Below are positions 1 through 64,000 of a stretch of 64,000 bases of DNA, in pieces (within the stretch, counting starts at the first letter, position 1; the number at the start of each line of letters is the position of its first letter). The notes beneath the pieces are model-generated. The model was not told the origin of the DNA. It made no database searches and worked only from the letters and a program-made list of their open reading frames with translations. The stretch comes from Ottowia sp. oral taxon 894 (GTDB taxonomy: Bacteria; Pseudomonadota; Gammaproteobacteria; Burkholderiales; Burkholderiaceae_C), in assembly GCF_001262075.1 (NCBI RefSeq), contig NZ_CP012073.1:1612001-1676000 (forward strand), in the 5' to 3' direction. The translations under genes and the position numbers were made by a program.

Positions 1-42
1 GTCTTAAAGGACATGAGAAAACAAGGTTTGTGACGAATCAAC

Positions 43-1229
<1,187 letters not shown>

Positions 1230-1265
1230 CCGGTTCTCCCTTTCCGGGATGAAAGGAGTTGAACC

Positions 1266-1736
1266 GTGAATATCAACGCGACCCTGTTTCTGCAGGCCGT
1301 TGTTTTTGCGATCCTGGTTTGGTTCACGATGAAGTTCGTGTGGCCGCCGATCACAAAAGCGCTGGACGAACGTGCCCAGAAAATTGCCGACGGACTGGCC
1401 GCTGCCGATAAGGCAAAAACCGAGTTGGCTGCCGCCAATCAACGTGTCGAGAAAGAGCTGGCTGCCTCGCGCAATGAAACGACGCAACGCTTGGCAGATG
1501 CCGATCGCCGGGCGCAAACCATCATAGAAGAGGCCAAAGCCAGGGCGGCAGAAGAAAGCAACAAAATCCTGGCTGCCGCCAAAGCTGAAGCCGAGCAACA
1601 GGCCGTCCGTGTGCGCGAGGCTTTGCGGGAAGATGTGGCCGCATTGGCAGTCAAGGGGGCGGAGCAAATCCTGCGCAAAGAGGTGAATGCCAGCGTTCAT
1701 GCGGATTTGTTGAATCGCCTGAAGGCTGAGCTGTGA
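1266..1736 (+). CDS. atpF: F1F0 ATP synthase subunit b
   Basis: This is subunit b of the peripheral stalk, 156 residues long. One N-terminal membrane helix (about residues 5-25) is followed by a long charged, alanine-rich coiled coil that links F0 to the delta subunit. Length and composition match the betaproteobacterial family. A GGAG-type ribosome site lies just before the start, and the gene sits between atpE and atpH as usual. Confidence 0.97.
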
Positions 1737-1757
1737 TCTGAAAAGCGAGGAGTGCTC

Positions 1758-2288
1758 ATGGCTGAACTAGCCACTATTGCGCGTCCGTATGCGGAAGCGT
1801 TGTTTCAGGCGGAGCGGTCAGATTTATCTGCGGCTCAGGAGTGGCTTGATGCATTGGCTGCCGTTGCAGCTGATGGTCAGCTGCTTGAGTTCGCAGCTGA
1901 TCCGCGTGTCGATGCGCGGCAGGTTTTTCAGCTTGTGTCGGGGTTGCTTCCCAAAGCCTTGCCTGAGCGCGGAGCAAATTTTCTGCGCGTAGTCATTGAC
2001 AACGAGCGTTTGGCAGCGCTGCCGGAAGTGGCGCGACAGTTCCGTGCGCTGATTAGCAGCGTGACGGAAGAGGCTGATGCAGTTGTTTACAGCGCATTTC
2101 CTATTGCCGAGCCGGATCTGAAGGCGCTCAAATTAACACTCGAAAAACGCTTTGGCTGCCAATTGCGGCTACGAGTGGAGCAAATGCCGGATTTGATTGG
2201 CGGCATCCGAGTCAAGGTGGGCGACGAAGTGCTTGACACCTCAGTGCGCGCACGCTTGCAGCAAATGAAGATGGCCCTTTCCGCCTGA
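1758..2288 (+). CDS. atpH: F1F0 ATP synthase subunit delta
   Basis: This is the delta subunit, which connects the peripheral stalk to the top of the F1 head. The protein has 176 residues and the N-terminus A-E-L-A-T-I-A-R-P-Y-A-E-A-L-F that is typical of the family, plus the C-terminal G-G-I-R-V-K-V-G-D motif. The ATG at 1758 is preferred over a GTG at 1752 because GAGGAG at 1747-1752 then lies five bases upstream. Confidence 0.97.
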   Translation: MAELATIARPYAEALFQAERSDLSAAQEWLDALAAVAADGQLLEFAADPRVDARQVFQLVSGLLPKALPERGANFLRVVIDNERLAALPEVARQFRALISSVTEEADAVVYSAFPIAEPDLKALKLTLEKRFGCQLRLRVEQMPDLIGGIRVKVGDEVLDTSVRARLQQMKMALSA

Positions 2289-2331
2289 CGGCGCAAGCGG
2301 ACCGATAACCCAATGAACAAAGGAAAGAGTC

Positions 2332-3945
2332 ATGCAGCTCAATCCAGCCGAAATTTCTGAACTTATCAAAAGCCGTATTGAAGGGCTGGGCGTTGGCTCC
2401 GAAATTCGCAACCAAGGCACAGTAGTCTCTGTCACTGATGGCATTGTTCGCATTCATGGCCTCTCCGATGCCATGCAGGGCGAAATGCTGGAGTTTCCTG
2501 TGGCGCCTGATGGCCAGGCCACTTTTGGCTTGGCGCTGAATCTGGAACGCGATTCTGTTGGCGCCGTGATTCTGGGGGGCTATGAACATATTTCGGAGGG
2601 TGATACTGTCAAATGCACGGGACGCATTCTGGAAGTGCCCGTGGGACCTGAATTGATTGGACGCGTGGTCAATGCGCTGGGGCAGCCAATTGACGGCAAA
2701 GGTCCAATCGATGCCAAATTGACGGACGTTATTGAAAAAGTGGCTCCTGGCGTGATTGCGCGTCAGAGCGTCAGTCAGCCTGTTCAATCTGGCTTGAAAG
2801 CGATTGATTCCATGGTGCCTGTGGGACGCGGTCAGCGCGAACTGATTATTGGCGACCGCCAGACTGGTAAAACGGCCGTAGCCATTGATGCCATCATCAA
2901 TCAGAAAGGTCAGAATATGACCTGCGTGTATGTGGCGATTGGGCAAAAGGCGTCCAGCATCAAGAATGTGGTGCGCGCGCTTGAACAGGCCGGAGCCATG
3001 GAATACACCATCGTGGTGGCAGCGTCAGCTTCTGAATCTGCCGCCATGCAGTATGTGGCCGCGTATTCTGGCTGCACCATGGGCGAATATTTCCGTGATC
3101 GCGGACAGGATGCGCTGATTGTTTATGACGATTTGTCCAAGCAGGCCGTGGCTTATCGTCAGGTTTCCCTCTTGTTGCGCCGACCGCCTGGGCGCGAGGC
3201 CTTCCCGGGTGATGTGTTTTATCTGCATAGCCGTTTGCTGGAGCGCGCAGCCCGTGTGAATGCGGACTATGTTGAGGCTTTCACCAAAGGGGAAGTGAAA
3301 GGCAAAACGGGGTCTCTGACTGCTTTGCCCATTATTGAAACGCAGGCGGGTGACGTGTCCGCCTTTGTTCCAACAAACGTGATTTCGATCACGGATGGAC
3401 AAATTTTCCTTGAAACTAATTTGTTCAACGCTGGCATCCGTCCCGCCATCAATGCGGGTATCTCCGTTTCTCGTGTGGGTGGCGCGGCGCAAACCAACTG
3501 GATTAAAGGTTTGTCGGGCGGTATTCGTACCAATTTGGCGCAATACCGTGAATTGGCGGCGTTTGCCCAGTTTGCCTCTGATTTGGATGAAGCGACTCGC
3601 AAGCAGTTGGATCGTGGCGCACGGGTGACGGAATTGCTCAAGCAGCCCCAATATAGCCCTCTGTCTATCAGTCTGATGGGAGCGTCTCTTTTCGCCGTGA
3701 ACAATAATTTCATGGACGATGTGGATGTCAAGAAGGTATTGGCGTTTGAAAGTGGCTTGCATGCTTATCTGAAAGATAAGCATGCTGCATTGCTTGAAAC
3801 CATCGAAAAGAACGGCGCCAAATGGGATGCCAAGCCTGCCAAAGACTCAGATAGCGACGAGAAAAAGGCGTTCAAGAAGCTGTGCATTGATGCAGAAGCC
3901 GAATTGAGTGCGGCCATTCAGGCGTTCAAGAAAACCTTTGCCTGA
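2332..3945 (+). CDS. atpA: F1F0 ATP synthase subunit alpha
   Basis: This is the non-catalytic nucleotide-binding subunit of the F1 hexamer. The Walker A motif GDRQTGKT lies at about residues 174-181 and the family signature region is intact. At 537 residues it is longer than the usual 513 or so. The excess is a charged stretch near the C-terminus (around residues 487-505, with K-D-S-D-S-D-E-K-K), within or just before the last helical segment. The gene is preceded by AAGGAAAGAG. Confidence 0.98.
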
Positions 3946-3975
3946 CCAGGCTGGGCCTGATACAAGGAAGCAGCA

Positions 3976-6316
<2,341 letters not shown>

Positions 6317-6418
6317 TTTCCTGCCGGAAATCCAGCGACTGGCGCGGGTGCGTGGCGCAAGAAAGGGCAAAGCCCTGGCTTGCGGTCATATGGCCCGCGC
6401 CCCAGCACAGGAGCAAGC

Positions 6419-6835
6419 ATGGCTGAAACCTTTCATGTCGATGTGGTCAGCGCGGAAGAGTCCATCTTTTCCGGCACGGCTACTTTCGTGGCGCTACCGG
6501 GCGAATTGGGAGAGCTGGGCATCTATCCCCGTCATACGCCGTTGATCAGCCGCATCCGGCCGGGGTCGGTGCGCATTCACACCAGTAAAGGGGAAGAATT
6601 CATTTTCGTGGCAGGCGGCATTCTGGAAGTGCAACCCGATCGCGTGACGGTGCTGTCCGACACGGCCATTCGCGGAAAAGACCTGGACGACAAAAAAGTC
6701 CAGGCCGCCAAAAAAGAAGCGGAAGAAAACCTGCGCAATGCCAAGAGTGAAATCGATATGGCCCGCGCCACATCCGAGTTGGCGGTATTGGCCGCTGAAA
6801 TTGCGGCCCTGCGCAAGTACCGTCAAAAACGTTGA
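6419..6835 (+). CDS. atpC: F1F0 ATP synthase subunit epsilon
   Basis: This is the epsilon subunit of the central stalk, 138 residues, which can inhibit ATP hydrolysis. The N-terminal beta-sandwich ([13 protein letters not shown]) and a C-terminal helical hairpin are seen. The ATG at 6419 follows AGGAGCAAGC, and longer in-frame readings from 6380 lack family similarity. It is the last gene of the atp operon, followed by a terminator at about 6981. Confidence 0.97.
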
Positions 6836-6980
6836 TTCTGTTTGAAAATAAGCCAGGCGTCGATATCAATCAAATAATGCGCGCTGTTCGATGGAGTCTT
6901 TTCATTCGGTGCGTGCGACTCAATCCTTGCGTTAATGTGAACAGATCAAGATTCGATGCCAAATGGCTTATATAAACGAT

Positions 6981-7013
6981 AAGGCCCCGCATTTTATGCG
7001 GGGCTTTTTATTT
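6981..7013 (+). terminator. rho-independent terminator of the atp operon
   Basis: A GC-rich hairpin (AAGGCCCCGC, loop ATTTTAT, GCGGGGCTTT) is followed by a T-rich run. It lies about 145 bp after the stop of atpC and is placed to end the atp transcript. Confidence 0.9.
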
Positions 7014-7441
7014 GTGAACGAAATATGCTTGTCCAGTGGGTGAGTTTGGCGCAAGAATTTTGTTTAAGACGAACGCCATGAGGCACCGCTTTGGGATCTG
7101 CAAGCTATTTTTTCGCGCAGGCGTAAAATGACCGGGGCAAGTGTTTTGCGGGAGAATGCGGCAAGCATGTCTTGCCGCTCATGATTCACGAAGTACGCTT
7201 TGGGAAAATAATTCGATTTATCGGAAAATACATGCCCGTTGGTTAAAGAAAATTTGCCATGCATCATGGGAATGGGAAAAGCCCTTGCGCCTTGGCTGCT
7301 GGCGGCGTTTCTGATTTCGTCTGGCATGCGCCGCGTTGGCAGATATGGCCTGTGCTAGAACCTGTTCACCGTTTGTCCGTGCGTGGCCCAGGGGCGGATC
7401 AGGATGGGTTGTGAACAGGTTTTCAGGTTTTGGAGGCTGGG
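7014..7441. other. intergenic stretch with a spaced inverted repeat
   Basis: No gene in this stretch is convincing. A minus-strand reading frame at 7064-7327 (87 codons) has no recognisable domain or ribosome site and may be decayed sequence. An 11-bp inverted repeat, AACCTGTTCAC at about 7360 and GTGAACAGGTT at about 7411, flanks some 40 bases just before the next gene. It could be a hairpin or a protein-binding site. Related AACAGG words recur near 11,890 and 63,700. Confidence 0.4.
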
Positions 7442-8065
7442 ATGATGAGTGATTCCGCGCAGGAAAGAGCCGCGCAGCTGCTGGTATCGGGCGGCGCGCG
7501 GCTGGGATTGAGCCTGGCTGAGGCGCGCCTGATCGTGGGCTACATGCACCCGCAGCTGGTCAATGCGGGCGAAGTGCTGATTCGCGAGGGCGAAGCTGCG
7601 GGCAGCGGCTTCATGGCCCTGGTGGTTGATGGCGAAGTTACCGTGGAAAGCGCCTCCGCCTCTGACGAAAGCGTGGTCGTCACCATTCTTGGCCCCGGCA
7701 GCCTGATTGGCGAGATGGGCTTCATTGCCGATGTGCCCCGCTCGGCCACCTGCATAGCCGCCACAGACCTGGCGCTGGCCGTGCTCACGCGCGACACGCT
7801 TTTGCAGCTCACGCAAGAGCAGCCCAAGGTGGCTGTGCATTTGCTGATGACGCTCTCGCAGCGCATGGCGGAGCATTTGCGCGAATCCAACCGCAAGCTG
7901 TCCGCGCTCATGCAGGTGACCAAGGCCATGAAGCAGGAACTCGAAGCCGTGCACAGCGTCAATAAGCGGCTTCTTGACCAGCTGGCCGCCAAAAAGCCTG
8001 CCCCGGCTTCTGCCGCCGCGCCTGTTTCAGCTCCTGCACGGGCCGGGCTGCATGGCGGCAGCTAG
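7442..8065 (+). CDS. cyclic nucleotide-binding domain protein (Crp-like sensor without HTH)
   Basis: The 207-residue protein has a cNMP-binding beta-roll at about residues 30-135. It includes the glycine-rich GEVLIREGE and PGSLIGEMGF segments of the CAP family and an R-S-A-T phosphate-cassette-like motif. The C-terminal part is a helical or coiled stretch and a Pro/Ala-rich tail. No helix-turn-helix is seen, so it is more likely a signalling or partner protein than a transcription factor. The ATG at 7442 sits five bases after GGAGG. It lies upstream of rclA with a 66-bp gap, so the two could be co-transcribed. Confidence 0.8.
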   Translation: MMSDSAQERAAQLLVSGGARLGLSLAEARLIVGYMHPQLVNAGEVLIREGEAAGSGFMALVVDGEVTVESASASDESVVVTILGPGSLIGEMGFIADVPRSATCIAATDLALAVLTRDTLLQLTQEQPKVAVHLLMTLSQRMAEHLRESNRKLSALMQVTKAMKQELEAVHSVNKRLLDQLAAKKPAPASAAAPVSAPARAGLHGGS

Positions 8066-8131
8066 AAAAAGCAGCGTTTCTCTTTCATTTCTTCTTTTAT
8101 TTGGCGAAAGCTTTTCTCAAAAAGGCGCTTC

Positions 8132-9475
8132 ATGCAAACCCTGCACACACCCAATCTCGTTATCGGCTTTGGCAAGGCTGGCAAAACGCTGGCCGCTGAT
8201 TTGGCCCAGCACGGGCAGGACGTTCTCCTGGCCGAGGCATCTGCCCAGATGTACGGCGGAACCTGCATCAATGTGGGCTGCATCCCTTCCAAAAAACTCA
8301 TCGCCGAGGGCGAACGCCGCGCGCTGGAAGCCGACAAGGCCGCCGTGTTCGGCGCCGCCATGCAGGCCAAAAACGGCCTCATTCCCAAGCTGCGCGCCGC
8401 CAACTTCGCCAAGCTCGATGGCCTGGAACGCGCCCGCGTCATCAATGCCCGCGCCCGCTTTGAAGACGCGCACACCGTCATGCTGAGCGGCCCCGAAGGC
8501 GAGCTGCGCGTGACGGCTGATCGCATCTTCATCAACACCGGCAGCCTACCCGTTGTGCCCCGCATCGAAGGCGTGGACGGCAAGCGCATTTACGACAGCA
8601 CCGGCGCGCTCTCCCTGGCCGAGCGTCCGCAACGCCTGCTCATCGTCGGCGGCGGCTACATCGGGCTGGAATTTGCCTTCATGTACCGCGCCTTCGGCAG
8701 CGAAGTCACCGTGCTGGATGCAGGCGAAACCTTCCTGCCGCGCGAAGACCGCGACATCGCCGCCGAGATGCAGCGCATTCTCGAGGCCAAAGGCGTGCGC
8801 CTGGTGCTGGGCGCGGCCACGCAGCGCTTTGAAGAAGGCGCGCAGCACACCACCGCCGTCACTTCCAAAGGCCGTTTTGACGCCGACGCCATCTTGCTGG
8901 CCACGGGCCGCCGCCCCAATACCGACGGCCTGGCGCTTGAGAAAGCAGGCGTGGCCGTGACCGAGCGCGGCTTCATCCAGGTGGATGAACACCTGCGCGC
9001 CGCCCCGCACATCTGGGCCATGGGCGACGTGGCGGGCAGCCCGCAGTTCACCTACATCTCGCTGGACGACTGGCGCATCGTGCGCGATCAGCTCTTTGGC
9101 CAGGGCCAGCGCAGCACGGCAGACCGCGCGTCGTTTCCCACGGCCGTCTTCACCCAGCCGCCGCTGGCGCACATTGGCATGACGGAAGCTGCCGCGCGCC
9201 AGGCGGGCCGCAACATCAAAGTCGCCACGCTCAAGGCCGAGGCCATTCCGAAAGCCAAGATCCTGGGCCAGACCGACGGCCTGCTCAAGGCCGTGACCGA
9301 TGCCGGCACGGGTGAAATTCTGGGCGTCACCCTGCTGTGCGCCGAATCGCACGAAATCATCAACCTCTTCAAGATGGCCATCGACCACCGCGTGCCCGCC
9401 AGCTACGTCAAGAGCCAAATCTTCACCCACCCCACCATGAGCGAGGCGCTCAACGACTTGTTTGCCAGCCTTTGA
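8132..9475 (+). CDS. rclA: RclA-type flavoprotein disulfide reductase
   Basis: This 447-residue FAD/NAD(P)-dependent pyridine nucleotide-disulfide oxidoreductase resembles E. coli RclA (YkgC) along its length. It has an FAD Rossmann motif (IGFGKAGKT), the redox cysteine pair in GGTCINVGCIPSK (Cys45 and Cys50), an NAD(P) motif GGGYIGLEFA and the dimer-domain end F-T-H-P-T-M-S-E. E. coli RclA is known for resistance to reactive chlorine and for cupric reductase activity. The same role is inferred here. The nearby oxyR suggests an oxidative stress cluster. Other members of the family, such as mercuric reductases, have an extra C-terminal cysteine pair that is missing here. Confidence 0.85.
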   Translation: MQTLHTPNLVIGFGKAGKTLAADLAQHGQDVLLAEASAQMYGGTCINVGCIPSKKLIAEGERRALEADKAAVFGAAMQAKNGLIPKLRAANFAKLDGLERARVINARARFEDAHTVMLSGPEGELRVTADRIFINTGSLPVVPRIEGVDGKRIYDSTGALSLAERPQRLLIVGGGYIGLEFAFMYRAFGSEVTVLDAGETFLPREDRDIAAEMQRILEAKGVRLVLGAATQRFEEGAQHTTAVTSKGRFDADAILLATGRRPNTDGLALEKAGVAVTERGFIQVDEHLRAAPHIWAMGDVAGSPQFTYISLDDWRIVRDQLFGQGQRSTADRASFPTAVFTQPPLAHIGMTEAAARQAGRNIKVATLKAEAIPKAKILGQTDGLLKAVTDAGTGEILGVTLLCAESHEIINLFKMAIDHRVPASYVKSQIFTHPTMSEALNDLFASL

Positions 9476-9534
9476 GAGGCGGCGCAAAGGCTGGCCCCAG
9501 GCGGGGCAAGAGGAGCAAAACATTTGCTCCTCTA

Positions 9535-9605
9535 TTTGGAGCATGAGGTCCTAGTGGAGATTGCGCAAGGCGCTGTTTTGGCCCCCTTGAATTTGCTCCT
9601 TTTTT
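9535..9605 (+). repeat. interspersed intergenic repeat, copy A
   Basis: Copy A of a dispersed host repeat. It has the core GCATGAGGTCCTAGTG, a variable middle containing TGCGCAA, and the end CCCTTGAATTTGCTCCT. Copies B (10,916), C (15,056), E (17,049, inverted) and D (63,763, inverted) share these two blocks. The region 9476-9844 otherwise shows no gene. Confidence 0.8.
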
Positions 9606-9844
9606 AGTGGGCTGAACCTGTGGGCTGCGCGCCCGGCGCTTTTCCGGCTCCTTTTGCACAGGGCGCAGAGGGCACGCCGCAGCCGCGCGTATTCCGGACA
9701 GCCCGGGGCAGCTTCCGGAGAGCTGCGGCGGCCAGGGCCAGGGCGCTGAAGCCACGGCGGCTGCCTTTCTTGCAGATGCTTTCTGGCGCTCGCCGCCCCG
9801 CGCACCGCCGACAATGGCGGCAAGCACAGAAAAACAGCCCCTCC

Positions 9845-10867
9845 ATGACCCTGATTGAACTCAAATACATCGTTGCACTGGCCCGCCACAAGCACTTTGG
9901 CAAGGCCGCTGAGGCCTGCCACGTCTCGCAGCCCACGCTATCGGTTTCCGTCAGAAAGCTGGAAGAAGAGCTGGACGTCAAAATTTTCGAGCGCGGCGCG
10001 GGAGAAGTCACCGTCACCCCGCTGGGCGAAGAAATCGTGCGCCAGGCCCAAAGCGTGCTGGAGCAGGCTAACGGGGTGCGCGAAATCGCCAAGCGCGGCA
10101 AAAACCCCCTGAGCGGCCCGCTCAAGCTCGGCGTCATCCCCACCATCGGCCCCTACCTGCTGCCCGATCTGGTGCAGCAAAACATTCGCCTCTCGCCGCA
10201 AATGCCCCTGCTGTTGCAGGAAACCTTCACCGTGCGCCTGCTGGAGATGCTGCGCACGGGCGATATCGACTGCGCCATCCTGGCCGAGCCTTTCCCTGAC
10301 GCGGGCCTGGCCATCGCGCCCCTGTACGACGAGCCTTTCCTGGCCGCCGTGCCCGAATCGCATCCGCTGGCCGCGCTGCCCAGCGTGACCACCCGCCAGC
10401 TCAAGAACGAAACCATGCTTTTGCTGGGCGCAGGCCACTGCTTTCGCGACCACGTGCTCCAGGTCTGCCCCGAGCACGCCCTTTTTTCCAGCAACGCCGA
10501 GGGCATCAGCAAGAGCTTTGAAGGCTCCTCGCTCGAAACCATTCAGCACATGGTGGCCGCCGGCATGGGCATCACCCTCGTGCCCCGCATGGCCGCGCCC
10601 AAAAACTGGCAGCCGCCAAACGCATCCAACGCGCCGGACGCGCCCGCGCGAGGCCGGCGCGCGAAGGCCCACGCCGTGCGCACCAGCTTCATGCACCCCC
10701 ATGTGCGCTACCTGCCCGTTGTCGCCCGCGGCGAAGGCCAGCAAGCGCCCACCCGCCGCATCGTCCTTGCCTGGCGGCGCAGCTTCACCCGCTACGAAGC
10801 CATTGCCGCCCTGCGCAACGCCATCTACGCTTGCGAGCTGCCCGGCGTCAAACGGCTGACGGCGTGA
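9845..10867 (+). CDS. oxyR: LysR-family peroxide sensor OxyR
   Basis: This 340-residue LysR-type regulator has an N-terminal winged helix-turn-helix (residues 1-60, H-F-G-K-A-A-E-A-C-H-V-S-Q-P-T-L-S) and a periplasmic-binding-like sensor domain. Both redox cysteines are present at residues 199 and 208 in GAGHCFRDHVLQVCPEH, the same positions as in E. coli. It should therefore act as a peroxide switch for catalase and peroxidase genes. A Pro/Ala/Arg-rich insertion of about 25 residues near residue 255 is unusual. The ATG at 9845 gives the standard M-T-L-x-E-L-K-Y start. Confidence 0.93.
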   Translation: MTLIELKYIVALARHKHFGKAAEACHVSQPTLSVSVRKLEEELDVKIFERGAGEVTVTPLGEEIVRQAQSVLEQANGVREIAKRGKNPLSGPLKLGVIPTIGPYLLPDLVQQNIRLSPQMPLLLQETFTVRLLEMLRTGDIDCAILAEPFPDAGLAIAPLYDEPFLAAVPESHPLAALPSVTTRQLKNETMLLLGAGHCFRDHVLQVCPEHALFSSNAEGISKSFEGSSLETIQHMVAAGMGITLVPRMAAPKNWQPPNASNAPDAPARGRRAKAHAVRTSFMHPHVRYLPVVARGEGQQAPTRRIVLAWRRSFTRYEAIAALRNAIYACELPGVKRLTA

Positions 10868-10915
10868 GCGGCTGCGGCCTCATTTTGCGGCCTCATTTCG
10901 CTCCTTTCTTCGTAG

Positions 10916-10981
10916 CATGACCTCCTGGTCGAATGTGCGCAAAAGCCGTTTTTACTGGCCTTGAATCTGCTCCTCTTTTTC
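10916..10981 (+). repeat. interspersed intergenic repeat, copy B
   Basis: Diverged copy of the dispersed repeat. GCATGACCTCCTGGTCG is followed by TGCGCAAAAGCCG and the end CCTTGAATCTGCTCCTC. It lies between oxyR and the HAD phosphatase and ends directly at that gene's start. Confidence 0.75.
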
Positions 10982-11707
10982 ATGTCTTCCGCCCCGCCCG
11001 CCCCTCGCCCGCCCGCCCGGTTTGAAGCCGTTTTGTTCGACTGCGACGGCGTGCTGGTAGACAGCGAACCCATCACCCTCGGCGTGCTGCGCCACATGCT
11101 GGCCGAGCGCGGCTGGGCCATGAGCGAAGCCGAATGCCGCGCGCGCTTTCTGGGCGTCACCGTGCGCAGCCAGCGCACCGTCATCGAGCAGCACACCGGC
11201 CAGCCCTTGACGGAGGCGTGGATGCAGGCTTTCTACGCCCGCCGCAATGCCGAGCTGGCCGCGCGCCTGCAAGCCGTGCCCGGCGCGCGCGAAGCCGTGC
11301 ACGCCGCCCACGCCCGCACTGGCGGCCGCATCGCCTGCGCCTCCGGCGCTGACCGGCAGAAAGTGCAAATGCAGCTGGCCCAGACCGGCCTTGCGCCTTT
11401 GTTTGGCACCGCCGTTTTCAGCGGCCACGAAATGCCCGCCAGCAAGCCCGCGCCTGACGTCTATCTGGCCGCCGCCCGCCACTTGCGCGTCAGCCCCGGG
11501 CGCTGCCTGGTCGTGGAAGACACCGTGCCCGGCATCACCGCCGGCGTGGCCGCTGGCTGCACCGTCTGGGCCTACTGCCCGCCAGACGATCCGCACGCCA
11601 GCCCGCACCCGCTGCGGGCCGCAGGCGCGTCGCGCGTGCTCGCCCACATGGGCGAGCTGGCCGCGCTGTTGCAGGCACACCGCGCGCCGCCTTTCTTCTT
11701 ATCTTGA
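10982..11707 (+). CDS. HAD-family phosphatase (phosphoglycolate phosphatase-like)
   Basis: This 241-residue haloacid dehalogenase-type hydrolase has motif I LFDCDGVLVDSE (nucleophile Asp), a helical cap, motif II around A-S-G-A, and motifs III/IV in SKPAPDVYL and VVEDTVPGITAG. These define subfamily IA phosphatases acting on small phosphate esters. Substrate cannot be told. The ATG at 10,982 was chosen because the preceding in-frame codons lie in the intergenic repeat. No clear ribosome site is visible. Confidence 0.88.
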   Translation: MSSAPPAPRPPARFEAVLFDCDGVLVDSEPITLGVLRHMLAERGWAMSEAECRARFLGVTVRSQRTVIEQHTGQPLTEAWMQAFYARRNAELAARLQAVPGAREAVHAAHARTGGRIACASGADRQKVQMQLAQTGLAPLFGTAVFSGHEMPASKPAPDVYLAAARHLRVSPGRCLVVEDTVPGITAGVAAGCTVWAYCPPDDPHASPHPLRAAGASRVLAHMGELAALLQAHRAPPFFLS

Positions 11708-11966
11708 ATCAAGAAAATTGCAAGCAGCGCCAGCGGCGCGCGGCGGCGTTTTCAGATGCCTGCGTGCAAGCTGCGCCGCAGGCGTGAAAAGCACGAAAAG
11801 CACGAAAAGCACGAGAAGCGCGGGCTTGGGCGCTCTGGAGCCTTGCGAACGCCCTGCCGGAGCGCGAGGTTCGTGCAGCCCCCTCACGGCCAGACGCTGA
11901 ACAGGTTCCAAACGCCGCACTCGGGCGGCTTGCAGGCAGCTTGCGGACGCTGGATTTTTGGCGCGC

Positions 11967-12446
11967 ATGCCCCTACACTGCGCCACCTTTTTCCAAGTCT
12001 TGTTGCAGTTTTCGGGGCTTTTCTTGACTGTTCGTGCATTTTCCCGGCCTGGCGTGCTGTGCCGCCTGCCTGTCTCCGCCCGGCGCTTCTGGGCGCTGGC
12101 GGCGGCGCTGCTCGTACTCTGGGCGGCGGCGCATCCGGCCCTGCTGAACGCAGCGGCGGGCGAGCAGGTGCTGCTGTGCACGGCGCAAGGCATGGAGTGG
12201 GTGGCCGTGGCAGGCGAGGCCCAGGACGGCGCTCCTTTCCAGCCGCTGGCCCAGTCTGCGCCTGCGGGCTGCCCGTGGTGCGTCTTCATGCAGCTGCTGC
12301 TGCCTGCGCCGCCCGCGCCTGCGGGGGCGCTGGCGCGGGCCAGCGCGGCGCGCCTGGTTCGCGTGCTGACCGCGCCCGCATGGCGGCCGCCCGTGGAGGC
12401 AGCGCGCCACCTGCGCGCCTTGCCAGGGCGCGGGCCGCCCCTTTGA
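11967..12446 (+). CDS. DUF2946-like small membrane/secreted protein
   Basis: The protein of about 159 residues has a hydrophobic N-terminal segment (W-A-L-A-A-A-L-L-V-L-W-A-A) and a pattern L-L-C-T-A-Q-G-M-E-W-V followed later by C-P-W-C. This is characteristic of DUF2946 proteins, often found next to TonB-dependent receptors for metals. That context fits, since a siderophore receptor follows. Function is unknown; a role around copper or iron handling is only inferred from context. The start is uncertain: a TTG at 11,958 or a later GTG are alternatives. Confidence 0.6.
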   Translation: MPLHCATFFQVLLQFSGLFLTVRAFSRPGVLCRLPVSARRFWALAAALLVLWAAAHPALLNAAAGEQVLLCTAQGMEWVAVAGEAQDGAPFQPLAQSAPAGCPWCVFMQLLLPAPPAPAGALARASAARLVRVLTAPAWRPPVEAARHLRALPGRGPPL

Positions 12447-12705
12447 CGGCCTTTTTGGGCGAAGCGGGGCCGCTGGCCGCTGTGCGCCAGTCCGCGCCTC
12501 CTCTCAAACCCTCTTTTCCGCTGACTTTCCCCTGACGCTTGCTGACTGCCGGGGCGCGCCCTTGCGGCGGCCGCGCGGGCCTGCAAGGCATCACGCGCCT
12601 GCGCGGCATGGGCTGATGCGCCCAGGCGCGCGGCGATCCGCTTTTTCATTCCTTTTCCATTCCATTTCACAAGAGGGGCGCCGCGCGCGCCTCCGGATAC
12701 CCATC

Positions 12706-14871
12706 ATGAATTTCCATCCAAACCCCTCGCGCCTGGCTCTCAGGCCCCTGACGCTGGCGTTGGCGCTGGCCTTTCCCGCGCTGGCGGCGGCGCAGGCATC
12801 CGTGGCCGACGAGCAGGCGCAAGACCCCAAGAAGATTCAGACGCTGGAAGAAGTGCGCGTGACCGACAGCGCCGAATCGTCCGGCTACATCAGCAAAACC
12901 ACCGTGGGCGGCAAAGAGCCGCTGAGCGCGCGCGAAGTGCCGCAGTCGGTTTCCGTCATCACCAGCGAGCGCGTGCGCGACCAGAACGCCGCCACGGTGA
13001 CGGAGGCGCTGAACATGGCCACCGGCGTGACGGTGATCAGCAACGACATGCATCAGAGCCAGTTCTATTCGCGCGGCTACGGCATGAACGTCACGTACGA
13101 CGGCGTGCCGGGCGGCAATCTCTCCGGCCAGCAGCAGCTGGACCTGGCCGTTTACGACCGCGTGGAAGTCATGCGCGGCCCTTCCGGCCTGTTCACGGGC
13201 AGCGCGGGCAGCAACTTTGGCGGCACGGTGAACCTGGCGCGCAAGCGCGCCAAACATGCCTTCGGCCTGGAAGGCAGCGTGGGCACAGGCACCTGGCGCA
13301 ACCACCAGGCCAGCGTGGACGTGACGGGGCCATTGAACGCCGCCGGCACGCTGCGCGGCCGCGCCGTGCTGGCGCTCACCGACAAGGGCTGGTCCATCGA
13401 ACGCGCGCATACCCGCAAGCAGGTGGGCTATGCCACGCTGGACTGGGACGCCACGCCGCAAACCACCCTTTCCGTCGCCGCCGCCTACCAGCGCGACCGC
13501 CTGCGGGCGGGCATGTCGGGCCTGCCCGCGTGGTCCACGGGCGAGCTGCTGAACATTTCGCGCCGCACCAACGTCTCGCCAGACTGGAACCGCACCGGCT
13601 GGACGCACCGCTGGTACACGGCCGATGCCGAGCACCGCTTTGCCAACGGCTGGAAGCTGGCGGCCAAGCTCACGCGCTGGGAGCGCGATCAGCTGTATCA
13701 CGATGCTTTCCCTTCTTCCGGCGTGAACCGCGCCACGATGACGCTCAACTACGTGCGCCGCCACGGCGAGATTGCCGACACGCGCCACACGGCGGACGTG
13801 TTCGCCAGCGGCCCCTTCCATCTGTGGGGCCGCGAGCACCGCGCGCTGGTGGGCGCGAACCTGGACCGCTTCAACGCCACCACCTACGGCCACAAGTGGC
13901 TGCGCCCGTGGGACCTCGTGCCCAATGTGCCCTTCGGGCAGCCGAACAGCATCAGCGACTTTGGCGGCCCCTTTGAATCGGGCAGCCAGTCCGCCGATCG
14001 CCAGCATGGCCTCTACGGCCAGCTTCGCCTGCGCGCGGCCGAGCCGCTCACCATCGTGCTGGGCGGGCGCTGGAGCACTTACAAAACCCGCAGCCGCCGC
14101 ATCGCGCCCTCCAAGCCGACCGAGTGGCAGGAAGGCGGCAGCAAGTCGCGCAACCACTTCACGCCCTACGCCGCCGCGCTGTACGACATCAACCCCGTGT
14201 GGACGGTGTACGCCAGCTACTCCACCATGTTCACCCCGCTGTCCAACGAGCGCGTGGACGGCAGCACGCTTGACCCGCGCGAAGGGCGTCAGTTCGAAGT
14301 GGGCGCCAAGGCCGCTCTGCTGGACGGACGGGCGCTGTTCACCGCCTCCATCTACGACATGCGCGACGTCAATCGCGCCATGGAAGACCCCAGTCACCCC
14401 GGCTTCTACGTGAACCTGGGCAAGGTGCGCAGCCGGGGGGCGGACCTGGAGCTGACAGGCCGCCTGGCCCCAGGCTGGGAAGTGCAGGCAGGCTACACCT
14501 ACCAAAACTCCAAATACATCGTGGACAAAAACAACGCCGGCATGCGCTGGGAGTTCTGGGAGCCGCGCCACAACCTCAAGCTCTGGGGCATGCGGCACTT
14601 TGAATCCGGCCCGCTCCAGGGCCTGAGCGTGGGGCTGGGCGTGAGCGCCTTCAGCAAAACCGCCTCCTCTGCTTTCTCGCCGCGCCGCCAGGGCGGCTAC
14701 GCCGTCGCCAGCCTGATGGCGCGCTACCGCATCAACAGCCACTGGGACGTGCAGCTCAACGCCAACAACCTGTTTGACCGCACCTACTACACCCGCCTGG
14801 GCGGCTTGGGCACCTACAACACCTACGGCGATCCGCGCAACTTCCAGCTCACGCTGCGCGCGCAGTTCTGA
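12706..14871 (+). CDS. TonB-dependent siderophore receptor
   Basis: This 721-residue outer-membrane ferric-siderophore receptor has a signal peptide (residues 1-29, cleaving after A-A-A-Q-A). The plug domain contains V-P-Q-S-V-S-V-I-T and M-R-G-P-S-G-L-F-T-G, and a 22-strand barrel ends in F-Q-L-T-L-R-A-Q-F with the terminal aromatic residue. It belongs to the FpvA/FhuE/FoxA-type TIGR01783 group. No Fur box could be recognised upstream. The downstream ABC exporter may belong to the same uptake unit. Ligand unknown. Confidence 0.93.
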   Translation: MNFHPNPSRLALRPLTLALALAFPALAAAQASVADEQAQDPKKIQTLEEVRVTDSAESSGYISKTTVGGKEPLSAREVPQSVSVITSERVRDQNAATVTEALNMATGVTVISNDMHQSQFYSRGYGMNVTYDGVPGGNLSGQQQLDLAVYDRVEVMRGPSGLFTGSAGSNFGGTVNLARKRAKHAFGLEGSVGTGTWRNHQASVDVTGPLNAAGTLRGRAVLALTDKGWSIERAHTRKQVGYATLDWDATPQTTLSVAAAYQRDRLRAGMSGLPAWSTGELLNISRRTNVSPDWNRTGWTHRWYTADAEHRFANGWKLAAKLTRWERDQLYHDAFPSSGVNRATMTLNYVRRHGEIADTRHTADVFASGPFHLWGREHRALVGANLDRFNATTYGHKWLRPWDLVPNVPFGQPNSISDFGGPFESGSQSADRQHGLYGQLRLRAAEPLTIVLGGRWSTYKTRSRRIAPSKPTEWQEGGSKSRNHFTPYAAALYDINPVWTVYASYSTMFTPLSNERVDGSTLDPREGRQFEVGAKAALLDGRALFTASIYDMRDVNRAMEDPSHPGFYVNLGKVRSRGADLELTGRLAPGWEVQAGYTYQNSKYIVDKNNAGMRWEFWEPRHNLKLWGMRHFESGPLQGLSVGLGVSAFSKTASSAFSPRRQGGYAVASLMARYRINSHWDVQLNANNLFDRTYYTRLGGLGTYNTYGDPRNFQLTLRAQF

Positions 14872-15034
14872 AAACCCGCTCGCAGTCCGTGGGGGCGGAA
14901 AGCATGGATGGGGCGCGGACCCGGGCGGTCTGCTGCCTCGCAGTCCATTCCGATCCGCGCCTTCGCCCCTTGCGGCCAGATCATGGGCAGGCCCTGAGCG
15001 CCCGCGCCCCGCTTGCGGGGCGTTTTTCATCTCT

Positions 15035-15124
15035 GAATTCGCTTCTCTATCAATAGCATGAGGTCCTAGTGAATACTGCGCATAACGGGATTCTTACCCC
15101 CTTGAATTTGCTTCTCTTTCTGAT
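15035..15124 (+). repeat. interspersed intergenic repeat, copy C
   Basis: Copy C of the dispersed repeat, with GAATTCGCTTCT before the core GCATGAGGTCCTAGTG and the closing block CCCTTGAATTTGCTTCT. It fills most of the gap between the receptor and the ABC transporter gene. Confidence 0.8.
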
Positions 15125-15145
15125 GCCTTCGAGGCCCCTACGCAC

Positions 15146-16939
15146 ATGAGCGCCCCCGCTTCGCGCGCGGGCGCGTGGCCCATCATCCGCGCCTACTGGG
15201 TCTCGCCTGACAGCGGGCCGGGCTGGCGGCTGCTGGCTGCCGTCATCGCGCTGGATCTGGCGCTGGTGTGGCGCGCCGCGCGCATCACCTACTGGCAAAA
15301 AGACTTCTACGACGCGCTCCAGCAGCTCAACGAAGCCGCCTTCTGGCCGCAACTGGCCGCGCTGGCCGCGCTGGCGCTCACGGGGCTGGTGCTCAACACC
15401 GCCCGCACCTGGCTGGCGCAATCGCTGGAAATGCGCTGGCGCGCCTGGATGACCGAAGAACACCTGCGCCGCTGGCTGGCGGGCAACGCCTTCTGGCGGC
15501 TGGAGCGCGATCAGGGCGATCAGGGCGAAGGCGGCAGCCATCGCGGCGGCAGCCTTGAAAACGCCGACCAGCGCGTGGCTGAAGACCTGCGCATGGTCGC
15601 CAGCGGCACGCTCACCCTGGGGCTGGGGCTGATCAGCAACTTCGTCAGCCTCTTTACCTTCTCGGCCATCGTCTGGGGCCTGTCGGGCGCACTGGCCATC
15701 ACCCTCGGGGGCCAAACGCTGCAAGTGCCCGGCTACATGCTTTGGGTGGCCTTCATCTACGCGCTGGGCGGCTCGTGGGCCATTGAAAAAATCGGCGGCC
15801 GCATGGTGCAAATCGACTACCGCCAGCAGCAGGCCGAAGCCGACTTTCGCGCCGCGCTGCTGCGCATCCGCGAAAGCGCCGAACAAATCGCCCTCTACGG
15901 CGGCGAAAGCGCCGAAAGAGCGCGCCTTTCGGCCCGCTTCGCCGCCGTGCGCCACAACTGGCGCGACATCATGAACTACACCAAGCGCATCACCATCGCC
16001 GACAACGCCTACACCGAAGTCGGCGCGCTCGTGCCCTACATGCTGCAAGGCCCGCGCCTGTTCAAAGGCATCATCACCCTGGGCGACCTCACCCAGCTCA
16101 TCCAAAGCTTCATGCGCGTGCGCGTGGCCCTCTCGTGGTTCATCTACAAATACAAAGACCTCGCCCTGCTGCGCTCGGCCCTGGCGCGCCTGGCCGAATT
16201 TGACGCCGCCTTGCAAGCCGCCAGCGGCGCAACGGCCAGCGCCCCCCGCATCACCCGCCAGCGCGGCCCCGCCGCCAGCGGCTACGCCCTGCAAGGCGTG
16301 CAAGCCCTCGGCCCCGGCGGGCGGCCCCTCACCCCCGTGGTGAACTGGCGCATCGCCCCCGGCGAGCGCTGGATGCTGCGCGGCCCCTCCGGCGCAGGCA
16401 AAAGCACCCTGCTGCGCGCCCTGGCCGGCCTGTGGACGCACGGCCACGGCCACATTGCCACCCCGCCCGGAACCGCTGAAGCGCCCGAAACCGCTGAAAC
16501 GCCCAAAACAGCCACAGCGCCCGGCGCTGCGGCAGCCCCCCGCGCCGAAACCCTCTTCGTGCCCCAGCAAAGCTACCTGCCCATCGATACCCTGCGCGCC
16601 TGCCTGGCCTACCCCGCCCTCGAAACCGCCTTCAGCGACGACGACTGCCAGGCCGCCCTGCGCTGGGCCTGCCTGCCCGCCCTCACGCACCGCCTGCACG
16701 AGAGCGCCCACTGGGCGCGCCAGCTCTCCCCCGGCGAGCAGCAGCGCCTGGCCTTTGCCCGCATCTGGCTGCACCGCCCCCGCTGGCTCTTTCTGGACGA
16801 AGCCACCAGCGCCCTGGACGAAGAAACCGAAGAACGCCTCTACACCCGCCTCACCCGCGACCTGCCCGGCCTCACCCTCGTGAGCATCGCCCACCGCAGC
16901 AGCCTGCGGCGCTTTCACGAGCACGAAATGCAGCTGTAA
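15146..16939 (+). CDS. SbmA/BacA/YddA-type ABC transporter (fused membrane and ATPase domains)
   Basis: This 597-residue half-transporter is a fusion. Membrane helices and an SbmA_BacA/ABC-membrane-2 type domain (about residues 20-330) precede an ABC ATPase domain. The ATPase has Walker A GPSGAGKST, signature LSPGEQQRL and Walker B WLFLDEATSAL. The family, which includes E. coli YddA and vitamin B12/peptide transporters, moves small peptides or cofactors across the inner membrane. A low-complexity Pro/Ala/Glu insertion (around residues 440-465) lies between Walker A and the Q-loop. Being next to a siderophore receptor, it may process or move siderophores; this is inference. Confidence 0.88.
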   Translation: MSAPASRAGAWPIIRAYWVSPDSGPGWRLLAAVIALDLALVWRAARITYWQKDFYDALQQLNEAAFWPQLAALAALALTGLVLNTARTWLAQSLEMRWRAWMTEEHLRRWLAGNAFWRLERDQGDQGEGGSHRGGSLENADQRVAEDLRMVASGTLTLGLGLISNFVSLFTFSAIVWGLSGALAITLGGQTLQVPGYMLWVAFIYALGGSWAIEKIGGRMVQIDYRQQQAEADFRAALLRIRESAEQIALYGGESAERARLSARFAAVRHNWRDIMNYTKRITIADNAYTEVGALVPYMLQGPRLFKGIITLGDLTQLIQSFMRVRVALSWFIYKYKDLALLRSALARLAEFDAALQAASGATASAPRITRQRGPAASGYALQGVQALGPGGRPLTPVVNWRIAPGERWMLRGPSGAGKSTLLRALAGLWTHGHGHIATPPGTAEAPETAETPKTATAPGAAAAPRAETLFVPQQSYLPIDTLRACLAYPALETAFSDDDCQAALRWACLPALTHRLHESAHWARQLSPGEQQRLAFARIWLHRPRWLFLDEATSALDEETEERLYTRLTRDLPGLTLVSIAHRSSLRRFHEHEMQL

Positions 16940-17029
16940 GGCCGCTGTGAAGCCGCCATGAAAGCCTGCTCGCGGCCAGCCCCGGGCAAGCCCCGGCGCG
17001 CCTGCCAGAAGGTGTCAAAAACAGTAGCG

Positions 17030-17105
17030 AATTCGAGGGGGATAAAAACCCATTCACAGCATGTTTCATAAGGACATCATGCTATTGATAAAGGAGCTAA
17101 AAACG
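17030..17105 (-). repeat. interspersed intergenic repeat, copy E (inverted)
   Basis: Read on the minus strand this shows TAGCATGATGTCCTTATG and then CCCCCTCGAATTCGCT, matching the two blocks of the dispersed repeat. It lies in the gap between two converging genes. Confidence 0.65.
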
Positions 17106-17165
17106 GCACGCCTGCATGTCTGCGGCATGTCGGTTTCTCGGCGCTTGGGGCGGCTGTTGCGGGCA

Positions 17166-17198
17166 TGAAAAAGCGGGCCTTGGCCCGCTTTTTTTTCT
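17166..17198 (-). terminator. bidirectional rho-independent terminator
   Basis: The stem AAGCGGGCC/GGCCCGCTT is flanked by A and T runs on both sides. It lies just after the end of maeB on the minus strand and could also stop rightward transcription from the ABC transporter gene. Confidence 0.9.
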
Positions 17199-17213
17199 CA
17201 TGGTTCGCCAGCG

Positions 17214-19523
17214 TTAGTGCGCGGCGCGGCGGCTTTGCGCTTCGGCCACGGCCAGGGCGGTCATGTTGATGAGGCGGCGCACGGTGGCGCTGGGCGTGAG
17301 CACATGCACCGGCGCGGCCGCGCCCAGCAGGATGGGGCCGATGGTGACGCCGTTGCCGTCGGTGGTTTTGAGCACGTTGAAGAGGATGTTGGCTGTGTCC
17401 AGGCTGGGGCAGATGAGCAGGTTGGCCTCGCCGCTCAAGGTGCTGTCGGGCACGCTGCGGGCGCGCAGCTCGGGCGAGAGGGCGGCGTCGCCGTGCATTT
17501 CGCCGTCGCATTCCACATCGGGCATTTGCTGGCGGAACAGGTCGCGCGCGGCGCGCATCTTCAGCGCCGAGGGGCGCGTGGATGAGCCGAAGTTGGAGTG
17601 CGAGAGGAAGGCAACTTTGGGCGGCAGGCCGAAGTTGCGCACTTCCTGCACGGCCAGGCGGGCGATGCTGGCGAGCAGTTCAGGGCCGGGGTCGCTGTTG
17701 ATGTAGGTGTCGGCAATGAACAGGGTGCGGCCGCCGGCGATGAGGGCGTTGAGCGCGGCCATGCAGGGCGCGTGCGGTTCCTTGCCGATGATGTCGCTGA
17801 CGTGCTGGAAGTGCACGTCAAAGCGGCCCAGGGTGCCGCAGATCATGGCGTCGGCGTCGTTCATGCGGACCATGAGGGCGGCCAGCACGGTGGTGGAGCG
17901 GCGCACGGCGGCGCGCGCGGCTTCTTGCGTGACGCCGTTGCGCGCCATCAGGCGGTGAAATTCCTTCCACCAGGTTTCGTAGCGGCTGTCGGTTTCGGGG
18001 TCGCACACCTGCACGTCGCGCCCCACTTTCAGGCGCAGGCCGGCTCTGGCGATGCGGCGTTCAATGACGGACTGGCGGCCCACGAGCAGGGGCGTGGCCA
18101 GGCCGTCGTCCACCACGCTTTGCACGGCGCGCAGCACGCGTTCGTCTTCGCCTTCGGCATACACCACGCGTTTTTGCGCGGCGGGCACAGCCTGGGCGGC
18201 GGAGATGACGGGGCGCATGAGCATGCCGGACTGGTAGATGTAGTGCTCCAGCGAGGCGCGGTAGGCCGCGATGTCGGTGATGGGCCGCGTGGCCACGCCC
18301 GAGCGCGCGGCCGCTTCGGCCACGGCGGGGGCAATGCGCAGGATCAGGCGCGGGTCAAACGGCGTGGGGATGATGTAGTCGGGGCCGAAGTTCAGTTCCT
18401 TGCCCGCGTAGGCGGCGGCCACTTCGGCGCTGGATTCGGCCTTGGCCAGCGCGGCGATTTCGCGCACGCAGGCCAGCTTCATTTCCTCGGTAATCCGGGT
18501 GGCGCCGCAGTCCAGCGCGCCACGGAAGATGTAGGGAAAGCACAGCACGTTGTTCACCTGGTTGGGGTAATCGCTGCGGCCCGTGGCGATGATGCAGTCG
18601 GGCCGCGCCAGGCGTGCTTCGGCGGGGTCGATTTCAGGGTTGGGATTGGCCAGCGCCAGGATGACGGGCTTGTCGGCCATGCTTTTGACCATGTCGGCGC
18701 TGAGCACGCCGGCGGTGGAGCAGCCCAGAAAGACGTCTGCGCCGCGCACCACGTCGGCCAGCGTGCGCGCTTCGGTTTTTTGTGCGTAGCGGGCCTTGGA
18801 TTCGTCAAAGCCGCCGGGGCGGCCTTCGTAGATGACGCCTTTGGAGTCGCACACGAAGATGTTTTGCGGCTTCGCGCCCAGGCCCACCAGCACGTCCAGG
18901 CAGGCCAGCGCCGCCGCGCCCGCGCCGCTGACGGCCACTTTGGCGTCTTCAATGCGCTTGTCCACCAGCTCCAGCCCGTTGAGCAGCGCCGCGCCCGCAA
19001 TGATGGCGGTGCCGTGCTGGTCGTCATGAAACACCGGAATGTTCATGCGCTCGCGCAGCTTGCGCTCGATGTAAAAGCACTCGGGCGCCTTGATGTCTTC
19101 CAGGTTCACGCCGCCCAGCGTAGGCTCCAGCGCGGCGATGATGTCCACCAGCTTGTCGGGGTCGCGCTCGGCCAGTTCGATGTCGAACACGTCGATGCCC
19201 GCGAATTTCTTGAAGAGGCACCCTTTGCCTTCCATCACCGGCTTGCCCGCCAGCGGGCCGATGTCGCCCAGCCCCAGCACGGCCGTGCCGTTGGTGACCA
19301 CGCCCACCAGATTGCCGCGCGCCGTGTATTCGGCCGCCAGGGTTGGATTGGCCTGAATGTCCAGGCACGGATAGGCCACGCCCGGCGAATACGCCAGCGA
19401 CAAATCATGCTGGTTGGACAGCGGCTTGGTGGGCACCACGGCCACTTTGCCGCGCGTGGGCTGGCGGTGGTAGTTGCGGGCGGCGTCGCGCAGGGCGGCC
19501 TGGGCGGGAGTGAGGTCTTGCAT
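17214..19523 (-). CDS. maeB: NADP-dependent malic enzyme with phosphotransacetylase-like domain
   Basis: This 769-residue MaeB-type enzyme makes pyruvate, CO2 and NADPH from malate. The N-terminal malic enzyme domain (about 1-430) has S-L-A-Y-S-P-G-V-A, the metal-binding region [10 protein letters not shown] and a nucleotide-binding [10 protein letters not shown]. The C-terminal half (about 440-769) is a phosphate acetyltransferase-like domain that is usually regulatory in this family. The length is typical and the gene is intact. Confidence 0.96.
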
Positions 19524-19583
19524 GGTCAGTCTGCCTTTCGATTTGCTGGAATTCGGGAAGCGTTTTGAAGGGAAAGAGGGGGG

Positions 19584-20126
19584 TCAGCACAGCACCACGG
19601 CATCGGGCAGCTGGTTATCCGGCGCCGGGCGGCAGGCGGCATCCGGCGACTCGGGAAAGTGCTTTTCAAGCAGGGCCGTGACTTCAGCCAGCGCGTTCGT
19701 CAGCCCTTCTTCAAAGCGCCCGGCCCCCAGCGCGCCAGCCAGCCGTTCAGATACGGCGGCCCACTCGGGCGGCGGCGCGCGCTCGGCCAGGCCGCGATCG
19801 GGCACGATTTCAATGGCGCGCGCGGCCAGGTTCAGATACACCAGCACGCCGTTGCGCTGGCGCGTGTCCCACACGCGCAGCTTGGCAAACAGCATCAGCG
19901 CCCGCTCGCGCAGCACTTGCGGCATGGGCTGGCGGCGGCGCACGTGCCGCCACAGATAGCTGATGGGCAGCGAGCCTTCCACGCACAGGCGCACTTCGCC
20001 CTCATGCCGCGTCTCGCTTTCAGCAACCAGCCGCGCCAGCCGCTGTGCCAGAGCCGGGGGCACGGCGCGCCGGGCATCGGCTTCATCAAGCCAGAGATGG
20101 TGCAGCAATCGAGAGGAATGGAGCAT
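19584..20126 (-). CDS. TPM-domain protein
   Basis: The 180-residue protein has the pattern of TPM domains (Psb32/MOLO-1 family): E-S-E-T-R-H-E-G-E-V-R-L-C-V-E, then L-R-V-W-D-T-R-Q-R-N-G-V-L-V-Y-L-N-L, then I-V-P-D-R-G-L. It lacks an obvious signal peptide and glycine-rich tail, like the soluble members that often follow LemA, but no lemA is nearby. A GTG at 20,135 is an alternative start. Role unknown; membrane maintenance is suggested for relatives. Confidence 0.75.
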   Translation of the reverse strand: MLHSSRLLHHLWLDEADARRAVPPALAQRLARLVAESETRHEGEVRLCVEGSLPISYLWRHVRRRQPMPQVLRERALMLFAKLRVWDTRQRNGVLVYLNLAARAIEIVPDRGLAERAPPPEWAAVSERLAGALGAGRFEEGLTNALAEVTALLEKHFPESPDAACRPAPDNQLPDAVVLC

Positions 20127-20279
20127 GAATGTCACCGTTTCGCATCAGCCTGGCTGATGATAGGGGCAGGCCAGCCGCCCAAGGCCCGCTCCCAAGCCCG
20201 GTTTTGAGGGCCAAATCGCCCGCAAGTCCGCATGGAATGGGCGCATGCAGCTATTTTTTCGAGAGCGCCCGGGGCCGTT

Positions 20280-20840
20280 TCAGCCTTGCGGGTATTCCAC
20301 GGCCAGCACTTCAATCAGCCGCGCGCCTGAAGGCGTGATCAGCTTGATTTCGTCGCCCACGCGGGCGCGCAGCAGGGCGCGGGCGATGGGGCTGATCCAG
20401 CTGACTTCGCCGCGCGCGCTCTCGGCTTCATCAATGCCCTTGATGGTCACGCGCCGCTCTTCGCCCGTGTCGCAGTCCAAGTAAGTCACGCTTGCGCCGA
20501 AGAAAACCTGGTCGCTGCCGTGGTGGGCGCTGGGGTCGGTGACGGCGGCGATTTCCAGCCGGCGCGTGAGAAAGCGGATGCGCCGGTCGATCTCGCGCAA
20601 ACGCTTTTTGCCGTAGAGGTAGTCGCCGTTTTCGCTGCGGTCGCCATTTTTGGCGGCCCAGTGCACGGCTTCCACCACTTGCGGGCGTTCGTGGTCCATC
20701 AGCTGCATCAGCTCGGCGCGCAAGGCGGCGTAGCCTGCGGGCGTGATGTAGTTGCGCCCGCCCGGCGGCAGGGGCGGCAGCGCCTGGGCGCCGTCTTCGC
20801 TGTCATCGCCATCGGTTTCTTTGGTGAAGGCTTTGCTCAT
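20280..20840 (-). CDS. greB: transcription elongation factor GreB
   Basis: This 186-residue Gre factor rescues backtracked RNA polymerase. The N-terminal coiled coil includes Y-I-T-P-A-G-Y-A-A-L-R-A-E-L and D-R-S-E-N-G-D-Y-L-Y-G-K-K-R-L-R-E, whose acidic tip residues act in transcript cleavage. The C-terminal FKBP-like domain has P-I-A-R-A-L-L. The G-K-K-R spacing marks GreB rather than GreA. The ATG at 20,840 is supported by the family; upstream codons run into the mutS stub. It was originally divergent to mutS with only 33 bp between their starts. Confidence 0.94.
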   Translation of the reverse strand: MSKAFTKETDGDDSEDGAQALPPLPPGGRNYITPAGYAALRAELMQLMDHERPQVVEAVHWAAKNGDRSENGDYLYGKKRLREIDRRIRFLTRRLEIAAVTDPSAHHGSDQVFFGASVTYLDCDTGEERRVTIKGIDEAESARGEVSWISPIARALLRARVGDEIKLITPSGARLIEVLAVEYPQG

Positions 20841-20873
20841 GTCTAATCGTTTGTTCTGCCTGAAGGAATTGCC

Positions 20874-20957
20874 GTGACCCGCCCCGATGAATTTGCCGCC
20901 CACACGCCGATGATGCAGGGGCGTTTCCCGCAGGGGAATGTGGACATAGATTGCTGA
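20874..20957 (+). pseudogene. mutS: native 5' stub of mutS left outside the prophage
   Basis: A GTG start at 20,874 lies six bases after GAAGGA (20,862-20,867). It reads T-R-P-D-E-F-A-A-H-T-P-M-M-Q and then runs 12 codons into phage DNA before a TGA. The H-T-P-M-M-Q is the conserved N-terminal motif of MutS. It is also present at the right prophage border, where the rest of mutS continues in frame. The stub is therefore the displaced original start of mutS, still with its own ribosome site and the greB-mutS promoter interval. Confidence 0.9.
20900..20918 (+). repeat. attL core
   Basis: The 19-bp sequence CCACACGCCGATGATGCAG is repeated exactly at 60,733-60,751. It encodes H-T-P-M-M-Q of MutS in the same frame at both ends. 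It marks the left end of the prophage. Confidence 0.92.
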
Positions 20958-21051
20958 AGTTACGCCAAAAACTACGCTGATCAAAATGTGACGGCATGGC
21001 CTTATGCTTCCCCCCGCCAGCTCTTGCGGAGGCTGCGCCCCTCGTTGCGGT

Positions 21052-21564
21052 TTACCAGTAGATTTTCCCGCCATCGCGAACCAAACAGCCTGCGGCGCGG
21101 GCTTTTACGGCGTTGGACTCCAATCGGGACAGTTTTTCGCCGGTGGCGGCCTTGGCGTCTGCACGCGCCAAGGCGTTTGCCTCTTTTTCGATTTGCCGCT
21201 GGAGCCACGCGGCTTCTTCTGCCTGTTGCCTGGCTTGCATTTCGTTCACCCACGCCTGTTTTTCTGGCGTGCAGCGGGCCTGGATTGCCGCAATCAATTC
21301 AGCCAAGGCTGCGTCGGAGCTGATATCGACAACCAAGCTGGATTGCCAGCCCGATTTGCGGTGCCCGGATACGCGCACTTGCTTATGCAGCGGGAATCCC
21401 AGCGGGTCAATGACGTCCAGATAAACAGATGCGCCGAAGGCAGACCCGCTGTATTCCAGGCGTACGGCGCACCCTGCCTTTTCGAGGGCAGCGGCCGCTT
21501 TTTCAGCGAAGGCGTGAATTTCGGCGCGACCACTGTTTTCGAGTTGCGAAGGATGCATGTTCAT
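21052..21564 (-). CDS. phage accessory protein of unknown function
   Basis: The 170-residue protein is not recognised. The N-terminal half contains V-R-L-E-Y-S-G-S-A-F-G-A-S-V-Y-L-D-V, suggesting a small mixed alpha/beta fold. The C-terminal half is a charged helix rich in Ala, Glu, Gln and Arg, likely coiled coil. It is the leftmost gene of the prophage and is transcribed toward attL from cassette R1. The ATG at 21,564 follows CAGGAG in that cassette. Its location and solo promoter fit a lysogenic-conversion or anti-host gene; this is inference. Confidence 0.7.
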   Translation of the reverse strand: MNMHPSQLENSGRAEIHAFAEKAAAALEKAGCAVRLEYSGSAFGASVYLDVIDPLGFPLHKQVRVSGHRKSGWQSSLVVDISSDAALAELIAAIQARCTPEKQAWVNEMQARQQAEEAAWLQRQIEKEANALARADAKAATGEKLSRLESNAVKARAAGCLVRDGGKIYW

Positions 21565-21661
21565 GGTTGACTCCTGAGAGTGCCAGATTCCGCCTGGCGT
21601 CGGTGTCAATCACTGCGATTAACATGAGATGTATTATGCATCAATAACGGGCGTTAGTCAA
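21565..21661 (-). promoter_or_regulatory. promoter/operator/leader-hairpin cassette R1
   Basis: On the minus strand: -35 TTGACT (21,656-21,661), 17-bp spacer, -10 CATAAT (21,633-21,638). Then come a diverged operator TTAATCGCAGTGATTGA, a leader hairpin GCCAGG/TCTGGC and a CAGGAG ribosome site before the gene at 21,052-21,564. The hairpin differs from the other copies by a paired change (C-G to A-T), which argues that the RNA fold is kept by selection. Confidence 0.88.
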
Positions 21662-21786
21662 GTCTTTTTTTATTTCCTGCTTATTTGTAGGGTTATTAGC
21701 CAGCGCCGGGTGGCCGCCTGCGTGGACAAGATGCAACTGACGCGGCGGGCGGGTGGCGATAGATGCAGGCATTGCTATAATGCAGT

Positions 21787-21950
21787 CAGGCAATGCGCCA
21801 CTCGCTTTTTTCTGCCGAATAGGCAGCTTAGAAAAAACAACGGCGAGAAGCAGCTCAAGCAGTAATGCGAGAGACAAGCGCAAAGCGTCTTGCCAATTTC
21901 TCTGCCGCACAGGCAGCAAAAAGGCCACCCAGAGGTGGCCTTTTGTTTTT
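21787..21950 (+). ncRNA. candidate RNA anti-CRISPR with two type I-F repeat-like hairpins
   Basis: An extended -10 promoter, TGCTATAAT (21,773-21,781), precedes a short non-coding unit ended by the terminator at 21,920-21,950. Unit 1 (21,807-21,834) has the Cas6f-type stem CTGCC-GAATA-GGCAG and the 3' handle CTTAGAAA. By hand alignment it matches a typical I-F repeat at 23 of 28 bases. Unit 2 (21,897-21,924) has CTGCC-GCACA-GGCAG and matches at 20 of 28, with a lost handle. They are 62 bases apart rather than the usual 32. Known phage-borne solitary repeats of this kind (RacrIF1) titrate Cas6f and Cas7f. That activity is inferred here, not shown. No reading frame in it looks real. Confidence 0.6.
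21920..21950. terminator. bidirectional terminator between ncRNA and the 78-aa gene
   Basis: The perfect stem AAGGCCACC/GGTGGCCTT with a CAGA loop is flanked by an A run on the left and TTTTGTTTTT on the right. It can end both the rightward ncRNA and the leftward gene at 21,960-22,196. Confidence 0.9.
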
Positions 21951-21959
21951 GGGGCGGGC

Positions 21960-22196
21960 TTACATAGCCCCGCCGCCGCCGATGTTCACATACACCTCGG
22001 GGACCTCCCCGATGGCAACTTCTTCCAGCCACGCTTTCGCGCGGCTGATGCGGCCCGTGCCGCACTGAACGAGGGCGCGCCCTCCGTCCAAGAGTTCATA
22101 CCCCCAGCAGCAGGGGCCGCTGGGAAGGGTGGTGCGGGCATAGCCCACAAGCCGCCCATTGCACAGGACGGCGGCGGTGGTGGTGGCGTTGGTCAT
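21960..22196 (-). CDS. small phage orphan protein (cassette gene, R2 promoter)
   Basis: The 78-residue protein is not recognised. It has Cys residues in V-L-C-N-G-R, P-C-C-W-G-Y and V-Q-C-G-T-G and a glycine-rich end. It forms a single-gene transcription unit between cassette R2 and the terminator at 21,920. Its size, its position in the moron zone and its neighbouring CRISPR-like RNA make an anti-CRISPR or other anti-defence role worth testing, but nothing in the sequence proves it. Confidence 0.65.
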   Translation of the reverse strand: MTNATTTAAVLCNGRLVGYARTTLPSGPCCWGYELLDGGRALVQCGTGRISRAKAWLEEVAIGEVPEVYVNIGGGGAM

Positions 22197-22293
22197 CTTT
22201 TTCTCCTAAGAGTGCCCGGTGCCGCCGGGCGTCGGTGTTGATCAACTCAATCAACATGACTTGTATTATGCATGACTAACGCCCGTTTGTCAA
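22197..22293 (-). promoter_or_regulatory. promoter/operator/leader-hairpin cassette R2
   Basis: On the minus strand: -35 TTGACA (22,288-22,293), 17-bp spacer, -10 CATAAT (22,265-22,270). Then come operator TTGATTGAGTTGATCAA, hairpin GCCCGG-CGGCA-CCGGGC and TAGGAG before the gene at 21,960-22,196. Confidence 0.9.
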
Positions 22294-22305
22294 GCGTTCA
22301 TCATG

Positions 22306-22545
22306 TTATTTTGTTTCAAAGTGTGCGGGTTTGTTCAGCCCGCGCCGGGCGGCAGCCTCAACGAGCGCGGCGTTGATGGCCGCTGTTTTGCTGCTGGCCG
22401 CACCAGCGGCCATGAGCGCATCCAGCGCGGCGGCGGCGGCGGGGGTCATCAGCCCGCCTGGCAGATAGCGCGCGCCTTTTTCGATGCGGCTCTTTTCGTT
22501 GGCGCGCGACCACACGGCTTGTTTCGCAAGATCAATTTTTCGCAT
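22306..22545 (-). CDS. small phage protein, last gene of the R3 unit
   Basis: The 79-residue protein is basic at the start (M-R-K-I-D-L-A-K-Q) and Ala-rich later, ending H-F-E-T-K. It is not recognised. It overlaps the end of the preceding gene, so it is the fourth gene of the unit begun at R3. A copy of its 3' end survives before cassette R4 (about 24,515-24,545), which points to past recombination among cassettes. Confidence 0.65.
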   Translation of the reverse strand: MRKIDLAKQAVWSRANEKSRIEKGARYLPGGLMTPAAAAALDALMAAGAASSKTAAINAALVEAAARRGLNKPAHFETK

Positions 22546-22795
22546 GTTTTTTCTCCCACGCCGCCCACATGGCGGCCTCTTTGCACAAACGGATCATGCG
22601 CGCCGTCAGGTCATGCAGCGGCACGCCGCGCGCGCACTCCCACGCAGCCCACGCCTCGCATGACTCTTCCGTGGCCGCCCAGCAGTCCAGCTCATGGTCA
22701 TACTCCACCACCAGCCCGCTGTCATGCAGCAGGCAGGTGGGCCTGGCGGCATCACGCCGCCAGGCGCGATGCCAGTAGCGATGTTTGCCACCCAT
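22532..22795 (-). CDS. small phage protein, Trp/Cys-rich
   Basis: The 87-residue protein has many Trp, Cys and His residues (Y-W-H-R-A-W-R-R; C-E-A-W-A-A-W-E-C). No family is recognised. The ATG at 22,795 overlaps the stop of the upstream gene (TGATG) and is five bases after AAGGAG, so translation is likely coupled. A GTG at 22,798 is the alternative start. Confidence 0.65.
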   Translation of the reverse strand: MGGKHRYWHRAWRRDAARPTCLLHDSGLVVEYDHELDCWAATEESCEAWAAWECARGVPLHDLTARMIRLCKEAAMWAAWEKKHAKN

Positions 22796-23466
22796 CACCT
22801 CTCCTTGCGGGCTTTGCGCCCGAATTGATAGATATGCTCAGCCCCAATTTCGCCACGCGGGCGAACAAAATCAAACATCCGGATTCCGGCCCTGGGCGGG
22901 CGGGTGCAGTCAGCCCGCAAACTTGCATCTTTTTGCAAGTGGCGTTGCCGGTATAACGATGAGTGGTTAAGCGCCACGGGGACAAAAAGCCACTCCAAGC
23001 AGCCATCCCGAGCAGCTTGCTCCCGCACCCAGTCGGCGGCCTCTGCGCCCTCCGAATCCAGACGCCCGAAGTGCGACACGCCAGCCGCCCGAAAGGCGTC
23101 AGGTCCCCAGTAGGGGCTACGCCAGCCCATCGGGCGTGGACCGCGCTCAATGCGGCGCGCTTCCCACGCCCCCGTCTCCCATGCGACGTGCAACACCGCC
23201 TCTTCGATTTCCGCCGGGCTGACAGACCCGACAGGAATGGCAAGCACAGCATCTGAGGGGGCCTCGCAGACCTCCGCGCGCACGCCGGGCAACGCATATT
23301 GCGGCGCCTCGATTGTGGCGTGCGGCATAGTCCACGTAATCGTGCACCAGATGTGGCTCATAGGCCGGTAGAGGGACGCCGGCCAGACGGCGCATGGGTA
23401 AATCCCGGCCATAGCGTAAGGCCGGGCGGCGGCCTCAATGGCCGCCTTGAGTGTTGCGGCCAGCAT
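22795..23466 (-). CDS. phage protein of unknown function
   Basis: The 223-residue protein is not recognised. It contains S-P-A-E-I-E-E-A-V-L-H-V-A-W and A-D-W-V-R-E-Q-A-A-R-D-G-C-L-E-W-L-F, suggesting a globular protein. It begins two bases after the end of the zinc-ribbon-like gene. It is second in the four-gene R3 unit. The ATG at 23,466 was chosen from this tight spacing. Confidence 0.65.
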   Translation of the reverse strand: MLAATLKAAIEAAARPYAMAGIYPCAVWPASLYRPMSHIWCTITWTMPHATIEAPQYALPGVRAEVCEAPSDAVLAIPVGSVSPAEIEEAVLHVAWETGAWEARRIERGPRPMGWRSPYWGPDAFRAAGVSHFGRLDSEGAEAADWVREQAARDGCLEWLFVPVALNHSSLYRQRHLQKDASLRADCTRPPRAGIRMFDFVRPRGEIGAEHIYQFGRKARKER

Positions 23467-23467
23467 G

Positions 23468-23887
23468 TCAGAACCTCCCAACCAGCACGAACTTGGATGG
23501 CAAGGAGCGGTTGTCAATCCACCACCCCGCATTGGTGATTGCGCGCAGGCGCTCGATGTTGGCACGCGCTTTTTGCAGGTTGCCTGCGATGACAGGCTCA
23601 TTGGCGCGGTCTCCCAATTTAGCTACCTCGGAGTGCAGCAATTGCTCCGCCTGCTGGATCATACCGGGCCGAATATCGGCCGCCCATGCGATTTGTCTAT
23701 CGCTGCCTTCCAGGGCGGGCAACCCTTCGGCGGTGGCTGTTTCCTGCGCCGCTTTTGCGCGGCAGGCGGGGCACGGTTGGTGCTCCCCCTGCTCGGCCAT
23801 GTAGGCCACCTGCTTGCCGTAGCCGCAGCCTGGGATAAAGGCTTCACCTGCGTGACCGCAAGAATGTGTAAACGTTTTACGCGACAT
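23468..23887 (-). CDS. zinc-ribbon-like phage protein (R3 promoter)
   Basis: The 139-residue protein has an N-terminal motif resembling a zinc ribbon (H-S-C-G-H near residues 8-12, then C-P-A-C near 39-42) followed by a helical region. Such proteins are common in phage accessory regions, but no specific function can be named. It is the first gene of the R3 unit, with AAGGAG ten bases before the ATG at 23,887. Confidence 0.7.
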   Translation of the reverse strand: MSRKTFTHSCGHAGEAFIPGCGYGKQVAYMAEQGEHQPCPACRAKAAQETATAEGLPALEGSDRQIAWAADIRPGMIQQAEQLLHSEVAKLGDRANEPVIAGNLQKARANIERLRAITNAGWWIDNRSLPSKFVLVGRF

Positions 23888-23985
23888 AATTTTTCTCCTT
23901 AGAGTTCCCGGTGCCGCCGGGCGTCGGTGTTGATCATCCCGATCAACATGAGATGTATTGTGCCTTAATAACGGGCGTTAGTCAA
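23888..23985 (-). promoter_or_regulatory. promoter/operator/leader-hairpin cassette R3
   Basis: On the minus strand: -35 TTGACT (23,980-23,985), 17-bp spacer, -10 CACAAT (23,957-23,962). Then come operator TTGATCGGGATGATCAA, hairpin GCCCGG-CGGCA-CCGGGA and AAGGAG. It drives a four-gene unit running to 22,306. Confidence 0.9.
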
Positions 23986-24075
23986 GTCTTTTTTTATTTC
24001 CGACTCGCTTGCGTGGTCTTTGCTGTTGTTTGGCCGTCACAGCATTGGTAGCCAAGCAACATCCCACGCAAAAAT

Positions 24076-24106
24076 ATTCAGCGGCCCCGTTGCCGGGGCC
24101 TGTTTT
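24076..24106 (-). terminator. hairpin terminator after the 100-aa cassette gene
   Basis: On the minus strand the stem GGCCCCG/CGGGGCC has a GCAA tetraloop, and a T-rich run (ATATTTTT) begins about six bases later. It lies just after the stop of the gene at 24,115-24,417. The U run is not immediately adjacent, so efficiency is uncertain. Confidence 0.65.
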
Positions 24107-24114
24107 GCGAGAGG

Positions 24115-24417
24115 TCAGACACGCCAGAAGCTGGCATCGTCATCCAGCGCTACGCGCTTGTCACCCAGGTCGATCACAGCCAGAGGGCGGCGGCGGTCGC
24201 CTTTGCGCACTTGCACATGCTCCCATGCCACGAAGGGCATGCCGGCCACAGTGCCACGAATCGTTTTGGCGCTGCATTCGGCCCAGCCTTGGCTGGCGGC
24301 CTCAAAGTCGGCCAGCGTGTCGGCCGTTTCCACGGCTTCCACCATCCAAGAGCCGCCATCCAGCAGATCAGGCAATGCAGCTTCCAGGGCGGCCAGTTTT
24401 TCGTTTGCGTTTGTCAT
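24115..24417 (-). CDS. small acidic phage protein (R4 promoter)
   Basis: The 100-residue protein is acidic and not recognised. It contains E-A-V-E-T-A-D-T-L-A-D-F-E-A-A and ends D-D-D-A-S-F-W-R-V. It forms a single-gene unit between cassette R4 and a hairpin terminator. Acidic small phage proteins are frequent among DNA-mimic or anti-defence factors, but this is only an analogy. Confidence 0.68.
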   Translation of the reverse strand: MTNANEKLAALEAALPDLLDGGSWMVEAVETADTLADFEAASQGWAECSAKTIRGTVAGMPFVAWEHVQVRKGDRRRPLAVIDLGDKRVALDDDASFWRV

Positions 24418-24514
24418 GTTTGACTCCTTAGAGTGCCCGGTGCCGCCGGGCGTCGGTGTTGATCACCCCGATCAACATGACTTGTATTATGCATGACTAA
24501 CGCCCGGTAGTCAA
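24418..24514 (-). promoter_or_regulatory. promoter/operator/leader-hairpin cassette R4
   Basis: On the minus strand: -35 TTGACT (24,509-24,514), 17-bp spacer, -10 CATAAT (24,486-24,491). Then come operator TTGATCGGGGTGATCAA, hairpin GCCCGG-CGGCA-CCGGGC and AAGGAG before the gene at 24,115-24,417. Confidence 0.9.
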
Positions 24515-24742
24515 TTGTGCATCATGTTACTTTGTTTCAAAGTGTTCATGCTTGCCCGTCATCAGCAAACCGTCAGGCGCACCCAGCGTGCATCCATCGT
24601 TTGCGGGGCCGCGCCCAGGCCCCAGGTTTCAGGCCGCTGCTAGTCCGGGCGGGGGCATTGCAGCACGAGTTCGCCGTTGCAAAAGTCAATTATGCTACCG
24701 GTGTATTTCTCGACACTCGCTTTTCTTTCAACCGTATAAGCA
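24515..24742 (-). other. remnant of a deleted cassette gene
   Basis: Immediately upstream of R4 the minus strand reads CACTTTGAAACAAAGTAA, encoding H-F-E-T-K and a stop. This is the same ending as the gene at 22,306-22,545, which lies at the same distance upstream of R2. The rest of the stretch holds no complete gene. It looks like the tail of a lost gene left by recombination between promoter cassettes. Confidence 0.55.
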
Positions 24743-24774
24743 ACAAAGGCCCTCTCAGGGGCCTTTGTTTTATT
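24743..24774 (-). terminator. terminator after the 112-aa cassette gene
   Basis: The stem AACAAAGGCCC/GGGGCCTTTGTT around a CTGAGA-type loop lies just after the stop of the gene at 24,778. On the other strand it is followed by TTGTTTTATT, so it may work both ways. Confidence 0.85.
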
Positions 24775-24777
24775 CAT

Positions 24778-25116
24778 TTACCAAGCTTTTTCGCTGATTA
24801 TGTCGATTTCTGGCGGCATATCAGAATCAACTGTATGCACGTGCATCACCCGCCTTCCTGACACCCTGGCGTGAAATGTTCCAGGGTAAAAATAGGTTAT
24901 TTCCTTGATGCCCCATCCGTCCTTGTATCTGCACGGCACATAATCGGGCGCTTCGTATTCCCCATGCGCCAAATAATATCTCCCCGCAGGGAAAAACTTC
25001 CCCCCTTTACTTGACTCAGACAGATGCCTTGCTTGCCGCAAGGCATCTATGACTGCTTTTTTCGTTTCCCACACCTTGTAGAGGCCGTCTTGCAGTTGGT
25101 TTTGGGGCTTGCTCAT
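24778..25116 (-). CDS. small phage protein (R5 promoter)
   Basis: The 112-residue protein is not recognised. It has an aromatic, beta-rich middle (G-R-Y-Y-L-A-H-G-E-Y-E-A-P-D-Y-V-P-C-R-Y) and ends with an acidic segment. It is a single-gene unit between cassette R5 and the terminator at 24,743. Its lower GC content compared with the structural genes suggests separate acquisition. Confidence 0.68.
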   Translation of the reverse strand: MSKPQNQLQDGLYKVWETKKAVIDALRQARHLSESSKGGKFFPAGRYYLAHGEYEAPDYVPCRYKDGWGIKEITYFYPGTFHARVSGRRVMHVHTVDSDMPPEIDIISEKAW

Positions 25117-25213
25117 TTTGATCTCCTTAGAGTTCCCGGTGCCGCCGGGCGTCGGTGTTGATCACCCCGATCAACATGACTTGTATTATGCATGACTAAC
25201 GCCCGTTTGTCAA
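25117..25213 (-). promoter_or_regulatory. promoter/operator/leader-hairpin cassette R5
   Basis: On the minus strand: -35 TTGACA (25,208-25,213), 17-bp spacer, -10 CATAAT (25,185-25,190). Then come operator TTGATCGGGGTGATCAA, hairpin GCCCGG-CGGCA-CCGGGA and AAGGAG before the gene at 24,778-25,116. Confidence 0.9.
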
Positions 25214-25350
25214 ATCTTTTTTATTCCCGACTTGCTTGTGGGGCCTTTCGCCGTTGCCTTTTTGCCAATTGCTATTGCATTGATAGCAGGAAAGCCCCGC
25301 ACACAAAGGAGTTGCGGCGGTGTGTGCGGCTGACGCCCACCCGATGTCAG

Positions 25351-25470
25351 GGCAAAAAAAATGGCCCCGTGAGGGGCCATTTGTCGGGACGGACTCCATT
25401 GCGATGAGCAGAGTCTTTTGGTTTCAACACACAGCCCGCAGTGTTACAAGGCTGAAGCGCCATAGGGCGC
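25351..25470 (-). ncRNA. candidate small RNA with own promoter and terminator
   Basis: On the minus strand a consensus-like promoter, TTGACA (25,500-25,505), 17-bp spacer, TATATT (25,477-25,482), overlaps the stop of the methylase gene. About 120 bases later comes a strong terminator, AATGGCCCC-GTGA-GGGGCCATT followed by eight U (25,351-25,380). In between are hairpins GCGCC-CTAT-GGCGC and CAGCC...GGCTG, the latter followed by TGTGTTGAAAC. No convincing reading frame is present. The terminator could also serve the methylase gene; the separate promoter is what argues for an RNA gene. Function unknown. Confidence 0.5.
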
Positions 25471-25501
25471 ACGCGAAATATAGCACACGCTGCACGCCGT
25501 G

Positions 25502-26293
25502 TCAAAAAAGCCCCGCCGGATCGCTGGCGCGGCTCCAGTTGTAGATGATGAGTTCGCCCGCGTGCTTGGTGTCGCCGCCTGCAAGGCCGTGGGCCAGGGT
25601 GGTGCGCTCGATGTCGTAGCCGTCAAAGCAGCGGCGGATGTCGGGATGGTCGCCCAGGCTGACGATGGCTTTGCCTTGCAGGGTGCGCAGGGTGGCGGCC
25701 ATGTGCTCGTATTCGGGCCAGTCGAACGGAACGCCGTAGCCTTCCGTTTGCCAGTAAGGCGGGTCTAGATAAAAAAGGGTGTGCGGGCGGTCGTAGCGGC
25801 GCAGGCATTCGCGCCAGTCCAGACGCTCAATGTAAGCGCCGGTGAGGCGCAGATGGGCGGCGCTCAAGGTTTCTTCCAGCCGCAACAGATTGACGGTTGG
25901 CGCTGGCGCGGTGGTGGAGTTGCCCCAGCTTTGCCCTTGGACTTTGCCGCCGAATGCCTGGTGTTGCAGGTAAAAAAAGCGGGCGGCGCGCTGAATGTCA
26001 GTCAGGGTTTCGGGGCGGGTGGTTTGCAGCCACTTAAACACTTCGCGGCTGGAAAGCGCCCACTTGAATTGGCGAACGAACTCCTCGAGATGTGTTTTGA
26101 CAACCCGGTAGAGATTGACCAGCTCGCCATTGACGTCGTTAATGACCTCAACTTTTGAAGGGTTTTTGAGAAAGTAGAGGGCCGCGCCACCTGCGAAGAC
26201 CTCAACGTAGCAGGTGTGGCGCGGAAAGCGGGGGATGAGGTGTTCGGCCAGGCGGCGTTTGCCGCCGATCCACGGGATGATGGGTGTGGGCAT
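25502..26293 (-). CDS. Dam-family DNA adenine methyltransferase
   Basis: This 263-residue D12-class N6-adenine methyltransferase has the N-terminal P-W-I-G-G-K-R-R-L-A-E-H motif, the SAM-binding F-A-G-G-A-A-L-Y-F and the catalytic motif DPPY in L-F-Y-L-D-P-P-Y-W. It probably modifies phage or host DNA at a short palindrome, protecting it from restriction or altering expression. The ATG at 26,293 begins at the conserved start. It sits between the lysis genes and the accessory zone. Confidence 0.9.
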   Translation of the reverse strand: MPTPIIPWIGGKRRLAEHLIPRFPRHTCYVEVFAGGAALYFLKNPSKVEVINDVNGELVNLYRVVKTHLEEFVRQFKWALSSREVFKWLQTTRPETLTDIQRAARFFYLQHQAFGGKVQGQSWGNSTTAPAPTVNLLRLEETLSAAHLRLTGAYIERLDWRECLRRYDRPHTLFYLDPPYWQTEGYGVPFDWPEYEHMAATLRTLQGKAIVSLGDHPDIRRCFDGYDIERTTLAHGLAGGDTKHAGELIIYNWSRASDPAGLF

Positions 26294-26447
26294 GTTTGCG
26301 AGTCTTTCGGCTTGTAAAAAGTGATTACACTGCCCGCGCCCGATCGGGTGGGCGGGGCCTTGCTGGCTCGCAGGTGCGTTCTGCGGGGCGGGGCCGGGCC
26401 AGGTGGTGACGCATCTGGCGCGGTCGCTCCGTCCTTTTTTGAGTCGG

Positions 26448-26729
26448 TTATGGCGGCGCGGTGCATGCCGCCAATGCGGCGCGTAGCTGGACCTCGTAGC
26501 CTTCGCGACGCTCGATTTCCGCGATGGCGGCCGCCGCGAAAGCATCCAGCGTCACATCGGCGGCTAGCGCTTCCGTGGGCATTGCCGGGCGCGGCGGCTC
26601 ACTTTCGCGGCACGCCACGGGCACGGGCACATGGACCTGCTGCACGCGCGGGGCAGGCTGGGCGGCGCAACCGGCCAGCAGGGCGGACAGCGCCGCAACT
26701 ATCAATGATTGCTTGACTGTTGCCGTCAT
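26448..26729 (-). CDS. Rz1-like o-spanin lipoprotein
   Basis: The 93-residue protein has a lipoprotein signal with lipobox L-A-G-C (Cys about residue 21) and a proline-rich stretch after it. It overlaps the stop of the i-spanin gene (ATGA). It should be the outer-membrane half of the spanin complex that disrupts the outer membrane during lysis. Confidence 0.8.
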   Translation of the reverse strand: MTATVKQSLIVAALSALLAGCAAQPAPRVQQVHVPVPVACRESEPPRPAMPTEALAADVTLDAFAAAAIAEIERREGYEVQLRAALAACTAPP

Positions 26730-27091
26730 CGTGCGCGCCCCTTGAGCCAGTCTCCTACGCGCACGCGGGCGCTGGCGCAGTCATCGCCGGGCACGGCAGG
26801 CGGCGCGGACAGCACGGCATCCGCCTGGCGCGCATGTTCGGCGGCGGCTTGCGCGGCTTGCCGGCGCGCGGCGGCGGCCTCGCGCTCGCGCCTTTCTGCC
26901 AGCGCTTGCAGCCTGGCCACGCCGTCGCTGCATGCTTGAGCGGATTGCAGGGCGTGGTCGCGCTCGCCAGTGACGGCGGCAATTTGCGCTTGCAGCTCGC
27001 GCGCATGGTTGCCCGCGCGCTGCCAGGCCACGCCCAGCGCGGCGTTGATCGCCACGCTGGCGGCCAGCAAGTAAACAGGGACAGGAATCAT
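26726..27091 (-). CDS. Rz-like i-spanin
   Basis: The 121-residue protein has an N-terminal membrane anchor (V-Y-L-L-A-A-S-V-A-I-N-A-A-L) and a long alanine/arginine/glutamate-rich periplasmic coiled coil. It lies between the endolysin and the o-spanin with ATGA overlaps on both sides, the usual lysis order. Confidence 0.82.
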   Translation of the reverse strand: MIPVPVYLLAASVAINAALGVAWQRAGNHARELQAQIAAVTGERDHALQSAQACSDGVARLQALAERREREAAAARRQAAQAAAEHARQADAVLSAPPAVPGDDCASARVRVGDWLKGRAR

Positions 27092-27558
27092 GGCGCGCCC
27101 CCCTCGCACATGGCCCGCTCGGCGGCGCGCCGCTTGACAAGGCCGGGCAGGCGCTGGCCCTTGGCATACACCCACTTGTCCAACTCGGCGCAGGCCCCTG
27201 CCATGTCGCCTGCGTTGGCTTTGCGCACCAGCGAGCTGCCGCAAAACGCTTGCGGGCCTACGTTGTAGGCAAACGACACAAAGGCGGCTTTTTGCCCGTC
27301 GGTGAGCGGGCGGCGGATGCAGGCCAGGGCCTGGGCGTGGCGGGCCAAATCCTGCTCCAGTAGCGCCCGGCATTGCTCGCGCGTGTAAGTCTGGCCGGGC
27401 TGCACGTCCGGCCCGGTGTGGCCGTAGCACGCCGTGAGTACGCCCACGGGGTCGCGGTAGGCCCACTGGCGCAGGCCCTCATGTTGCGCGACGAAGGCGG
27501 TGACAATGGCGGCGGCGCTGGCCCCGATGCTGGCGATGAGTTTTTGCCGGGGCGTCAT
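27088..27558 (-). CDS. SAR endolysin (GH24 lysozyme)
   Basis: The 156-residue T4-type muramidase has the catalytic triad E27-x8-D36-x5-T42 in H-E-G-L-R-Q-W-A-Y-R-D-P-V-G-V-L-T. The N-terminus (L-I-A-S-I-G-A-S-A-A-A-I-V-T-A-F-V-A) is a weakly hydrophobic signal-anchor-release segment, so export would be Sec-mediated with release on depolarisation. It lies after the holin with an ATGA overlap. Confidence 0.92.
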   Translation of the reverse strand: MTPRQKLIASIGASAAAIVTAFVAQHEGLRQWAYRDPVGVLTACYGHTGPDVQPGQTYTREQCRALLEQDLARHAQALACIRRPLTDGQKAAFVSFAYNVGPQAFCGSSLVRKANAGDMAGACAELDKWVYAKGQRLPGLVKRRAAERAMCEGGAP

Positions 27559-28016
27559 TCGTCCGCCTCCATCGTGACCAGATCGGCCCCCGGATTGGCC
27601 GTGGCGGCGCTCATCTTGCCCAGGTCGGCCTCCAATTTGCCCAGACCGGTATCCAGCTCGTTGAGAGCTTGATTGACCGCAGGCGCAACACAGTGGCCGC
27701 TAAGCAAAAGCTGGATGCGCGCACGCTGCTCCTCAATGCGCCCCCGCTGCTCCTCTAGTTGCAGCTGGTGCGCCTCCACATCCAGTGCGTGGATTTCGGC
27801 GCGCCGCACGGCCTCGGCGGCCAGCCGCTCGGCGGCCACCCGCTTGTAGTACCACGTCACAAGCAAACTGATGGCCGCAAAAATCACGCCCATCAGGCTC
27901 AGCACATGTTCGGTAGTCCACCAGCCGATGACCGCGCTCGTGGCCCCGGTGGTGAGCGTGACCTGGTTGCCTATGCTGCCCAGGCGCTCCACCACGTCCG
28001 TTTTCATGTTGCTCAT
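27555..28016 (-). CDS. holin-like protein with C-terminal coiled coil
   Basis: The 153-residue protein has one or two membrane segments near residues 25-58 (S-A-V-I-G-W-W and V-L-S-L-M-G-V-I-F-A-A-I-S-L-L-V-T-W-Y-Y-K) and a long charged C-terminal helix. It sits directly upstream of the endolysin. Membrane topology resembles HP1/P21-like class II holins. The long tail is unusual. ATGA overlaps link it to both neighbours. Confidence 0.75.
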   Translation of the reverse strand: MSNMKTDVVERLGSIGNQVTLTTGATSAVIGWWTTEHVLSLMGVIFAAISLLVTWYYKRVAAERLAAEAVRRAEIHALDVEAHQLQLEEQRGRIEEQRARIQLLLSGHCVAPAVNQALNELDTGLGKLEADLGKMSAATANPGADLVTMEADE

Positions 28017-28870
28017 GTTTTGCTCCTTTCTGGGCGCATGCTCCACGTGAGGCATGCCCGCTTGTCAAAGCCGGGGCGCGGGTGTGCATTGCGCGCGTTA
28101 TCAATCTCGTAGCCCAGCCGCCAGCCCAGCTGCCAGCGCCCGGCCAGGCGCATTTGCAGATTGACCTGCCAGACGTCGCCTTGCTTGAGCACTTGCGCGG
28201 TCCAGCGGCTGCGCTGGCCCGTCCATTGCTGGATGCCGCCGTCTACCGGCTGGCCCCGGCTCCACGCCTCGCGCTCGCCGCCGTTGCTTCGTAGCCACGC
28301 CGTGCGGGCCTCGACGCTGCGCGGGTGCTTGCCCGCGCCGCCGCTGAAAAAGCGATGCCCCCAGTAGTTGCGGGCGCAGGCGCACTGGTATTCCAGGCTT
28401 TGCGGGTTGGGGTCAAGCTCCAGGGGCAGGGTGCAGGGCGCGGCTTTGAGCCACTGGCCGCCAGCGGCCATGACGGCGGCGCGGCGCGCATCCACATCAG
28501 CCTGCGCCCGCTCGCGCAGGCCGGGCGGCAACTCCCCGCCGCGCGGTTTGCCCAGCATCCACACCTGCCGGATGGAGCCGTCGGGCATCTGGTAATGCTC
28601 GGCCCAGGGCACGTTGTCGCCATTGACGCCGTTGCCGCCGTTGGGCGCGACGCCAAAGCTGGCGTAGGCGGGCAAGGCATCCTCTACGGTCTCGGCGCTC
28701 CACGGCAGGGCCTGGGCAAGGCGTTTGGCCGCCAGCCTGGCGCGGAGCTGATGCAGCGTCAAGCCCTTGGCGCGGCGGCGCGACTCTTGCAGGCAGGCCA
28801 GCGCCTGTTCGTGCAGCTCGCCCGGCACTTCGGCCAGGCGCAGGGCTTTCTCAGCGGCTTTTATGCTCAT
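28013..28870 (-). CDS. phage protein of unknown function near tail fibre genes
   Basis: The 285-residue protein is not recognised. It has an N-terminal helical part (L-H-E-Q-A-L-A-C-L-Q-E-S-R-R-R), a Gly/Asn-rich loop and a Trp-rich C-terminal half. The ATG at 28,870 follows GAAGGAGAA. It lies after the tail-fibre group and before the holin, so it could be a tail-associated or lysis-timing protein. Confidence 0.65.
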   Translation of the reverse strand: MSIKAAEKALRLAEVPGELHEQALACLQESRRRAKGLTLHQLRARLAAKRLAQALPWSAETVEDALPAYASFGVAPNGGNGVNGDNVPWAEHYQMPDGSIRQVWMLGKPRGGELPPGLRERAQADVDARRAAVMAAGGQWLKAAPCTLPLELDPNPQSLEYQCACARNYWGHRFFSGGAGKHPRSVEARTAWLRSNGGEREAWSRGQPVDGGIQQWTGQRSRWTAQVLKQGDVWQVNLQMRLAGRWQLGWRLGYEIDNARNAHPRPGFDKRACLTWSMRPERSKT

Positions 28871-29183
28871 TCGGTTTTCTCCTTCCTCTTTTGCTTCGTT
28901 TTTCATAGCTGACTGTGCCCGCGCGGCTTGCGTTTGCGCCGGGTTCGTCCCACATTTCGCGCGGCAGGTGGCGGCGGTGACGCTCGGCCAGCCAGCTTTC
29001 GCGGCAGTGGTCTTTGTCCCACCAAAAGAGGCGGTCAATGACGCCTGCCACGCGCCGCCAGCCGGGTTTGCCCGCCAAGCGGGCGCGGTGTGCGCGGCTG
29101 GACAAGGTCTCATCTGGCGAGCCGTTGGCGATGGCGTTTGCCAGCTGATCCAGCGCGATCAGGATGTTTTTGAGACGGCTCAT
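28851..29183 (-). CDS. basic phage protein of unknown function
   Basis: The 110-residue protein is very basic toward the C-terminus (R-S-K-R-G-R-R-K-P-N-E-H-K-S-R). No family is recognised. It overlaps the genes on both sides, as expected for a packed late operon. Confidence 0.65.
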   Translation of the reverse strand: MSRLKNILIALDQLANAIANGSPDETLSSRAHRARLAGKPGWRRVAGVIDRLFWWDKDHCRESWLAERHRRHLPREMWDEPGANASRAGTVSYEKRSKRGRRKPNEHKSR

Positions 29184-29572
29184 AGCTCAATCTGTGCGGC
29201 CTGGCGGAACAGGTTGTCAATTTGCTCTTGCGTAAGCCCTAGCTGCTCGGCGGCGCTGTTGAGAAACACGCTGCTGCGCTCCCAGTGCGGGCAGTCATGC
29301 AAGGCGAACTGGGCGAACGCCTTGTCGTCGCCCTCGGGCAGGGCCTGGACGTAGTCCTCTACTTTTGACAACAGACCGGCTTTGTAGAGCGCGGCTTTGC
29401 CCTGGGCGCGCGTCACTTTTTCGGGCACGGCAGGCGGCGCGGCCGGTTCCAGCGGCGCGGCGGCCAGCCGCCAGCGGCCCGGATAGGCTTGCTCGACAAA
29501 GGCCGGGCAGGCCACGATGCGGTTGATGACGGCCCCGCCGCCGTCCAGAATCTCGAAAACTTGGCCGGTCAT
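29180..29572 (-). CDS. tail-fibre-associated protein of unknown function
   Basis: The 130-residue protein has an N-terminal F-E-I-L-D-G-G-G-A-V-I-N-R-I-V and a helical C-terminal part. It directly follows the glycine-rich fibre gene with an ATGA overlap, the place where fibre assembly chaperones often lie. That role is inferred from position only. Confidence 0.65.
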   Translation of the reverse strand: MTGQVFEILDGGGAVINRIVACPAFVEQAYPGRWRLAAAPLEPAAPPAVPEKVTRAQGKAALYKAGLLSKVEDYVQALPEGDDKAFAQFALHDCPHWERSSVFLNSAAEQLGLTQEQIDNLFRQAAQIEL

Positions 29573-30462
29573 GGTTGCGCCTCCAACAGCTCGAAAGTGA
29601 CAAAGCCGGGGCCGCCCTCGCCAGAGCCGCTGCCGGAGCCGGAGCCATAGGATGGTGTGCGATATCCACCGCCACCCCCGCCTACACCGCCTCCGCTACC
29701 GGGGCGCCCAGTGTTGCCGCCGCCGCCGCCTCCGAAACCACCTCCCTGATCGCCGTAACCGCCCTGCCCGCTACGCGAGAGAATGCGACCGGTGTTATCA
29801 AAGTACGCCAGAGCGCCGGACACATCGACCAGCAGCCAGCAGTGACTGACGTCTATCGGCGGCAAGCCCCCAGCGGATGTAAAAGTGCCCATCAATGCTG
29901 ATGCGCCATTGACGCCAGCGCCAGATGCCGAGGATGATGCGTGGCTGGTGCTGCCGACCAGCAAAGCAGGCGAGGCCCCTCCCGTTGCTTGACCCGCAAC
30001 GACTGCATTACGTGCGGACTTGATAAACCAGTCCAGCCCCGTAGGGTCAGCGGCGTCAGGGTTGGTTGTGCCTGCCACGCCTTGGACGCCGCCTGGCCCG
30101 CCAGGGATCGAGATATTGACGCCCGGCCCCTGCACAGTGAGCGTGCCGCCCGCATTACCTGATTCATGGCTCGACTGCTTCGCGCCGCCTGCGGGGATGG
30201 TGACTGTAAATTGCTGCCCGCGCGAGACGCGGACGCGCTTGATGCCGACCGTCCCGGCGCTGCCGCCGGTAGCGCCTTGCGTGGCTACGTTCATGGCGCT
30301 GTAGGCCCCGCTTCCGCCCGCGCCCAGGCAACGGATCACCAGCCAGCCATCGGCCGGGCATGTCCACACCTGGCTGGCGGCGATGTAGCAGACGGTGCGG
30401 CGGGCGAATGTGGCGCGCGACAAGTCATCCAGCGCCGCAAAAACAGTTTGGGATGTGCTCAT
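29569..30462 (-). CDS. glycine-rich tail tip adhesin / receptor-binding protein
   Basis: The 297-residue protein is rich in glycine, with long G-rich runs near the C-terminus such as G-G-G-F-G-G-G-G-G-G-N and G-S-G-S-G-S-G-E-G-G. Polyglycine-rich domains with intervening loops are known from phage adhesins such as S16 gp38. It is likely the host receptor-binding protein. It lies downstream of another fibre gene. Confidence 0.72.
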   Translation of the reverse strand: MSTSQTVFAALDDLSRATFARRTVCYIAASQVWTCPADGWLVIRCLGAGGSGAYSAMNVATQGATGGSAGTVGIKRVRVSRGQQFTVTIPAGGAKQSSHESGNAGGTLTVQGPGVNISIPGGPGGVQGVAGTTNPDAADPTGLDWFIKSARNAVVAGQATGGASPALLVGSTSHASSSASGAGVNGASALMGTFTSAGGLPPIDVSHCWLLVDVSGALAYFDNTGRILSRSGQGGYGDQGGGFGGGGGGNTGRPGSGGGVGGGGGGYRTPSYGSGSGSGSGEGGPGFVTFELLEAQP

Positions 30463-31133
30463 GCCACCTCCGCAGTCATTTGAGTGATGGAGCCGCTGGC
30501 GGCGTCGCGCGTGTATCTTTCGGTGCGCGTTTTGCCGTCCCAGGCGGTGACGGTTTTGACAATCAAGCCGCGCGGGTCGCGCTCGAACGTGTCGGTCTGT
30601 GTCTTGCCATCCACCAGTGCCACGGTCTTGATCAGGCGGCCTTGCGCGTCACGCTCGAACGTGACGCTGGCTGGCCCGGCCAGCGGGTCGGCGGCGATGC
30701 GCGCGCCGATGCTGGCCCAGTGGGTAGCGTCCCGCTCCGGCGGCGTGCTGCTGCCGGAGTGCGCGGCGATGCAGCGGTAAAGAACGCCGGGGGTGGACAC
30801 ACCCCAAACCACGTCATTGACGCGCCACGATTGCCCCGACTCCCATGAGCGGGCGTTGCTGGCCGCGCCCGCGCTGGCGGCGTGCTGCGCGGCTTGTGCG
30901 GCAGATTGCGCGGCGGCCGTTCGCGCCTGGCCTGCCGCCAGCAGGTCAGACGCCATTTGTCCGGTGGCGAATGTTGCGTTGGCGTGCAGGTTTTGCGCCA
31001 GGGCATTGGCTTCGGATTGCAAGCCGGGCAGCGCGCCTAAAAACGCATCCGCGCGGGCGTCGAAATTGGCCGGATCGCTGCTGGACGGCGGCGTCGGCAG
31101 CGGCGAAATGGCCGAGGGGGTTACAAGGGGCAT
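30459..31133 (-). CDS. tail fibre protein with YD-like repeats
   Basis: The 224-residue protein has an alanine-rich coiled N-terminal half and a carbohydrate-binding-like W-R-V-N-D-V-V-W-G-V segment. The C-terminal half holds three repeats of the pattern F-E-R-D-x-x-G-x-x-x-K-T-V (F-E-R-D-A-Q-G-R-L-I-K-T-V, F-E-R-D-P-R-G-L-I-V-K-T-V, and Y-T-R-D). It is probably a structural fibre component. Confidence 0.72.
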   Translation of the reverse strand: MPLVTPSAISPLPTPPSSSDPANFDARADAFLGALPGLQSEANALAQNLHANATFATGQMASDLLAAGQARTAAAQSAAQAAQHAASAGAASNARSWESGQSWRVNDVVWGVSTPGVLYRCIAAHSGSSTPPERDATHWASIGARIAADPLAGPASVTFERDAQGRLIKTVALVDGKTQTDTFERDPRGLIVKTVTAWDGKTRTERYTRDAASGSITQMTAEVA

Positions 31134-31144
31134 GCATCCTCTCC

Positions 31145-32071
31145 TTAAAAATCTTCAATCTCAAGCGTTTGCAAAATGTTTCGCGGGTAGGCCAGGTCAA
31201 TCTGCCAGCGGCGGGCAAAGCCCAGGCTCAAAACCGGCTCGAAATACGGGTGTTCTTTCTGGTCATCCAGACCGCTCCAAATCACCACCTTGCCCAGCAA
31301 GCGGGGGCGCAAGGCGTAGATCAGCGGCGTCAGCTCGGCTGGCCCTACCAAGCGGATATCGACGCGCGGCACATTGCGGCGCGGCAGCAAAATGGTGGTG
31401 CCGTCGGCCTGCCTGTCCATGCGGGAAAAGTTCAGGGCGTCGCTTTGGGCGTTGTATTGGGCTGCGCCGATGTAATAGCTTTTACCTATCACTAGCGCGG
31501 CCAAGCCGTAAGGCCCGGCCCCGCCGGAGACCGTGACTTCCAGCGTTGCGCCTGGCACGGGCGGCAGGTCAAAGCGGAGTAGGGACTCCACCTGCGCGGC
31601 GTCAAAGCCCCCGAAAAAGTAGTCGCTCCACCGCATCGAGATGCGGCGCACCATGCTGGTTTCGTGCCGGTAGACCTCTGCGCCCGCGCTGTCCCGCATC
31701 ACGATCAGCACGCTGCGCCCGCGCACGCCGAACAGGCCCACGGTATCAATGCGACCAGGCACTTTGATGCGGACGCGGATGGGGTCGCTCGATGTGCTGG
31801 GCGTGTTGCGGTCCAGCGCAAACATGTTCCAGCGCGCCGTCGGCCCCATGTCTTTCCAGAGGTCGGCGGCGCTTTCCGGCGTGGCGGCGGCGCGGCCCTG
31901 AACATCCTTGACGCACTCGTAGATGCGGTGCGTCTGCGTGCGCGTGACGCGCTGGCCCACGCGGTAGGCCGTGCCGCTTGTCCAGATGGCAGGCTCGCCC
32001 GGCGCTGGCTCGGCGATGCTGGAGTGCGCCAGCATCGCTTCGGTGATGTGCAGCGGCTCGGTGACTTTCAC
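31145..32071 (-). CDS. phage tail tip / fibre protein
   Basis: The 308-residue protein lies directly after the tape measure gene. It contains W-T-S-G-T-A-Y-R-V-G-Q-R-V-T-R-T, which resembles a chitin/carbohydrate-binding module, then a beta-rich body with several aromatic residues. It takes the place of the tail tip genes of lambda. It is likely a distal tail or host-contact protein, but no specific family is certain. Confidence 0.68.
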   Translation of the reverse strand: MKVTEPLHITEAMLAHSSIAEPAPGEPAIWTSGTAYRVGQRVTRTQTHRIYECVKDVQGRAAATPESAADLWKDMGPTARWNMFALDRNTPSTSSDPIRVRIKVPGRIDTVGLFGVRGRSVLIVMRDSAGAEVYRHETSMVRRISMRWSDYFFGGFDAAQVESLLRFDLPPVPGATLEVTVSGGAGPYGLAALVIGKSYYIGAAQYNAQSDALNFSRMDRQADGTTILLPRRNVPRVDIRLVGPAELTPLIYALRPRLLGKVVIWSGLDDQKEHPYFEPVLSLGFARRWQIDLAYPRNILQTLEIEDF

Positions 32072-35000
32072 GGCGCGACCTCCATCATGGCAAACGCGCC
32101 GCCGCCCGTCTCGGATGTGACGTTGCGCAAGGTGTCGGCGCTGCGCTGCGAGGCGTCGGCGATGCGTTCCAGCAGGGCGCGCAGGGCGGCGACGTCCTGC
32201 CGCAAGGCGGCCACTTCGGCGCTGCTGCCGCTGCCGCCAGCCAGCATGCCGCGCGTGTCGGCGCTGTTGTAGATGCGGGCGGGCTGGGCGAAATGCACCA
32301 GCTCCGGCCCCTCTTCGCCCACCAGGGCAAGGCCGCCTCGATGCCAGCCGCCAGCGGCGAACTGGGGGATGCGGATGCCGCGCTCAAGCGCCCGGTAGCG
32401 GAACAAGTCCAGCTCGGCGCGGTTGAGGCGGCCCACGCTGCCGTCGGCGTAATGCCGCTCGCCCGAGCGGAAATCGATGTATGTGCCGCCACCGACATCC
32501 AGACGGCCCGTGTTTGCGTCGTAGGAGAGCGTGTGCGCGGGCGTGGCCGGGCCGGGGCCGAAGCCCGATCCGCTGCCGCCTGCGCTGCCGGACTGGCCCG
32601 TGGCGCTGCCGTTTGCGGCCTGCTGCGCCGCGCGCTCGGCTTGCATTTTTTGGCGGAGCCAGTCCAGCGCTTGGTCGATCGAGCGCAGGGCCTCGCCCTG
32701 CCCGCGCATGGCCGCAATCTGCTCGCGCCAGTACTCTTTTTGCTGGGTGAGCAGGTCGATTTGCGTCTTGAGATGTGCCACCTGCTGCTCGGCCAGCGTG
32801 AGTTGCCCGCCCGCTTTGTCGCCGATCTCCTGCAAGCGCCCGGCCATGACGAGCTGGTCGCGCTCGTATTCGGCCACGGTTGCATAGTTGTCCATCGTCA
32901 GGCCGCCGCGTGCGGCCTCGATGGCGCGGCTCAACTCGGTGGCATCGGGCAACACACCCGCGCGGGCAGACGTCAGGGCGTTGCGGATGAAGGCTTGCCC
33001 TTGGGCCGCCAGCATGGCGTTGCCCGCGCCCGTTTGGCCGTAGAGCTGGCGCGCTGCCGCATGCGCCGTCTGCATGACGGAGCGCGCTTCGCTGGCGAGG
33101 TCTTGCGCCGCTTGCAGGGCGGTTTGCAGGCTGCCGATTTGCCGGTCAATGGCTTTTTCGAGCGCGGACAAGGCGGCATCCGTGGCTTTTTCCGCGGCGT
33201 CGAGCGCCTCTTTCAGCGCTTCGGCGCGGCGGCGCTCGGCTTGCGTGGCATCCTCTGCGGCTTCGGTGACTTCTGCCACCGCGCCTTGCAATCGCATGAG
33301 CGCGGCGAAGGCCCGGCGGCCAGCATCTGTGGTCAGATCAAGGCCGTCTACCAGCGCGCGAAACTGCGCGCGGGCGTTGGCAGATTGCAAGTCCGGCGCT
33401 TTCAGGCCCAGGTCCTGGATCTGTTGCGTGATGGCGCGGCGGGCATTCTCTTTTCGCTCGGTCTCGCTGTAAAAGTTTTGGTAGTAGCTACCGACGGCCT
33501 GGCTGAAGGCGTTGCGGCCTTCTTGGCCTTGGCCGAACAGTTCGACCAGGCGGCTTGCCATGTCCCCGCTGCGCACGCTGGCTTCAAACAGGGTGCGGCC
33601 CAGCAGGGCAAAGGCACTGTTCACGGTGGCGAGGCTGGCGGCCATGCGCTCAAGCGTTTGCACGGCGGTCTCGCCGTCGCGCCGGAAGTAGCTGCGTGTT
33701 TGCAGCTGGACGGCGGCATCCTGCGCTTTGACGGTGAAGTTTTCCACCAGGCCGCGCGCCAGGCGCTCCATCTGCTGCCCCTCGGCTTCGCGCAAGAGCG
33801 ACTCGGCCAGTGCTTCTTGCGCCGCGCCCAAGGCTTCGGTGTAGCGCTGCTGGATTTCTTCCGGTTTCAGCCCCTGCAAGCTCAGCCGCAGGGTGTGTGT
33901 GACGCTGTTGAGCTTGTCCGTGGGGATATTCAGCGCTTCGGCGTAGGCGCGCAGTTGATCGCGCACGGCCTGATATGGCTTTGCCAGCGTCTGGCGCGTC
34001 TCTTCATCCAGTGTTTCGTAGCGGGTTTTGTTCGAGCGGAACCAGCCGCCTTTGTAGTATTTCCACGCCCGCCCGGAAAAGCCCTCTTCGCCGCCAAACG
34101 TGCCCTCGATGCCGTAATCCTTAAGCTTGCGGCCAAACAGGCGATTGACCACGCCGCCCAGCGCGCCGCCTACCAGCGCGCCGATGGCAGTGCCGACGCC
34201 GGGGATGATGGAGCCAATGGCCGCGCCTGCTGCCGTGCCGGTATTGACGGCGCTGTTGCCGCTGCGGCCCCAGGCGGAGTAGCCGCCGCTCAGGGCCTGA
34301 CCGACGGCGCGCCCGCCAAAGATGCCGCCGAGGGCGGACATGGCGGCTCCGGCTCCGGATGCGAAGGCGCTGCCGTATTGGCCGTTGGCCCACAGGGCGG
34401 CCAAGTTGTCCGAAAACGCGCCCCAGCCTTGTTGCAGAAGAGTCGCGCCGTTGGCGAACATCTGTCCGTAGCTGCCCAGCATGCCCAGGTTGTTCATGCC
34501 GCCGAAGCCGCCGAAATTGAAGCCGCCCATGTTGCCCAGCCCGCTGCCTGCGCCACCTTGGGCCGCGCCTGACGGGCCGCTCATCAGCATGGAGAGCATG
34601 CCGCCAGACCACGCGACGATGGGCCGGATGAGGGGCTGCAACACCAGCGTGCGGAACATGTTTTTGAGGGCGTCGCGAAAATTTTTGGCGAAGCCTTTGC
34701 CGTCCTCGAAGCCGCGAAACAGGGCGTCAGTGAGGGACTTGTTGATGTCGTCCGTGGTGCGCTGCCACTCGTCCTGCATCTGTTTTTTCGCTTCTTGCAG
34801 GTCGGTGGCGGCGCGCTTGCGCTTGATGGCTTCGCCGATGGCGGCGGCGTATTGCTGCCACGCGACCGTGCCGCGCTCGATGCCCTGGCGCTCGAGTTCG
34901 CGCATGAGGGTGGCTTTTTCGCGCTCGGCGGCATTCAGTCCGATCAAGCGGGTTTCAAACTCGAGATTCGCCAGGATTTCCTGGGCGCTTTTGATCTGGT

Positions 35001-36822
35001 TTTCGACGGTTTTTTCGTGCTCTTCGCGCGCTTTTTTGAGCTTGTCTTCTTCTTCTTTCAGCTCGCGGGCGGCATCTTGCGCGTACTTTTGCTCGCTGAT
35101 CAGGGTGGTGACAGCGGCGCGGTAATCGTCAAGGCTGATGCGGCCTTGGGTGTAGAGCGAGTAGAGCTTTTGCAGGTCGGCGTAGTAGCTGGGATCGACG
35201 CCTGCTTGCTTGGCTTGCAGGCGGTTGAACAGCTCCATGGCCTCATCCTTGGCTTTTTTGAGGCCCTTGGCCCCTTTTTCGCCCGCCTTGGCCAGGCTGG
35301 TTCCGGCGGCCTGGGCGGACTTGGAGAGGTCATCGACGGCGTTTTTGGCTTTGACGGCGGCGATGTAGGCGTCGGCCTTTTCGCTCCAATCCGTGCGGAT
35401 GTTGCTGGCCATGCCCCGGCTGAAGGCATCGCCGACGTCGGACAGGGACGTGGCCCCCTCGGTGCTCATGCGGCCAAATTGGCTGGCGCGGATCTTGCCG
35501 GGCAGAAACGGGAGCTTGTTGTATTTGTCGGCAATGACGTTGAGGGTGTTTTCGGCCATCGCGGCAATGCCGTTGAAAGCCTGCGCAAAAGCGTTGCGCA
35601 CGATCTGACCGACGGCAACGAAAGACGCCGCAATGCCATCGCAAACCCCCAGGGTCAGGCTGGCGACCATGTCCAGCACGTCGGCGATGCCGCGCAAGGC
35701 GCGCTCCCAGAAACCGACGGTGCTGGTGGCGGCCTTGCCTTGTTCGCTGGCGCTGGTAGATGCGGCTTCGGACACAGCGGCAGCCGCGTCTTGCGCCTTG
35801 CCGGTGATCATGTCGAAGGCGACGGCGAACATGTTGCCCAGGCGCATGGCATCTTCGCCTGTGCCATCGAATTCGTCTTTGAACGCCATGTAAGCGGCCG
35901 TGAGGCCGACCACGGCGGCGGTGGCCACGCCGAAAGCCCCCATGGAGAGCGCGAATTTCAGCATCGCGCCAGCGGCGGCAACGGCGGCGCTGGCGATAGC
36001 CCCCAAGTTGGTGATGAGCAGCGCGGCACCAACGGCCATGCTGCCGGTGACAAGCGCCGCGCCGATATCGTCGATGTTGTCCGCCAGCCAGGTGAGCGCC
36101 TTGTCTGCGGTAGAGACTGCGCCAGAGATGGCTGCGCCCAGGCCGCTTTGGCTGACCCGGAGCAGCAGGTTGTCCCAGGCATCCCCCAGGCTGCCGATGG
36201 CTCCATCGAGCGTTTTGGTGCGCTCCAGCATGGCCCCGGCGAAATTGACCTCGCCGATCTGGCGCAAGTAGCGGGTGATGTCGGCGGCGTTTTTGCCGAC
36301 GGTGGTGGTGATGCCCTGAAACGTAAACGCGACTTTGTCGCCTTGTTTGCTGGCGGTGATGCCAAACTCTTTCAGGCGCTCAAACTGTCCGGTGGCGGCA
36401 TCCGCGACGGCCTCGATCATTTGATTGAGGTCTTTGCCCATGGCCGAGGCGGTGTTGCCGTAGCTGGTGAGGGCCTCGCGGCTGGGGTCTAGCCCCAGCG
36501 ATTTCATTTTGACGAATGCCTGTGTGGCCTGGGCCAGGCCGAAGGGGGTTTCCTTGGCGAATTTTTTGATCCACTCCATTTCCCGCGCAGCGGCCTGGCT
36601 GGAGCCGGTGACGGTGATCAGCGAGCTGTTGAGTACGTCAAATTCGCGCTGCACCTCAACGATCTTGGCTGTAAATGCGGCCACACTGAGGCCGCCCGCG
36701 AAGGCGACCATGGCGCTTTTGGCGGATGCAAAACCGCGCTCGACGGTTTTGAGGTCGCGCACGACGGCCTGACTGCCCTCGAGGGAGAGGCGGATGCGGG
36801 CGGGGATGTCGGCAAGGGCCAT
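32068..36822 (-). CDS. tape measure protein
   Basis: The 1,584-residue protein sets tail length. The N-terminal tape measure domain (about 1-250) includes F-A-K-E-T-P-F-G-L-A-Q-A-T-Q-A-F. It is followed by a hydrophobic region, long coiled-coil stretches rich in Ala, Glu, Arg and Gln, and a Gly-rich membrane-like segment near residues 760-930. It is by far the largest gene of the prophage. It overlaps the next tail gene by 4 bp. Confidence 0.93.
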   Translation of the reverse strand: MALADIPARIRLSLEGSQAVVRDLKTVERGFASAKSAMVAFAGGLSVAAFTAKIVEVQREFDVLNSSLITVTGSSQAAAREMEWIKKFAKETPFGLAQATQAFVKMKSLGLDPSREALTSYGNTASAMGKDLNQMIEAVADAATGQFERLKEFGITASKQGDKVAFTFQGITTTVGKNAADITRYLRQIGEVNFAGAMLERTKTLDGAIGSLGDAWDNLLLRVSQSGLGAAISGAVSTADKALTWLADNIDDIGAALVTGSMAVGAALLITNLGAIASAAVAAAGAMLKFALSMGAFGVATAAVVGLTAAYMAFKDEFDGTGEDAMRLGNMFAVAFDMITGKAQDAAAAVSEAASTSASEQGKAATSTVGFWERALRGIADVLDMVASLTLGVCDGIAASFVAVGQIVRNAFAQAFNGIAAMAENTLNVIADKYNKLPFLPGKIRASQFGRMSTEGATSLSDVGDAFSRGMASNIRTDWSEKADAYIAAVKAKNAVDDLSKSAQAAGTSLAKAGEKGAKGLKKAKDEAMELFNRLQAKQAGVDPSYYADLQKLYSLYTQGRISLDDYRAAVTTLISEQKYAQDAARELKEEEDKLKKAREEHEKTVENQIKSAQEILANLEFETRLIGLNAAEREKATLMRELERQGIERGTVAWQQYAAAIGEAIKRKRAATDLQEAKKQMQDEWQRTTDDINKSLTDALFRGFEDGKGFAKNFRDALKNMFRTLVLQPLIRPIVAWSGGMLSMLMSGPSGAAQGGAGSGLGNMGGFNFGGFGGMNNLGMLGSYGQMFANGATLLQQGWGAFSDNLAALWANGQYGSAFASGAGAAMSALGGIFGGRAVGQALSGGYSAWGRSGNSAVNTGTAAGAAIGSIIPGVGTAIGALVGGALGGVVNRLFGRKLKDYGIEGTFGGEEGFSGRAWKYYKGGWFRSNKTRYETLDEETRQTLAKPYQAVRDQLRAYAEALNIPTDKLNSVTHTLRLSLQGLKPEEIQQRYTEALGAAQEALAESLLREAEGQQMERLARGLVENFTVKAQDAAVQLQTRSYFRRDGETAVQTLERMAASLATVNSAFALLGRTLFEASVRSGDMASRLVELFGQGQEGRNAFSQAVGSYYQNFYSETERKENARRAITQQIQDLGLKAPDLQSANARAQFRALVDGLDLTTDAGRRAFAALMRLQGAVAEVTEAAEDATQAERRRAEALKEALDAAEKATDAALSALEKAIDRQIGSLQTALQAAQDLASEARSVMQTAHAAARQLYGQTGAGNAMLAAQGQAFIRNALTSARAGVLPDATELSRAIEAARGGLTMDNYATVAEYERDQLVMAGRLQEIGDKAGGQLTLAEQQVAHLKTQIDLLTQQKEYWREQIAAMRGQGEALRSIDQALDWLRQKMQAERAAQQAANGSATGQSGSAGGSGSGFGPGPATPAHTLSYDANTGRLDVGGGTYIDFRSGERHYADGSVGRLNRAELDLFRYRALERGIRIPQFAAGGWHRGGLALVGEEGPELVHFAQPARIYNSADTRGMLAGGSGSSAEVAALRQDVAALRALLERIADASQRSADTLRNVTSETGGGAFAMMEVAP

Positions 36823-36830
36823 GATAGGAG

Positions 36831-36922
36831 GTCAATCTTGTTTTTTGCGGGCCTTTCTAATTCCCTCGAATTCGAGGGAATTAAAGCCATGATGGGAAGT
36901 CAATCTTGTTTTTTGCGGGCCT
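36831..36922. repeat. short duplication and perfect 26-bp palindrome between chaperone and tape measure genes
   Basis: The block GTCAATCTTGTTTTTTGCGG occurs at 36,831 and again at 36,898. It covers the end of the frameshifted chaperone gene, so codons for A-R-K-K-Q-D and the stop are present twice. Between the copies lies a perfect 26-bp palindrome (36,858-36,883), centre CGAATTCG and arms TAATTCCCT/AGGGAATTA. In mRNA it would form a strong hairpin just before the tape measure start. Confidence 0.9.
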
Positions 36923-37308
36923 GCCTGGCCCAGATATCGAGCGCGGCGGTCTCGCAGGCTTGCAGGTCGCCCATGAGGCGAGGCCAGTTGTTGCGCGGGA
37001 TGCCGCTGGCTTGCAGCCAAGCCAGCACGCCTGCGTAGTCCAGCCCGGTTTGCATGGCTCCGGCCATTCCCAGGGGGGCGAAACGCCACTGGGTTTGCAC
37101 GGACTGCCAGACGCGCCAGGCGTCCACGTTGTCGGGCCAGAGGACGGCGCGGGGCGCGGGAGCGTCTGCCGGGGCGTCGCCCTCGATGCGGATGCCAAAG
37201 GCGGCGGCGGCGTCGGACAGGCCGTCTTGTTCAGGCTCGTCGGCGGGCGCTGTGGGGCTGGTGAGCTGGCCCGCTGCCCAAAGGCGGGTCAGCTCTGCGA
37301 GTTTTTTC
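36900..37308 (-). CDS. frameshift extension of the tail assembly chaperone (gpT-like, DUF1799)
   Basis: This reading frame has no good start of its own and is opened by a -1 shift at A AAA AAC (37,301-37,307). It then reads L-A-E-L-T-R-L-W-A-A-G-Q and ends at 36,900. The middle (L-W-P-D-N-V-D-A-W ... L-D-Y-A-G-V-L-A-W-L) matches the DUF1799 pattern of T-type chaperone extensions. The G-T fusion product is needed in small amounts to thread the tape measure in lambda. Confidence 0.85.
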
Positions 37309-37678
37309 GGCGGCCAGCGTCGCCGTCGCTGGCGAAGAGGGCTTTTTGGTAAGCGATAAAAATGATCATCTCCGCGCCGACGACGCTCAGCAAAATGTCG
37401 AAGGCTTCGGGACTGAAGGGGGCCTGGATGCCTTTGTCATCGACCACCAGGCGCTGGTCGCGCCAGTCGGTGATGTGTTCGCGCAGAAAGTCTGCCGTGG
37501 TGAGGCTGGGGTTGTCGGCATTGGGGCCAAAGAAACGGTTCCATTCGGGCACGCTCAGGCGGCGGCCCGTCAGGCGCATGTTGAAGGTTTTGGTGACGCG
37601 GCCGCTTTTGATTTCGAGCGTGACGGGGAAATCGACGGTGTTGTCAATGGCGAGCTGGTATTTGGCTTGGTCGGTCAT
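37289..37678 (-). CDS. tail assembly chaperone (gpG-like)
   Basis: The 129-residue protein has an N-terminal beta-rich part (A-I-D-N-T-V-D-F-P-V-T-L-E-I-K) and D-I-L-L-S-V-V-G-A-E near the C-terminus. It lies between tail tube and tape measure genes. Its last codons contain the slippery heptamer A AAA AAC in the correct frame, 10 bases before its stop. Confidence 0.88.
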   Translation of the reverse strand: MTDQAKYQLAIDNTVDFPVTLEIKSGRVTKTFNMRLTGRRLSVPEWNRFFGPNADNPSLTTADFLREHITDWRDQRLVVDDKGIQAPFSPEAFDILLSVVGAEMIIFIAYQKALFASDGDAGRRKNSQS

Positions 37679-37710
37679 ATCAGGGCTTGCAGAAAGGGTT
37701 GAAGAGGGGC

Positions 37711-38664
37711 TTACAGGCAAACGATGCGAAGTTCGTCGTCGCCATTGACGGGTTCGGCGTTGAAGTCGCACGCCAGGAGCAGTTGGCCGTTGGAGTCTTC
37801 GTATTTGGGATTCAGCCGCACGGCGCGGGCGATGTGGAGCAGGACTTTTTCGCCCGCTTGCGTGCCGTGCAGCAGGCTGATGCTGGTGGGAGTGTTTTGG
37901 TTGATTTCGGCGCGCATGGCAACCTCCTTGTCCGCTGGCAGGGCCAGGGCAAAACTGCCCGCAGGCTTGCGGTCGGTGATGTCGATGCTGTTGCACCCCA
38001 GCAGAGCCAAGTACTTGGCGTCGTTTGCCATGTTGAGCGTCAGGCCCTTGCTGCAAAAGCTGTCGCCGCCGGTGATGGCCCCGGTGGCGTAGGTGCCGCC
38101 GAAAGTGAGCTTGCCGCTGTTGTGCGTGTTGACGATGTGCGGCATCTTCCACGCGGTGTAGTTGGGCGTGGGGGCGGCGGCGGCCTGGCTGCCGCCGTCA
38201 AAGCCGACGAAGCTGAATTTGAGCGTGGGGCGCTCGCCTTCGGTCATGTCGAAGGTGACGGTGCCCATGCAGCCGAGGGCGGTGTGAATGACGCCGTCGG
38301 CGCTGTACTTGATGGTGAGGCTTTTCAGCGCGTCGGAGACGGGGGTGTATTCGACCATCTGGCCCGGCGTGGCGGTCTCTGCAAATGCGCAGGCCAGCAG
38401 CAACCGGCCCCAGGCGGGGGCGTCGCCCGCCGTGCCGCTGCCAGCCAGCTCGACGCTGAAGTCGATTTTGAGATGACGGGTGCCGACGAGGGTGCCGCCG
38501 TGGCCCATGGTGGGGCGGATGAGGTTGCGGTCTTTGTTGTCGTATTCGACGCTGAATGTAGCGTCGCTGATGAGCAGGGCGTCAGCAGCGGCGGGGGCGG
38601 CGTCGGTGCCCTGGGTGGTTTCGAGTTTGGCGAGGATGAGGGTCTTTTTGATCTTGCGGGCCAT
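37711..38664 (-). CDS. major tail tube protein
   Basis: The 317-residue protein has the start K-T-L-I-L-A-K-L-E-T-T-Q-G-T-D-A, a pattern I know from tail tube proteins of the lambda gpV type. The body is beta-rich with A-I-T-G-G-D-S-F-C-S-K-G. Its position upstream of the chaperone pair agrees. Confidence 0.85.
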   Translation of the reverse strand: MARKIKKTLILAKLETTQGTDAAPAAADALLISDATFSVEYDNKDRNLIRPTMGHGGTLVGTRHLKIDFSVELAGSGTAGDAPAWGRLLLACAFAETATPGQMVEYTPVSDALKSLTIKYSADGVIHTALGCMGTVTFDMTEGERPTLKFSFVGFDGGSQAAAAPTPNYTAWKMPHIVNTHNSGKLTFGGTYATGAITGGDSFCSKGLTLNMANDAKYLALLGCNSIDITDRKPAGSFALALPADKEVAMRAEINQNTPTSISLLHGTQAGEKVLLHIARAVRLNPKYEDSNGQLLLACDFNAEPVNGDDELRIVCL

Positions 38665-38674
38665 GATGCGTCCT

Positions 38675-38827
38675 TCAGGTGTGGTTCAGGGGCAGTTCGG
38701 TGAGGGTGCCGTCGGCTTCGCGCTGCCAGCGGCCGCCTTGGCGGGGCATGACGGCAGGCGCGGGCGGCTGGGGCGAGGTCGGGGCAGGCGGCGGAGGCGT
38801 TTCGGCTGGCGGTGTTTTGCGGCTCAT
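38675..38827 (-). CDS. small proline-rich phage protein
   Basis: The 50-residue protein is proline-rich in the first half (P-P-A-E-T-P-P-P-P-A-P) and ends with G-G-R-W-Q-R-E-A-D-G-T-L-T. Its ATG overlaps the stop of the preceding gene (ATGA) and its end is 10 bp before the tail tube gene. It fills an otherwise empty slot in a tightly packed operon, which supports it as real. Function unknown. Confidence 0.7.
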   Translation of the reverse strand: MSRKTPPAETPPPPAPTSPQPPAPAVMPRQGGRWQREADGTLTELPLNHT

Positions 38828-39246
38828 GGGGTGCTTTCGAGGCTGCTTTGTGGGGTGCGGACGAGGGCCATGACGCGCATGGCAAGCTGGGCGATGGGGG
38901 TGTCTTCAGCGGCGTGCTGCCACTCGACGCCCTGACGCTCCATGTCCGGGTCAGCCAGCGCAAAAAGGCGTTGCCATGCCTGGGCGGCGAGGGTTTCGGC
39001 ACGTTCGGCGGCAGCAGCGGCGCTGGCGGCGCGGGCGTTGCACTCAATGGAGACGGCCACGAACCAGTCGGTGTGGTCATGCACTTTCTGGCTGGCGTCT
39101 GCCGAGAGCAGGCGAATGACGATGGCGTCGGGTTCTTCTTGCGCGATGGGGCGGTCGCGCTCGATGTAGATGCGGCCATCGGCCAGGGCAGGGGCAGCCA
39201 GCAGCGCCTGGGCTAGTTGCTCGCGCAGGCGGGTAAAGACGGTCAT
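38824..39246 (-). CDS. tail terminator / minor tail protein (gpU-like)
   Basis: The 140-residue protein has L-R-E-Q-L-A-Q-A-L-L-A-A-P-A-L-A-D-G-R-I-Y and V-A-V-S-I-E-C-N-A-R-A, with a central helix. Size and position before the tail tube gene match tail terminator proteins that cap the tail. Assignment rests mainly on position. Confidence 0.7.
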   Translation of the reverse strand: MTVFTRLREQLAQALLAAPALADGRIYIERDRPIAQEEPDAIVIRLLSADASQKVHDHTDWFVAVSIECNARAASAAAAAERAETLAAQAWQRLFALADPDMERQGVEWQHAAEDTPIAQLAMRVMALVRTPQSSLESTP

Positions 39247-39551
39247 GCTTGCTCCAGGTACAGGGTGGACAGGCCCGCGCCGTCCGGGTGGTGTTCGGCG
39301 ACGCGCCAGTGGCTGGCCCCGGCTTGCGTTTGCACGGTGACGCGCAGGCCCCGGACGGAGCCAGGGACGCTGGCGCTGGGCAAGCGGATGAGGGGCACGC
39401 TAGTTGCCATGCCCTCTGCCTCGACGTAGTCGCGCTCAAAAATGACGGGCAGCGGAGGCTGGCCCGCAAAGCTGGCGGTGGCGTTGGACAGGTGGCTCAT
39501 GACAGCCGCGTTGGCACGGGCTTCCTGGGCGGCGAAGGCGGGCAGGGGCAT
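39243..39551 (-). CDS. head-tail joining protein (gpFII/Gifsy-2-like)
   Basis: The 102-residue protein, with the segment G-S-V-R-G-L-R-V-T-V-Q-T-Q-A-G-A-S-H-W, resembles the small head-tail connector of lambdoid phages. It starts 4 bp after the preceding gene and overlaps the following one by ATGA. Confidence 0.65.
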   Translation of the reverse strand: MPLPAFAAQEARANAAVMSHLSNATASFAGQPPLPVIFERDYVEAEGMATSVPLIRLPSASVPGSVRGLRVTVQTQAGASHWRVAEHHPDGAGLSTLYLEQA

Positions 39552-39554
39552 GGC

Positions 39555-39857
39555 TTACACCATCTCAGAGCCAGACGGCGGCGCTTCCGGCGTGGCGGCG
39601 GCTGCGGGCGTGGCGGCGTCGGGCGTGGCGGCGGCTGCAGGCGCGGCGGCGTCGGGCGTGGCGGCGGCTGCGGGTTGCGGTGCTTTGGACTTGCGGCCCG
39701 GCTTGCCCGCTGGCGGGTTGGCCGCAGGCGCGTCGCCGGGCAGGGCGCTGGCCAAGCCTCGCGCGATGAGCGCCTGGGCTTGTTCGTCGGGTACTTCGGC
39801 CTGCTCACCGGGGGCGATGGGGCCGGGCCAGAGTGTGACGAGGGCGATGACTTGCAT
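39555..39857 (-). CDS. Ala/Pro-rich phage protein with tandem repeats (gpFI position)
   Basis: The 100-residue protein has a short N-terminal domain (L-V-T-L-W-P-G-P-I-A-P-G-E-Q-A-E-V-P-D) and a C-terminal low-complexity tail made of about three A-A-A-A-T-P-D/E-A units. The DNA of the tail is an imperfect tandem repeat. It follows the major capsid gene, where lambda has FI, a packaging accessory factor. Confidence 0.65.
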   Translation of the reverse strand: MQVIALVTLWPGPIAPGEQAEVPDEQAQALIARGLASALPGDAPAANPPAGKPGRKSKAPQPAAAATPDAAAPAAAATPDAATPAAAATPEAPPSGSEMV

Positions 39858-39868
39858 GGCAGGCTCCG

Positions 39869-40882
39869 TTAGCGGACGGTGGCGCAGAAGCTGGCGTTGA
39901 TGCGGTACGGAACTGTGAGCGGGGCGCTTTGCATGAGCAGGTAGCGCACGCTCGGGTCGTTTTCTTTCCAGCTCTTGGCAAAGTAAGGGAGCGCCTGGAA
40001 GCCCGCGTCTTCGTCGCGGATGGCTCCGTAGGCGCGCACGCCTTCGAGGTCGGGGCCGGTGACGATGACGGTGTAGTCTGGCAGGTAGGCCGTGAGCTGC
40101 CCGGTGGATGGGTCCTCGTACCAGCCCGCATGCACGTAGATGTCCAGGCTGCCGAGGCTGCCCATGAAGCGGCCTCCTTCGCCAATGACGGTGGGGTGCA
40201 GGGCGTCTTGCCCCCGGAAGCGATCAAGCAGCTTTTGGACTTGCGCGTCCTGGCTGAACAGCTCCCACGCCTTGACGTCCATGACGACGATGTTGGCCAT
40301 GGCTCCGCTGTGCTTGGTGACGAGCATCGACCAGTCTTGCACGTCCTTGAAGGGGCTGACGCCGCTTTCGCCCCAGCGGGCGGTGGAGGTGAGAGCAACG
40401 GTGAGATCGGCATGGCGGCCAAAGTCCAGCTCGACGCGCGGGTAGTGTTCGCCCTCGATAACCACCTTGCCCCGGCGCAGGGCTTCGACGGCCATGACTT
40501 CCTGGCGGCGGGTGAGCATGTCCAGCTGGTCTTGCAGCTCGCTGGCGAGCAGGGCGTGCATGCGCTGGGCGGGGGCGAGTTCGCCACCGATGCGTTCGCC
40601 CGCCAGGCGCTTGAAGGGGCGATTGGGGTCAAAGACGCGTTTGTCCTTGATGTAGGCGGGGCTGAAGGTTTGGGTGCTGTAGCCCTCGCTGCGCACGACC
40701 TGCCCGGCGACGATGGGGGAGACAAAAGGGGCCAGGCGGCGGCTGCCTTTGTTCACGTCAAAATGGATTTCGGCGCTGGTTTCGGTCTGGAGGGCGCGGA
40801 AAAACGAGTTCAGGAAAAAGGGCGCGGGCGCGATCAGCTCTTGCACGACGCGGATCAGGACGGCGGTGTCAAAAATGTTCAT
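39869..40882 (-). CDS. major capsid protein (lambda gpE family)
   Basis: The 337-residue protein has the family start F-D-T-A-V-L-I-R-V-V-Q-E-L and motifs I-H-F-D-V-N-K-G-S-R-R-L-A-P-F-V-S-P and F-S-P-A-Y-I-K-D-K-R-V-F-D. Length equals lambda gpE (341). It forms the procapsid lattice, which the decoration protein encoded upstream stabilises. Confidence 0.93.
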   Translation of the reverse strand: MNIFDTAVLIRVVQELIAPAPFFLNSFFRALQTETSAEIHFDVNKGSRRLAPFVSPIVAGQVVRSEGYSTQTFSPAYIKDKRVFDPNRPFKRLAGERIGGELAPAQRMHALLASELQDQLDMLTRRQEVMAVEALRRGKVVIEGEHYPRVELDFGRHADLTVALTSTARWGESGVSPFKDVQDWSMLVTKHSGAMANIVVMDVKAWELFSQDAQVQKLLDRFRGQDALHPTVIGEGGRFMGSLGSLDIYVHAGWYEDPSTGQLTAYLPDYTVIVTGPDLEGVRAYGAIRDEDAGFQALPYFAKSWKENDPSVRYLLMQSAPLTVPYRINASFCATVR

Positions 40883-40907
40883 GGTGTTTTCCTTTCAGCG
40901 GGGACGG

Positions 40908-41279
40908 TCAGGCGGCGGCCAGCAGGGTGATGCCTTTGGTGCGCAGGGCCTCGGTGACGCTGGCGGCGTCGTGGCCCGTGCCGAAGCTCAAGGCGCTGGC
41001 GGCAAAGTCGCCGCGTGCGTAGGCCAGGGCGGTTTTGTCGCCGCTGGTGGCGTCGATGTCTTCGGCCAGGATGAGGTCGGGGGTCTGGCTGCCGTCGCTG
41101 GCGGCGGCAGCGCTGGCCTTGTATTTGCCGTCGGCGGTGACTTTGCCGAGGACGCATCCGCGCTTGAGGTTTTCGCCCGAGGCGACCGTGATGCGGCGCG
41201 AAACCAGCAGGTGGGCGTTGCCAGCGAGCAGGCTGTCGGGGGTGTAGATGCCGTCAGTGCGAAATGAGGCGTGTGTCAT
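40908..41279 (-). CDS. head decoration protein (gpD-like)
   Basis: The 123-residue protein has G-E-N-L-K-R-G-C-V-L-G-K-V-T and A-L-A-Y-A-R-G-D-F-A-A, features of the gpD family that caps capsid three-fold sites after expansion. The ATG at 41,279 lies after GAGCCACC; neighbours are the protease and major capsid genes as in lambda. Confidence 0.85.
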   Translation of the reverse strand: MTHASFRTDGIYTPDSLLAGNAHLLVSRRITVASGENLKRGCVLGKVTADGKYKASAAAASDGSQTPDLILAEDIDATSGDKTALAYARGDFAASALSFGTGHDAASVTEALRTKGITLLAAA

Positions 41280-41293
41280 GGTGGCTCCTTGGT

Positions 41294-41680
41294 TCAGGCG
41301 TGGCGCGCGTGTTGCAAGACCTGGGCGGCAAGGGCGGCGGTTTCGTCTGCCGGGCTGGACGCCTCGATGCCGCTGACGGCGGGATTGAGAGCGGCCATGT
41401 GCTGGGCAAAGCCCGCGCTGGCCGTGGCGGCAGGGGCAGGGGCCGCGCCCAAAATGGCGCTGGCTTGCTCGGCGGTGAGGCCGGTGGCGATGCACTGGCG
41501 GGCCAGATCGGGGCAGGCGGCGGCGCGCTCGTGGCCGAGGATGGCGGCGGTGCGTTCGCGCTCGGCTTGTGTGCCTTGCCGGATGCCTTCGCTCAAACCG
41601 GCGGCGTGGCCTTGCTCGCGGGCGGCTTGCAGGGCTTGTTCCTGGGCGGCAGGTGCCGCCGTGGCTTCGGGGTGGGTCAT
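41294..41680 (-). CDS. nested scaffold protein (Nu3-like), same frame as the protease
   Basis: An in-frame ATG at 41,680 inside the protease gene follows AAGGAA with a six-base spacer. It would yield a 128-residue protein equal to the Ala/Gln/Glu-rich helical C-terminus of the protease. Lambda makes its scaffold Nu3 from an identical arrangement inside gene C. The clear ribosome site and the domain boundary support it. Confidence 0.75.
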   Translation of the reverse strand: MTHPEATAAPAAQEQALQAAREQGHAAGLSEGIRQGTQAERERTAAILGHERAAACPDLARQCIATGLTAEQASAILGAAPAPAATASAGFAQHMAALNPAVSGIEASSPADETAALAAQVLQHARHA

Positions 41681-42592
41681 GGTGTTTCCTTTCCTGTTGG
41701 GTGCAGCCATAGCTTTTTTGGGTGCGGGGGCGGCAACGAGGGCGGCCAGCTGGGCTATGGCGTCGTCCACGGTGCTGATGCGGTCGATGAGGCCGGTCGG
41801 CAGGGCGGCAGCGCCCCGGTACACCTGCGCCTGGGTGTCGCGCACGGCGTGCTCTGGCAGGCCGCGATGCAGGGCGACGGCCTGAACAAAGTCGCCGTAC
41901 AGGTCGTCAATGTCCGCTTGCAGGGCGTGGCGCACGTTGCCGGGCAGCGGCTCGTAGGGGTTGCCATCGACTTTGTGCGCCCCGGCAAAGATGTGGGTGA
42001 CTTGCAGCCCCTCTTTGGACAAGGCGCGGCTCATGTCGACGTGGCGCATGACGATGCCGACGGAGCCGGTGTAGCTGGTGGGGGTGGCGAGGACTTCGTC
42101 GGCGGCGCTGGCGATCAGGTAGGCGGCGCTGGCGGCCATGCCGTCGGCGATGGCAATGACGGGTTTTTGGCCGCGCGCGGCATGGATGCGGCTGGCCAGC
42201 TCGAAAGCGCCCTGGACTTCGCCGCCGGGGGAGTCGATGACGAGGGCGATGGCGCGGGCGTCGTCAGACGAGAGGGCGCTTTGGAAGGCGGCGGCGATGG
42301 TGTCATAGCCGAGCAAGCTGGTGCTGTCGGCTTCCAGCCGCGAGCGGTGCACGAGCGCGCCGCGCACGTCGATGACGGCCACGCCGTTGTCCAGACGCCA
42401 GCCGCCGGGGTGCTGTTCGCTGCGGCGGGTGCTGAGCATTTCCGGGGCGGCGCTCTGGGCGGCGGGCAAGGTCAGTCCATCGACGCCCAGCAGGCGGCCG
42501 CCGAGGCCGGCAATGATGGCGTCCAGCTTGGCGGGCAGAACCATCAGGGGCGTGTTGAACAGGCGGGCGGCCAGGTGGGGGTAGGCGCTCAT
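41294..42592 (-). CDS. S49-type head maturation protease with scaffold domain (gpC-like)
   Basis: The 432-residue protein has an SppA-like protease domain (about 60-290), with catalytic Ser in D-G-M-A-A-S-A-A-Y and the Lys-region segment T-S-Y-T-G-S-V-G-I-V-M. A C-terminal helical scaffold-like part follows. It cleaves portal and scaffold during head assembly. It overlaps the portal gene by ATGA and contains a nested start for the scaffold. Confidence 0.9.
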   Translation of the reverse strand: MSAYPHLAARLFNTPLMVLPAKLDAIIAGLGGRLLGVDGLTLPAAQSAAPEMLSTRRSEQHPGGWRLDNGVAVIDVRGALVHRSRLEADSTSLLGYDTIAAAFQSALSSDDARAIALVIDSPGGEVQGAFELASRIHAARGQKPVIAIADGMAASAAYLIASAADEVLATPTSYTGSVGIVMRHVDMSRALSKEGLQVTHIFAGAHKVDGNPYEPLPGNVRHALQADIDDLYGDFVQAVALHRGLPEHAVRDTQAQVYRGAAALPTGLIDRISTVDDAIAQLAALVAAPAPKKAMAAPNRKGNTMTHPEATAAPAAQEQALQAAREQGHAAGLSEGIRQGTQAERERTAAILGHERAAACPDLARQCIATGLTAEQASAILGAAPAPAATASAGFAQHMAALNPAVSGIEASSPADETAALAAQVLQHARHA

Positions 42593-44190
42593 GCGACGGT
42601 GTCCTTTTCGGAGGCTTCGGCGTCGCCCGCTCCGGGGCCGTCAGGCGGGGCGATGCTTTTGCCGGTGGCGGTTTGGCGGGTGACGCCGTAAAAATCGAGG
42701 CCGCGCTCTTGCAGCATCCGGCGCTCGGTTTGTTGCTGATCCATGACTTCTTCCCAGTCTTCGCCTTGATCCGCGCACTCTCTTTCGAGCGTGGATAGGC
42801 CCGCGCGCAGGCGGATTTCGGCGGCCTGGGCGTCTTTGACGGGATCGACCCAGCCCCGGCCGCCAAAGAGGAAGCGGGCGCGGGCGTAGGCGTAGCGGCG
42901 GTCGTAGTAGCCGGGGGCTTGCACGCGGCCGGAATTGACGGCTTCCTCCAGCCACAGGTCGTAGACGTCGCGTAGGAAGTAGTCGGTGATCCAGCGGCGG
43001 CGGCCGTTGAAGTAGCGCCAGGCTTCGAGCAAGGCGGCGCGGGCGCTGCTGTAGCTGGTCTGGCTGAAGTCCTTGAGCAAAAGCTCGTAAGGCATGTTCA
43101 TGCCCGCCGCAATGTGGCGCAGGGCGGCTTTCATAAAGGCGTCGAAGGCCGGATTGGGGCGGCCCGGCGCGACGGTATTGACGCGCGTGCCAGGCGGGAT
43201 GGTGATGAGGGCGGGACCGCGCAGGCGGCTGAAGGCGGCGCGGGCGGAGTCAGCAATCTGGGCGTTGAAGGCGGCTGCGCCGTCACCCAGCATTTCGGCC
43301 ATGCTCTGGGTGTCTTGGTCGCTCTCCAAAAAGGCGGCGATGAGCGAGTTGGTGACGCTGGCCTTCAGCTCGTTGCTGGCGTACTCGCCCGCCATGCGCA
43401 ACTCGCGCATGACGCCAGCGACGACGGGCTTGCCACGGCTTTGGCCGCTGCGCTCTTTGTCGTGCAGATGGATGACGCGTTTGCGGCCCCAGGCGGTGAA
43501 GGCGGGGATCTCTTCCCATTCGGCGTAGTCCATGCCTTTGCCAAGCAGGGCGTCGCCGGGGTGTTTTTTGAGGATGTAGTAAGCCAGCGGGTCGCCGTGC
43601 GGGCCAAAGCGGATGCCGCCGCGCACGTCTTCCGCGCCGCGTTTTTCAGGCGGGGTGCAGAGGCGGTCAGCCTCGACGATCATCAGCCGGGTGGCCCATG
43701 CCTGGCCGGGGCGCGGCAGCCACAGGGGCAGGGCGACGGCGTCGCCGTTGAGCATGGCCCCGCCCAGCATTTGCAAGGTGAGGCCCAGCAGGTTGAGGGT
43801 GCGGGCGGCGTCGCATTCGGCGGTGTCGGCCCAGCTGCGGAACTGGGCCTCAACATCATTGGCCCATTCGCGGGCTTTTTCACGGCTCCAGCCGAGCAGA
43901 CGGTAATCCGGCAGGGCCGACAGGCGCAGGGTGCTGCCGACGATGTTGTCGCGCAGGGTCTGCATGCCGCCGGTCATGAGTCCGTTGTTGCGCGAGAGGT
44001 CACGCGAGCGGGCCATGAGGGTGGACAGGTCGGGCAGGAGGTCAGCGTCGGCGCTGCCTGGGTAGGGGTTCCAGGAGGCCAGGTGCGGTTCCGACCCCGC
44101 GCCCGTGTGGCTGGACATGGCGGGGGCGGGCGAAGGCGCAGAGGCGGCGCGCGGGCTGAAGGGCCAGAGGCGGGAGAGCAGGCTTGCCAT
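42589..44190 (-). CDS. portal protein (lambda gpB family)
   Basis: The 533-residue protein has family features S-R-D-L-S-R-N-N-G-L-M, the tyrosine-rich M-P-Y-E-L-L-L-K-D-F-S-Q-T-S-Y-S-S-A-R and R-R-W-I-T-D-Y-F-L. It forms the dodecameric DNA gate of the head. Length equals lambda gpB. Confidence 0.93.
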   Translation of the reverse strand: MASLLSRLWPFSPRAASAPSPAPAMSSHTGAGSEPHLASWNPYPGSADADLLPDLSTLMARSRDLSRNNGLMTGGMQTLRDNIVGSTLRLSALPDYRLLGWSREKAREWANDVEAQFRSWADTAECDAARTLNLLGLTLQMLGGAMLNGDAVALPLWLPRPGQAWATRLMIVEADRLCTPPEKRGAEDVRGGIRFGPHGDPLAYYILKKHPGDALLGKGMDYAEWEEIPAFTAWGRKRVIHLHDKERSGQSRGKPVVAGVMRELRMAGEYASNELKASVTNSLIAAFLESDQDTQSMAEMLGDGAAAFNAQIADSARAAFSRLRGPALITIPPGTRVNTVAPGRPNPAFDAFMKAALRHIAAGMNMPYELLLKDFSQTSYSSARAALLEAWRYFNGRRRWITDYFLRDVYDLWLEEAVNSGRVQAPGYYDRRYAYARARFLFGGRGWVDPVKDAQAAEIRLRAGLSTLERECADQGEDWEEVMDQQQTERRMLQERGLDFYGVTRQTATGKSIAPPDGPGAGDAEASEKDTVA

Positions 44191-44193
44191 GCG

Positions 44194-44424
44194 TCACCCC
44201 ACCAGATACAAGGGGCGGTGGCGGGGGTTGCCCTCGCGCCGCGCGATTTCAGCCGAGACTTCCGCCAGCAGGCGGCGAGCCTCGCTCAGGTTGTTTTGGT
44301 AGGCAATGGTGCGCCCGCCAAAAGCCACGCTGGCCACGCCGGTGGCCGCCGCCTCGATGGAGGCGAGCAGGCTGTCACGCTTGGCGTGCAGCTCGGCGTC
44401 GGTCAGGTGCGAGTAAAGGCCCAT
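44194..44424 (-). CDS. head-tail connector gpW-like
   Basis: The 76-residue protein has the gpW pattern S-H-L-T-D-A-E-L-H-A-K-R-D-S-L-L-A and F-G-G-R-T-I-A-Y. It sits three bases before the portal gene. It stabilises packaged DNA and links head to tail in lambda. The ATG at 44,424 gives the standard length. Confidence 0.85.
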   Translation of the reverse strand: MGLYSHLTDAELHAKRDSLLASIEAAATGVASVAFGGRTIAYQNNLSEARRLLAEVSAEIARREGNPRHRPLYLVG

Positions 44425-44506
44425 GCCCGCAACTTTGGCGGGATGGGCGCGAAATAGCCATGCGAAATTTTCTAAAAATGCTTCGCGCGACGTCAGAGGC
44501 CAGGGC

Positions 44507-44794
44507 TTAACACATGCCGACAATCTGCTGCACGCGGCGCAGGCTCAGGCCGTATTGGCGCGCAAGGTCGGCGGCGTTGCGGCCGTTGAAGCGGGCGCGG
44601 ATGGCGGTGTCGCGCTCCTGGCGGCGGTGGCGGCCTGTTTTGGGCAGGTAAAGGGGCGCGCCGCCCATGCAGGTTTGCAGGCGGGTGATGATGGATTGGG
44701 CTGCATCGTCTGGGGCGGCGACGCCGTGCGCGTAGAGCGCGGCGCGGATTTCGTGTTCGAGCAGGGCAAGGGTGTTTTCGGGCTGGGCGGGCAT
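44507..44794 (-). CDS. Mor/C-type transcription regulator-like protein
   Basis: The 95-residue protein ends with R-D-T-A-I-R-A-R-F-N-G-R-N-A-A-D-L-A-R-Q-Y-G-L-S-L-R-R-V-Q, a helix-turn-helix of the Mor transcription activator family of Mu-like phages. It is placed between terminase and gpW, an unusual slot for a late activator. It may regulate late genes, or be a passenger. Confidence 0.75.
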   Translation of the reverse strand: MPAQPENTLALLEHEIRAALYAHGVAAPDDAAQSIITRLQTCMGGAPLYLPKTGRHRRQERDTAIRARFNGRNAADLARQYGLSLRRVQQIVGMC

Positions 44795-44801
44795 GGTGCG
44801 T

Positions 44802-46880
44802 TCATGATGGGTTGATGAGCCAGGCGAGGCTGGGGGGGGTGGCAGGCGCGTTTTGGTCCGCCGGGCGGGCGGCCGCCGTAGCCGCGACAGCCGGGGCGGC
44901 GGCTGGCGGGGCGTCGCCAGGCGCGGATGCAGGCATGGGGGCAGTGGGAGCCGGTGCAGGGGACGGCTCGTCAAACAGGCCGCCGGTAGCGGGGCCGTAG
45001 CGGGCTTCGCGCCGCGCCCAGCCGCCTTCGCGCAGGGTCTGGATACCGAGCCAGCAGGCGGCGGCGTAGGCGTAGACGAAGGCGTCGCCCGCCTCTTCGC
45101 GCTTGCCTGCGGGGGTGATCCAGCGCATGACGGCGCGCCCATTGACGGTGGCGGGCAGCAGGCGCGCGGCGGTCATTTGCTCGAATTCGTCGGTGGGCAC
45201 GAGCGATTTGGGGACGTGGACATAGCCGGGGCCGACGCGGTCAATGCGCATGCGGCCGTGCAGCAGGTGCTTGGCGGTGTCGGTGCCGATCTGCCAGAGC
45301 TTGACGCCGCGCGCAATGGTTTTGCCGCGCCAGTTGACGTCGATGTGGCGGGGCGAGCCGATGACGGGGCGGCCGTAAGTGCTTGCGCCTTTGATGGCAA
45401 GCACGTTGCCATGCGCGTGGTTGCGGCAGTAGGCGTAAACGGCGTGGGTGTTGTGGCCGCCGGAGTCGATGCAGGTGGCTTCGATGAGCATTTGCGCGCC
45501 GCCTGGTGTCAGCAATGGGGTTGCGCGGATTTCGGTCAGGCGCGTCCATGGGCTGCCTTCGGTGCCTTCGTCAAGATTGGGGTCACCGTAGATGATGTGG
45601 CGGTCGACCAGCCATGATTCTTCCCCCCGGCCCCAGGCCCAGACGCGGGCTTCGAGCCGGTCGGGCTGTGTATCGACGCCCATGGTGAGCATGAGGCCAC
45701 CCCTTGGGACGGCCCCCAGGGGGTAGTCTTCAGCGCGGGCGGCCAGGCTTTTGCCGTCTGCGCCGCTGCCTTCTTCTTCCCACGTTTCGGCGAGCGATGA
45801 GTTTTTGAATTTTTTGAGGGGAGCGGTGTTGCCCTTGCGCTGTTCGGCCAGGGCCTGTTCCCACTCTTCGACCAGTGAGGCCCATGATTTCCATCCGAGG
45901 GGGCTGTAGAGCTTGTTGAGCCAAAAGCCCGCTCGCTTGCCCATGCCCGCGCCGGGGGCGTCGGCTATCCAGCGGCCTTCTTGCAGCATGGTGTCTTTTT
46001 GCCACTCTTCGATGGCCGCGCCGCAATGGCGGCAAACGTAGTGGGCGGTTTCGGGGCGGGCCTGGCCGCTGGGGCTTTTGAGCCACTTCAGGCCCCAGGG
46101 GGTTTTTGCGCCCCACTCCAGCACTTGGTATTCGCCGCAATGCGGGCAGGGGACGTGGTAGCGGCGGCGGTCGCTGGCGAGGTATTCGGCCTCGATCAGG
46201 GATTGCCCTTTGATGGTGCAGGTGCTGGCGATGAGCAGCTTGCGGCGGGCGAAGTTGCTCATGCGCTCTTCGAGCAGGCCCAGGGGAGGGCCTTCGTTGT
46301 CGACGTCGGCCGGCCATTTATCGACTTCGTCGGCCACGGCAAAGCCGATGGGCTTGGATGCCAGGGATGCAGCGCTGTTGGCCCCGCCGAAAAAGAGGGC
46401 GAAGCCGCCCTGAATCGACCGGCTGCGCCAGCTGGCGGTTTCGTCGCGGCTGCGGCGGATGGAAACAAGGCCATCCAGGGCGGGGGTCTGGATGATGGTG
46501 GGCAAAAAGCGCTGCTGGCTGTGGTCTTGAGCGTCTTGCAGGGTGGGTTGCACCATCATCATGTCTTGCGGATCGGTGTGGATGCGCTGCAAGATGCTGT
46601 TGTAGAGGCATTCGGACTTGCCCATCTGCGTGGCGAACCACAGGACGACGCGCTCGTAGGGGCTGTAAGCACTGGCGGCTCGCATGGGTTCGACCAGGTA
46701 GGGCGTTCGCTCGTTGCGCCAGAGGCCGCGCTCGGGGCCTTTGGCGATGTGCCGGTAGCGGCCCGCCCATTCATCGACCGAGACGTTGGGCGGGGGGGCC
46801 AGGAAGCGGCGCATGATTTCGGCGGCCATTTGCTGGGCGCGCTCGATGTCAAGACGGGTGGCGGCGGTTTGCATGCTCAT
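44802..46880 (-). CDS. terminase large subunit (GpA family)
   Basis: The 692-residue packaging motor has an N-terminal ATPase with Walker A-like W-F-A-T-Q-M-G-K-S-E (about residues 81-90) and acidic V-A-D-E-V-D near 176. A central zinc-binding C-P-H-C and C-R-H-C pair precedes the nuclease domain. It ends in a Pro/Ala-rich tail. Overlaps terS by 4 bp. GpA-type terminases usually cut cos sites, so a cos site is expected nearby but I could not identify it. Confidence 0.93.
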   Translation of the reverse strand: MSMQTAATRLDIERAQQMAAEIMRRFLAPPPNVSVDEWAGRYRHIAKGPERGLWRNERTPYLVEPMRAASAYSPYERVVLWFATQMGKSECLYNSILQRIHTDPQDMMMVQPTLQDAQDHSQQRFLPTIIQTPALDGLVSIRRSRDETASWRSRSIQGGFALFFGGANSAASLASKPIGFAVADEVDKWPADVDNEGPPLGLLEERMSNFARRKLLIASTCTIKGQSLIEAEYLASDRRRYHVPCPHCGEYQVLEWGAKTPWGLKWLKSPSGQARPETAHYVCRHCGAAIEEWQKDTMLQEGRWIADAPGAGMGKRAGFWLNKLYSPLGWKSWASLVEEWEQALAEQRKGNTAPLKKFKNSSLAETWEEEGSGADGKSLAARAEDYPLGAVPRGGLMLTMGVDTQPDRLEARVWAWGRGEESWLVDRHIIYGDPNLDEGTEGSPWTRLTEIRATPLLTPGGAQMLIEATCIDSGGHNTHAVYAYCRNHAHGNVLAIKGASTYGRPVIGSPRHIDVNWRGKTIARGVKLWQIGTDTAKHLLHGRMRIDRVGPGYVHVPKSLVPTDEFEQMTAARLLPATVNGRAVMRWITPAGKREEAGDAFVYAYAAACWLGIQTLREGGWARREARYGPATGGLFDEPSPAPAPTAPMPASAPGDAPPAAAPAVAATAAARPADQNAPATPPSLAWLINPS

Positions 46881-47476
46881 GCCTGGGCGGGTTCGGCGGC
46901 CAGGTGTTCGATGGCCGCCGGGGAATTGGCGAGGGATTCGAGGGCGGCGTGCAGTTCGGCATGCAGCAGGTTTTGCACGGCGGCGGGGTCGGATTCGGCG
47001 GCCAACAGGGGGGCCAGGCGGGCGGGCATTTGCAGCACGGCTTCGCGCGTGGTGGCAAAGATGTTGGACATGACGGCGCGCACGGCGTCGGTGCGGATGA
47101 GTTCGCCGCGCATTTCGGCCAGCTTCAGGCGCGCGATGTGGGCCTCTGCCGCTTCGCGCATGGTTTTGGCGACGTGGTAATTGGTGGCGGCGGCTTCGGG
47201 CTGGGGGGCGGCAGCAGGCGCAGGCGCAGGAGCAGCGGCAACAGGGGCGATGGGGGCAGGGGCGCTGGCCTGGGCGGCTTGCACGGTTTTGGATGTGGGG
47301 TGGACGCTGGACAGGATGGCGGCACGCGCGGCGGCTTCGTCGATGCGGCCATTGGCGTCAGGCGTGAGGATGCCGCGCCGGACGAGGTCGGAGACGGCCT
47401 GGCGGCTGACGCCCAGACGGCGGGCCAGTTCAGCGGGGCGCACGGGCGCTGTCGCGGTCGATGCTGCGGATGCCAC
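46877..47476 (-). CDS. terminase small subunit
   Basis: The 199-residue protein has an N-terminal helix-turn-helix (A-E-L-A-R-R-L-G-V-S-R-Q-A-V-S-D-L-V), an Ala/Pro-rich linker and a helical C-terminal half with M-R-E-A-A-E-A-H-I-A-R-L-K-L. The start is a GTG at 47,476, overlapping the upstream gene by 47 bp; a later GTG at 47,443 would reduce the overlap. Confidence 0.85.
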   Translation of the reverse strand: MASAASTATAPVRPAELARRLGVSRQAVSDLVRRGILTPDANGRIDEAAARAAILSSVHPTSKTVQAAQASAPAPIAPVAAAPAPAPAAAPQPEAAATNYHVAKTMREAAEAHIARLKLAEMRGELIRTDAVRAVMSNIFATTREAVLQMPARLAPLLAAESDPAAVQNLLHAELHAALESLANSPAAIEHLAAEPAQA

Positions 47477-48098
47477 TGAAAAACTCCAGATAAAAATCGT
47501 AAAGCGCCTGATCGGTGTGAATCACTGTTTGTTCAATGCGTGGATTGGCATTTGAATTCGCGCTGGATTCGATAACCAGAAAATATTTCTCTGCGTAATT
47601 GGCGGCTAACGTTATTTTGCTGTGATTGCGAGCGACGACAAACTGGACTCCGTAATCTTTTTGCAAACGCAGGGAGAATTCATATTCATCCCCGTAACGG
47701 CTTGGAAAGATTTCGCCCATCAATAATGAAAGGCGGTCTATTTTCCCGGCATCCAGCCAAGATTCAAGGGCCAATAGGTTGTCTTTACAAATACACCAAG
47801 TGGAAATAAGGACAAAATCAAAATATTCAACGCCATTGATTGCATGCTGAAAATAAGATTGGGCGTCAATGTCGCCATGACTGATGACATGCCAACTCTC
47901 ACCTGGCATGAAGCGGGCAGGCAGGAGTTCGGCCAGGTGCGCCTGGGCCTTGGCGCGGCGCATTTGGTGGCGTGACTGCCTGCGAATGGCACGCGCTTGT
48001 CCATCAGCTTCGCGCTCGCTGACATATTGAGCGTGAATGGCCGCAACTTCTTCAGGATCGAAGTCTGAAAACAAATCAGCGCCTGGAATGTCAAGCAT
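47430..48098 (-). CDS. phospholipase D-like nuclease domain protein
   Basis: The 222-residue protein has one HKD-like motif, N-H-S-K-I-T-L-A-A-N-Y, followed by E-S-S-A-N-S-N-A-N-P-R-I-E-Q, as in phage-borne PLD-superfamily nucleases. Upstream lies W-H-V-I-S-H-G-D-I-D-A-Q-S-Y. It probably works as a dimer. Base composition is clearly more AT-rich than the neighbouring head genes, suggesting separate acquisition. It overlaps terS. Confidence 0.78.
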   Translation of the reverse strand: MLDIPGADLFSDFDPEEVAAIHAQYVSEREADGQARAIRRQSRHQMRRAKAQAHLAELLPARFMPGESWHVISHGDIDAQSYFQHAINGVEYFDFVLISTWCICKDNLLALESWLDAGKIDRLSLLMGEIFPSRYGDEYEFSLRLQKDYGVQFVVARNHSKITLAANYAEKYFLVIESSANSNANPRIEQTVIHTDQALYDFYLEFFSGIRSIDRDSARAPR

Positions 48099-48188
48099 TT
48101 TGTCAAGTAAATCAAAAGGCTATTTACTAGAGCGATTTCGCGCTCGTTTCGCCCCCGTATTTTCTATGGCTGGAAAGGAACCGTGAAG

Positions 48189-48743
48189 TTAATGGCGGGC
48201 GGAGAAGTATTCGGCGGCGCGTTTGAATTCGACCGGGAATTCGGCGCGAACCATTTGTTCGACTTTGCCGCGCACGCGGCGGGCATTGAACATTTGCGCG
48301 ACGGCAATGGTGCGCACAGGCTTGATGGGCAGGCGCGATTGGCCGACGCGGGCGAAAACGGTGCGGCCGCCATTGGCAATGAAGGCGTGTGAAATGACGG
48401 AGCGCCCGCCTGCTTTGCGGATGCGGACGGAGACGCCTTTTTTGGTTTGGCGCGCGCCGAAGTGAATGACGTTCATGGCGCGGCCGTTTTGCGTGGGCGA
48501 TTCGAGCGAGGCTTCCAGATTCACCGTTCCCGAGCGGAAATAAGCGCGGCGGATGCGCAGGGATTTTTCGACCGTGCTGGCGGGGATGTTGAATTCGGCG
48601 CGAATTTCGCGCTTCATGGCGGTTTTTGCCTTGGCGACGGTTTTGTTCATGGCGCTGGCCGCCGCGCGCTCGAATACGTTGCCCCCCATGGCTGCCAGCT
48701 GGCGGGCGATCTGATCGAAGTTTTCGGTGACGTGGATGCGCAT
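48189..48743 (-). CDS. minor tail protein Z-like
   Basis: The 184-residue protein has F-D-Q-I-A-R-Q-L-A-A-M-G-G-N-V-F-E-R-A and A-E-F-N-I-P-A-S-T-V-E-K-S-L-R-I, the pattern of prophage minor tail Z proteins. In lambda, Z lies between FII and U in the tail block. Here it stands upstream of the terminase, so the gene has moved. The ATG at 48,743 fits the family start. Confidence 0.82.
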   Translation of the reverse strand: MRIHVTENFDQIARQLAAMGGNVFERAAASAMNKTVAKAKTAMKREIRAEFNIPASTVEKSLRIRRAYFRSGTVNLEASLESPTQNGRAMNVIHFGARQTKKGVSVRIRKAGGRSVISHAFIANGGRTVFARVGQSRLPIKPVRTIAVAQMFNARRVRGKVEQMVRAEFPVEFKRAAEYFSARH

Positions 48744-48766
48744 GCTGAAACTTTGCCGAAACAGTC

Positions 48767-49093
48767 CTATGTGGGTGAAGCTGTTTTTGCGCCCGCATCG
48801 ACTGGCAAAAGAATGAGGCTGCGGGGCAGAAACTGGACGATGAGCTGGGCGACATCGGCAGAAATGAAGGCTGAAAAAGGTGTGCCGACGACGTGGCCGT
48901 TTTCGCAGGCCCAGAAGCAATTGGCCTCTCCACCTATGCCGCGCCGAACCCAGCCGAATACCTGATTGCCGCTTTTTTTGGCCCGCTCATGAATGGCGGC
49001 GTATGTTTGCGGCATTTTGTTTTTGATGGTGGCGATGGCGGCCTCAATTTCTTGCTTGCTTGCCTTGGCTTGTCCTTTGTCCACTGTGTCCAT
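48767..49093 (-). CDS. phage protein of unknown function
   Basis: The 108-residue protein begins M-D-T-V-D-K-G-Q-A-K-A-S-K and contains K-N-K-M-P-Q-T-Y-A-A-I-H-E-R-A-K and F-G-W-V-R-R-G-I-G-G-E-A-N-C-F-W-A. No family is recognised. The ATG at 49,093 was chosen because it follows an AAAAAGG site. Its first codons are part of an imperfect inverted repeat with 49,275-49,311. Confidence 0.65.
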   Translation of the reverse strand: MDTVDKGQAKASKQEIEAAIATIKNKMPQTYAAIHERAKKSGNQVFGWVRRGIGGEANCFWACENGHVVGTPFSAFISADVAQLIVQFLPRSLILLPVDAGAKTASPT

Positions 49094-49517
49094 CCTTTTT
49101 GTATAGAGGTCATGAAAAATGGGCGGATGCCCGCGCGCGCGAGCGCCTGGGCGCGCCGCCGCGCCCGCCTGCCCGCGCTTTGCGGTGCAGATGCAGTCCG
49201 GCTGATCCAGCAAACCGCCCTGAAACAGGCAATGCAGCAGCTGCAACCCCGGAAATGGGCTGTAGGGGAGCTGCAAGACCTCTATGTAAAAAGGCTGGAC
49301 AGCGTGGACAGCTGGACAGGCGGGCGCTTACATGGCGGCTCCCGCCCGGTTCCCGGCTGCCGTTTGCCAGCAGGCGCGGCGTTCATGCCGCGACTGAACG
49401 AGACCGGGCTGCGAATCGCGCCTCCTGCCTGGCCTGGCAAACGGAGCTTTTGCGGCGCGGGCGCGGCATAGGCCACGCCCGGCGCACAGGGCGGCTCCGT
49501 AGAAGTGGGAATAGGGT
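49094..49517. other. non-coding stretch with an imperfect inverted repeat and TGGACAG repeats
   Basis: No gene is convincing in these 424 bases. A copy of the beginning of the preceding gene lies in inverse orientation at 49,275-49,311 (shared words ATAGAGGTC, CCTTTTT and TGTCCA; about 30 of 37 positions match). TGGACAG occurs three times in a row there. The stretch could hold a regulatory RNA, a replication site or a decayed inverted duplication. Confidence 0.5.
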
Positions 49518-52202
49518 TTAGAAGGGCGCATTCACGTCTCCGATGACGACGTCAGCGCTCTCATGCGGCTGCGAAGCCCCGCTGCCGCTGACTACAGGGG
49601 CAGGGGGCGTTGGCGCGGCGGCGGACGGCTCATGGGCTGCCAGCGGCGCATCCATGGGCGGCTCGTCCGCGTCTTGCGGCGGCCAGTTCGGCGGGCGCAC
49701 GTAGCACATCATGCGCACGCCGCCGATGCGGCGGCGGGTGTAGTCCCAGCCTTCATGCTCCATAAACGCACGGATTTGGGCTTCCAGCCCGGCATTTGAC
49801 TTGGCGGCATCCGCCCCCATGGCGCGCACGAGATCGCTCATGGTGACGCAGGCGCTGTAGCAATTGACTTGCTCGTCGCTGGCCGCGCCGATGGGCTGGC
49901 GAGTCAGCAGCCGCATGAGGTCGGATTGCACGGCCGTCTCGATGAGGCGGCTGTCCTGCATGGGCTTGAACAAGCGCTCTTCATCGGCGGGCGTTGGCGT
50001 GTAGGACTCGCCGCGCTGGTAGAGCGCGTAAGCTTCTGCGAAAAGCAGGCCACGGTATTTGCTGAGCCAGGTGTTATCGACCCGCTGGCGCACAGGCACA
50101 GGCCAAAAGCGCCGGTTGCCGGTGCGGTCTCGCAAGTAGGTGCGCTCGTTGGTGGTGCCGACCATGACGCATTGGCGCGGGTAGCTTTCGAGCACGCGCC
50201 CGTAGGCCGGACGGTAGCGATCGACTTTGGCCGTAATAAAGGCTTTGATGAGCGCGATGTCGCTCTTGTTGAAATTCGCCAGCTCGGCGATTTCGTAGCT
50301 CCACAAGCCCTGCACTTGCTCCTGCCCGTCTTTGCCTTTACCCACATCAAAGTGTGTGTCGCTGAAAAAAGCGGTGGTCGCGAGGGTTTCAACCAGCGTG
50401 GATTTGCCCATACCGCCTGGCCCCTCAAGCACCGGGCAGTAGTCAAACTTGCAGCCGGGTTGCATGACCCGGTAAACCATGCCAAGAACCCAGAAGCGAC
50501 CCACTTGCCGCAGGTATTCGTGCATGGCTGGCTGGAGTTCGTCCGGGCGGTGGCCGAGCACGTGGATCAGCCACTTGTCGATTCGGTTTTTGCCGTCCCA
50601 CTCCAGGCTGGATAGCCACTCTCGGATGGGGTGGAAGCGTTGCTCCTGCGCGACTGTCTCGATACCCTCAGCGAGCGCGGTGCGGGCGATGGATGGCAGA
50701 CCGTAGGCGTCGGTCAGGTATTGACCGAGGGCGAGATCAGTGTGTCCTTTTATGGGGCCGGCCTCTCCATTGGCCCAGGGCCAGGCGCGGCGGGCCTCGA
50801 TGCCATTGGCTAGCTCGTTGTATCCCAGCACACCCGCCAGCGCCGGATCGTGGCGCAGGGCCTTGATGACAAGCTTGCGGGAGACGTGCCAGCGGCATTT
50901 GTCCGCGTCCCAAAACGGGGCGAGCCAATCTTGCGTAGGGCCGCTGGACGCCTTAGGCTGGCTCGCGCCAGCGGGGCGCTGGGGGGGATTGCTTGCTGCG
51001 CCGCCGCCCGTGGGGGGCGCGGCGAGGCCAGGTCCGGGCGCGGGGGGCAGAGGCTGGGCCTGAGCGAAAAAGTCCAGCACGCGGGCGGCGGTCCAGCCGT
51101 CGGTCTCGATGGCGTCGCCGCAGTCCCAGCCGTCTTTGACGTCGCCTGGGGCGGGGATGGGCAGGATTTGCACGCGGCAAGCGTGTTTGTCCGTCAGCTC
51201 ATGGCCAATAGCCAACATGGCCTGGGTGCCGGGCTGTTTTTCAGGCGGCAGCAGGGGCTTGGCGGCTTTGGCGGCGCTTTCGGCGGCGGCATCGCCCGCG
51301 CAGGCTTTGCGCTCGGCAGCGGTCAAGGGGGCGCGCTTGGCGTCGCAATCCGGCCACAGCAGCACATCCCGCCCGGCCAGCCATGACCAGTCGGCACGAT
51401 TCCATGCTTTGCAGCCGCCGGGCCAGCTGGCGACGCAGTACACGCCGGGGCGGGCGGCTGTGAGCAGGTTTTGTAATGCGTCGGCCTTTTTTTCCCCCTC
51501 GACGATGACGACCGTTTGGCCGTCAGCTGGAGACAACAAGCCGGGTAAGTAAAGGGGGCGCGGCTCGTCAAACTGCCGCCAACGCCAGCCCATGGATGAG
51601 TCTGCGTCGCTCTGGCAAAAGGTGCAAGGCAGCACGTCTTTGCCGCCGTCGCCGGTGCGGAAACGCACGACGTAGCCGAAAAGCGCGCCATCGCGCTCGT
51701 AGCGGGCGGTGTGCGTGATGTCCGCCTTGACGCGGTGCTGGTGCAAAAAAGTAGGCCGCACGGCCCCGGCGGGCACGGGCATGAGGGTGCGCCAGCCTTC
51801 ACGCGGAGCCGCTTGCTTCGGCGGGGCCGGGGCCGGGGCCGGTTTGGGCGCTGGGCGCGGGGCGGGCATGGCCCCGCTGGCGCGGCGCACCCCCGCTACG
51901 TCTTCGAGACCGTAGGCGCGGGCCAGCTCCAGGGCGGCTGCCCCGTCCGCGATGTCATGGATGGCCGCGTACAGGCTGATCAGGTCGCCGCCGCGCACGT
52001 CTGTGGCGAAATCGGCCCAGCGGCCATTGCTCAGATTGACGGAGCAGCTGTGGCCTGCGCCGCCGGAGAGGCTGGCGCATGTGTATTCGCGCCCGACCCG
52101 CTGGCCGCCTGACAGCCACTGGGGTAGCAGCGTCTCGGCTTGGCGCAAAAGGGCCTCGTTCAGGCCCTTGAAGTCGATGGGGGGAAGTTGGCTGCCGGTC
52201 AT
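49518..52202 (-). CDS. primase/helicase with TOPRIM and VirE-type ATPase domains
   Basis: This 894-residue replication protein has an N-terminal zinc- and DNA-binding-like region and a TOPRIM core with V-V-I-V-E-G-E-K-K-A-D-A-L and V-L-L-W-P-D-C-D-A-K-R. A VirE/DUF5906-type helicase domain with Walker A L-E-G-P-G-G-M-G-K-S-T follows, then W-S-Y-E-I-A-E-L and an arginine-rich R-T-G-N-R-R-F-W-P-V-P. The C-terminus is a Pro/Ala-rich tail. It likely starts phage replication. A 26-codon reading frame upstream overlaps its start (ATGA). Confidence 0.88.
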   Translation of the reverse strand: MTGSQLPPIDFKGLNEALLRQAETLLPQWLSGGQRVGREYTCASLSGGAGHSCSVNLSNGRWADFATDVRGGDLISLYAAIHDIADGAAALELARAYGLEDVAGVRRASGAMPAPRPAPKPAPAPAPPKQAAPREGWRTLMPVPAGAVRPTFLHQHRVKADITHTARYERDGALFGYVVRFRTGDGGKDVLPCTFCQSDADSSMGWRWRQFDEPRPLYLPGLLSPADGQTVVIVEGEKKADALQNLLTAARPGVYCVASWPGGCKAWNRADWSWLAGRDVLLWPDCDAKRAPLTAAERKACAGDAAAESAAKAAKPLLPPEKQPGTQAMLAIGHELTDKHACRVQILPIPAPGDVKDGWDCGDAIETDGWTAARVLDFFAQAQPLPPAPGPGLAAPPTGGGAASNPPQRPAGASQPKASSGPTQDWLAPFWDADKCRWHVSRKLVIKALRHDPALAGVLGYNELANGIEARRAWPWANGEAGPIKGHTDLALGQYLTDAYGLPSIARTALAEGIETVAQEQRFHPIREWLSSLEWDGKNRIDKWLIHVLGHRPDELQPAMHEYLRQVGRFWVLGMVYRVMQPGCKFDYCPVLEGPGGMGKSTLVETLATTAFFSDTHFDVGKGKDGQEQVQGLWSYEIAELANFNKSDIALIKAFITAKVDRYRPAYGRVLESYPRQCVMVGTTNERTYLRDRTGNRRFWPVPVRQRVDNTWLSKYRGLLFAEAYALYQRGESYTPTPADEERLFKPMQDSRLIETAVQSDLMRLLTRQPIGAASDEQVNCYSACVTMSDLVRAMGADAAKSNAGLEAQIRAFMEHEGWDYTRRRIGGVRMMCYVRPPNWPPQDADEPPMDAPLAAHEPSAAAPTPPAPVVSGSGASQPHESADVVIGDVNAPF

Positions 52203-52279
52203 TTGCAGCCGCCTTGTGCCGGGATCATTTCCGCGACGCCACGGAAATGATCAGGCAGGTAAAAAATGGAAGATGCCAT
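52199..52279 (-). CDS. 26-residue leader peptide of the primase gene
   Basis: A 26-codon frame starts at 52,279, six bases after a perfect AGGAGG, and its stop overlaps the primase ATG (ATGA). Its second half contains a long inverted repeat, GATCATTTCCG and CGGAAATGATC (52,223-52,252), so ribosome passage would open or close a hairpin just before the primase start. It is a good candidate for translational coupling. Confidence 0.7.
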   Translation of the reverse strand: MASSIFYLPDHFRGVAEMIPAQGGCK

Positions 52280-52541
52280 CAGCGGCCTCCTGTGCAGTTG
52301 CGAAAACTGCCACGGCCGCTGCGAAACGGGGTTTGGGTGGCAGCCCGGACGGGTTCGCAGACCGGTGCACAGGCGGAGGCCAAAACCGGCAGGGCTTGCG
52401 CCCTCCCATCCGGGCCGCCAAAAACTGGAGGCGCGAAAAACGACAAGGCCGCAAGAACTGCGGTGGTTCATTGCGGCCTGAGCCGCCCATGCTTGCGGGC
52501 TGCGACACCCGGCCCCGCGTTTTTTGCGCGAGAACGCCGAA
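52280..52541 (-). promoter_or_regulatory. structured 5' leader of the primase operon with anti-SD pairing
   Basis: No gene is seen in this leader. On the minus-strand RNA, GGCCTCC...TGTGCA (52,366-52,381) can pair with TGCACA-GGAGGCC (52,284-52,296), a 13-bp stem with a small bulge that covers the AGGAGG of the 26-codon frame. Inside and upstream lie three more hairpins: GCAGTT/AACTGC, AGGGC-GCAA-GCCCT and AGGCCGCAA/TTGCGGCCT. This fits a riboregulator, though it is not a riboswitch class I recognise. Confidence 0.6.
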
Positions 52542-52575
52542 ATTATAGCAGTTGTCAAGCAAACTTTGACAACTG
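52542..52575 (-). promoter_or_regulatory. extended -10 promoter with overlapping palindromic operator
   Basis: On the minus strand TGCTATAAT (52,542-52,550) is an extended -10 element. It is directly preceded by the inverted repeat CAGTTGTCAA...TTGACAACTG (52,549-52,575), which would cover the -35 to -10 region. It is placed to control the primase operon and to respond to a repressor. Confidence 0.75.
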
Positions 52576-52589
52576 CCGGGAAGGCCAGG

Positions 52590-52895
52590 TCACGCATTGG
52601 CGCGCTCACGCACTTCGATGAGTTTGTCCAGGTAGTGCCTGGCTTTTTTCAGGTCTTCCAGCCCGCCTTTGGCGTCGCACCGGGCCAAGTACTTGATGGC
52701 GCAAGCGCGCAAGTAGCCATCAAAAGCCTCTGGACTCATCCACGATTGCATGGCGTCCCACGGCTGGACAGCCATGTCTTTGTAATGCGTGCCCCCCACC
52801 TGGCGGGCGCTGGCAGGAGAAGGCATGGCAGGCTCGGCGCTCTGCTCAACATGACCGTGAAACGGGTACTGCGCGGGGGTGTGTCTGAAAAACAT
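52590..52895 (-). CDS. DUF3310 phage protein
   Basis: The 101-residue protein has the DUF3310 signature G-G-T-H-Y-K-D-M-A-V-Q-P-W-D and A-I-K-Y-L-A-R-C-D-A-K-G-G-L-E-D-L-K-K-A. The family is common in phage replication regions and of unknown function. A later ATG at residue 24 is an alternative start. Confidence 0.85.
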   Translation of the reverse strand: MFFRHTPAQYPFHGHVEQSAEPAMPSPASARQVGGTHYKDMAVQPWDAMQSWMSPEAFDGYLRACAIKYLARCDAKGGLEDLKKARHYLDKLIEVRERANA

Positions 52896-52907
52896 AACGG
52901 CTTTGGG

Positions 52908-53198
52908 TCAGGTGGAACGCCAGCGGCTGATGACGTCCATCAGATCGCTCGCGGGACCGCCAGCGAGGGCGGCCGGCAGGTATTCGGCGACGGGGCGGTT
53001 GCGCCAGGCCACGCGCCGCTCGCCCACGATGCGCAGATGGCCGCCCCGGCGCAGATCGCGCACGGCCCAGCGGGCCTGATGCGGATGCACTTGCGCACAG
53101 GCGGCCATTTCGCGCAGGGTTGCGCCTTGCCCGCACGCGGCCAGATCAGCGGCGGCGGCGAGCAGGGCCTGGCGGATGGAGGGCGCGGGAGCAGGCAT
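52908..53198 (-). CDS. winged helix DNA-binding phage protein
   Basis: The 96-residue protein has a helix-turn-helix pattern A-T-L-R-E-M-A-A-C-A-Q-V-H-P-H-Q-A-R-W and a likely wing after it. It lies between the Cro-like gene and the DUF3310 gene in a leftward early operon. It may be a replication initiator or regulator. Confidence 0.7.
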   Translation of the reverse strand: MPAPAPSIRQALLAAAADLAACGQGATLREMAACAQVHPHQARWAVRDLRRGGHLRIVGERRVAWRNRPVAEYLPAALAGGPASDLMDVISRWRST

Positions 53199-53202
53199 GC
53201 GC

Positions 53203-53448
53203 TCAAGATTTGGACGCCGGGTCTTGCTGGGCCAGTTCGGGCCAGATGAGTTGCCAGTCATCGGGCCGCAGGTCTTTGCGCGTGAGCGTGCCTTCAAAAA
53301 TTTTTTCGATTTGTGCGCAATGACGCACGGGAACGGGACGCTTGCCTGTACGCCACTGATGGACTGTGACGACGTGCACGCCCAGCAGCTTGGCGATGTA
53401 GCTCAGGCGGGGCGCGCGATGGTGGTTCATTGCTTCTGAGAAGGTCAT
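53203..53448 (-). CDS. Cro/YdaS-like transcription regulator
   Basis: The 81-residue protein has S-Y-I-A-K-L-L-G-V-H-V-V-T-V-H-Q-W and C-A-Q-I-E-K-I-F-E-G-T-L-T-R-K-D-L-R-P-D, the pattern of the YdaS/Cro helix-turn-helix group. It is divergent from the repressor gene, with palindromic sites between them. It likely acts as the lytic switch regulator. The ATG at 53,448 follows a TATAAT on the same strand. Confidence 0.82.
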   Translation of the reverse strand: MTFSEAMNHHRAPRLSYIAKLLGVHVVTVHQWRTGKRPVPVRHCAQIEKIFEGTLTRKDLRPDDWQLIWPELAQQDPASKS

Positions 53449-53520
53449 TCGGCCATTATAAGGCTTAACCTTACTACGTAGCATGTTGCCTAAGTAAGGT
53501 TGCGCGGCGATATTTAGGCA
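53449..53520. promoter_or_regulatory. divergent cro/repressor promoter-operator region
   Basis: Rightward: TTGCCT (53,486-53,491), 17-bp spacer, GATATT (53,509-53,514), predicting transcription start at the repressor ATG itself. Leftward: TATAAT at about 53,455-53,460 for the Cro-like gene. Operators: TAGGCAATGCCTA overlaps the repressor start, and CCTTACT/AGTAAGG forms an inverted repeat between the promoters. The TAGGC...GCCTA site recurs at 54,425. Confidence 0.7.
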
Positions 53521-53937
53521 ATGCCTAGACCCAAACAACCCATCAAGACGCAAAACGCCTTTGGAGTCAAGATGAACACCATCTTGGCTCTCAAGGGAAT
53601 GGAAGGTGATTACAAGGCGCTGGCCAACGTTTTTGGCGTGTCGGTGCCGTCAGCCCGGCAGTGGATTGAGTCCGGGCGCGTGTCAAAAGACCACTACGCA
53701 ACCCTGGTGCAGTGGTCGGGGCGGGACTTGCATTGGTGGTTTGATATACCCGCCCCTCTGGATCATTCGGCGGCCGAGAGCAAGACGCTGGCGTTGCATG
53801 CACATCCTGCTTGGCCGTTCCGCCGGGTTTCCCCCGCTGATTACGAGCGCCTGGACGAATATGAGCGCGGACAGGTGGAGGGACTGGTGCAGGCGCTGCT
53901 GATCCAGTCGCAAGCCCACCGCCAAGCCGCCGCGTAA
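53521..53937 (+). CDS. phage repressor (CI-like)
   Basis: The 138-residue protein has an N-terminal helix-turn-helix (Y-K-A-L-A-N-V-F-G-V-S-V-P-S-A-R-Q-W). The C-terminal part is not a LexA-type self-cleaving domain; no Ala-Gly/Ser-Lys pair is seen. Its start codon lies inside an operator and right at the predicted transcription start, with no ribosome site, so it appears to be translated from a leaderless mRNA as lambda cI is. Induction may therefore need an antirepressor. Confidence 0.75.
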   Translation: MPRPKQPIKTQNAFGVKMNTILALKGMEGDYKALANVFGVSVPSARQWIESGRVSKDHYATLVQWSGRDLHWWFDIPAPLDHSAAESKTLALHAHPAWPFRRVSPADYERLDEYERGQVEGLVQALLIQSQAHRQAAA

Positions 53938-53996
53938 GCTGGCAAAAGTCATCCCCTTACAACACGGGGCGGCGGGGGAGAACAGCGCTGAGGCGC

Positions 53997-54317
53997 TTAT
54001 TTGCACATGGCGCGGCCCAGCTCGACCCACTTGCCCGTGCGCTTAAGTTGCACGATGTCGATGATTTTTACCATCTCAGCGCCCTGAGCTTTGGCGCTCG
54101 TGCAAATGTAGGCGGCGTAGCCATCGCGGCGCGTGCCATCGTTGTAGACGCCGATGTACAGCCACTTGGCTGTTTTCCAGTAGGCGTCAAGCACTTTTTC
54201 TTCCTGTTTGATTAGGTTTTGCGCGTAAGTTTGTTGCGCTGGCGTGGCGTCTGCGGCCCAGGACGCACCACAGGCAGATACACCAACCATGATCAAGCTG
54301 CGAGCACAAAAACGCAT
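53997..54317 (-). CDS. small secreted protein in the immunity region
   Basis: The 106-residue protein has a Sec signal peptide (residues 1-23, S-L-I-M-V-G-V-S-A-C-G-A-S-W-A-A-D) and a mature part with two or more Cys and K-W-L-Y-I-G-V-Y-N-D-G-T. It is oriented against the early operon beside the repressor and follows GAAAGGGAAGG. Periplasmic proteins in this position may provide superinfection exclusion, which is inference here. Confidence 0.7.
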   Translation of the reverse strand: MRFCARSLIMVGVSACGASWAADATPAQQTYAQNLIKQEEKVLDAYWKTAKWLYIGVYNDGTRRDGYAAYICTSAKAQGAEMVKIIDIVQLKRTGKWVELGRAMCK

Positions 54318-54395
54318 GGCCTTCCCTTTCAAAAGTTTGCAATCGTAACTTATGCGCTTGTCTCGTTGGAGAGACACAAGGTGGGAGCCGCAAAA

Positions 54396-54445
54396 ATAAT
54401 TAGGCAGATGCTTGACTATTAAGTAGGCATAGCCTAATATCGGGG
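54396..54445 (+). promoter_or_regulatory. rightward early promoter with repressor operator
   Basis: TTGACT (54,412-54,417), 17-bp spacer and TAATAT (54,435-54,440) form a strong promoter. The site TAGGCATAGCCTA overlaps the -10, and TTAGGCAGATGC lies before the -35. The same half-sites occur at the repressor start, so this looks like the repressed early promoter. Confidence 0.85.
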
Positions 54446-54466
54446 GTGTCGCAACAAGGAGGCCAT

Positions 54467-54715
54467 ATGCCCAACACCACCATCCCCCCCTTCCCCGCCC
54501 TGCCATCGAGCGCCGCGCCCGATGCGCTTGAAAAATATGAGCGGGAGGCAGCAGCTTATTACAGCGCTGCCTGCTCCGCCTTGGAGCAAGCCGACGCCCC
54601 CGCAGATGACGCGCTGCGGGTGGCGCTTTTCAGCGCCTTGCACCACGCCACAGCCCACCACGACGGGCTTGCCGCTTTCTGGCGCGGCGAGGCCGCCAGG
54701 GGAGCCGCCCAATGA
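54467..54715 (+). CDS. first gene of the rightward early operon, unknown function
   Basis: The 82-residue protein is alanine-rich with K-Y-E-R-E-A-A-A-Y-Y-S-A-A. It starts after a perfect AAGGAGG about 27 bp from the promoter -10. It is linked to the next gene by an ATGA overlap. Not recognised. Confidence 0.7.
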   Translation: MPNTTIPPFPALPSSAAPDALEKYEREAAAYYSAACSALEQADAPADDALRVALFSALHHATAHHDGLAAFWRGEAARGAAQ

Positions 54716-54951
54716 GCCGCGCGGACTGGCTGTTGGGCGTGGCGCTGGCGCTGGCTTTTTGCACGCTGACCAGCTGGCTGGGCGTGCAGGACGATGCCGC
54801 GCTGGACGCCGCCACGCAGGCGAGCGTGCGCGACGCCATTGAGCGGGCGCAGGCGCTGGATGCGGAGCGCCAGGCGGCGCAGGAGGCGCAAGCGCGCCGC
54901 CTGGCCGAGCGCGCGCAGGATGTGGCCTGGGCCGCAAGGAGCGCGCCATGA
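54712..54951 (+). CDS. small membrane-anchored early protein
   Basis: The 79-residue protein has an N-terminal membrane helix (L-L-G-V-A-L-A-L-A-F-C-T-L) followed by an Ala/Gln/Glu/Arg coiled coil. It overlaps both neighbours by ATGA. Not recognised. Confidence 0.68.
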   Translation: MSRADWLLGVALALAFCTLTSWLGVQDDAALDAATQASVRDAIERAQALDAERQAAQEAQARRLAERAQDVAWAARSAP

Positions 54952-55217
54952 AGCTGGAGCAATGGATGGCTTTGGCAGCGCAAGCGCCGCTGGCAACGCT
55001 GGCCGCCCCGCACATGAATGCGGAGCGGCTGGCGCAAGGGCTGGAAGGCGCGCTGGCGGCGCTGGCAGATATGCCGGCCGGCGAGGCCGTGGCATGCCTG
55101 CTGGATGCGCTGGCCGTGGTGGTGCTGACGGTGCACGCCGGAAGCGGCGAGGCGGTGGCGCGGGCGCTGAGGCTGCGCATGGAGCATTTGCAGGCTCTTG
55201 CGGAGAGCCTGCCATGA
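54948..55217 (+). CDS. small helical early protein
   Basis: The 89-residue protein is leucine- and alanine-rich and probably all helical (A-L-A-A-L-A-D-M-P-A-G-E-A-V-A-C-L-L). Linked by ATGA overlaps to both neighbours. Function unknown. Confidence 0.66.
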   Translation: MKLEQWMALAAQAPLATLAAPHMNAERLAQGLEGALAALADMPAGEAVACLLDALAVVVLTVHAGSGEAVARALRLRMEHLQALAESLP

Positions 55218-55459
55218 ACGCCGCCGAAAGCCCCGCCCCCGAGCGCTTGCACGTGGGCACGATGTGGAACGGCGCAGTGGTAACGGTGACGCGCGCCGAA
55301 GTGGAAAGCACGGCGCGCGACGCGGCGCAGGCGGGCATGAGCCTGGAAGCGGCCTGCCCGTATCCGTTCTTCAGCGAAGCCGGGCGCGCTTTCAAAAAGG
55401 CATTTGCTGAGGCGTGCGCCAAAGCGCGGCGCGCTCGCGCCAGCAAGGAGCCGCTATGA
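55214..55459 (+). CDS. small early protein of unknown function
   Basis: The 81-residue protein has G-T-M-W-N-G-A-V-V-T-V-T-R-A-E-V and a basic alanine-rich tail. The ATG overlaps the preceding stop. Not recognised. Confidence 0.66.
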   Translation: MNAAESPAPERLHVGTMWNGAVVTVTRAEVESTARDAAQAGMSLEAACPYPFFSEAGRAFKKAFAEACAKARRARASKEPL

Positions 55460-55968
55460 AAAAGGCCAAACGCACAAAAACGTACAGGCCGCGCCCGGTT
55501 ACCAGCCCGGTGGTCAAGTTTTACGCCCATCAGAGACTACTAAGTGGAATTACCCATTTAGCCATTGGCATGTATATGACGCCACATGGCGAGGCGGCAC
55601 GCGATCAGCTGGCGCTGATGGGTTTTTATGTGGGCTGGGGGCTGGCCATGGCGAGCGAAATCGAATTTGGCAGCGCGCGCATGAAGCAGTTGCACGGCAC
55701 TTTGCGTGGCATTGTGCAAGCCGCTCACGCGGGGGCGCGCTGGGATGCGGCGCTGACGCCCGCGATTGAGCGGTCATTGCACCTGGCCGAAAAGCTGTTG
55801 ATTGACAACGCCCGGCTGGCGCTGCGCATGCAGCCGTGGGCCGAAGGCATTGAGCTGCGCATCAAAAACGGCACGGTGCAATTGAGCGACGTGGCCGGGC
55901 CGGAAATCTACAACGCCAGCCAGCCAGAAGGCCACGCCCAAGACGTTGCAGAGGAGGCGGCGGCATGA
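55456..55968 (+). CDS. early phage protein of unknown function
   Basis: The 170-residue protein begins with a basic stretch (K-K-A-K-R-T-K-T-Y-R-P-R) and has a hydrophobic middle, L-S-G-I-T-H-L-A-I-G-M-Y. It starts after AAGGAG. Its stop overlaps the excisionase start. No family is recognised. Confidence 0.68.
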   Translation: MKKAKRTKTYRPRPVTSPVVKFYAHQRLLSGITHLAIGMYMTPHGEAARDQLALMGFYVGWGLAMASEIEFGSARMKQLHGTLRGIVQAAHAGARWDAALTPAIERSLHLAEKLLIDNARLALRMQPWAEGIELRIKNGTVQLSDVAGPEIYNASQPEGHAQDVAEEAAA

Positions 55969-56252
55969 GCGTGGTGACGACACGGCCAGCTTGCCTGGAT
56001 CGCTCGGCGGCAGCTAGGTATTTGTCCTTATCTGAATCAACGCTGGAAAAGCTGACGCGCGAGCAGGCTGATTTTCCGAAGCCGCGCGTGCTTTCAGGTC
56101 GGCGCACAGGCTGGCTGGTGCGCGAGCTGGATGCGTGGCTGGAAAGCAGGCCGGTGTCCAGTTTTTTGCCGCCACCCAATACCGGCGCGGCCAAGCCACG
56201 GCCCCGCTGCGCTGCGCTAAATGAATCAGCGGGTAAAACGATTAATGAATAG
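55965..56252 (+). CDS. AlpA-like excisionase / regulator
   Basis: The 95-residue protein has the AlpA/MerR-like helix-turn-helix D-R-S-A-A-A-R-Y-L-S-L-S-E-S-T-L-E-K and G-W-L-V-R-E-L-D-A-W-L-E-S-R. Such proteins direct phage excision and control integrases. Its presence in the early operon, with the integrase at the end of the element, makes it the likely excisionase. Confidence 0.85.
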   Translation: MSVVTTRPACLDRSAAARYLSLSESTLEKLTREQADFPKPRVLSGRRTGWLVRELDAWLESRPVSSFLPPPNTGAAKPRPRCAALNESAGKTINE

Positions 56253-56263
56253 AAGGATAGATG

Positions 56264-56449
56264 ATGGAAGTCAAAATGGATTGGGTCGGCGTAAAAGACA
56301 ACGCATTTGCCATGCTGGGCGCTTTTCGCAAGGCAGCCCAGCAACAGGGGGTCACGCAAGCAGATATAGACCGCGTTATTGAAGAAGCCAGAAGCGGGGA
56401 TTATGTGCATCTGGTGAACGTGTTAATGAGAAACACGGTGCCGGAATGA
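56264..56449 (+). CDS. small early protein of unknown function
   Basis: The 61-residue protein is helical with V-T-Q-A-D-I-D-R-V-I-E-E-A-R. The second of two adjacent ATGs was chosen as six bases after AAGGA; the first is at 56,261. Not recognised. Confidence 0.65.
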   Translation: MEVKMDWVGVKDNAFAMLGAFRKAAQQQGVTQADIDRVIEEARSGDYVHLVNVLMRNTVPE

Positions 56450-56493
56450 AGTGGATATTTGTGTATCCGGCAAGTTTTAAAGAGAGGTTGAGA

Positions 56494-57222
56494 ATGACGA
56501 AGCAATCAAAGCGCTGGGAATTCGTGCCAAACTCCGAAATAAAGGTTGATGGGCGCATATTGCGCCGAATCCGCGCGCTGGTGAATATGCCTCAATATGG
56601 CGTCCAGGCTGGAGATTTTGGCGGCTACGTAGAGCACGAAGAGAATTTGCCCCAAAAAAGCCACGCATGGATATTCCTCAACGCGCAGGTCTACGGCAAG
56701 GCGAAGGTCTTCGACTACGCGCAGGTCTACGGCAAGGCGAAGGTCTTCGACTACGCGCAGGTCTACGGCAAGGCGAAGGTCTTCGACCACGTGCAGGTCT
56801 CCGGCAAGGCGCAGGTCTTCGACAACGCATGGGTCAGCGACTACGCGCTGGTCTGCGACAACGCGCGTGTCTACGATGACGCATGGGTCTACAACAGAGC
56901 GCGTATCTACGACGACGCGCGTGTCTACAGCGCCGCGCATGTCTACAACCGCGCATGGGTTGGCGGTGACGCGGTCATCTGCGACAGCGCGGACTGGATA
57001 TATGTTGGCCCGTCTGCCTCCAGCCGCCGCTTTACCACGGCGCACCGGGATGCGGAGCTGGGCGTGCGCGTCAATTGCGGCTGTTTTTCCGGCTCGCTGG
57101 CGGAATTTGCCGCCGCAATTGAAAAAACGCACCAGAACAGCCCGCAAGATTTGGCTCGATACAGGGCGTTTCACCGGTTGATTATGGATGTATTCGGCAA
57201 GGAAAATACAAATGACAAATAA
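56494..57222 (+). CDS. left-handed beta-helix-like repeat protein
   Basis: The 242-residue protein consists mainly of hexapeptide-like repeats of the form A-x-V-Y/F-G/D-x (about residues 60-180), typical of left-handed beta-helix folds found in phage early proteins. At the DNA level the first three units are 36-bp near-identical tandem copies (56,681-56,788). A start at 56,446 that overlaps the previous stop is possible, but AGAGG lies properly before 56,494. Function unknown. Confidence 0.75.
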   Translation: MTKQSKRWEFVPNSEIKVDGRILRRIRALVNMPQYGVQAGDFGGYVEHEENLPQKSHAWIFLNAQVYGKAKVFDYAQVYGKAKVFDYAQVYGKAKVFDHVQVSGKAQVFDNAWVSDYALVCDNARVYDDAWVYNRARIYDDARVYSAAHVYNRAWVGGDAVICDSADWIYVGPSASSRRFTTAHRDAELGVRVNCGCFSGSLAEFAAAIEKTHQNSPQDLARYRAFHRLIMDVFGKENTNDK

Positions 57223-57490
57223 GCGCGTTTTTGAATATAAGCCAATGCCTGGTTACTTTGCCGCATTTCCAGACGGGAAGAAGGATTTCACTTTAGGAAT
57301 GATTCGGTGCACCGTCACAAAAGAAGCTGGTATTTTGGGTATTGGATGCATGATGGAAAATGCTTTTGCGCAATTCGAGCAGCGCATGAAAGCCCCCGAA
57401 ATGCGAGACGTGGCCCGCATGTTGCTTACAGCGGCTGATGAAATTGATGCCATGCAGGCGATGGAGCAGAAGAAAAAGGATAAGAAATGA
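57212..57490 (+). CDS. small early protein of unknown function
   Basis: The 92-residue protein has K-R-V-F-E-Y-K-P-M-P-G-Y-F-A-A-F-P and a helical C-terminus ending in a lysine-rich tail. It begins 11 bases before the previous stop, after AAGGAAAA. More AT-rich than the structural genes. Not recognised. Confidence 0.68.
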   Translation: MTNKRVFEYKPMPGYFAAFPDGKKDFTLGMIRCTVTKEAGILGIGCMMENAFAQFEQRMKAPEMRDVARMLLTAADEIDAMQAMEQKKKDKK

Positions 57491-57792
57491 CAAAAGAAGA
57501 ATTTGCCCAAATGCTTAGCAGCAAAGCAGACTACGCTGAACAACTGGAGATGATAATAGCCAATGCAAAAGACAGCGGACTGCTAGTTGTTTATGACCTG
57601 CCCACCCTTGAGGAGGCGCGGGAATGGTTCAATGGCCTCGAAAAGGCGTATTTGGCAACACTCAAATGGAACGACGACCGCGATTGCTGGCGCATAAAAA
57701 CCGATTTGCCGCATGCGAAATTTACCATGAAGGATTTCAACGGCCTGCCGTGCGGCGAAGGTATCGTCATTGACGCCAAGGACTTGCAATGA
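57487..57792 (+). CDS. small early protein of unknown function
   Basis: The 101-residue protein has a helical N-terminus (E-E-F-A-Q-M-L-S-S-K-A-D) and W-N-D-D-R-D-C-W-R-I-K-T-D-L-P. ATGA overlaps with both neighbours. Not recognised. Confidence 0.67.
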   Translation: MTKEEFAQMLSSKADYAEQLEMIIANAKDSGLLVVYDLPTLEEAREWFNGLEKAYLATLKWNDDRDCWRIKTDLPHAKFTMKDFNGLPCGEGIVIDAKDLQ

Positions 57793-58285
57793 CGCCGCCA
57801 GTGCTTGACCCTTGTTGCGGCAGCCGGATGATGTGGCATGACCGCCAGCGCGCGGGCGTCGTTTATGGCGACTGCCGCCGCGAGACGCGCACGGTCACCG
57901 ATAACAGCAAAGGCAACGCCTCTGGCGTGCGCTGCGTATCGAGCCGGATATGCTGCTGGATTTTCGCAATTTGCCGTTTGACGACGGCACATTTGTTCAT
58001 GTTGTTTTTGACCCGCCGCATCTGATTTCTGCCGGGCCTAAAAGCTGGCTGGCGGCAAAATATGGCAGGCTGGACGGTGACTGGCAACAAGATATCCGGC
58101 AAGGTTTTTCCGAGTGCTGGCGCGTTTTATGCCCCGGCGGCACACTGGTGTTTAAGTGGAACGAAACGCAAGTCAAATTGCGCGAAGTTTTGCAACTCGC
58201 GCCGCAATTGCCGCATTATGGGCACACATCAGGCAACAAAGGCTTGACGCATTGGCAAGTGTTTATCAAGGATGTGGCGCAATGA
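57789..58285 (+). pseudogene. frameshifted SAM-dependent DNA methyltransferase
   Basis: The first frame begins V-L-D-P-C-C-G-S-R-M-M-W, motif I of a phage methyltransferase family. It loses the family sequence near 57,928. The matching continuation, L-R-I-E-P-D-M-L-L-D-F-R-N-L-P-F-D-D and then F-D-P-P-H-L with G-F-S-E-C-W-R-V-L, is in another frame up to 58,285. Adding one base, as in GTGCGGCTGCGT, would restore a protein of about 165 residues. It is either inactivated, recoded, or carries a sequencing error. Confidence 0.85.
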
Positions 58286-58500
58286 CGTTGCCCTTCGATT
58301 ACGCCCGCTGCGCCGGGCATATGCAAACGCGCACCGATAGATTTTTGAATCTCCACATCGGGCAAGCCGAATGCCTCAATTGCAGACGGCGCGAACCGGG
58401 GCGGCCGGATAATCAGGTAATGATAATGCCGCCGAAATTTATCAATGGGAAATGCCCGTCGCGGATTGGGCAGAATTGGGAAAAGGAAGGAAGATTATGA
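58282..58500 (+). CDS. small Cys-containing early protein
   Basis: The 72-residue protein has D-Y-A-R-C-A-G-H and C-L-N-C-R-R-R-E-P, a possible small zinc-binding motif. The start overlaps the previous stop. Not recognised further. Confidence 0.68.
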   Translation: MTLPFDYARCAGHMQTRTDRFLNLHIGQAECLNCRRREPGRPDNQVMIMPPKFINGKCPSRIGQNWEKEGRL

Positions 58501-58931
58501 CAAGCAAGAAAAATGAGCAGCCACGGATTGACGTGCAGGAATACATTCGCGGCCCGTGGCTGTGCGCTGAAATCTCGGCCGATGGACGGCAGGCTGGCTA
58601 CGCCATCATCAATAATGAAGGCAGCCTGTGCAGGGGTGAATGCATCGCAGTAGTCGCAAGCCGCGCCAGAAACAATGCGGCCAAGGCTGTGCTGATAGGA
58701 GCCGCGCCGAAACTGTTGGATGCTCTGGACGAGATTTTGAGGTGCGACGAAGCCGCAACGCAGGCAGCAATTGAGAGCCTGAAAAGAGAAGAAGGTGACT
58801 GGACGCCGGAGCAGGACGCGCTGGATGAAGCCATCTTGAATGCGGGGAAACTGGTCAGCAGCCTCAAGGCCGAAATCGGGCGTGCAGCGGATGTTAAACA
58901 GGATGGGGGAAGAAAGGAAGGAAATGACTGA
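58497..58931 (+). CDS. early phage protein of unknown function
   Basis: The 144-residue protein contains N-N-A-A-K-A-V-L-I-G-A-A-P-K-L-L-D-A-L, a pattern seen in many hypothetical phage proteins, and an acidic helical C-terminus. It starts after AAGGAAGG and overlaps both neighbours. Confidence 0.72.
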   Translation: MTSKKNEQPRIDVQEYIRGPWLCAEISADGRQAGYAIINNEGSLCRGECIAVVASRARNNAAKAVLIGAAPKLLDALDEILRCDEAATQAAIESLKREEGDWTPEQDALDEAILNAGKLVSSLKAEIGRAADVKQDGGRKEGND

Positions 58932-59220
58932 AGCGCAAATGGTTGCGGCTTTGCGGGCAAAAGGGTATTTGATACGCGAGCCAGAATTAATACAGATTGG
59001 AGATGTGCGTGTACCGAAGCCGCTTATGGAGCCTCCGCCACTTGGGACACGTTACTGGTTCCTTGACATACACAGAAAAGGTCTGGCGGATCATTCCCAA
59101 TGGTCCGGGGGCGATCTTGATAACAGGAACCTGAAACGTGGCCTTGTCCACTTGATAGAGCGTGCAGCTTTGGAGCATGCAAAAGCCTTGATTAAGGTAT
59201 CAGGAGGAACGTGGGAATAA
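58924..59220 (+). CDS. last gene of the rightward early operon, unknown function
   Basis: The 98-residue protein has P-L-G-T-R-Y-W-F-L-D-I-H-R-K-G-L and a helical C-terminus with L-I-E-R-A-A-L-E-H-A-K-A-L. It starts after GAAAGGAAGG. It ends 31 bp before the converging integrase. Not recognised. Confidence 0.7.
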   Translation: MTEAQMVAALRAKGYLIREPELIQIGDVRVPKPLMEPPPLGTRYWFLDIHRKGLADHSQWSGGDLDNRNLKRGLVHLIERAALEHAKALIKVSGGTWE

Positions 59221-59251
59221 GCCGGACTACGTGCAGTTCGTTCAGGTTTTA

Positions 59252-60535
59252 TTACGTTTTTGCGACCTGCTCTAGTTTGTCGCTGAGGCGCTGGAGCCAA
59301 TGCCTGCGCTCCGCGTCATATGAGTGCAGGTTGTAGATGCCCTCAACGCCTGGGCGCATGTGGCCGAGAACGCTTTCGGCGACGTCGGCCGGGCAGCCCA
59401 TGCTGGCCAGCAAGGTGCGGACGGTGCGCCGCAATATGTGAGGCGTCCAGCCAACAACCGGCAGGCGCGGGCGTTGCTCTTGCGGCCGGAGCTGGCAGCC
59501 GGGCATGTGAAACCAGACGGCGACGCCGACCACTTTTTGATCGGAATGAGTGATGCGCCCGTCTTTTGTGCTGGCAGGAAAAAGCCAGCCGGATGGCGGG
59601 GCGGTGCGCATGCGGCGCTGAACGACATCCAGCGCCCGCCCTGCCAACGGCACGCGCTGGGCCGTGGCGTTTTTGTGGCGTGCATTTTTGGTTTTTACTT
59701 TTGGAATCGTCCACCACCATCCGTCATTTTCTTGCGTGATTTCGGCGGCTTGCATGGCAACGATTTCTGCGCCGCGTGTGCCTGTCCATAAATACATGGT
59801 CAGAATATCAGCGATCAGGGGCGAAAAATTGGGCAGCCAATTAATCAGTGCGCCAATTTCGGCCTCGCTGAGCACGCGGGCGGCGCGGTCTTGGTGCCCT
59901 TGTTTCGTGAGGGTGCCTTTGCTGCGCAGGCGCGTTCGCATGACGAGCCGCCACCAGTTGACGGCGGAATCCGGCAGGCGGCCCGCATCAGCGGCGTAAT
60001 CCCATGCCGCCGCCAGCTCGCGGCGGAGCATGTTGGCTTGCACGGGCGTGCTGGACAGCTTTTCCAGCAACTCGAATGCAGCGGCGCGGGGCAATGCGCT
60101 GGCAGTCTGGAGGGCGATAGTGCCGAGATGCCGGCTGAATAGCCGAGCGATCTCCGCCGCGCCTTTGGCTTTGCGCCGCTGGCGAATGTGCCCCTGCAAG
60201 TAGTCGGAGACCAAATGTTCGACCGTGTAGATATCGACGCGAGCTGGTTGTTTGGACTGCCGCTGGGCGCGAGCGGTGCGTTTGACCAGCGCCGGATCGA
60301 CGCCCGCCTCACGCTCACCGCGCAGGCGCTCCCACTCGCCCGCCGCCGCTGCGAGCGACATGGCTGGCCAGTGCCCCAGCGCGACCTGGCGCATGCGGCC
60401 ATCTATAGGGGACTTGTATCTGTACGTCCATGTCCGATGCGTGCGAGTGGCCACCAGCCGCAAGCCTGGGCAACCATCCACAATCAGCCGCTGCCCAGGC
60501 AGCAGGCTCTTTGCTGTGCGTGCGTCGATCTTCAT
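59252..60535 (-). CDS. int: tyrosine recombinase integrase
   Basis: The 427-residue integrase has an N-terminal arm-binding DUF4102-like domain, a core-binding domain and a catalytic domain. Catalytic residues are Arg254 (T-G-T-R-G-A-E), His366 and Arg369 (H-I-L-R-R), His392 (L-G-H-M-R-P) and nucleophile Tyr401 (G-I-Y-N-L-H-S-Y). It lies beside attR and reads away from mutS. It must recombine the 19-bp mutS core rather than a tRNA gene. Confidence 0.95.
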   Translation of the reverse strand: MKIDARTAKSLLPGQRLIVDGCPGLRLVATRTHRTWTYRYKSPIDGRMRQVALGHWPAMSLAAAAGEWERLRGEREAGVDPALVKRTARAQRQSKQPARVDIYTVEHLVSDYLQGHIRQRRKAKGAAEIARLFSRHLGTIALQTASALPRAAAFELLEKLSSTPVQANMLRRELAAAWDYAADAGRLPDSAVNWWRLVMRTRLRSKGTLTKQGHQDRAARVLSEAEIGALINWLPNFSPLIADILTMYLWTGTRGAEIVAMQAAEITQENDGWWWTIPKVKTKNARHKNATAQRVPLAGRALDVVQRRMRTAPPSGWLFPASTKDGRITHSDQKVVGVAVWFHMPGCQLRPQEQRPRLPVVGWTPHILRRTVRTLLASMGCPADVAESVLGHMRPGVEGIYNLHSYDAERRHWLQRLSDKLEQVAKT

Positions 60536-60658
60536 GCGCCTCTCCGCTCTGGCGGCGTAGGTTTTGCAAGATGCCTTAAAAACTTACGCCAAATTAGCAA
60601 GTGTAGGCAAGATTAGGCGCGCGCAAAAAAGCTGATGCAGGAATGAGATTGTGGAAAG

Positions 60659-63367
60659 ATGCCCAGCCAAATCAATCAGTTAGCGAAAAAATCAGTCGAA
60701 AATCACCGGCTTACGGATGCTGAAATAAGTAGCCACACGCCGATGATGCAGCAGTATCTGCGCCTGAAAAAAGACTATCCGGACACGCTGCTGTTCTATC
60801 GCATGGGCGACTTTTACGAGATGTTCTATGGCGATGCGGAAAAGGCGGCGCAGCTGCTGGACATCACGCTGACCACGCGCGGGCAATCGGCGGGGCAGCC
60901 CATTCCGATGGCGGGGGTGCCGTTTCATTCGGTGGAGAGCTATCTGGCGCGGCTCATCCGGCTGGGCGAGGCGGTGGCCATTTGCGAGCAGGTGGGCGAA
61001 GCAGGCGCGGCAGGCGCCGGCAAGGGGCCGGTGGAGCGCAAGGTGGTTCGCGTGGTCACGCCCGGCACGCTGACGGACAGCACGCTGATGGCGGAAAAAA
61101 GCGAGTCCATGCTGCTGGCCGTGCATTTCGGCCCGCGCCAGCAGTGCGGGCTGGCCTGGCTGGCGGTCACGCAAGGGCAGTTGAACCTGGCCGAGTGCGC
61201 GGCGGATGACTTGCCCGCCTGGCTGGCCCGCATTGCGCCCAGCGAAGTGCTGGTTTCGGCCGGTCTCACCGCCGCGCAGCAGCAGCGGCTGGAAGCGGCT
61301 TTGCAAACCGCCCTGCAAACGGCCCAGCCGGCCGCGCCCGTCACGCGCCGCCCCGAGTGGCAGTTTGACGCCGCCCTGGGCGCGGCCCGCTTGCAAGAGC
61401 AGTTGCAGGCCGCCAGCCTGGCCGCCTGGGGCGCGCAGGGCTGCGCGCTGGCCCACGCCGCCAGCGCCGCGCTGCTGGCTTACGCCGAGCACACGCAAGG
61501 CCACGCGCTCACCCATGTGCGCAGCCTGCAAGTGGCGCGCGCGGGCGATTTGATCGATCTGCCCGCCGTCACGCGCCGCAATCTGGAGCTGGTGCAAACC
61601 TTGCGCGGCGAAGACGCGCCCACGCTGTTTTCGCTGCTGGACACCTGCCAGACCGGCATGGGCAGCCGCCTGCTCAAAACCTGGCTGCTGGCGCCGCAGC
61701 GCGACCGCGCCGCCGCCAGCGGCCGCCACGCCGCCATTGCCGCGCTGCTGGCCCCGCAAGGTGACGCGGCCCCGCTGTGGCAGCGCTTGCGCGCCCTGCT
61801 CAAAGGCACGGGCGATGTTGAGCGCGTCACGGCCCGCATCGCCCTGGCGCAAGTGCGCCCGCGCGAGCTGGCCGCCTTGCGGCAGGCGCTGCAAAAAAGC
61901 GAGCTGCCCGCCCTGGCCGCACAAGCGCAGGCGGCGCTTTTGGCGCAGCTGGCGCAAGACCTGGCCCCGCCCGCCGAGTGCCTGCAAGCGCTGCAATCGG
62001 CCATTGCCCAGGAGCCGGCCGCCCTGGTGCGCGACGGCGGCGTGATCGCCCCCGGCCACGATGCCATGCTGGATGAGCTGCGCGCCATTGCCAGCAACTG
62101 CGACGCCTTTTTGCTGGAGATGGAAACGCGCGAGCGCCAGCGCACCGGCATTGCCAATTTGCGCGTGCAGTTCAACAAAGTGCATGGCTTTTACATTGAA
62201 GTCACGCAAGGCCAGGCCGCCAAAGTGCCCGCCGACTACCGCCGCCGCCAGACGCTGAAAAACGCCGAGCGCTTCATTACCCCCGAACTCAAGGCGTTTG
62301 AAGACCGCGCCCTGTCGGCGCAAGAGCGCGCGCTGGCCCGCGAAAAATGGCTGTTTGACGAGCTGCTGCGCCGCTTGCAGCCGCACATTCCCGCCCTCAC
62401 GCGCTTTGCCCGCGCGCTGGCCGCGCTGGACGCGCTGGCCGCCCTGGCCGAGCGCGCCCACACGCTGGAGTGGCGCAGGCCCGAATTCACGCGCGAGCCG
62501 GGCATTGACATCACCGCAGGCCGCCACCCCGTCGTGCAGGCGCGCCTGCAAGAAAGCGGCCAGGGCGCTTTCATTGCCAACAGCACGCACCTGGGGCCGC
62601 GCCAGCGCCTGCAAATCATCACCGGCCCCAACATGGGCGGCAAAAGCACCTACATGCGGCAAGTGGCCCTCATCACCTTGCTGGCCAGCATGGGCAGCTA
62701 CGTGCCCGCCGAAAGCTGCCGCCTGGGGCCGGTGGATGCCATTCACACCCGCATCGGCGCGGCCGACGATTTGGCCAACGCCCAGTCCACCTTCATGCTG
62801 GAGATGACCGAAGCGGCGCAAATCCTGCGCAGCGCCACGCCGCAGTCGCTGGTGCTCATGGACGAAATCGGGCGCGGCACCAGCACGTATGACGGCCTGT
62901 CGCTGGCCACCGCCATTGCCGCCTGGCTGCACGGCAAGGCCCAGTGCCTCACCCTCTTTGCCACCCACTACTTTGAACTCACCGAGCTGCCCGCCGCCTG
63001 CCACGCCGCCATCAACGTGCACGTCAGCGCCGCAGAAACCGGCGAAGGCGGCGCCATCGCCTTCCTGCACGAAATCCAGCCCGGCCCCGCCAGCCGCAGC
63101 TACGGCATCCAGGTCGCCCGCCTGGCCGGCGTGCCCGCCGCCGTGGTGAACCACGCCCGCCACATGCTCGCCAAGCTGGAAACCGCCGCCGCCAGCCAGC
63201 AGGCCCAGCCCGACCTTTTCGCGCCCCTGCCAGAGCCTGACCCCGCGCCCGCCGCCGAACCGGCCCCGCCCAGCGAACTGCAAGCCGCCCTGGCCGCCCT
63301 CGAACCCGACGAACTCAGCCCCCGGCAGGCGCTGGAGGCGCTCTACCAGCTCAAAAAACTGGCCTGA
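60659..63367 (+). CDS. mutS: DNA mismatch repair protein MutS with phage-supplied N-terminus
   Basis: This 902-residue MutS has mismatch-binding F-Y-E in M-G-D-F-Y-E-M-F and the ATPase Walker [10 protein letters not shown]. It also has Walker [14 protein letters not shown] and a C-terminal clamp/tetramer part. The first 25 residues up to H-T-P-M-M-Q are encoded by phage DNA. An in-frame TGA at 60,644 means translation cannot start further upstream. The ATG at 60,659 has GGAAAG touching it with no spacer, and AGGAA is 15 bases away, so initiation may be weak. No convincing promoter is visible between int and this start. Confidence 0.95.
60733..60751 (+). repeat. attR core
   Basis: Second copy of CCACACGCCGATGATGCAG, in frame within mutS (H-T-P-M-M-Q). 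Flanking bases differ from attL (G before and C after, instead of C and G), defining the 19-bp limits. Confidence 0.92.
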
Positions 63368-63874
63368 ATTCGCTATCGTTTGAATAGTGGTAGCGCCCGT
63401 ATCCAGGGCGCTCTGGCGGTTTTCAGGCCCGTTTTTTTGCTCCTGTTCTGTGGAGCGGCTCTTCGTCTGGCTGAGCAAGGACGAGGAGGCCGGCATGGTT
63501 TTGCTCAAGCGTGGCCCAGATTGCCCGTGGTTTGATTTGGCAAGAGGCTTTCAGAACCTTTTCTGAGTCTGACCGTAGGGCAAAAGCCTGGCTTGGGATG
63601 GCCGCAAGGCTCAAACCGCAGACGGGTTTGAGTTCCAGCAAGGCATTTGCAACGCCGCAGAGCGCCTTCAGGCCGCGCCTTTTGCCCTCACGGGCAAGCC
63701 GTGAACAGGCTCTCGGCCACTCAAGTGCCAGCCTGGGCGGCTGGGATATGCATGCGGAGTGCTTGAAAGAGGAGCAAAAAACAGGTGCCCAAAAAGCCGC
63801 CTTGCGCCCGTTCTACTAGGACCTCATGCTACAAATCAAGGAGCGAAAACAATCCTTCGCTCCCAAGCCCTGCA
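63368..63874. other. intergenic stretch with an inverted copy of the dispersed repeat (copy D)
   Basis: After mutS comes GAATTCGCTATCGTTTGAAT, a word related to the dispersed repeat ends. Copy D of the repeat lies at about 63,763-63,852 in inverse orientation (ACTAGGACCTCATGC). A 102-codon frame at 63,511-63,819 runs into the repeat and has no family features, so I do not annotate it as a gene. Confidence 0.6.
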
Positions 63875-64000
63875 TCACGCCTTCAGATAGTCCATGCGCG
63901 CGCCCAGCCAGCGCTGCACGTGCTGCCCGGCCAGGGCGGGGTAGCGCGCCAGCATTTGCGGCGCGGCCTGGCGCGCCCATTCGATGAGCGGCTCGTCTTG
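63875..64000 (-). CDS. recG: RecG helicase C-terminus (partial)
   Basis: The last 41 residues of a minus-strand gene are visible, reading A-R-Q-A-A-P-Q-M-L-A-R-Y-P and R-W-L-G-A-R-M-D-Y-L-K-A before the stop at 63,875-63,877. This resembles the C-terminal end of betaproteobacterial RecG, an ATP-dependent branch migration helicase. The rest lies outside the window. Confidence 0.6.
   Translation of the reverse strand, partial: QDEPLIEWARQAAPQMLARYPALAGQHVQRWLGARMDYLKA

Follow-up and report, generated by a model that had tools for sequence, protein, structure and literature searches.

Results

Two Type I-F Repeat-Like Hairpins in a Putative Prophage Transcription Unit

The window, the whole 64,000-nt stretch of Ottowia sp. 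oral taxon 894 DNA analyzed here, carries prophage genes for terminase, portal, capsid, tape measure, holin, and endolysin. An integrase gene (profile match) lies at 59252–60535, and the prophage ends near greB (20280–21074). At this end of the prophage, in the accessory region that separates the lysis genes from greB, an extended −10 promoter element, two type I-F repeat hairpins, and a terminator follow one another at 21773–21950 on the + strand. The promoter element, TGCTATAAT (21773–21781, + strand), was recognized by its sequence, and transcription is predicted to start near 21788. The string TGNTATAAT at 21773 is the sole + strand occurrence in the window (63% GC), with one − strand occurrence at 52550. 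The element is absent from a sigma-70 scan, which requires a −35 box.

Repeat-like unit 1 (21807–21834, + strand) contains a CTGCC/GGCAG stem at 21812–21826 with the loop GAATA, followed by the handle CTTAGAAA at 21827–21834. After a 62-nt interval between the 28-nt repeats (21835–21896, + strand), repeat-like unit 2 (21897–21924, + strand) shows the same stem letters at 21902–21916 around the loop GCACA, without a handle; start to start, the hairpins are 90 nt apart. Both retain the C6–G20 pair at the stem base that Cas6f needs. Against Rfam model RF01317 (CRISPR-DR4), hairpin 1 scores 34.4 bits (E 3.5e-5), just below the gathering cutoff of 35, and hairpin 2 scores 22.3 bits (E 0.19 in 4 kb). 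In genome-wide scoring, which covered 150 of 2404 first-look candidates, the two are the best RF01317 matches reported in the 2.93-Mb genome (E 5.9e-6 and 0.03); the third among the matches reported reaches 20.1 bits. By our own count, hairpin 1 is identical to the Rfam consensus at 23 of 28 places and hairpin 2 at 21 of 28, and the two hairpins share 20 of 28 places.

An earlier note on this DNA, made from the sequence alone, had described an extended −10 promoter, two CTGCC-N5-GGCAG hairpins, a 62-nt interval, and a terminator, all of which lie where it placed them. It had also credited hairpin 1 with an I-F handle and 23 of 28 repeat positions, the same count that we obtain against the consensus. 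Its figure of 20 of 28 for hairpin 2 becomes 21 of 28 in our recount against the consensus.

The intrinsic terminator has an 11-bp stem (21919–21944, + strand; sequence and terminator listing) and, because T-runs lie on both sides of it, could also serve the − strand gene at 21960–22196. Cas6f processing is predicted to yield a 90-nt product (21827–21916, + strand) made up of the 8-nt handle, the 62 nt, and a 20-nt 3′ repeat part. The predicted RNA (21788–21950) folds more strongly than 200 of 200 shuffles (z = −4.0), in part from the terminator and long-range pairing, and modeled folding partly over the handle could hinder processing. No compensated middle hairpin was found within the 62-nt interval. 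The half-repeat-like GCAGCTCA at 21850–21857 was considered for this role and rejected, as it lies off the place expected for a middle hairpin.

The unit sits between two − strand orphan ORFs and is antisense to both. The left-hand ORF (21052–21609, − strand; up to 185 aa) reads away from the unit and has no PHROG, PADLOC, or PDB match and no Pfam match above the cutoff; a search for its relatives among viral contigs gave 24 pattern stretches, none confirmed. The right-hand ORF (21960–22196, − strand; 78 aa) reads toward the unit and has no match in PHROG, PADLOC, Pfam, or PDB. Among 200 family genomes, a match was found in one other genome, where stops interrupt it. Profile searches found no known Acr or Aca gene beside the unit. 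A promoter and leader module recurs in five copies (21571–21662, 22190–22310, 23890–23951, 24424–24529, and 25122–25213), which are 79–95% identical to the second copy over 62–106 nt. Each copy lies by the start of a small orphan ORF on the − strand (21052–21609, 21960–22196, 23468–23887, 24115–24417, and 24778–25116). These ORFs are possibly a jointly regulated set around the unit and possible anti-defense genes. A DNA methyltransferase gene lies at 25502–26545.

Host Genome, Relatives, and Spacer Matches

Our searches of the unit's own genome returned no Cas6f match and no CRISPR array, in line with the earlier claim of no cas genes and no further repeats. Cas6f is present in 3 of 29 genomes of the genus, and in the arrays of two genus genomes the repeat stem has the same letters as the window hairpins. 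An array repeat from the same order, GTTCGCTGCCGCACAGGCAGCTTAGAAA, shares 23 of 28 places with unit 1 (own count). For the third Cas6f genome of the genus (G022), the fetched stretch contains no array; its locus L256 carries, on the − strand, single I-F–like stems, none in an array and one upstream of csy1.

No DNA homologs of the unit were found in phages or plasmids. In 99 relatives, none of the matches listed covers the unit; the best of those listed comprises 28 terminator bases (E 8e-6), and the others are short pieces or array. We compared 233 array spacers, taken from two genomes of the genus and one of the order, with the window; the best match has seven mismatches. Real spacers match the window slightly better than shuffled ones, an excess that we put down to composition.

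The note had also raised the idea of a mini-array aimed at a rival phage, in which the 62-nt spacer would direct a host I-F system against a competing element. Extended guides including one of 62 nt are interference-competent in a I-F1 system (PMC7296934), and virus-borne mini-arrays are known (PMC11656645). Here, however, the interval is unlike an acquired spacer in length (62 vs. about 32 nt), repeat 2 is degenerate, and the search of 21835–21896 against phages and plasmids that the note had proposed gave no convincing match (best E 0.1), nor did an off-site search of the own genome (E 2). We regard such a use as highly improbable.

Related Multihairpin Units in Viral Contigs

The published SRUFinder rules ask for no >70% match in the flanking 100 bp and for at least 90% identity over 90% of a known repeat (PMC10651486). 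Applied by our own count, these rules exclude the window unit, the second hairpin of which lies within 100 nt. Because published rules for solitary repeat units reject any candidate that has another repeat-like match within 100 bp, we searched viral contigs for paired stems with I-F loops and non-array spacing in five scans, including one of genomes. Clusters with similar flanks were joined into one family. This gave 38 flank-independent families, of which 35 come from viral contigs and two (L067/L087 and L076) from bacterial contigs; the remaining one is that of the window. Clusters with array-like start-to-start spacing (58–62) were left out by definition, as were L063, a locus also having array spacing, and four non-array clusters without a handle of 6 of 8 (L018, L032, L049, and L201). 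A set of 34 families, used below for gene neighbors, follows a different dereplication rule from the set of 38, and a unit found later in genome G426 belongs to neither.

Families have two to five hairpins once divergent stems are added; in L102, five hairpins follow one another, each 48 nt apart. At L102:7781–7987 and in its flank relatives (L105, L109, L137, L141, L151, L174, L179, L180, L197, and L203), there are two to five exact hairpins, and copy number varies while spacing hardly does (46–55 nt). L063, from a Thauera MAG, has I-F repeats on the − strand at irregular distances of 51–57 nt beside array spacing, and some of its handles look shifted by one base. Two families, L067/L087 and L076, are chromosomal: the paired hairpins of L067 lie between ilvC and purC, those of L076 lie near a sulfide quinone reductase gene, and neither place is obviously phage. 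The L067 and L087 genomes have a Csy1 gene, and a Gallibacterium genome with one L023-family copy has a Cas8f (Csy1) gene. No Csy1 match was found in the Rudaea genome with an L059 copy or in the L076 genome.

Among 80 viral loci listed with an exact stem and handle, 35 are arrays, 25 are multihairpin units, 15 are solitary, and 5 are at contig edges; the loci are not dereplicated, and 2 of the 25 multihairpin units rest on a stem with one mismatch. Multihairpin units thus outnumber solitary ones in this listed sample. In 398 other genomes of the order, two search patterns matched four places, spread over three genomes; three of the places are in long arrays and one is a two-hairpin unit (in G426). 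A genome scan for the long layout returned mostly long real arrays with one odd spacing. The observation made in the window is real, and the unit there is part of a recurrent feature, mostly of phages.

Interval Lengths, Handle Order, and Stem Pairing

Across the families, 48 of 62 adjacent intervals measure 14–29 nt, 7 are shorter, and 7 are longer; two stem distances above 110 nt, which L031 and L103 owe to extra stems that look like chance, were left out of the 62. The window's 62 nt is the longest. Peaks fall at 14 nt (n = 6), 18 nt (n = 11), 19 nt (n = 5), and 20 nt (n = 10). The gap near 32 nt arises by construction, array spacing having been excluded beforehand. A 6-nt period is not clear in these intervals, in which 18 and 19 nt are both common.

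A scan made without a handle condition gave 42 clusters, and in 33 of them, the handle follows the first stem and not the last. It follows both stems in eight clusters, neither in one, and only the last in none. Handle first and stem last is the order to be expected of an RNA that is released between two cuts and has to carry a 5′ handle and a 3′ stem. A degenerate last repeat is also common in real arrays, so this order is compatible with any use of the RNA in the manner of a crRNA. Near the units, 11 handle-like motifs lack an exact stem; 9 of these follow a 5-bp stem in which every base pairs, compared with 1 of 40 such motifs elsewhere in the same loci. Eight of the nine stems have other letters (e.g., CTGCT/AGCAG and CTACC/GGTAG); one of the changed-letter stems (L044) is not I-F–like in look. 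Downstream of the last stem, 14 of 38 families have a terminator, compared with 0.6% of 664 random places.

The 90-nt layout recurs in viral contig L237, where a T-run precedes CTGCC-GAATA-GGCAG-CTTAGAAA, a second stem follows exactly 90 nt on, and a terminator closes the unit; this second stem is imperfect and lacks a handle. In L027, stem distances of 46 and 44 nt add up to 90, and the terminator is similar. The interval sequences differ among the window, L237, and L027. From these few cases, spacing rather than sequence seems to be kept, a weak indication.

These data bear on whether the window hairpins could be the remnant of a decayed array or a structured small RNA that resembles I-F repeats by chance. 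Such an origin would agree with the lack of a Cas6f match in the host and with the strong structure of the RNA. Against it stand the genome-wide E of 5.9e-6 for hairpin 1, the prophage location, and the many viral families that share order and pairing, and we consider it very unlikely.

Anti-CRISPR Genes Beside Related Units

We examined the neighbors of 34 families (126 ORFs; for the window, its real ORFs replaced opposite-strand ones) and of six more families (22 ORFs). The Pfam AcrF8 profile matches 3 of the 126 ORFs (E 6.5e-25, 1.7e-16, and 1.9e-11), in 3 of the 34 families. In L184 and L118, the matching gene is directly before the unit; in L053, it is one gene away, with an Aca2-like gene between. 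In a fourth family, L161, the preceding gene has a subthreshold AcrF1 match. Weakly similar small proteins lie beside the units at L161:2034–2405 and L023:1477–1722 and are candidate AcrIF1 relatives. The 22 neighbors of the six further families include no Acr, and 109 distal ORFs show none in the 25 of 44 Pfam families listed. The Pfam listing for the near ORFs covers 25 of 60 families, and weak matches could hide in the near or the distal set. PHROGs and NCBIfam searches of the 126 neighbors gave no Acr among the families listed (25 of 80 and 25 of 93, respectively), and a PDB search with one L017-family neighbor gave nothing convincing. As a count, 3 of 126 near ORFs against 0 of 109 distal ones is not significant; the AcrF8 neighbors carry weight because the base rate is low.

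A tblastn search with the L053 and L184 proteins found relatives in 2 of 50,697 phage records, both of them Pectobacterium phage ZF40. ZF40 (L253:3790–3804) has one I-F stem, CTGCC-GCACA-GGCAG, without a handle. It lies about 180 nt after gp30, with gp29 between; gp30, the gene following the AcrIF8-like one, is a putative aca2. AcrIF8 relatives occur at three multihairpin families as in this ZF40 locus, whereas the window unit has no AcrIF8 or Aca2 neighbor.

The gene neighborhoods could instead reflect a regulatory role, in which Cas6f cutting in I-F hosts would process or destabilize phage transcripts, for example tuning neighboring anti-defense genes. Some units lie just 3′ of an acr-like gene, and an ATG-started ORF begins within about 70 nt after the last stem in 19 of 38 families, compared with 28% of random places. 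The window unit, however, is antisense to both neighbors and has its own terminator, and simple cutting does not need handle conservation. Regulation of this kind would surprise us greatly.

A Related Unit Upstream of a Type I-F cas Operon

G426, a Cas6f-bearing genome from the same order, carries a unit in which two hairpins enclose a 26-nt interval and a terminator follows (L270:9738–9792, − strand), just upstream of its type I-F cas operon and about 4.6 kb from the array. The interval agrees at 19 of 26 places with a CC-flanked site at L270:9903, between the unit and the operon. The first five places are all identical, and 1 of 200 shuffled guides matches as well. Judged from its sequence and position, the G426 unit looks like a guide that represses cas, a possible autorepressor.

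Phages might then copy a host autorepressor, with a guide that would send host Cascade to the cas promoter and repress it without cutting. PMC10651486 mentions Cas-dependent repression that involves CRISPR repeat-like RNAs, and short guides bind without licensing Cas2/3 (PMC7296934). The partial promoter match in G426 also speaks for this explanation. Against it, the window guide has no distinct cas-promoter match in five loci (L254–L257 and L270), and the guides of L099, L067, and L087 have none near their own csy1. Across 46 family guides and 13 csy1 upstream stretches, the real guides match better than shuffled ones (0 of 100 as good; differences of −11 and −14), but part of this excess also appears with random stretches taken from those loci (−5.8, sd 5.5; −3.0, sd 5.7). 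We hold promoter-directed repression to be distinctly unlikely for the window unit. Because of the G426 unit, we nevertheless lowered slightly our confidence in a crRNA-like decoy and, by still less, in selection-tuned intervals, both set out below.

A Predicted crRNA-Like Decoy

On balance, we lean toward the window unit being a prophage noncoding RNA that mimics I-F repeats and is processed by Cas6f into a crRNA-like decoy. The RNA would be transcribed from its own promoter, and host Cas6f, which cuts a stem at its 3′ base (PMC10651486), would cut it at the base of both hairpins. The fragment released would resemble a crRNA: its 5′ handle would offer a site for Cas5f/Cas8f and its 3′ hairpin one for Cas6f, and the spacer-like stretch between them would have the wrong length. 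Such a decoy would draw Cas6f, Cas7f, and, via the handle, Cas5f/Cas8f into complexes without a useful target. By L = 6N − 4, the 62-nt interval would take up 11 Cas7f instead of 6 (62 = 6 × 11 − 4).

The published basis lies in engineered I-F1 guides and in RNA anti-CRISPRs. In the I-F1 system, a spacer of about 14 nt is already enough for Cascade to assemble, Cas2/3 is not triggered by spacers shorter than 32 nt, and engineered guides of 14–26 nt support assembly without licensing Cas2/3 (PMC7296934). Longer spacers, including 62 nt (+30), assemble following L = 6N − 4 and do trigger Cas2/3 (PMC7296934). Most related intervals fall between the 14-nt assembly limit and the 32-nt Cas2/3 limit reported there. 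I-F is inhibited by a repeat mimic, which acts through Cas6f and Cas7f, and by a nontargeting crRNA as well (PMC10651486). From these length limits and these two forms of inhibition, we infer crRNA-like decoys. The anatomy, the recurring layout, the handle order, the stem pairing, the terminators, and the anti-CRISPR genes at some relatives are observations; expression, for which the window unit bears promoter and terminator signatures only, would be a step of the proposal, as would Cas6f cutting, complex assembly, and inhibition by the unit. Several points weigh against a decoy: 62 nt exceeds the common 14–29 nt, such a guide with a target would permit interference, no Cas6f match was found in the own host, and the terminator may instead serve the gene on the opposite strand.

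A simpler arrangement would be a solitary repeat of the RacrIF1 type, in which hairpin 1 and the RNA upstream of its cut would bind Cas6f and a Cas7f filament, and hairpin 2 would be decaying or incidental. Hairpin 1 alone almost reaches the Rfam cutoff, solitary repeats make up 15 of the 80 loci listed, and the activity of RacrIF1 is described as lying in the product upstream of the cut (PMC10651486). That product measures 70–76 nt in RacrIF1 (PMC10651486), compared with about 39 nt here from the predicted start. Moreover, the 90-nt two-hairpin layout is found again in L237, and multihairpin units outnumber solitary ones, 25 to 15, in the listed, nondereplicated loci. We therefore judge a solitary mode of action unlikely, if less so than the other alternatives.

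Extended from the window to its relatives, the crRNA-like decoy suggests that phages encode a distinct kind of RNA anti-CRISPR with two to five I-F hairpins and intervals tuned by selection. These intervals would be long enough (about 14 nt) for Cascade to assemble via the handle and too short (<32 nt) for the R-loop length checkpoint, or over-long and draining Cas7f, as in the window. We offer this broader proposal tentatively and give it somewhat less than an even chance.

Discussion

The window unit shows the Racr traits of repeat mimicry in sequence and hairpin (RF01317, 34.4 and 22.3 bits) and of being encoded between genes of a mobile element, here a prophage. It falls outside the published solitary rule but probably works like a Racr. 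RacrIF1, from a Thiocystis violascens prophage and known here by its description (PMC10651486), is likewise an intergenic small RNA with an I-F hairpin that keeps C6–G20. It was selected as a solitary repeat unit, whereas the window has two hairpins 90 nt apart, so that a handle-bearing product is predicted. The I-F relation and RNA anti-CRISPR–like role put forward in the earlier note gain support from the related phage units, three of them at AcrIF8-like genes. Its suggestion of a new layout holds insofar as the published solitary-repeat rules exclude the unit; the layout itself is one form of a wider multihairpin kind. Judged by titles and the opening of abstracts, we recognized no description of multihairpin Racr units among the papers listed.

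Other known systems resemble the unit in part. Virus-borne mini-arrays likewise place two or more repeats in a viral genome that has no cas genes (PMC11656645), but their intervals are about 32 nt, compared with 62 nt in the window and 14–29 nt in most related units; in the window, no target was found, and the last repeat is degenerate. The altered-length I-F1 Cascades were built with laboratory-engineered crRNAs of 14–26 nt and also with a 62-nt (+30) guide (PMC7296934), whereas the lengths reported here come from natural phage sequences. crRNA-like RNAs that repress cas genes exist, and the short-interval G426 unit beside its cas operon, with a partial promoter match, is like them; the window unit differs in lying in a prophage, in a genome without a Cas6f match, and in having no such target found.

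Published search rules miss the multihairpin form, which is commoner than the solitary form in the sample examined. If the proposal of wrong-length, crRNA-like phage decoys is true, the catalogued RNA anti-CRISPRs would be only part of the set, and decoys of this kind would capture the handle-binding subunits too. The published length checkpoint of I-F Cascade would then be linked to a natural phage strategy. If instead the guides repress cas promoters, phages would carry guides that switch off host immunity, which would be as telling. The decoy proposal, if true, would also supply a simple search rule for more such units, the gene neighbors of which would be anti-CRISPR candidates.
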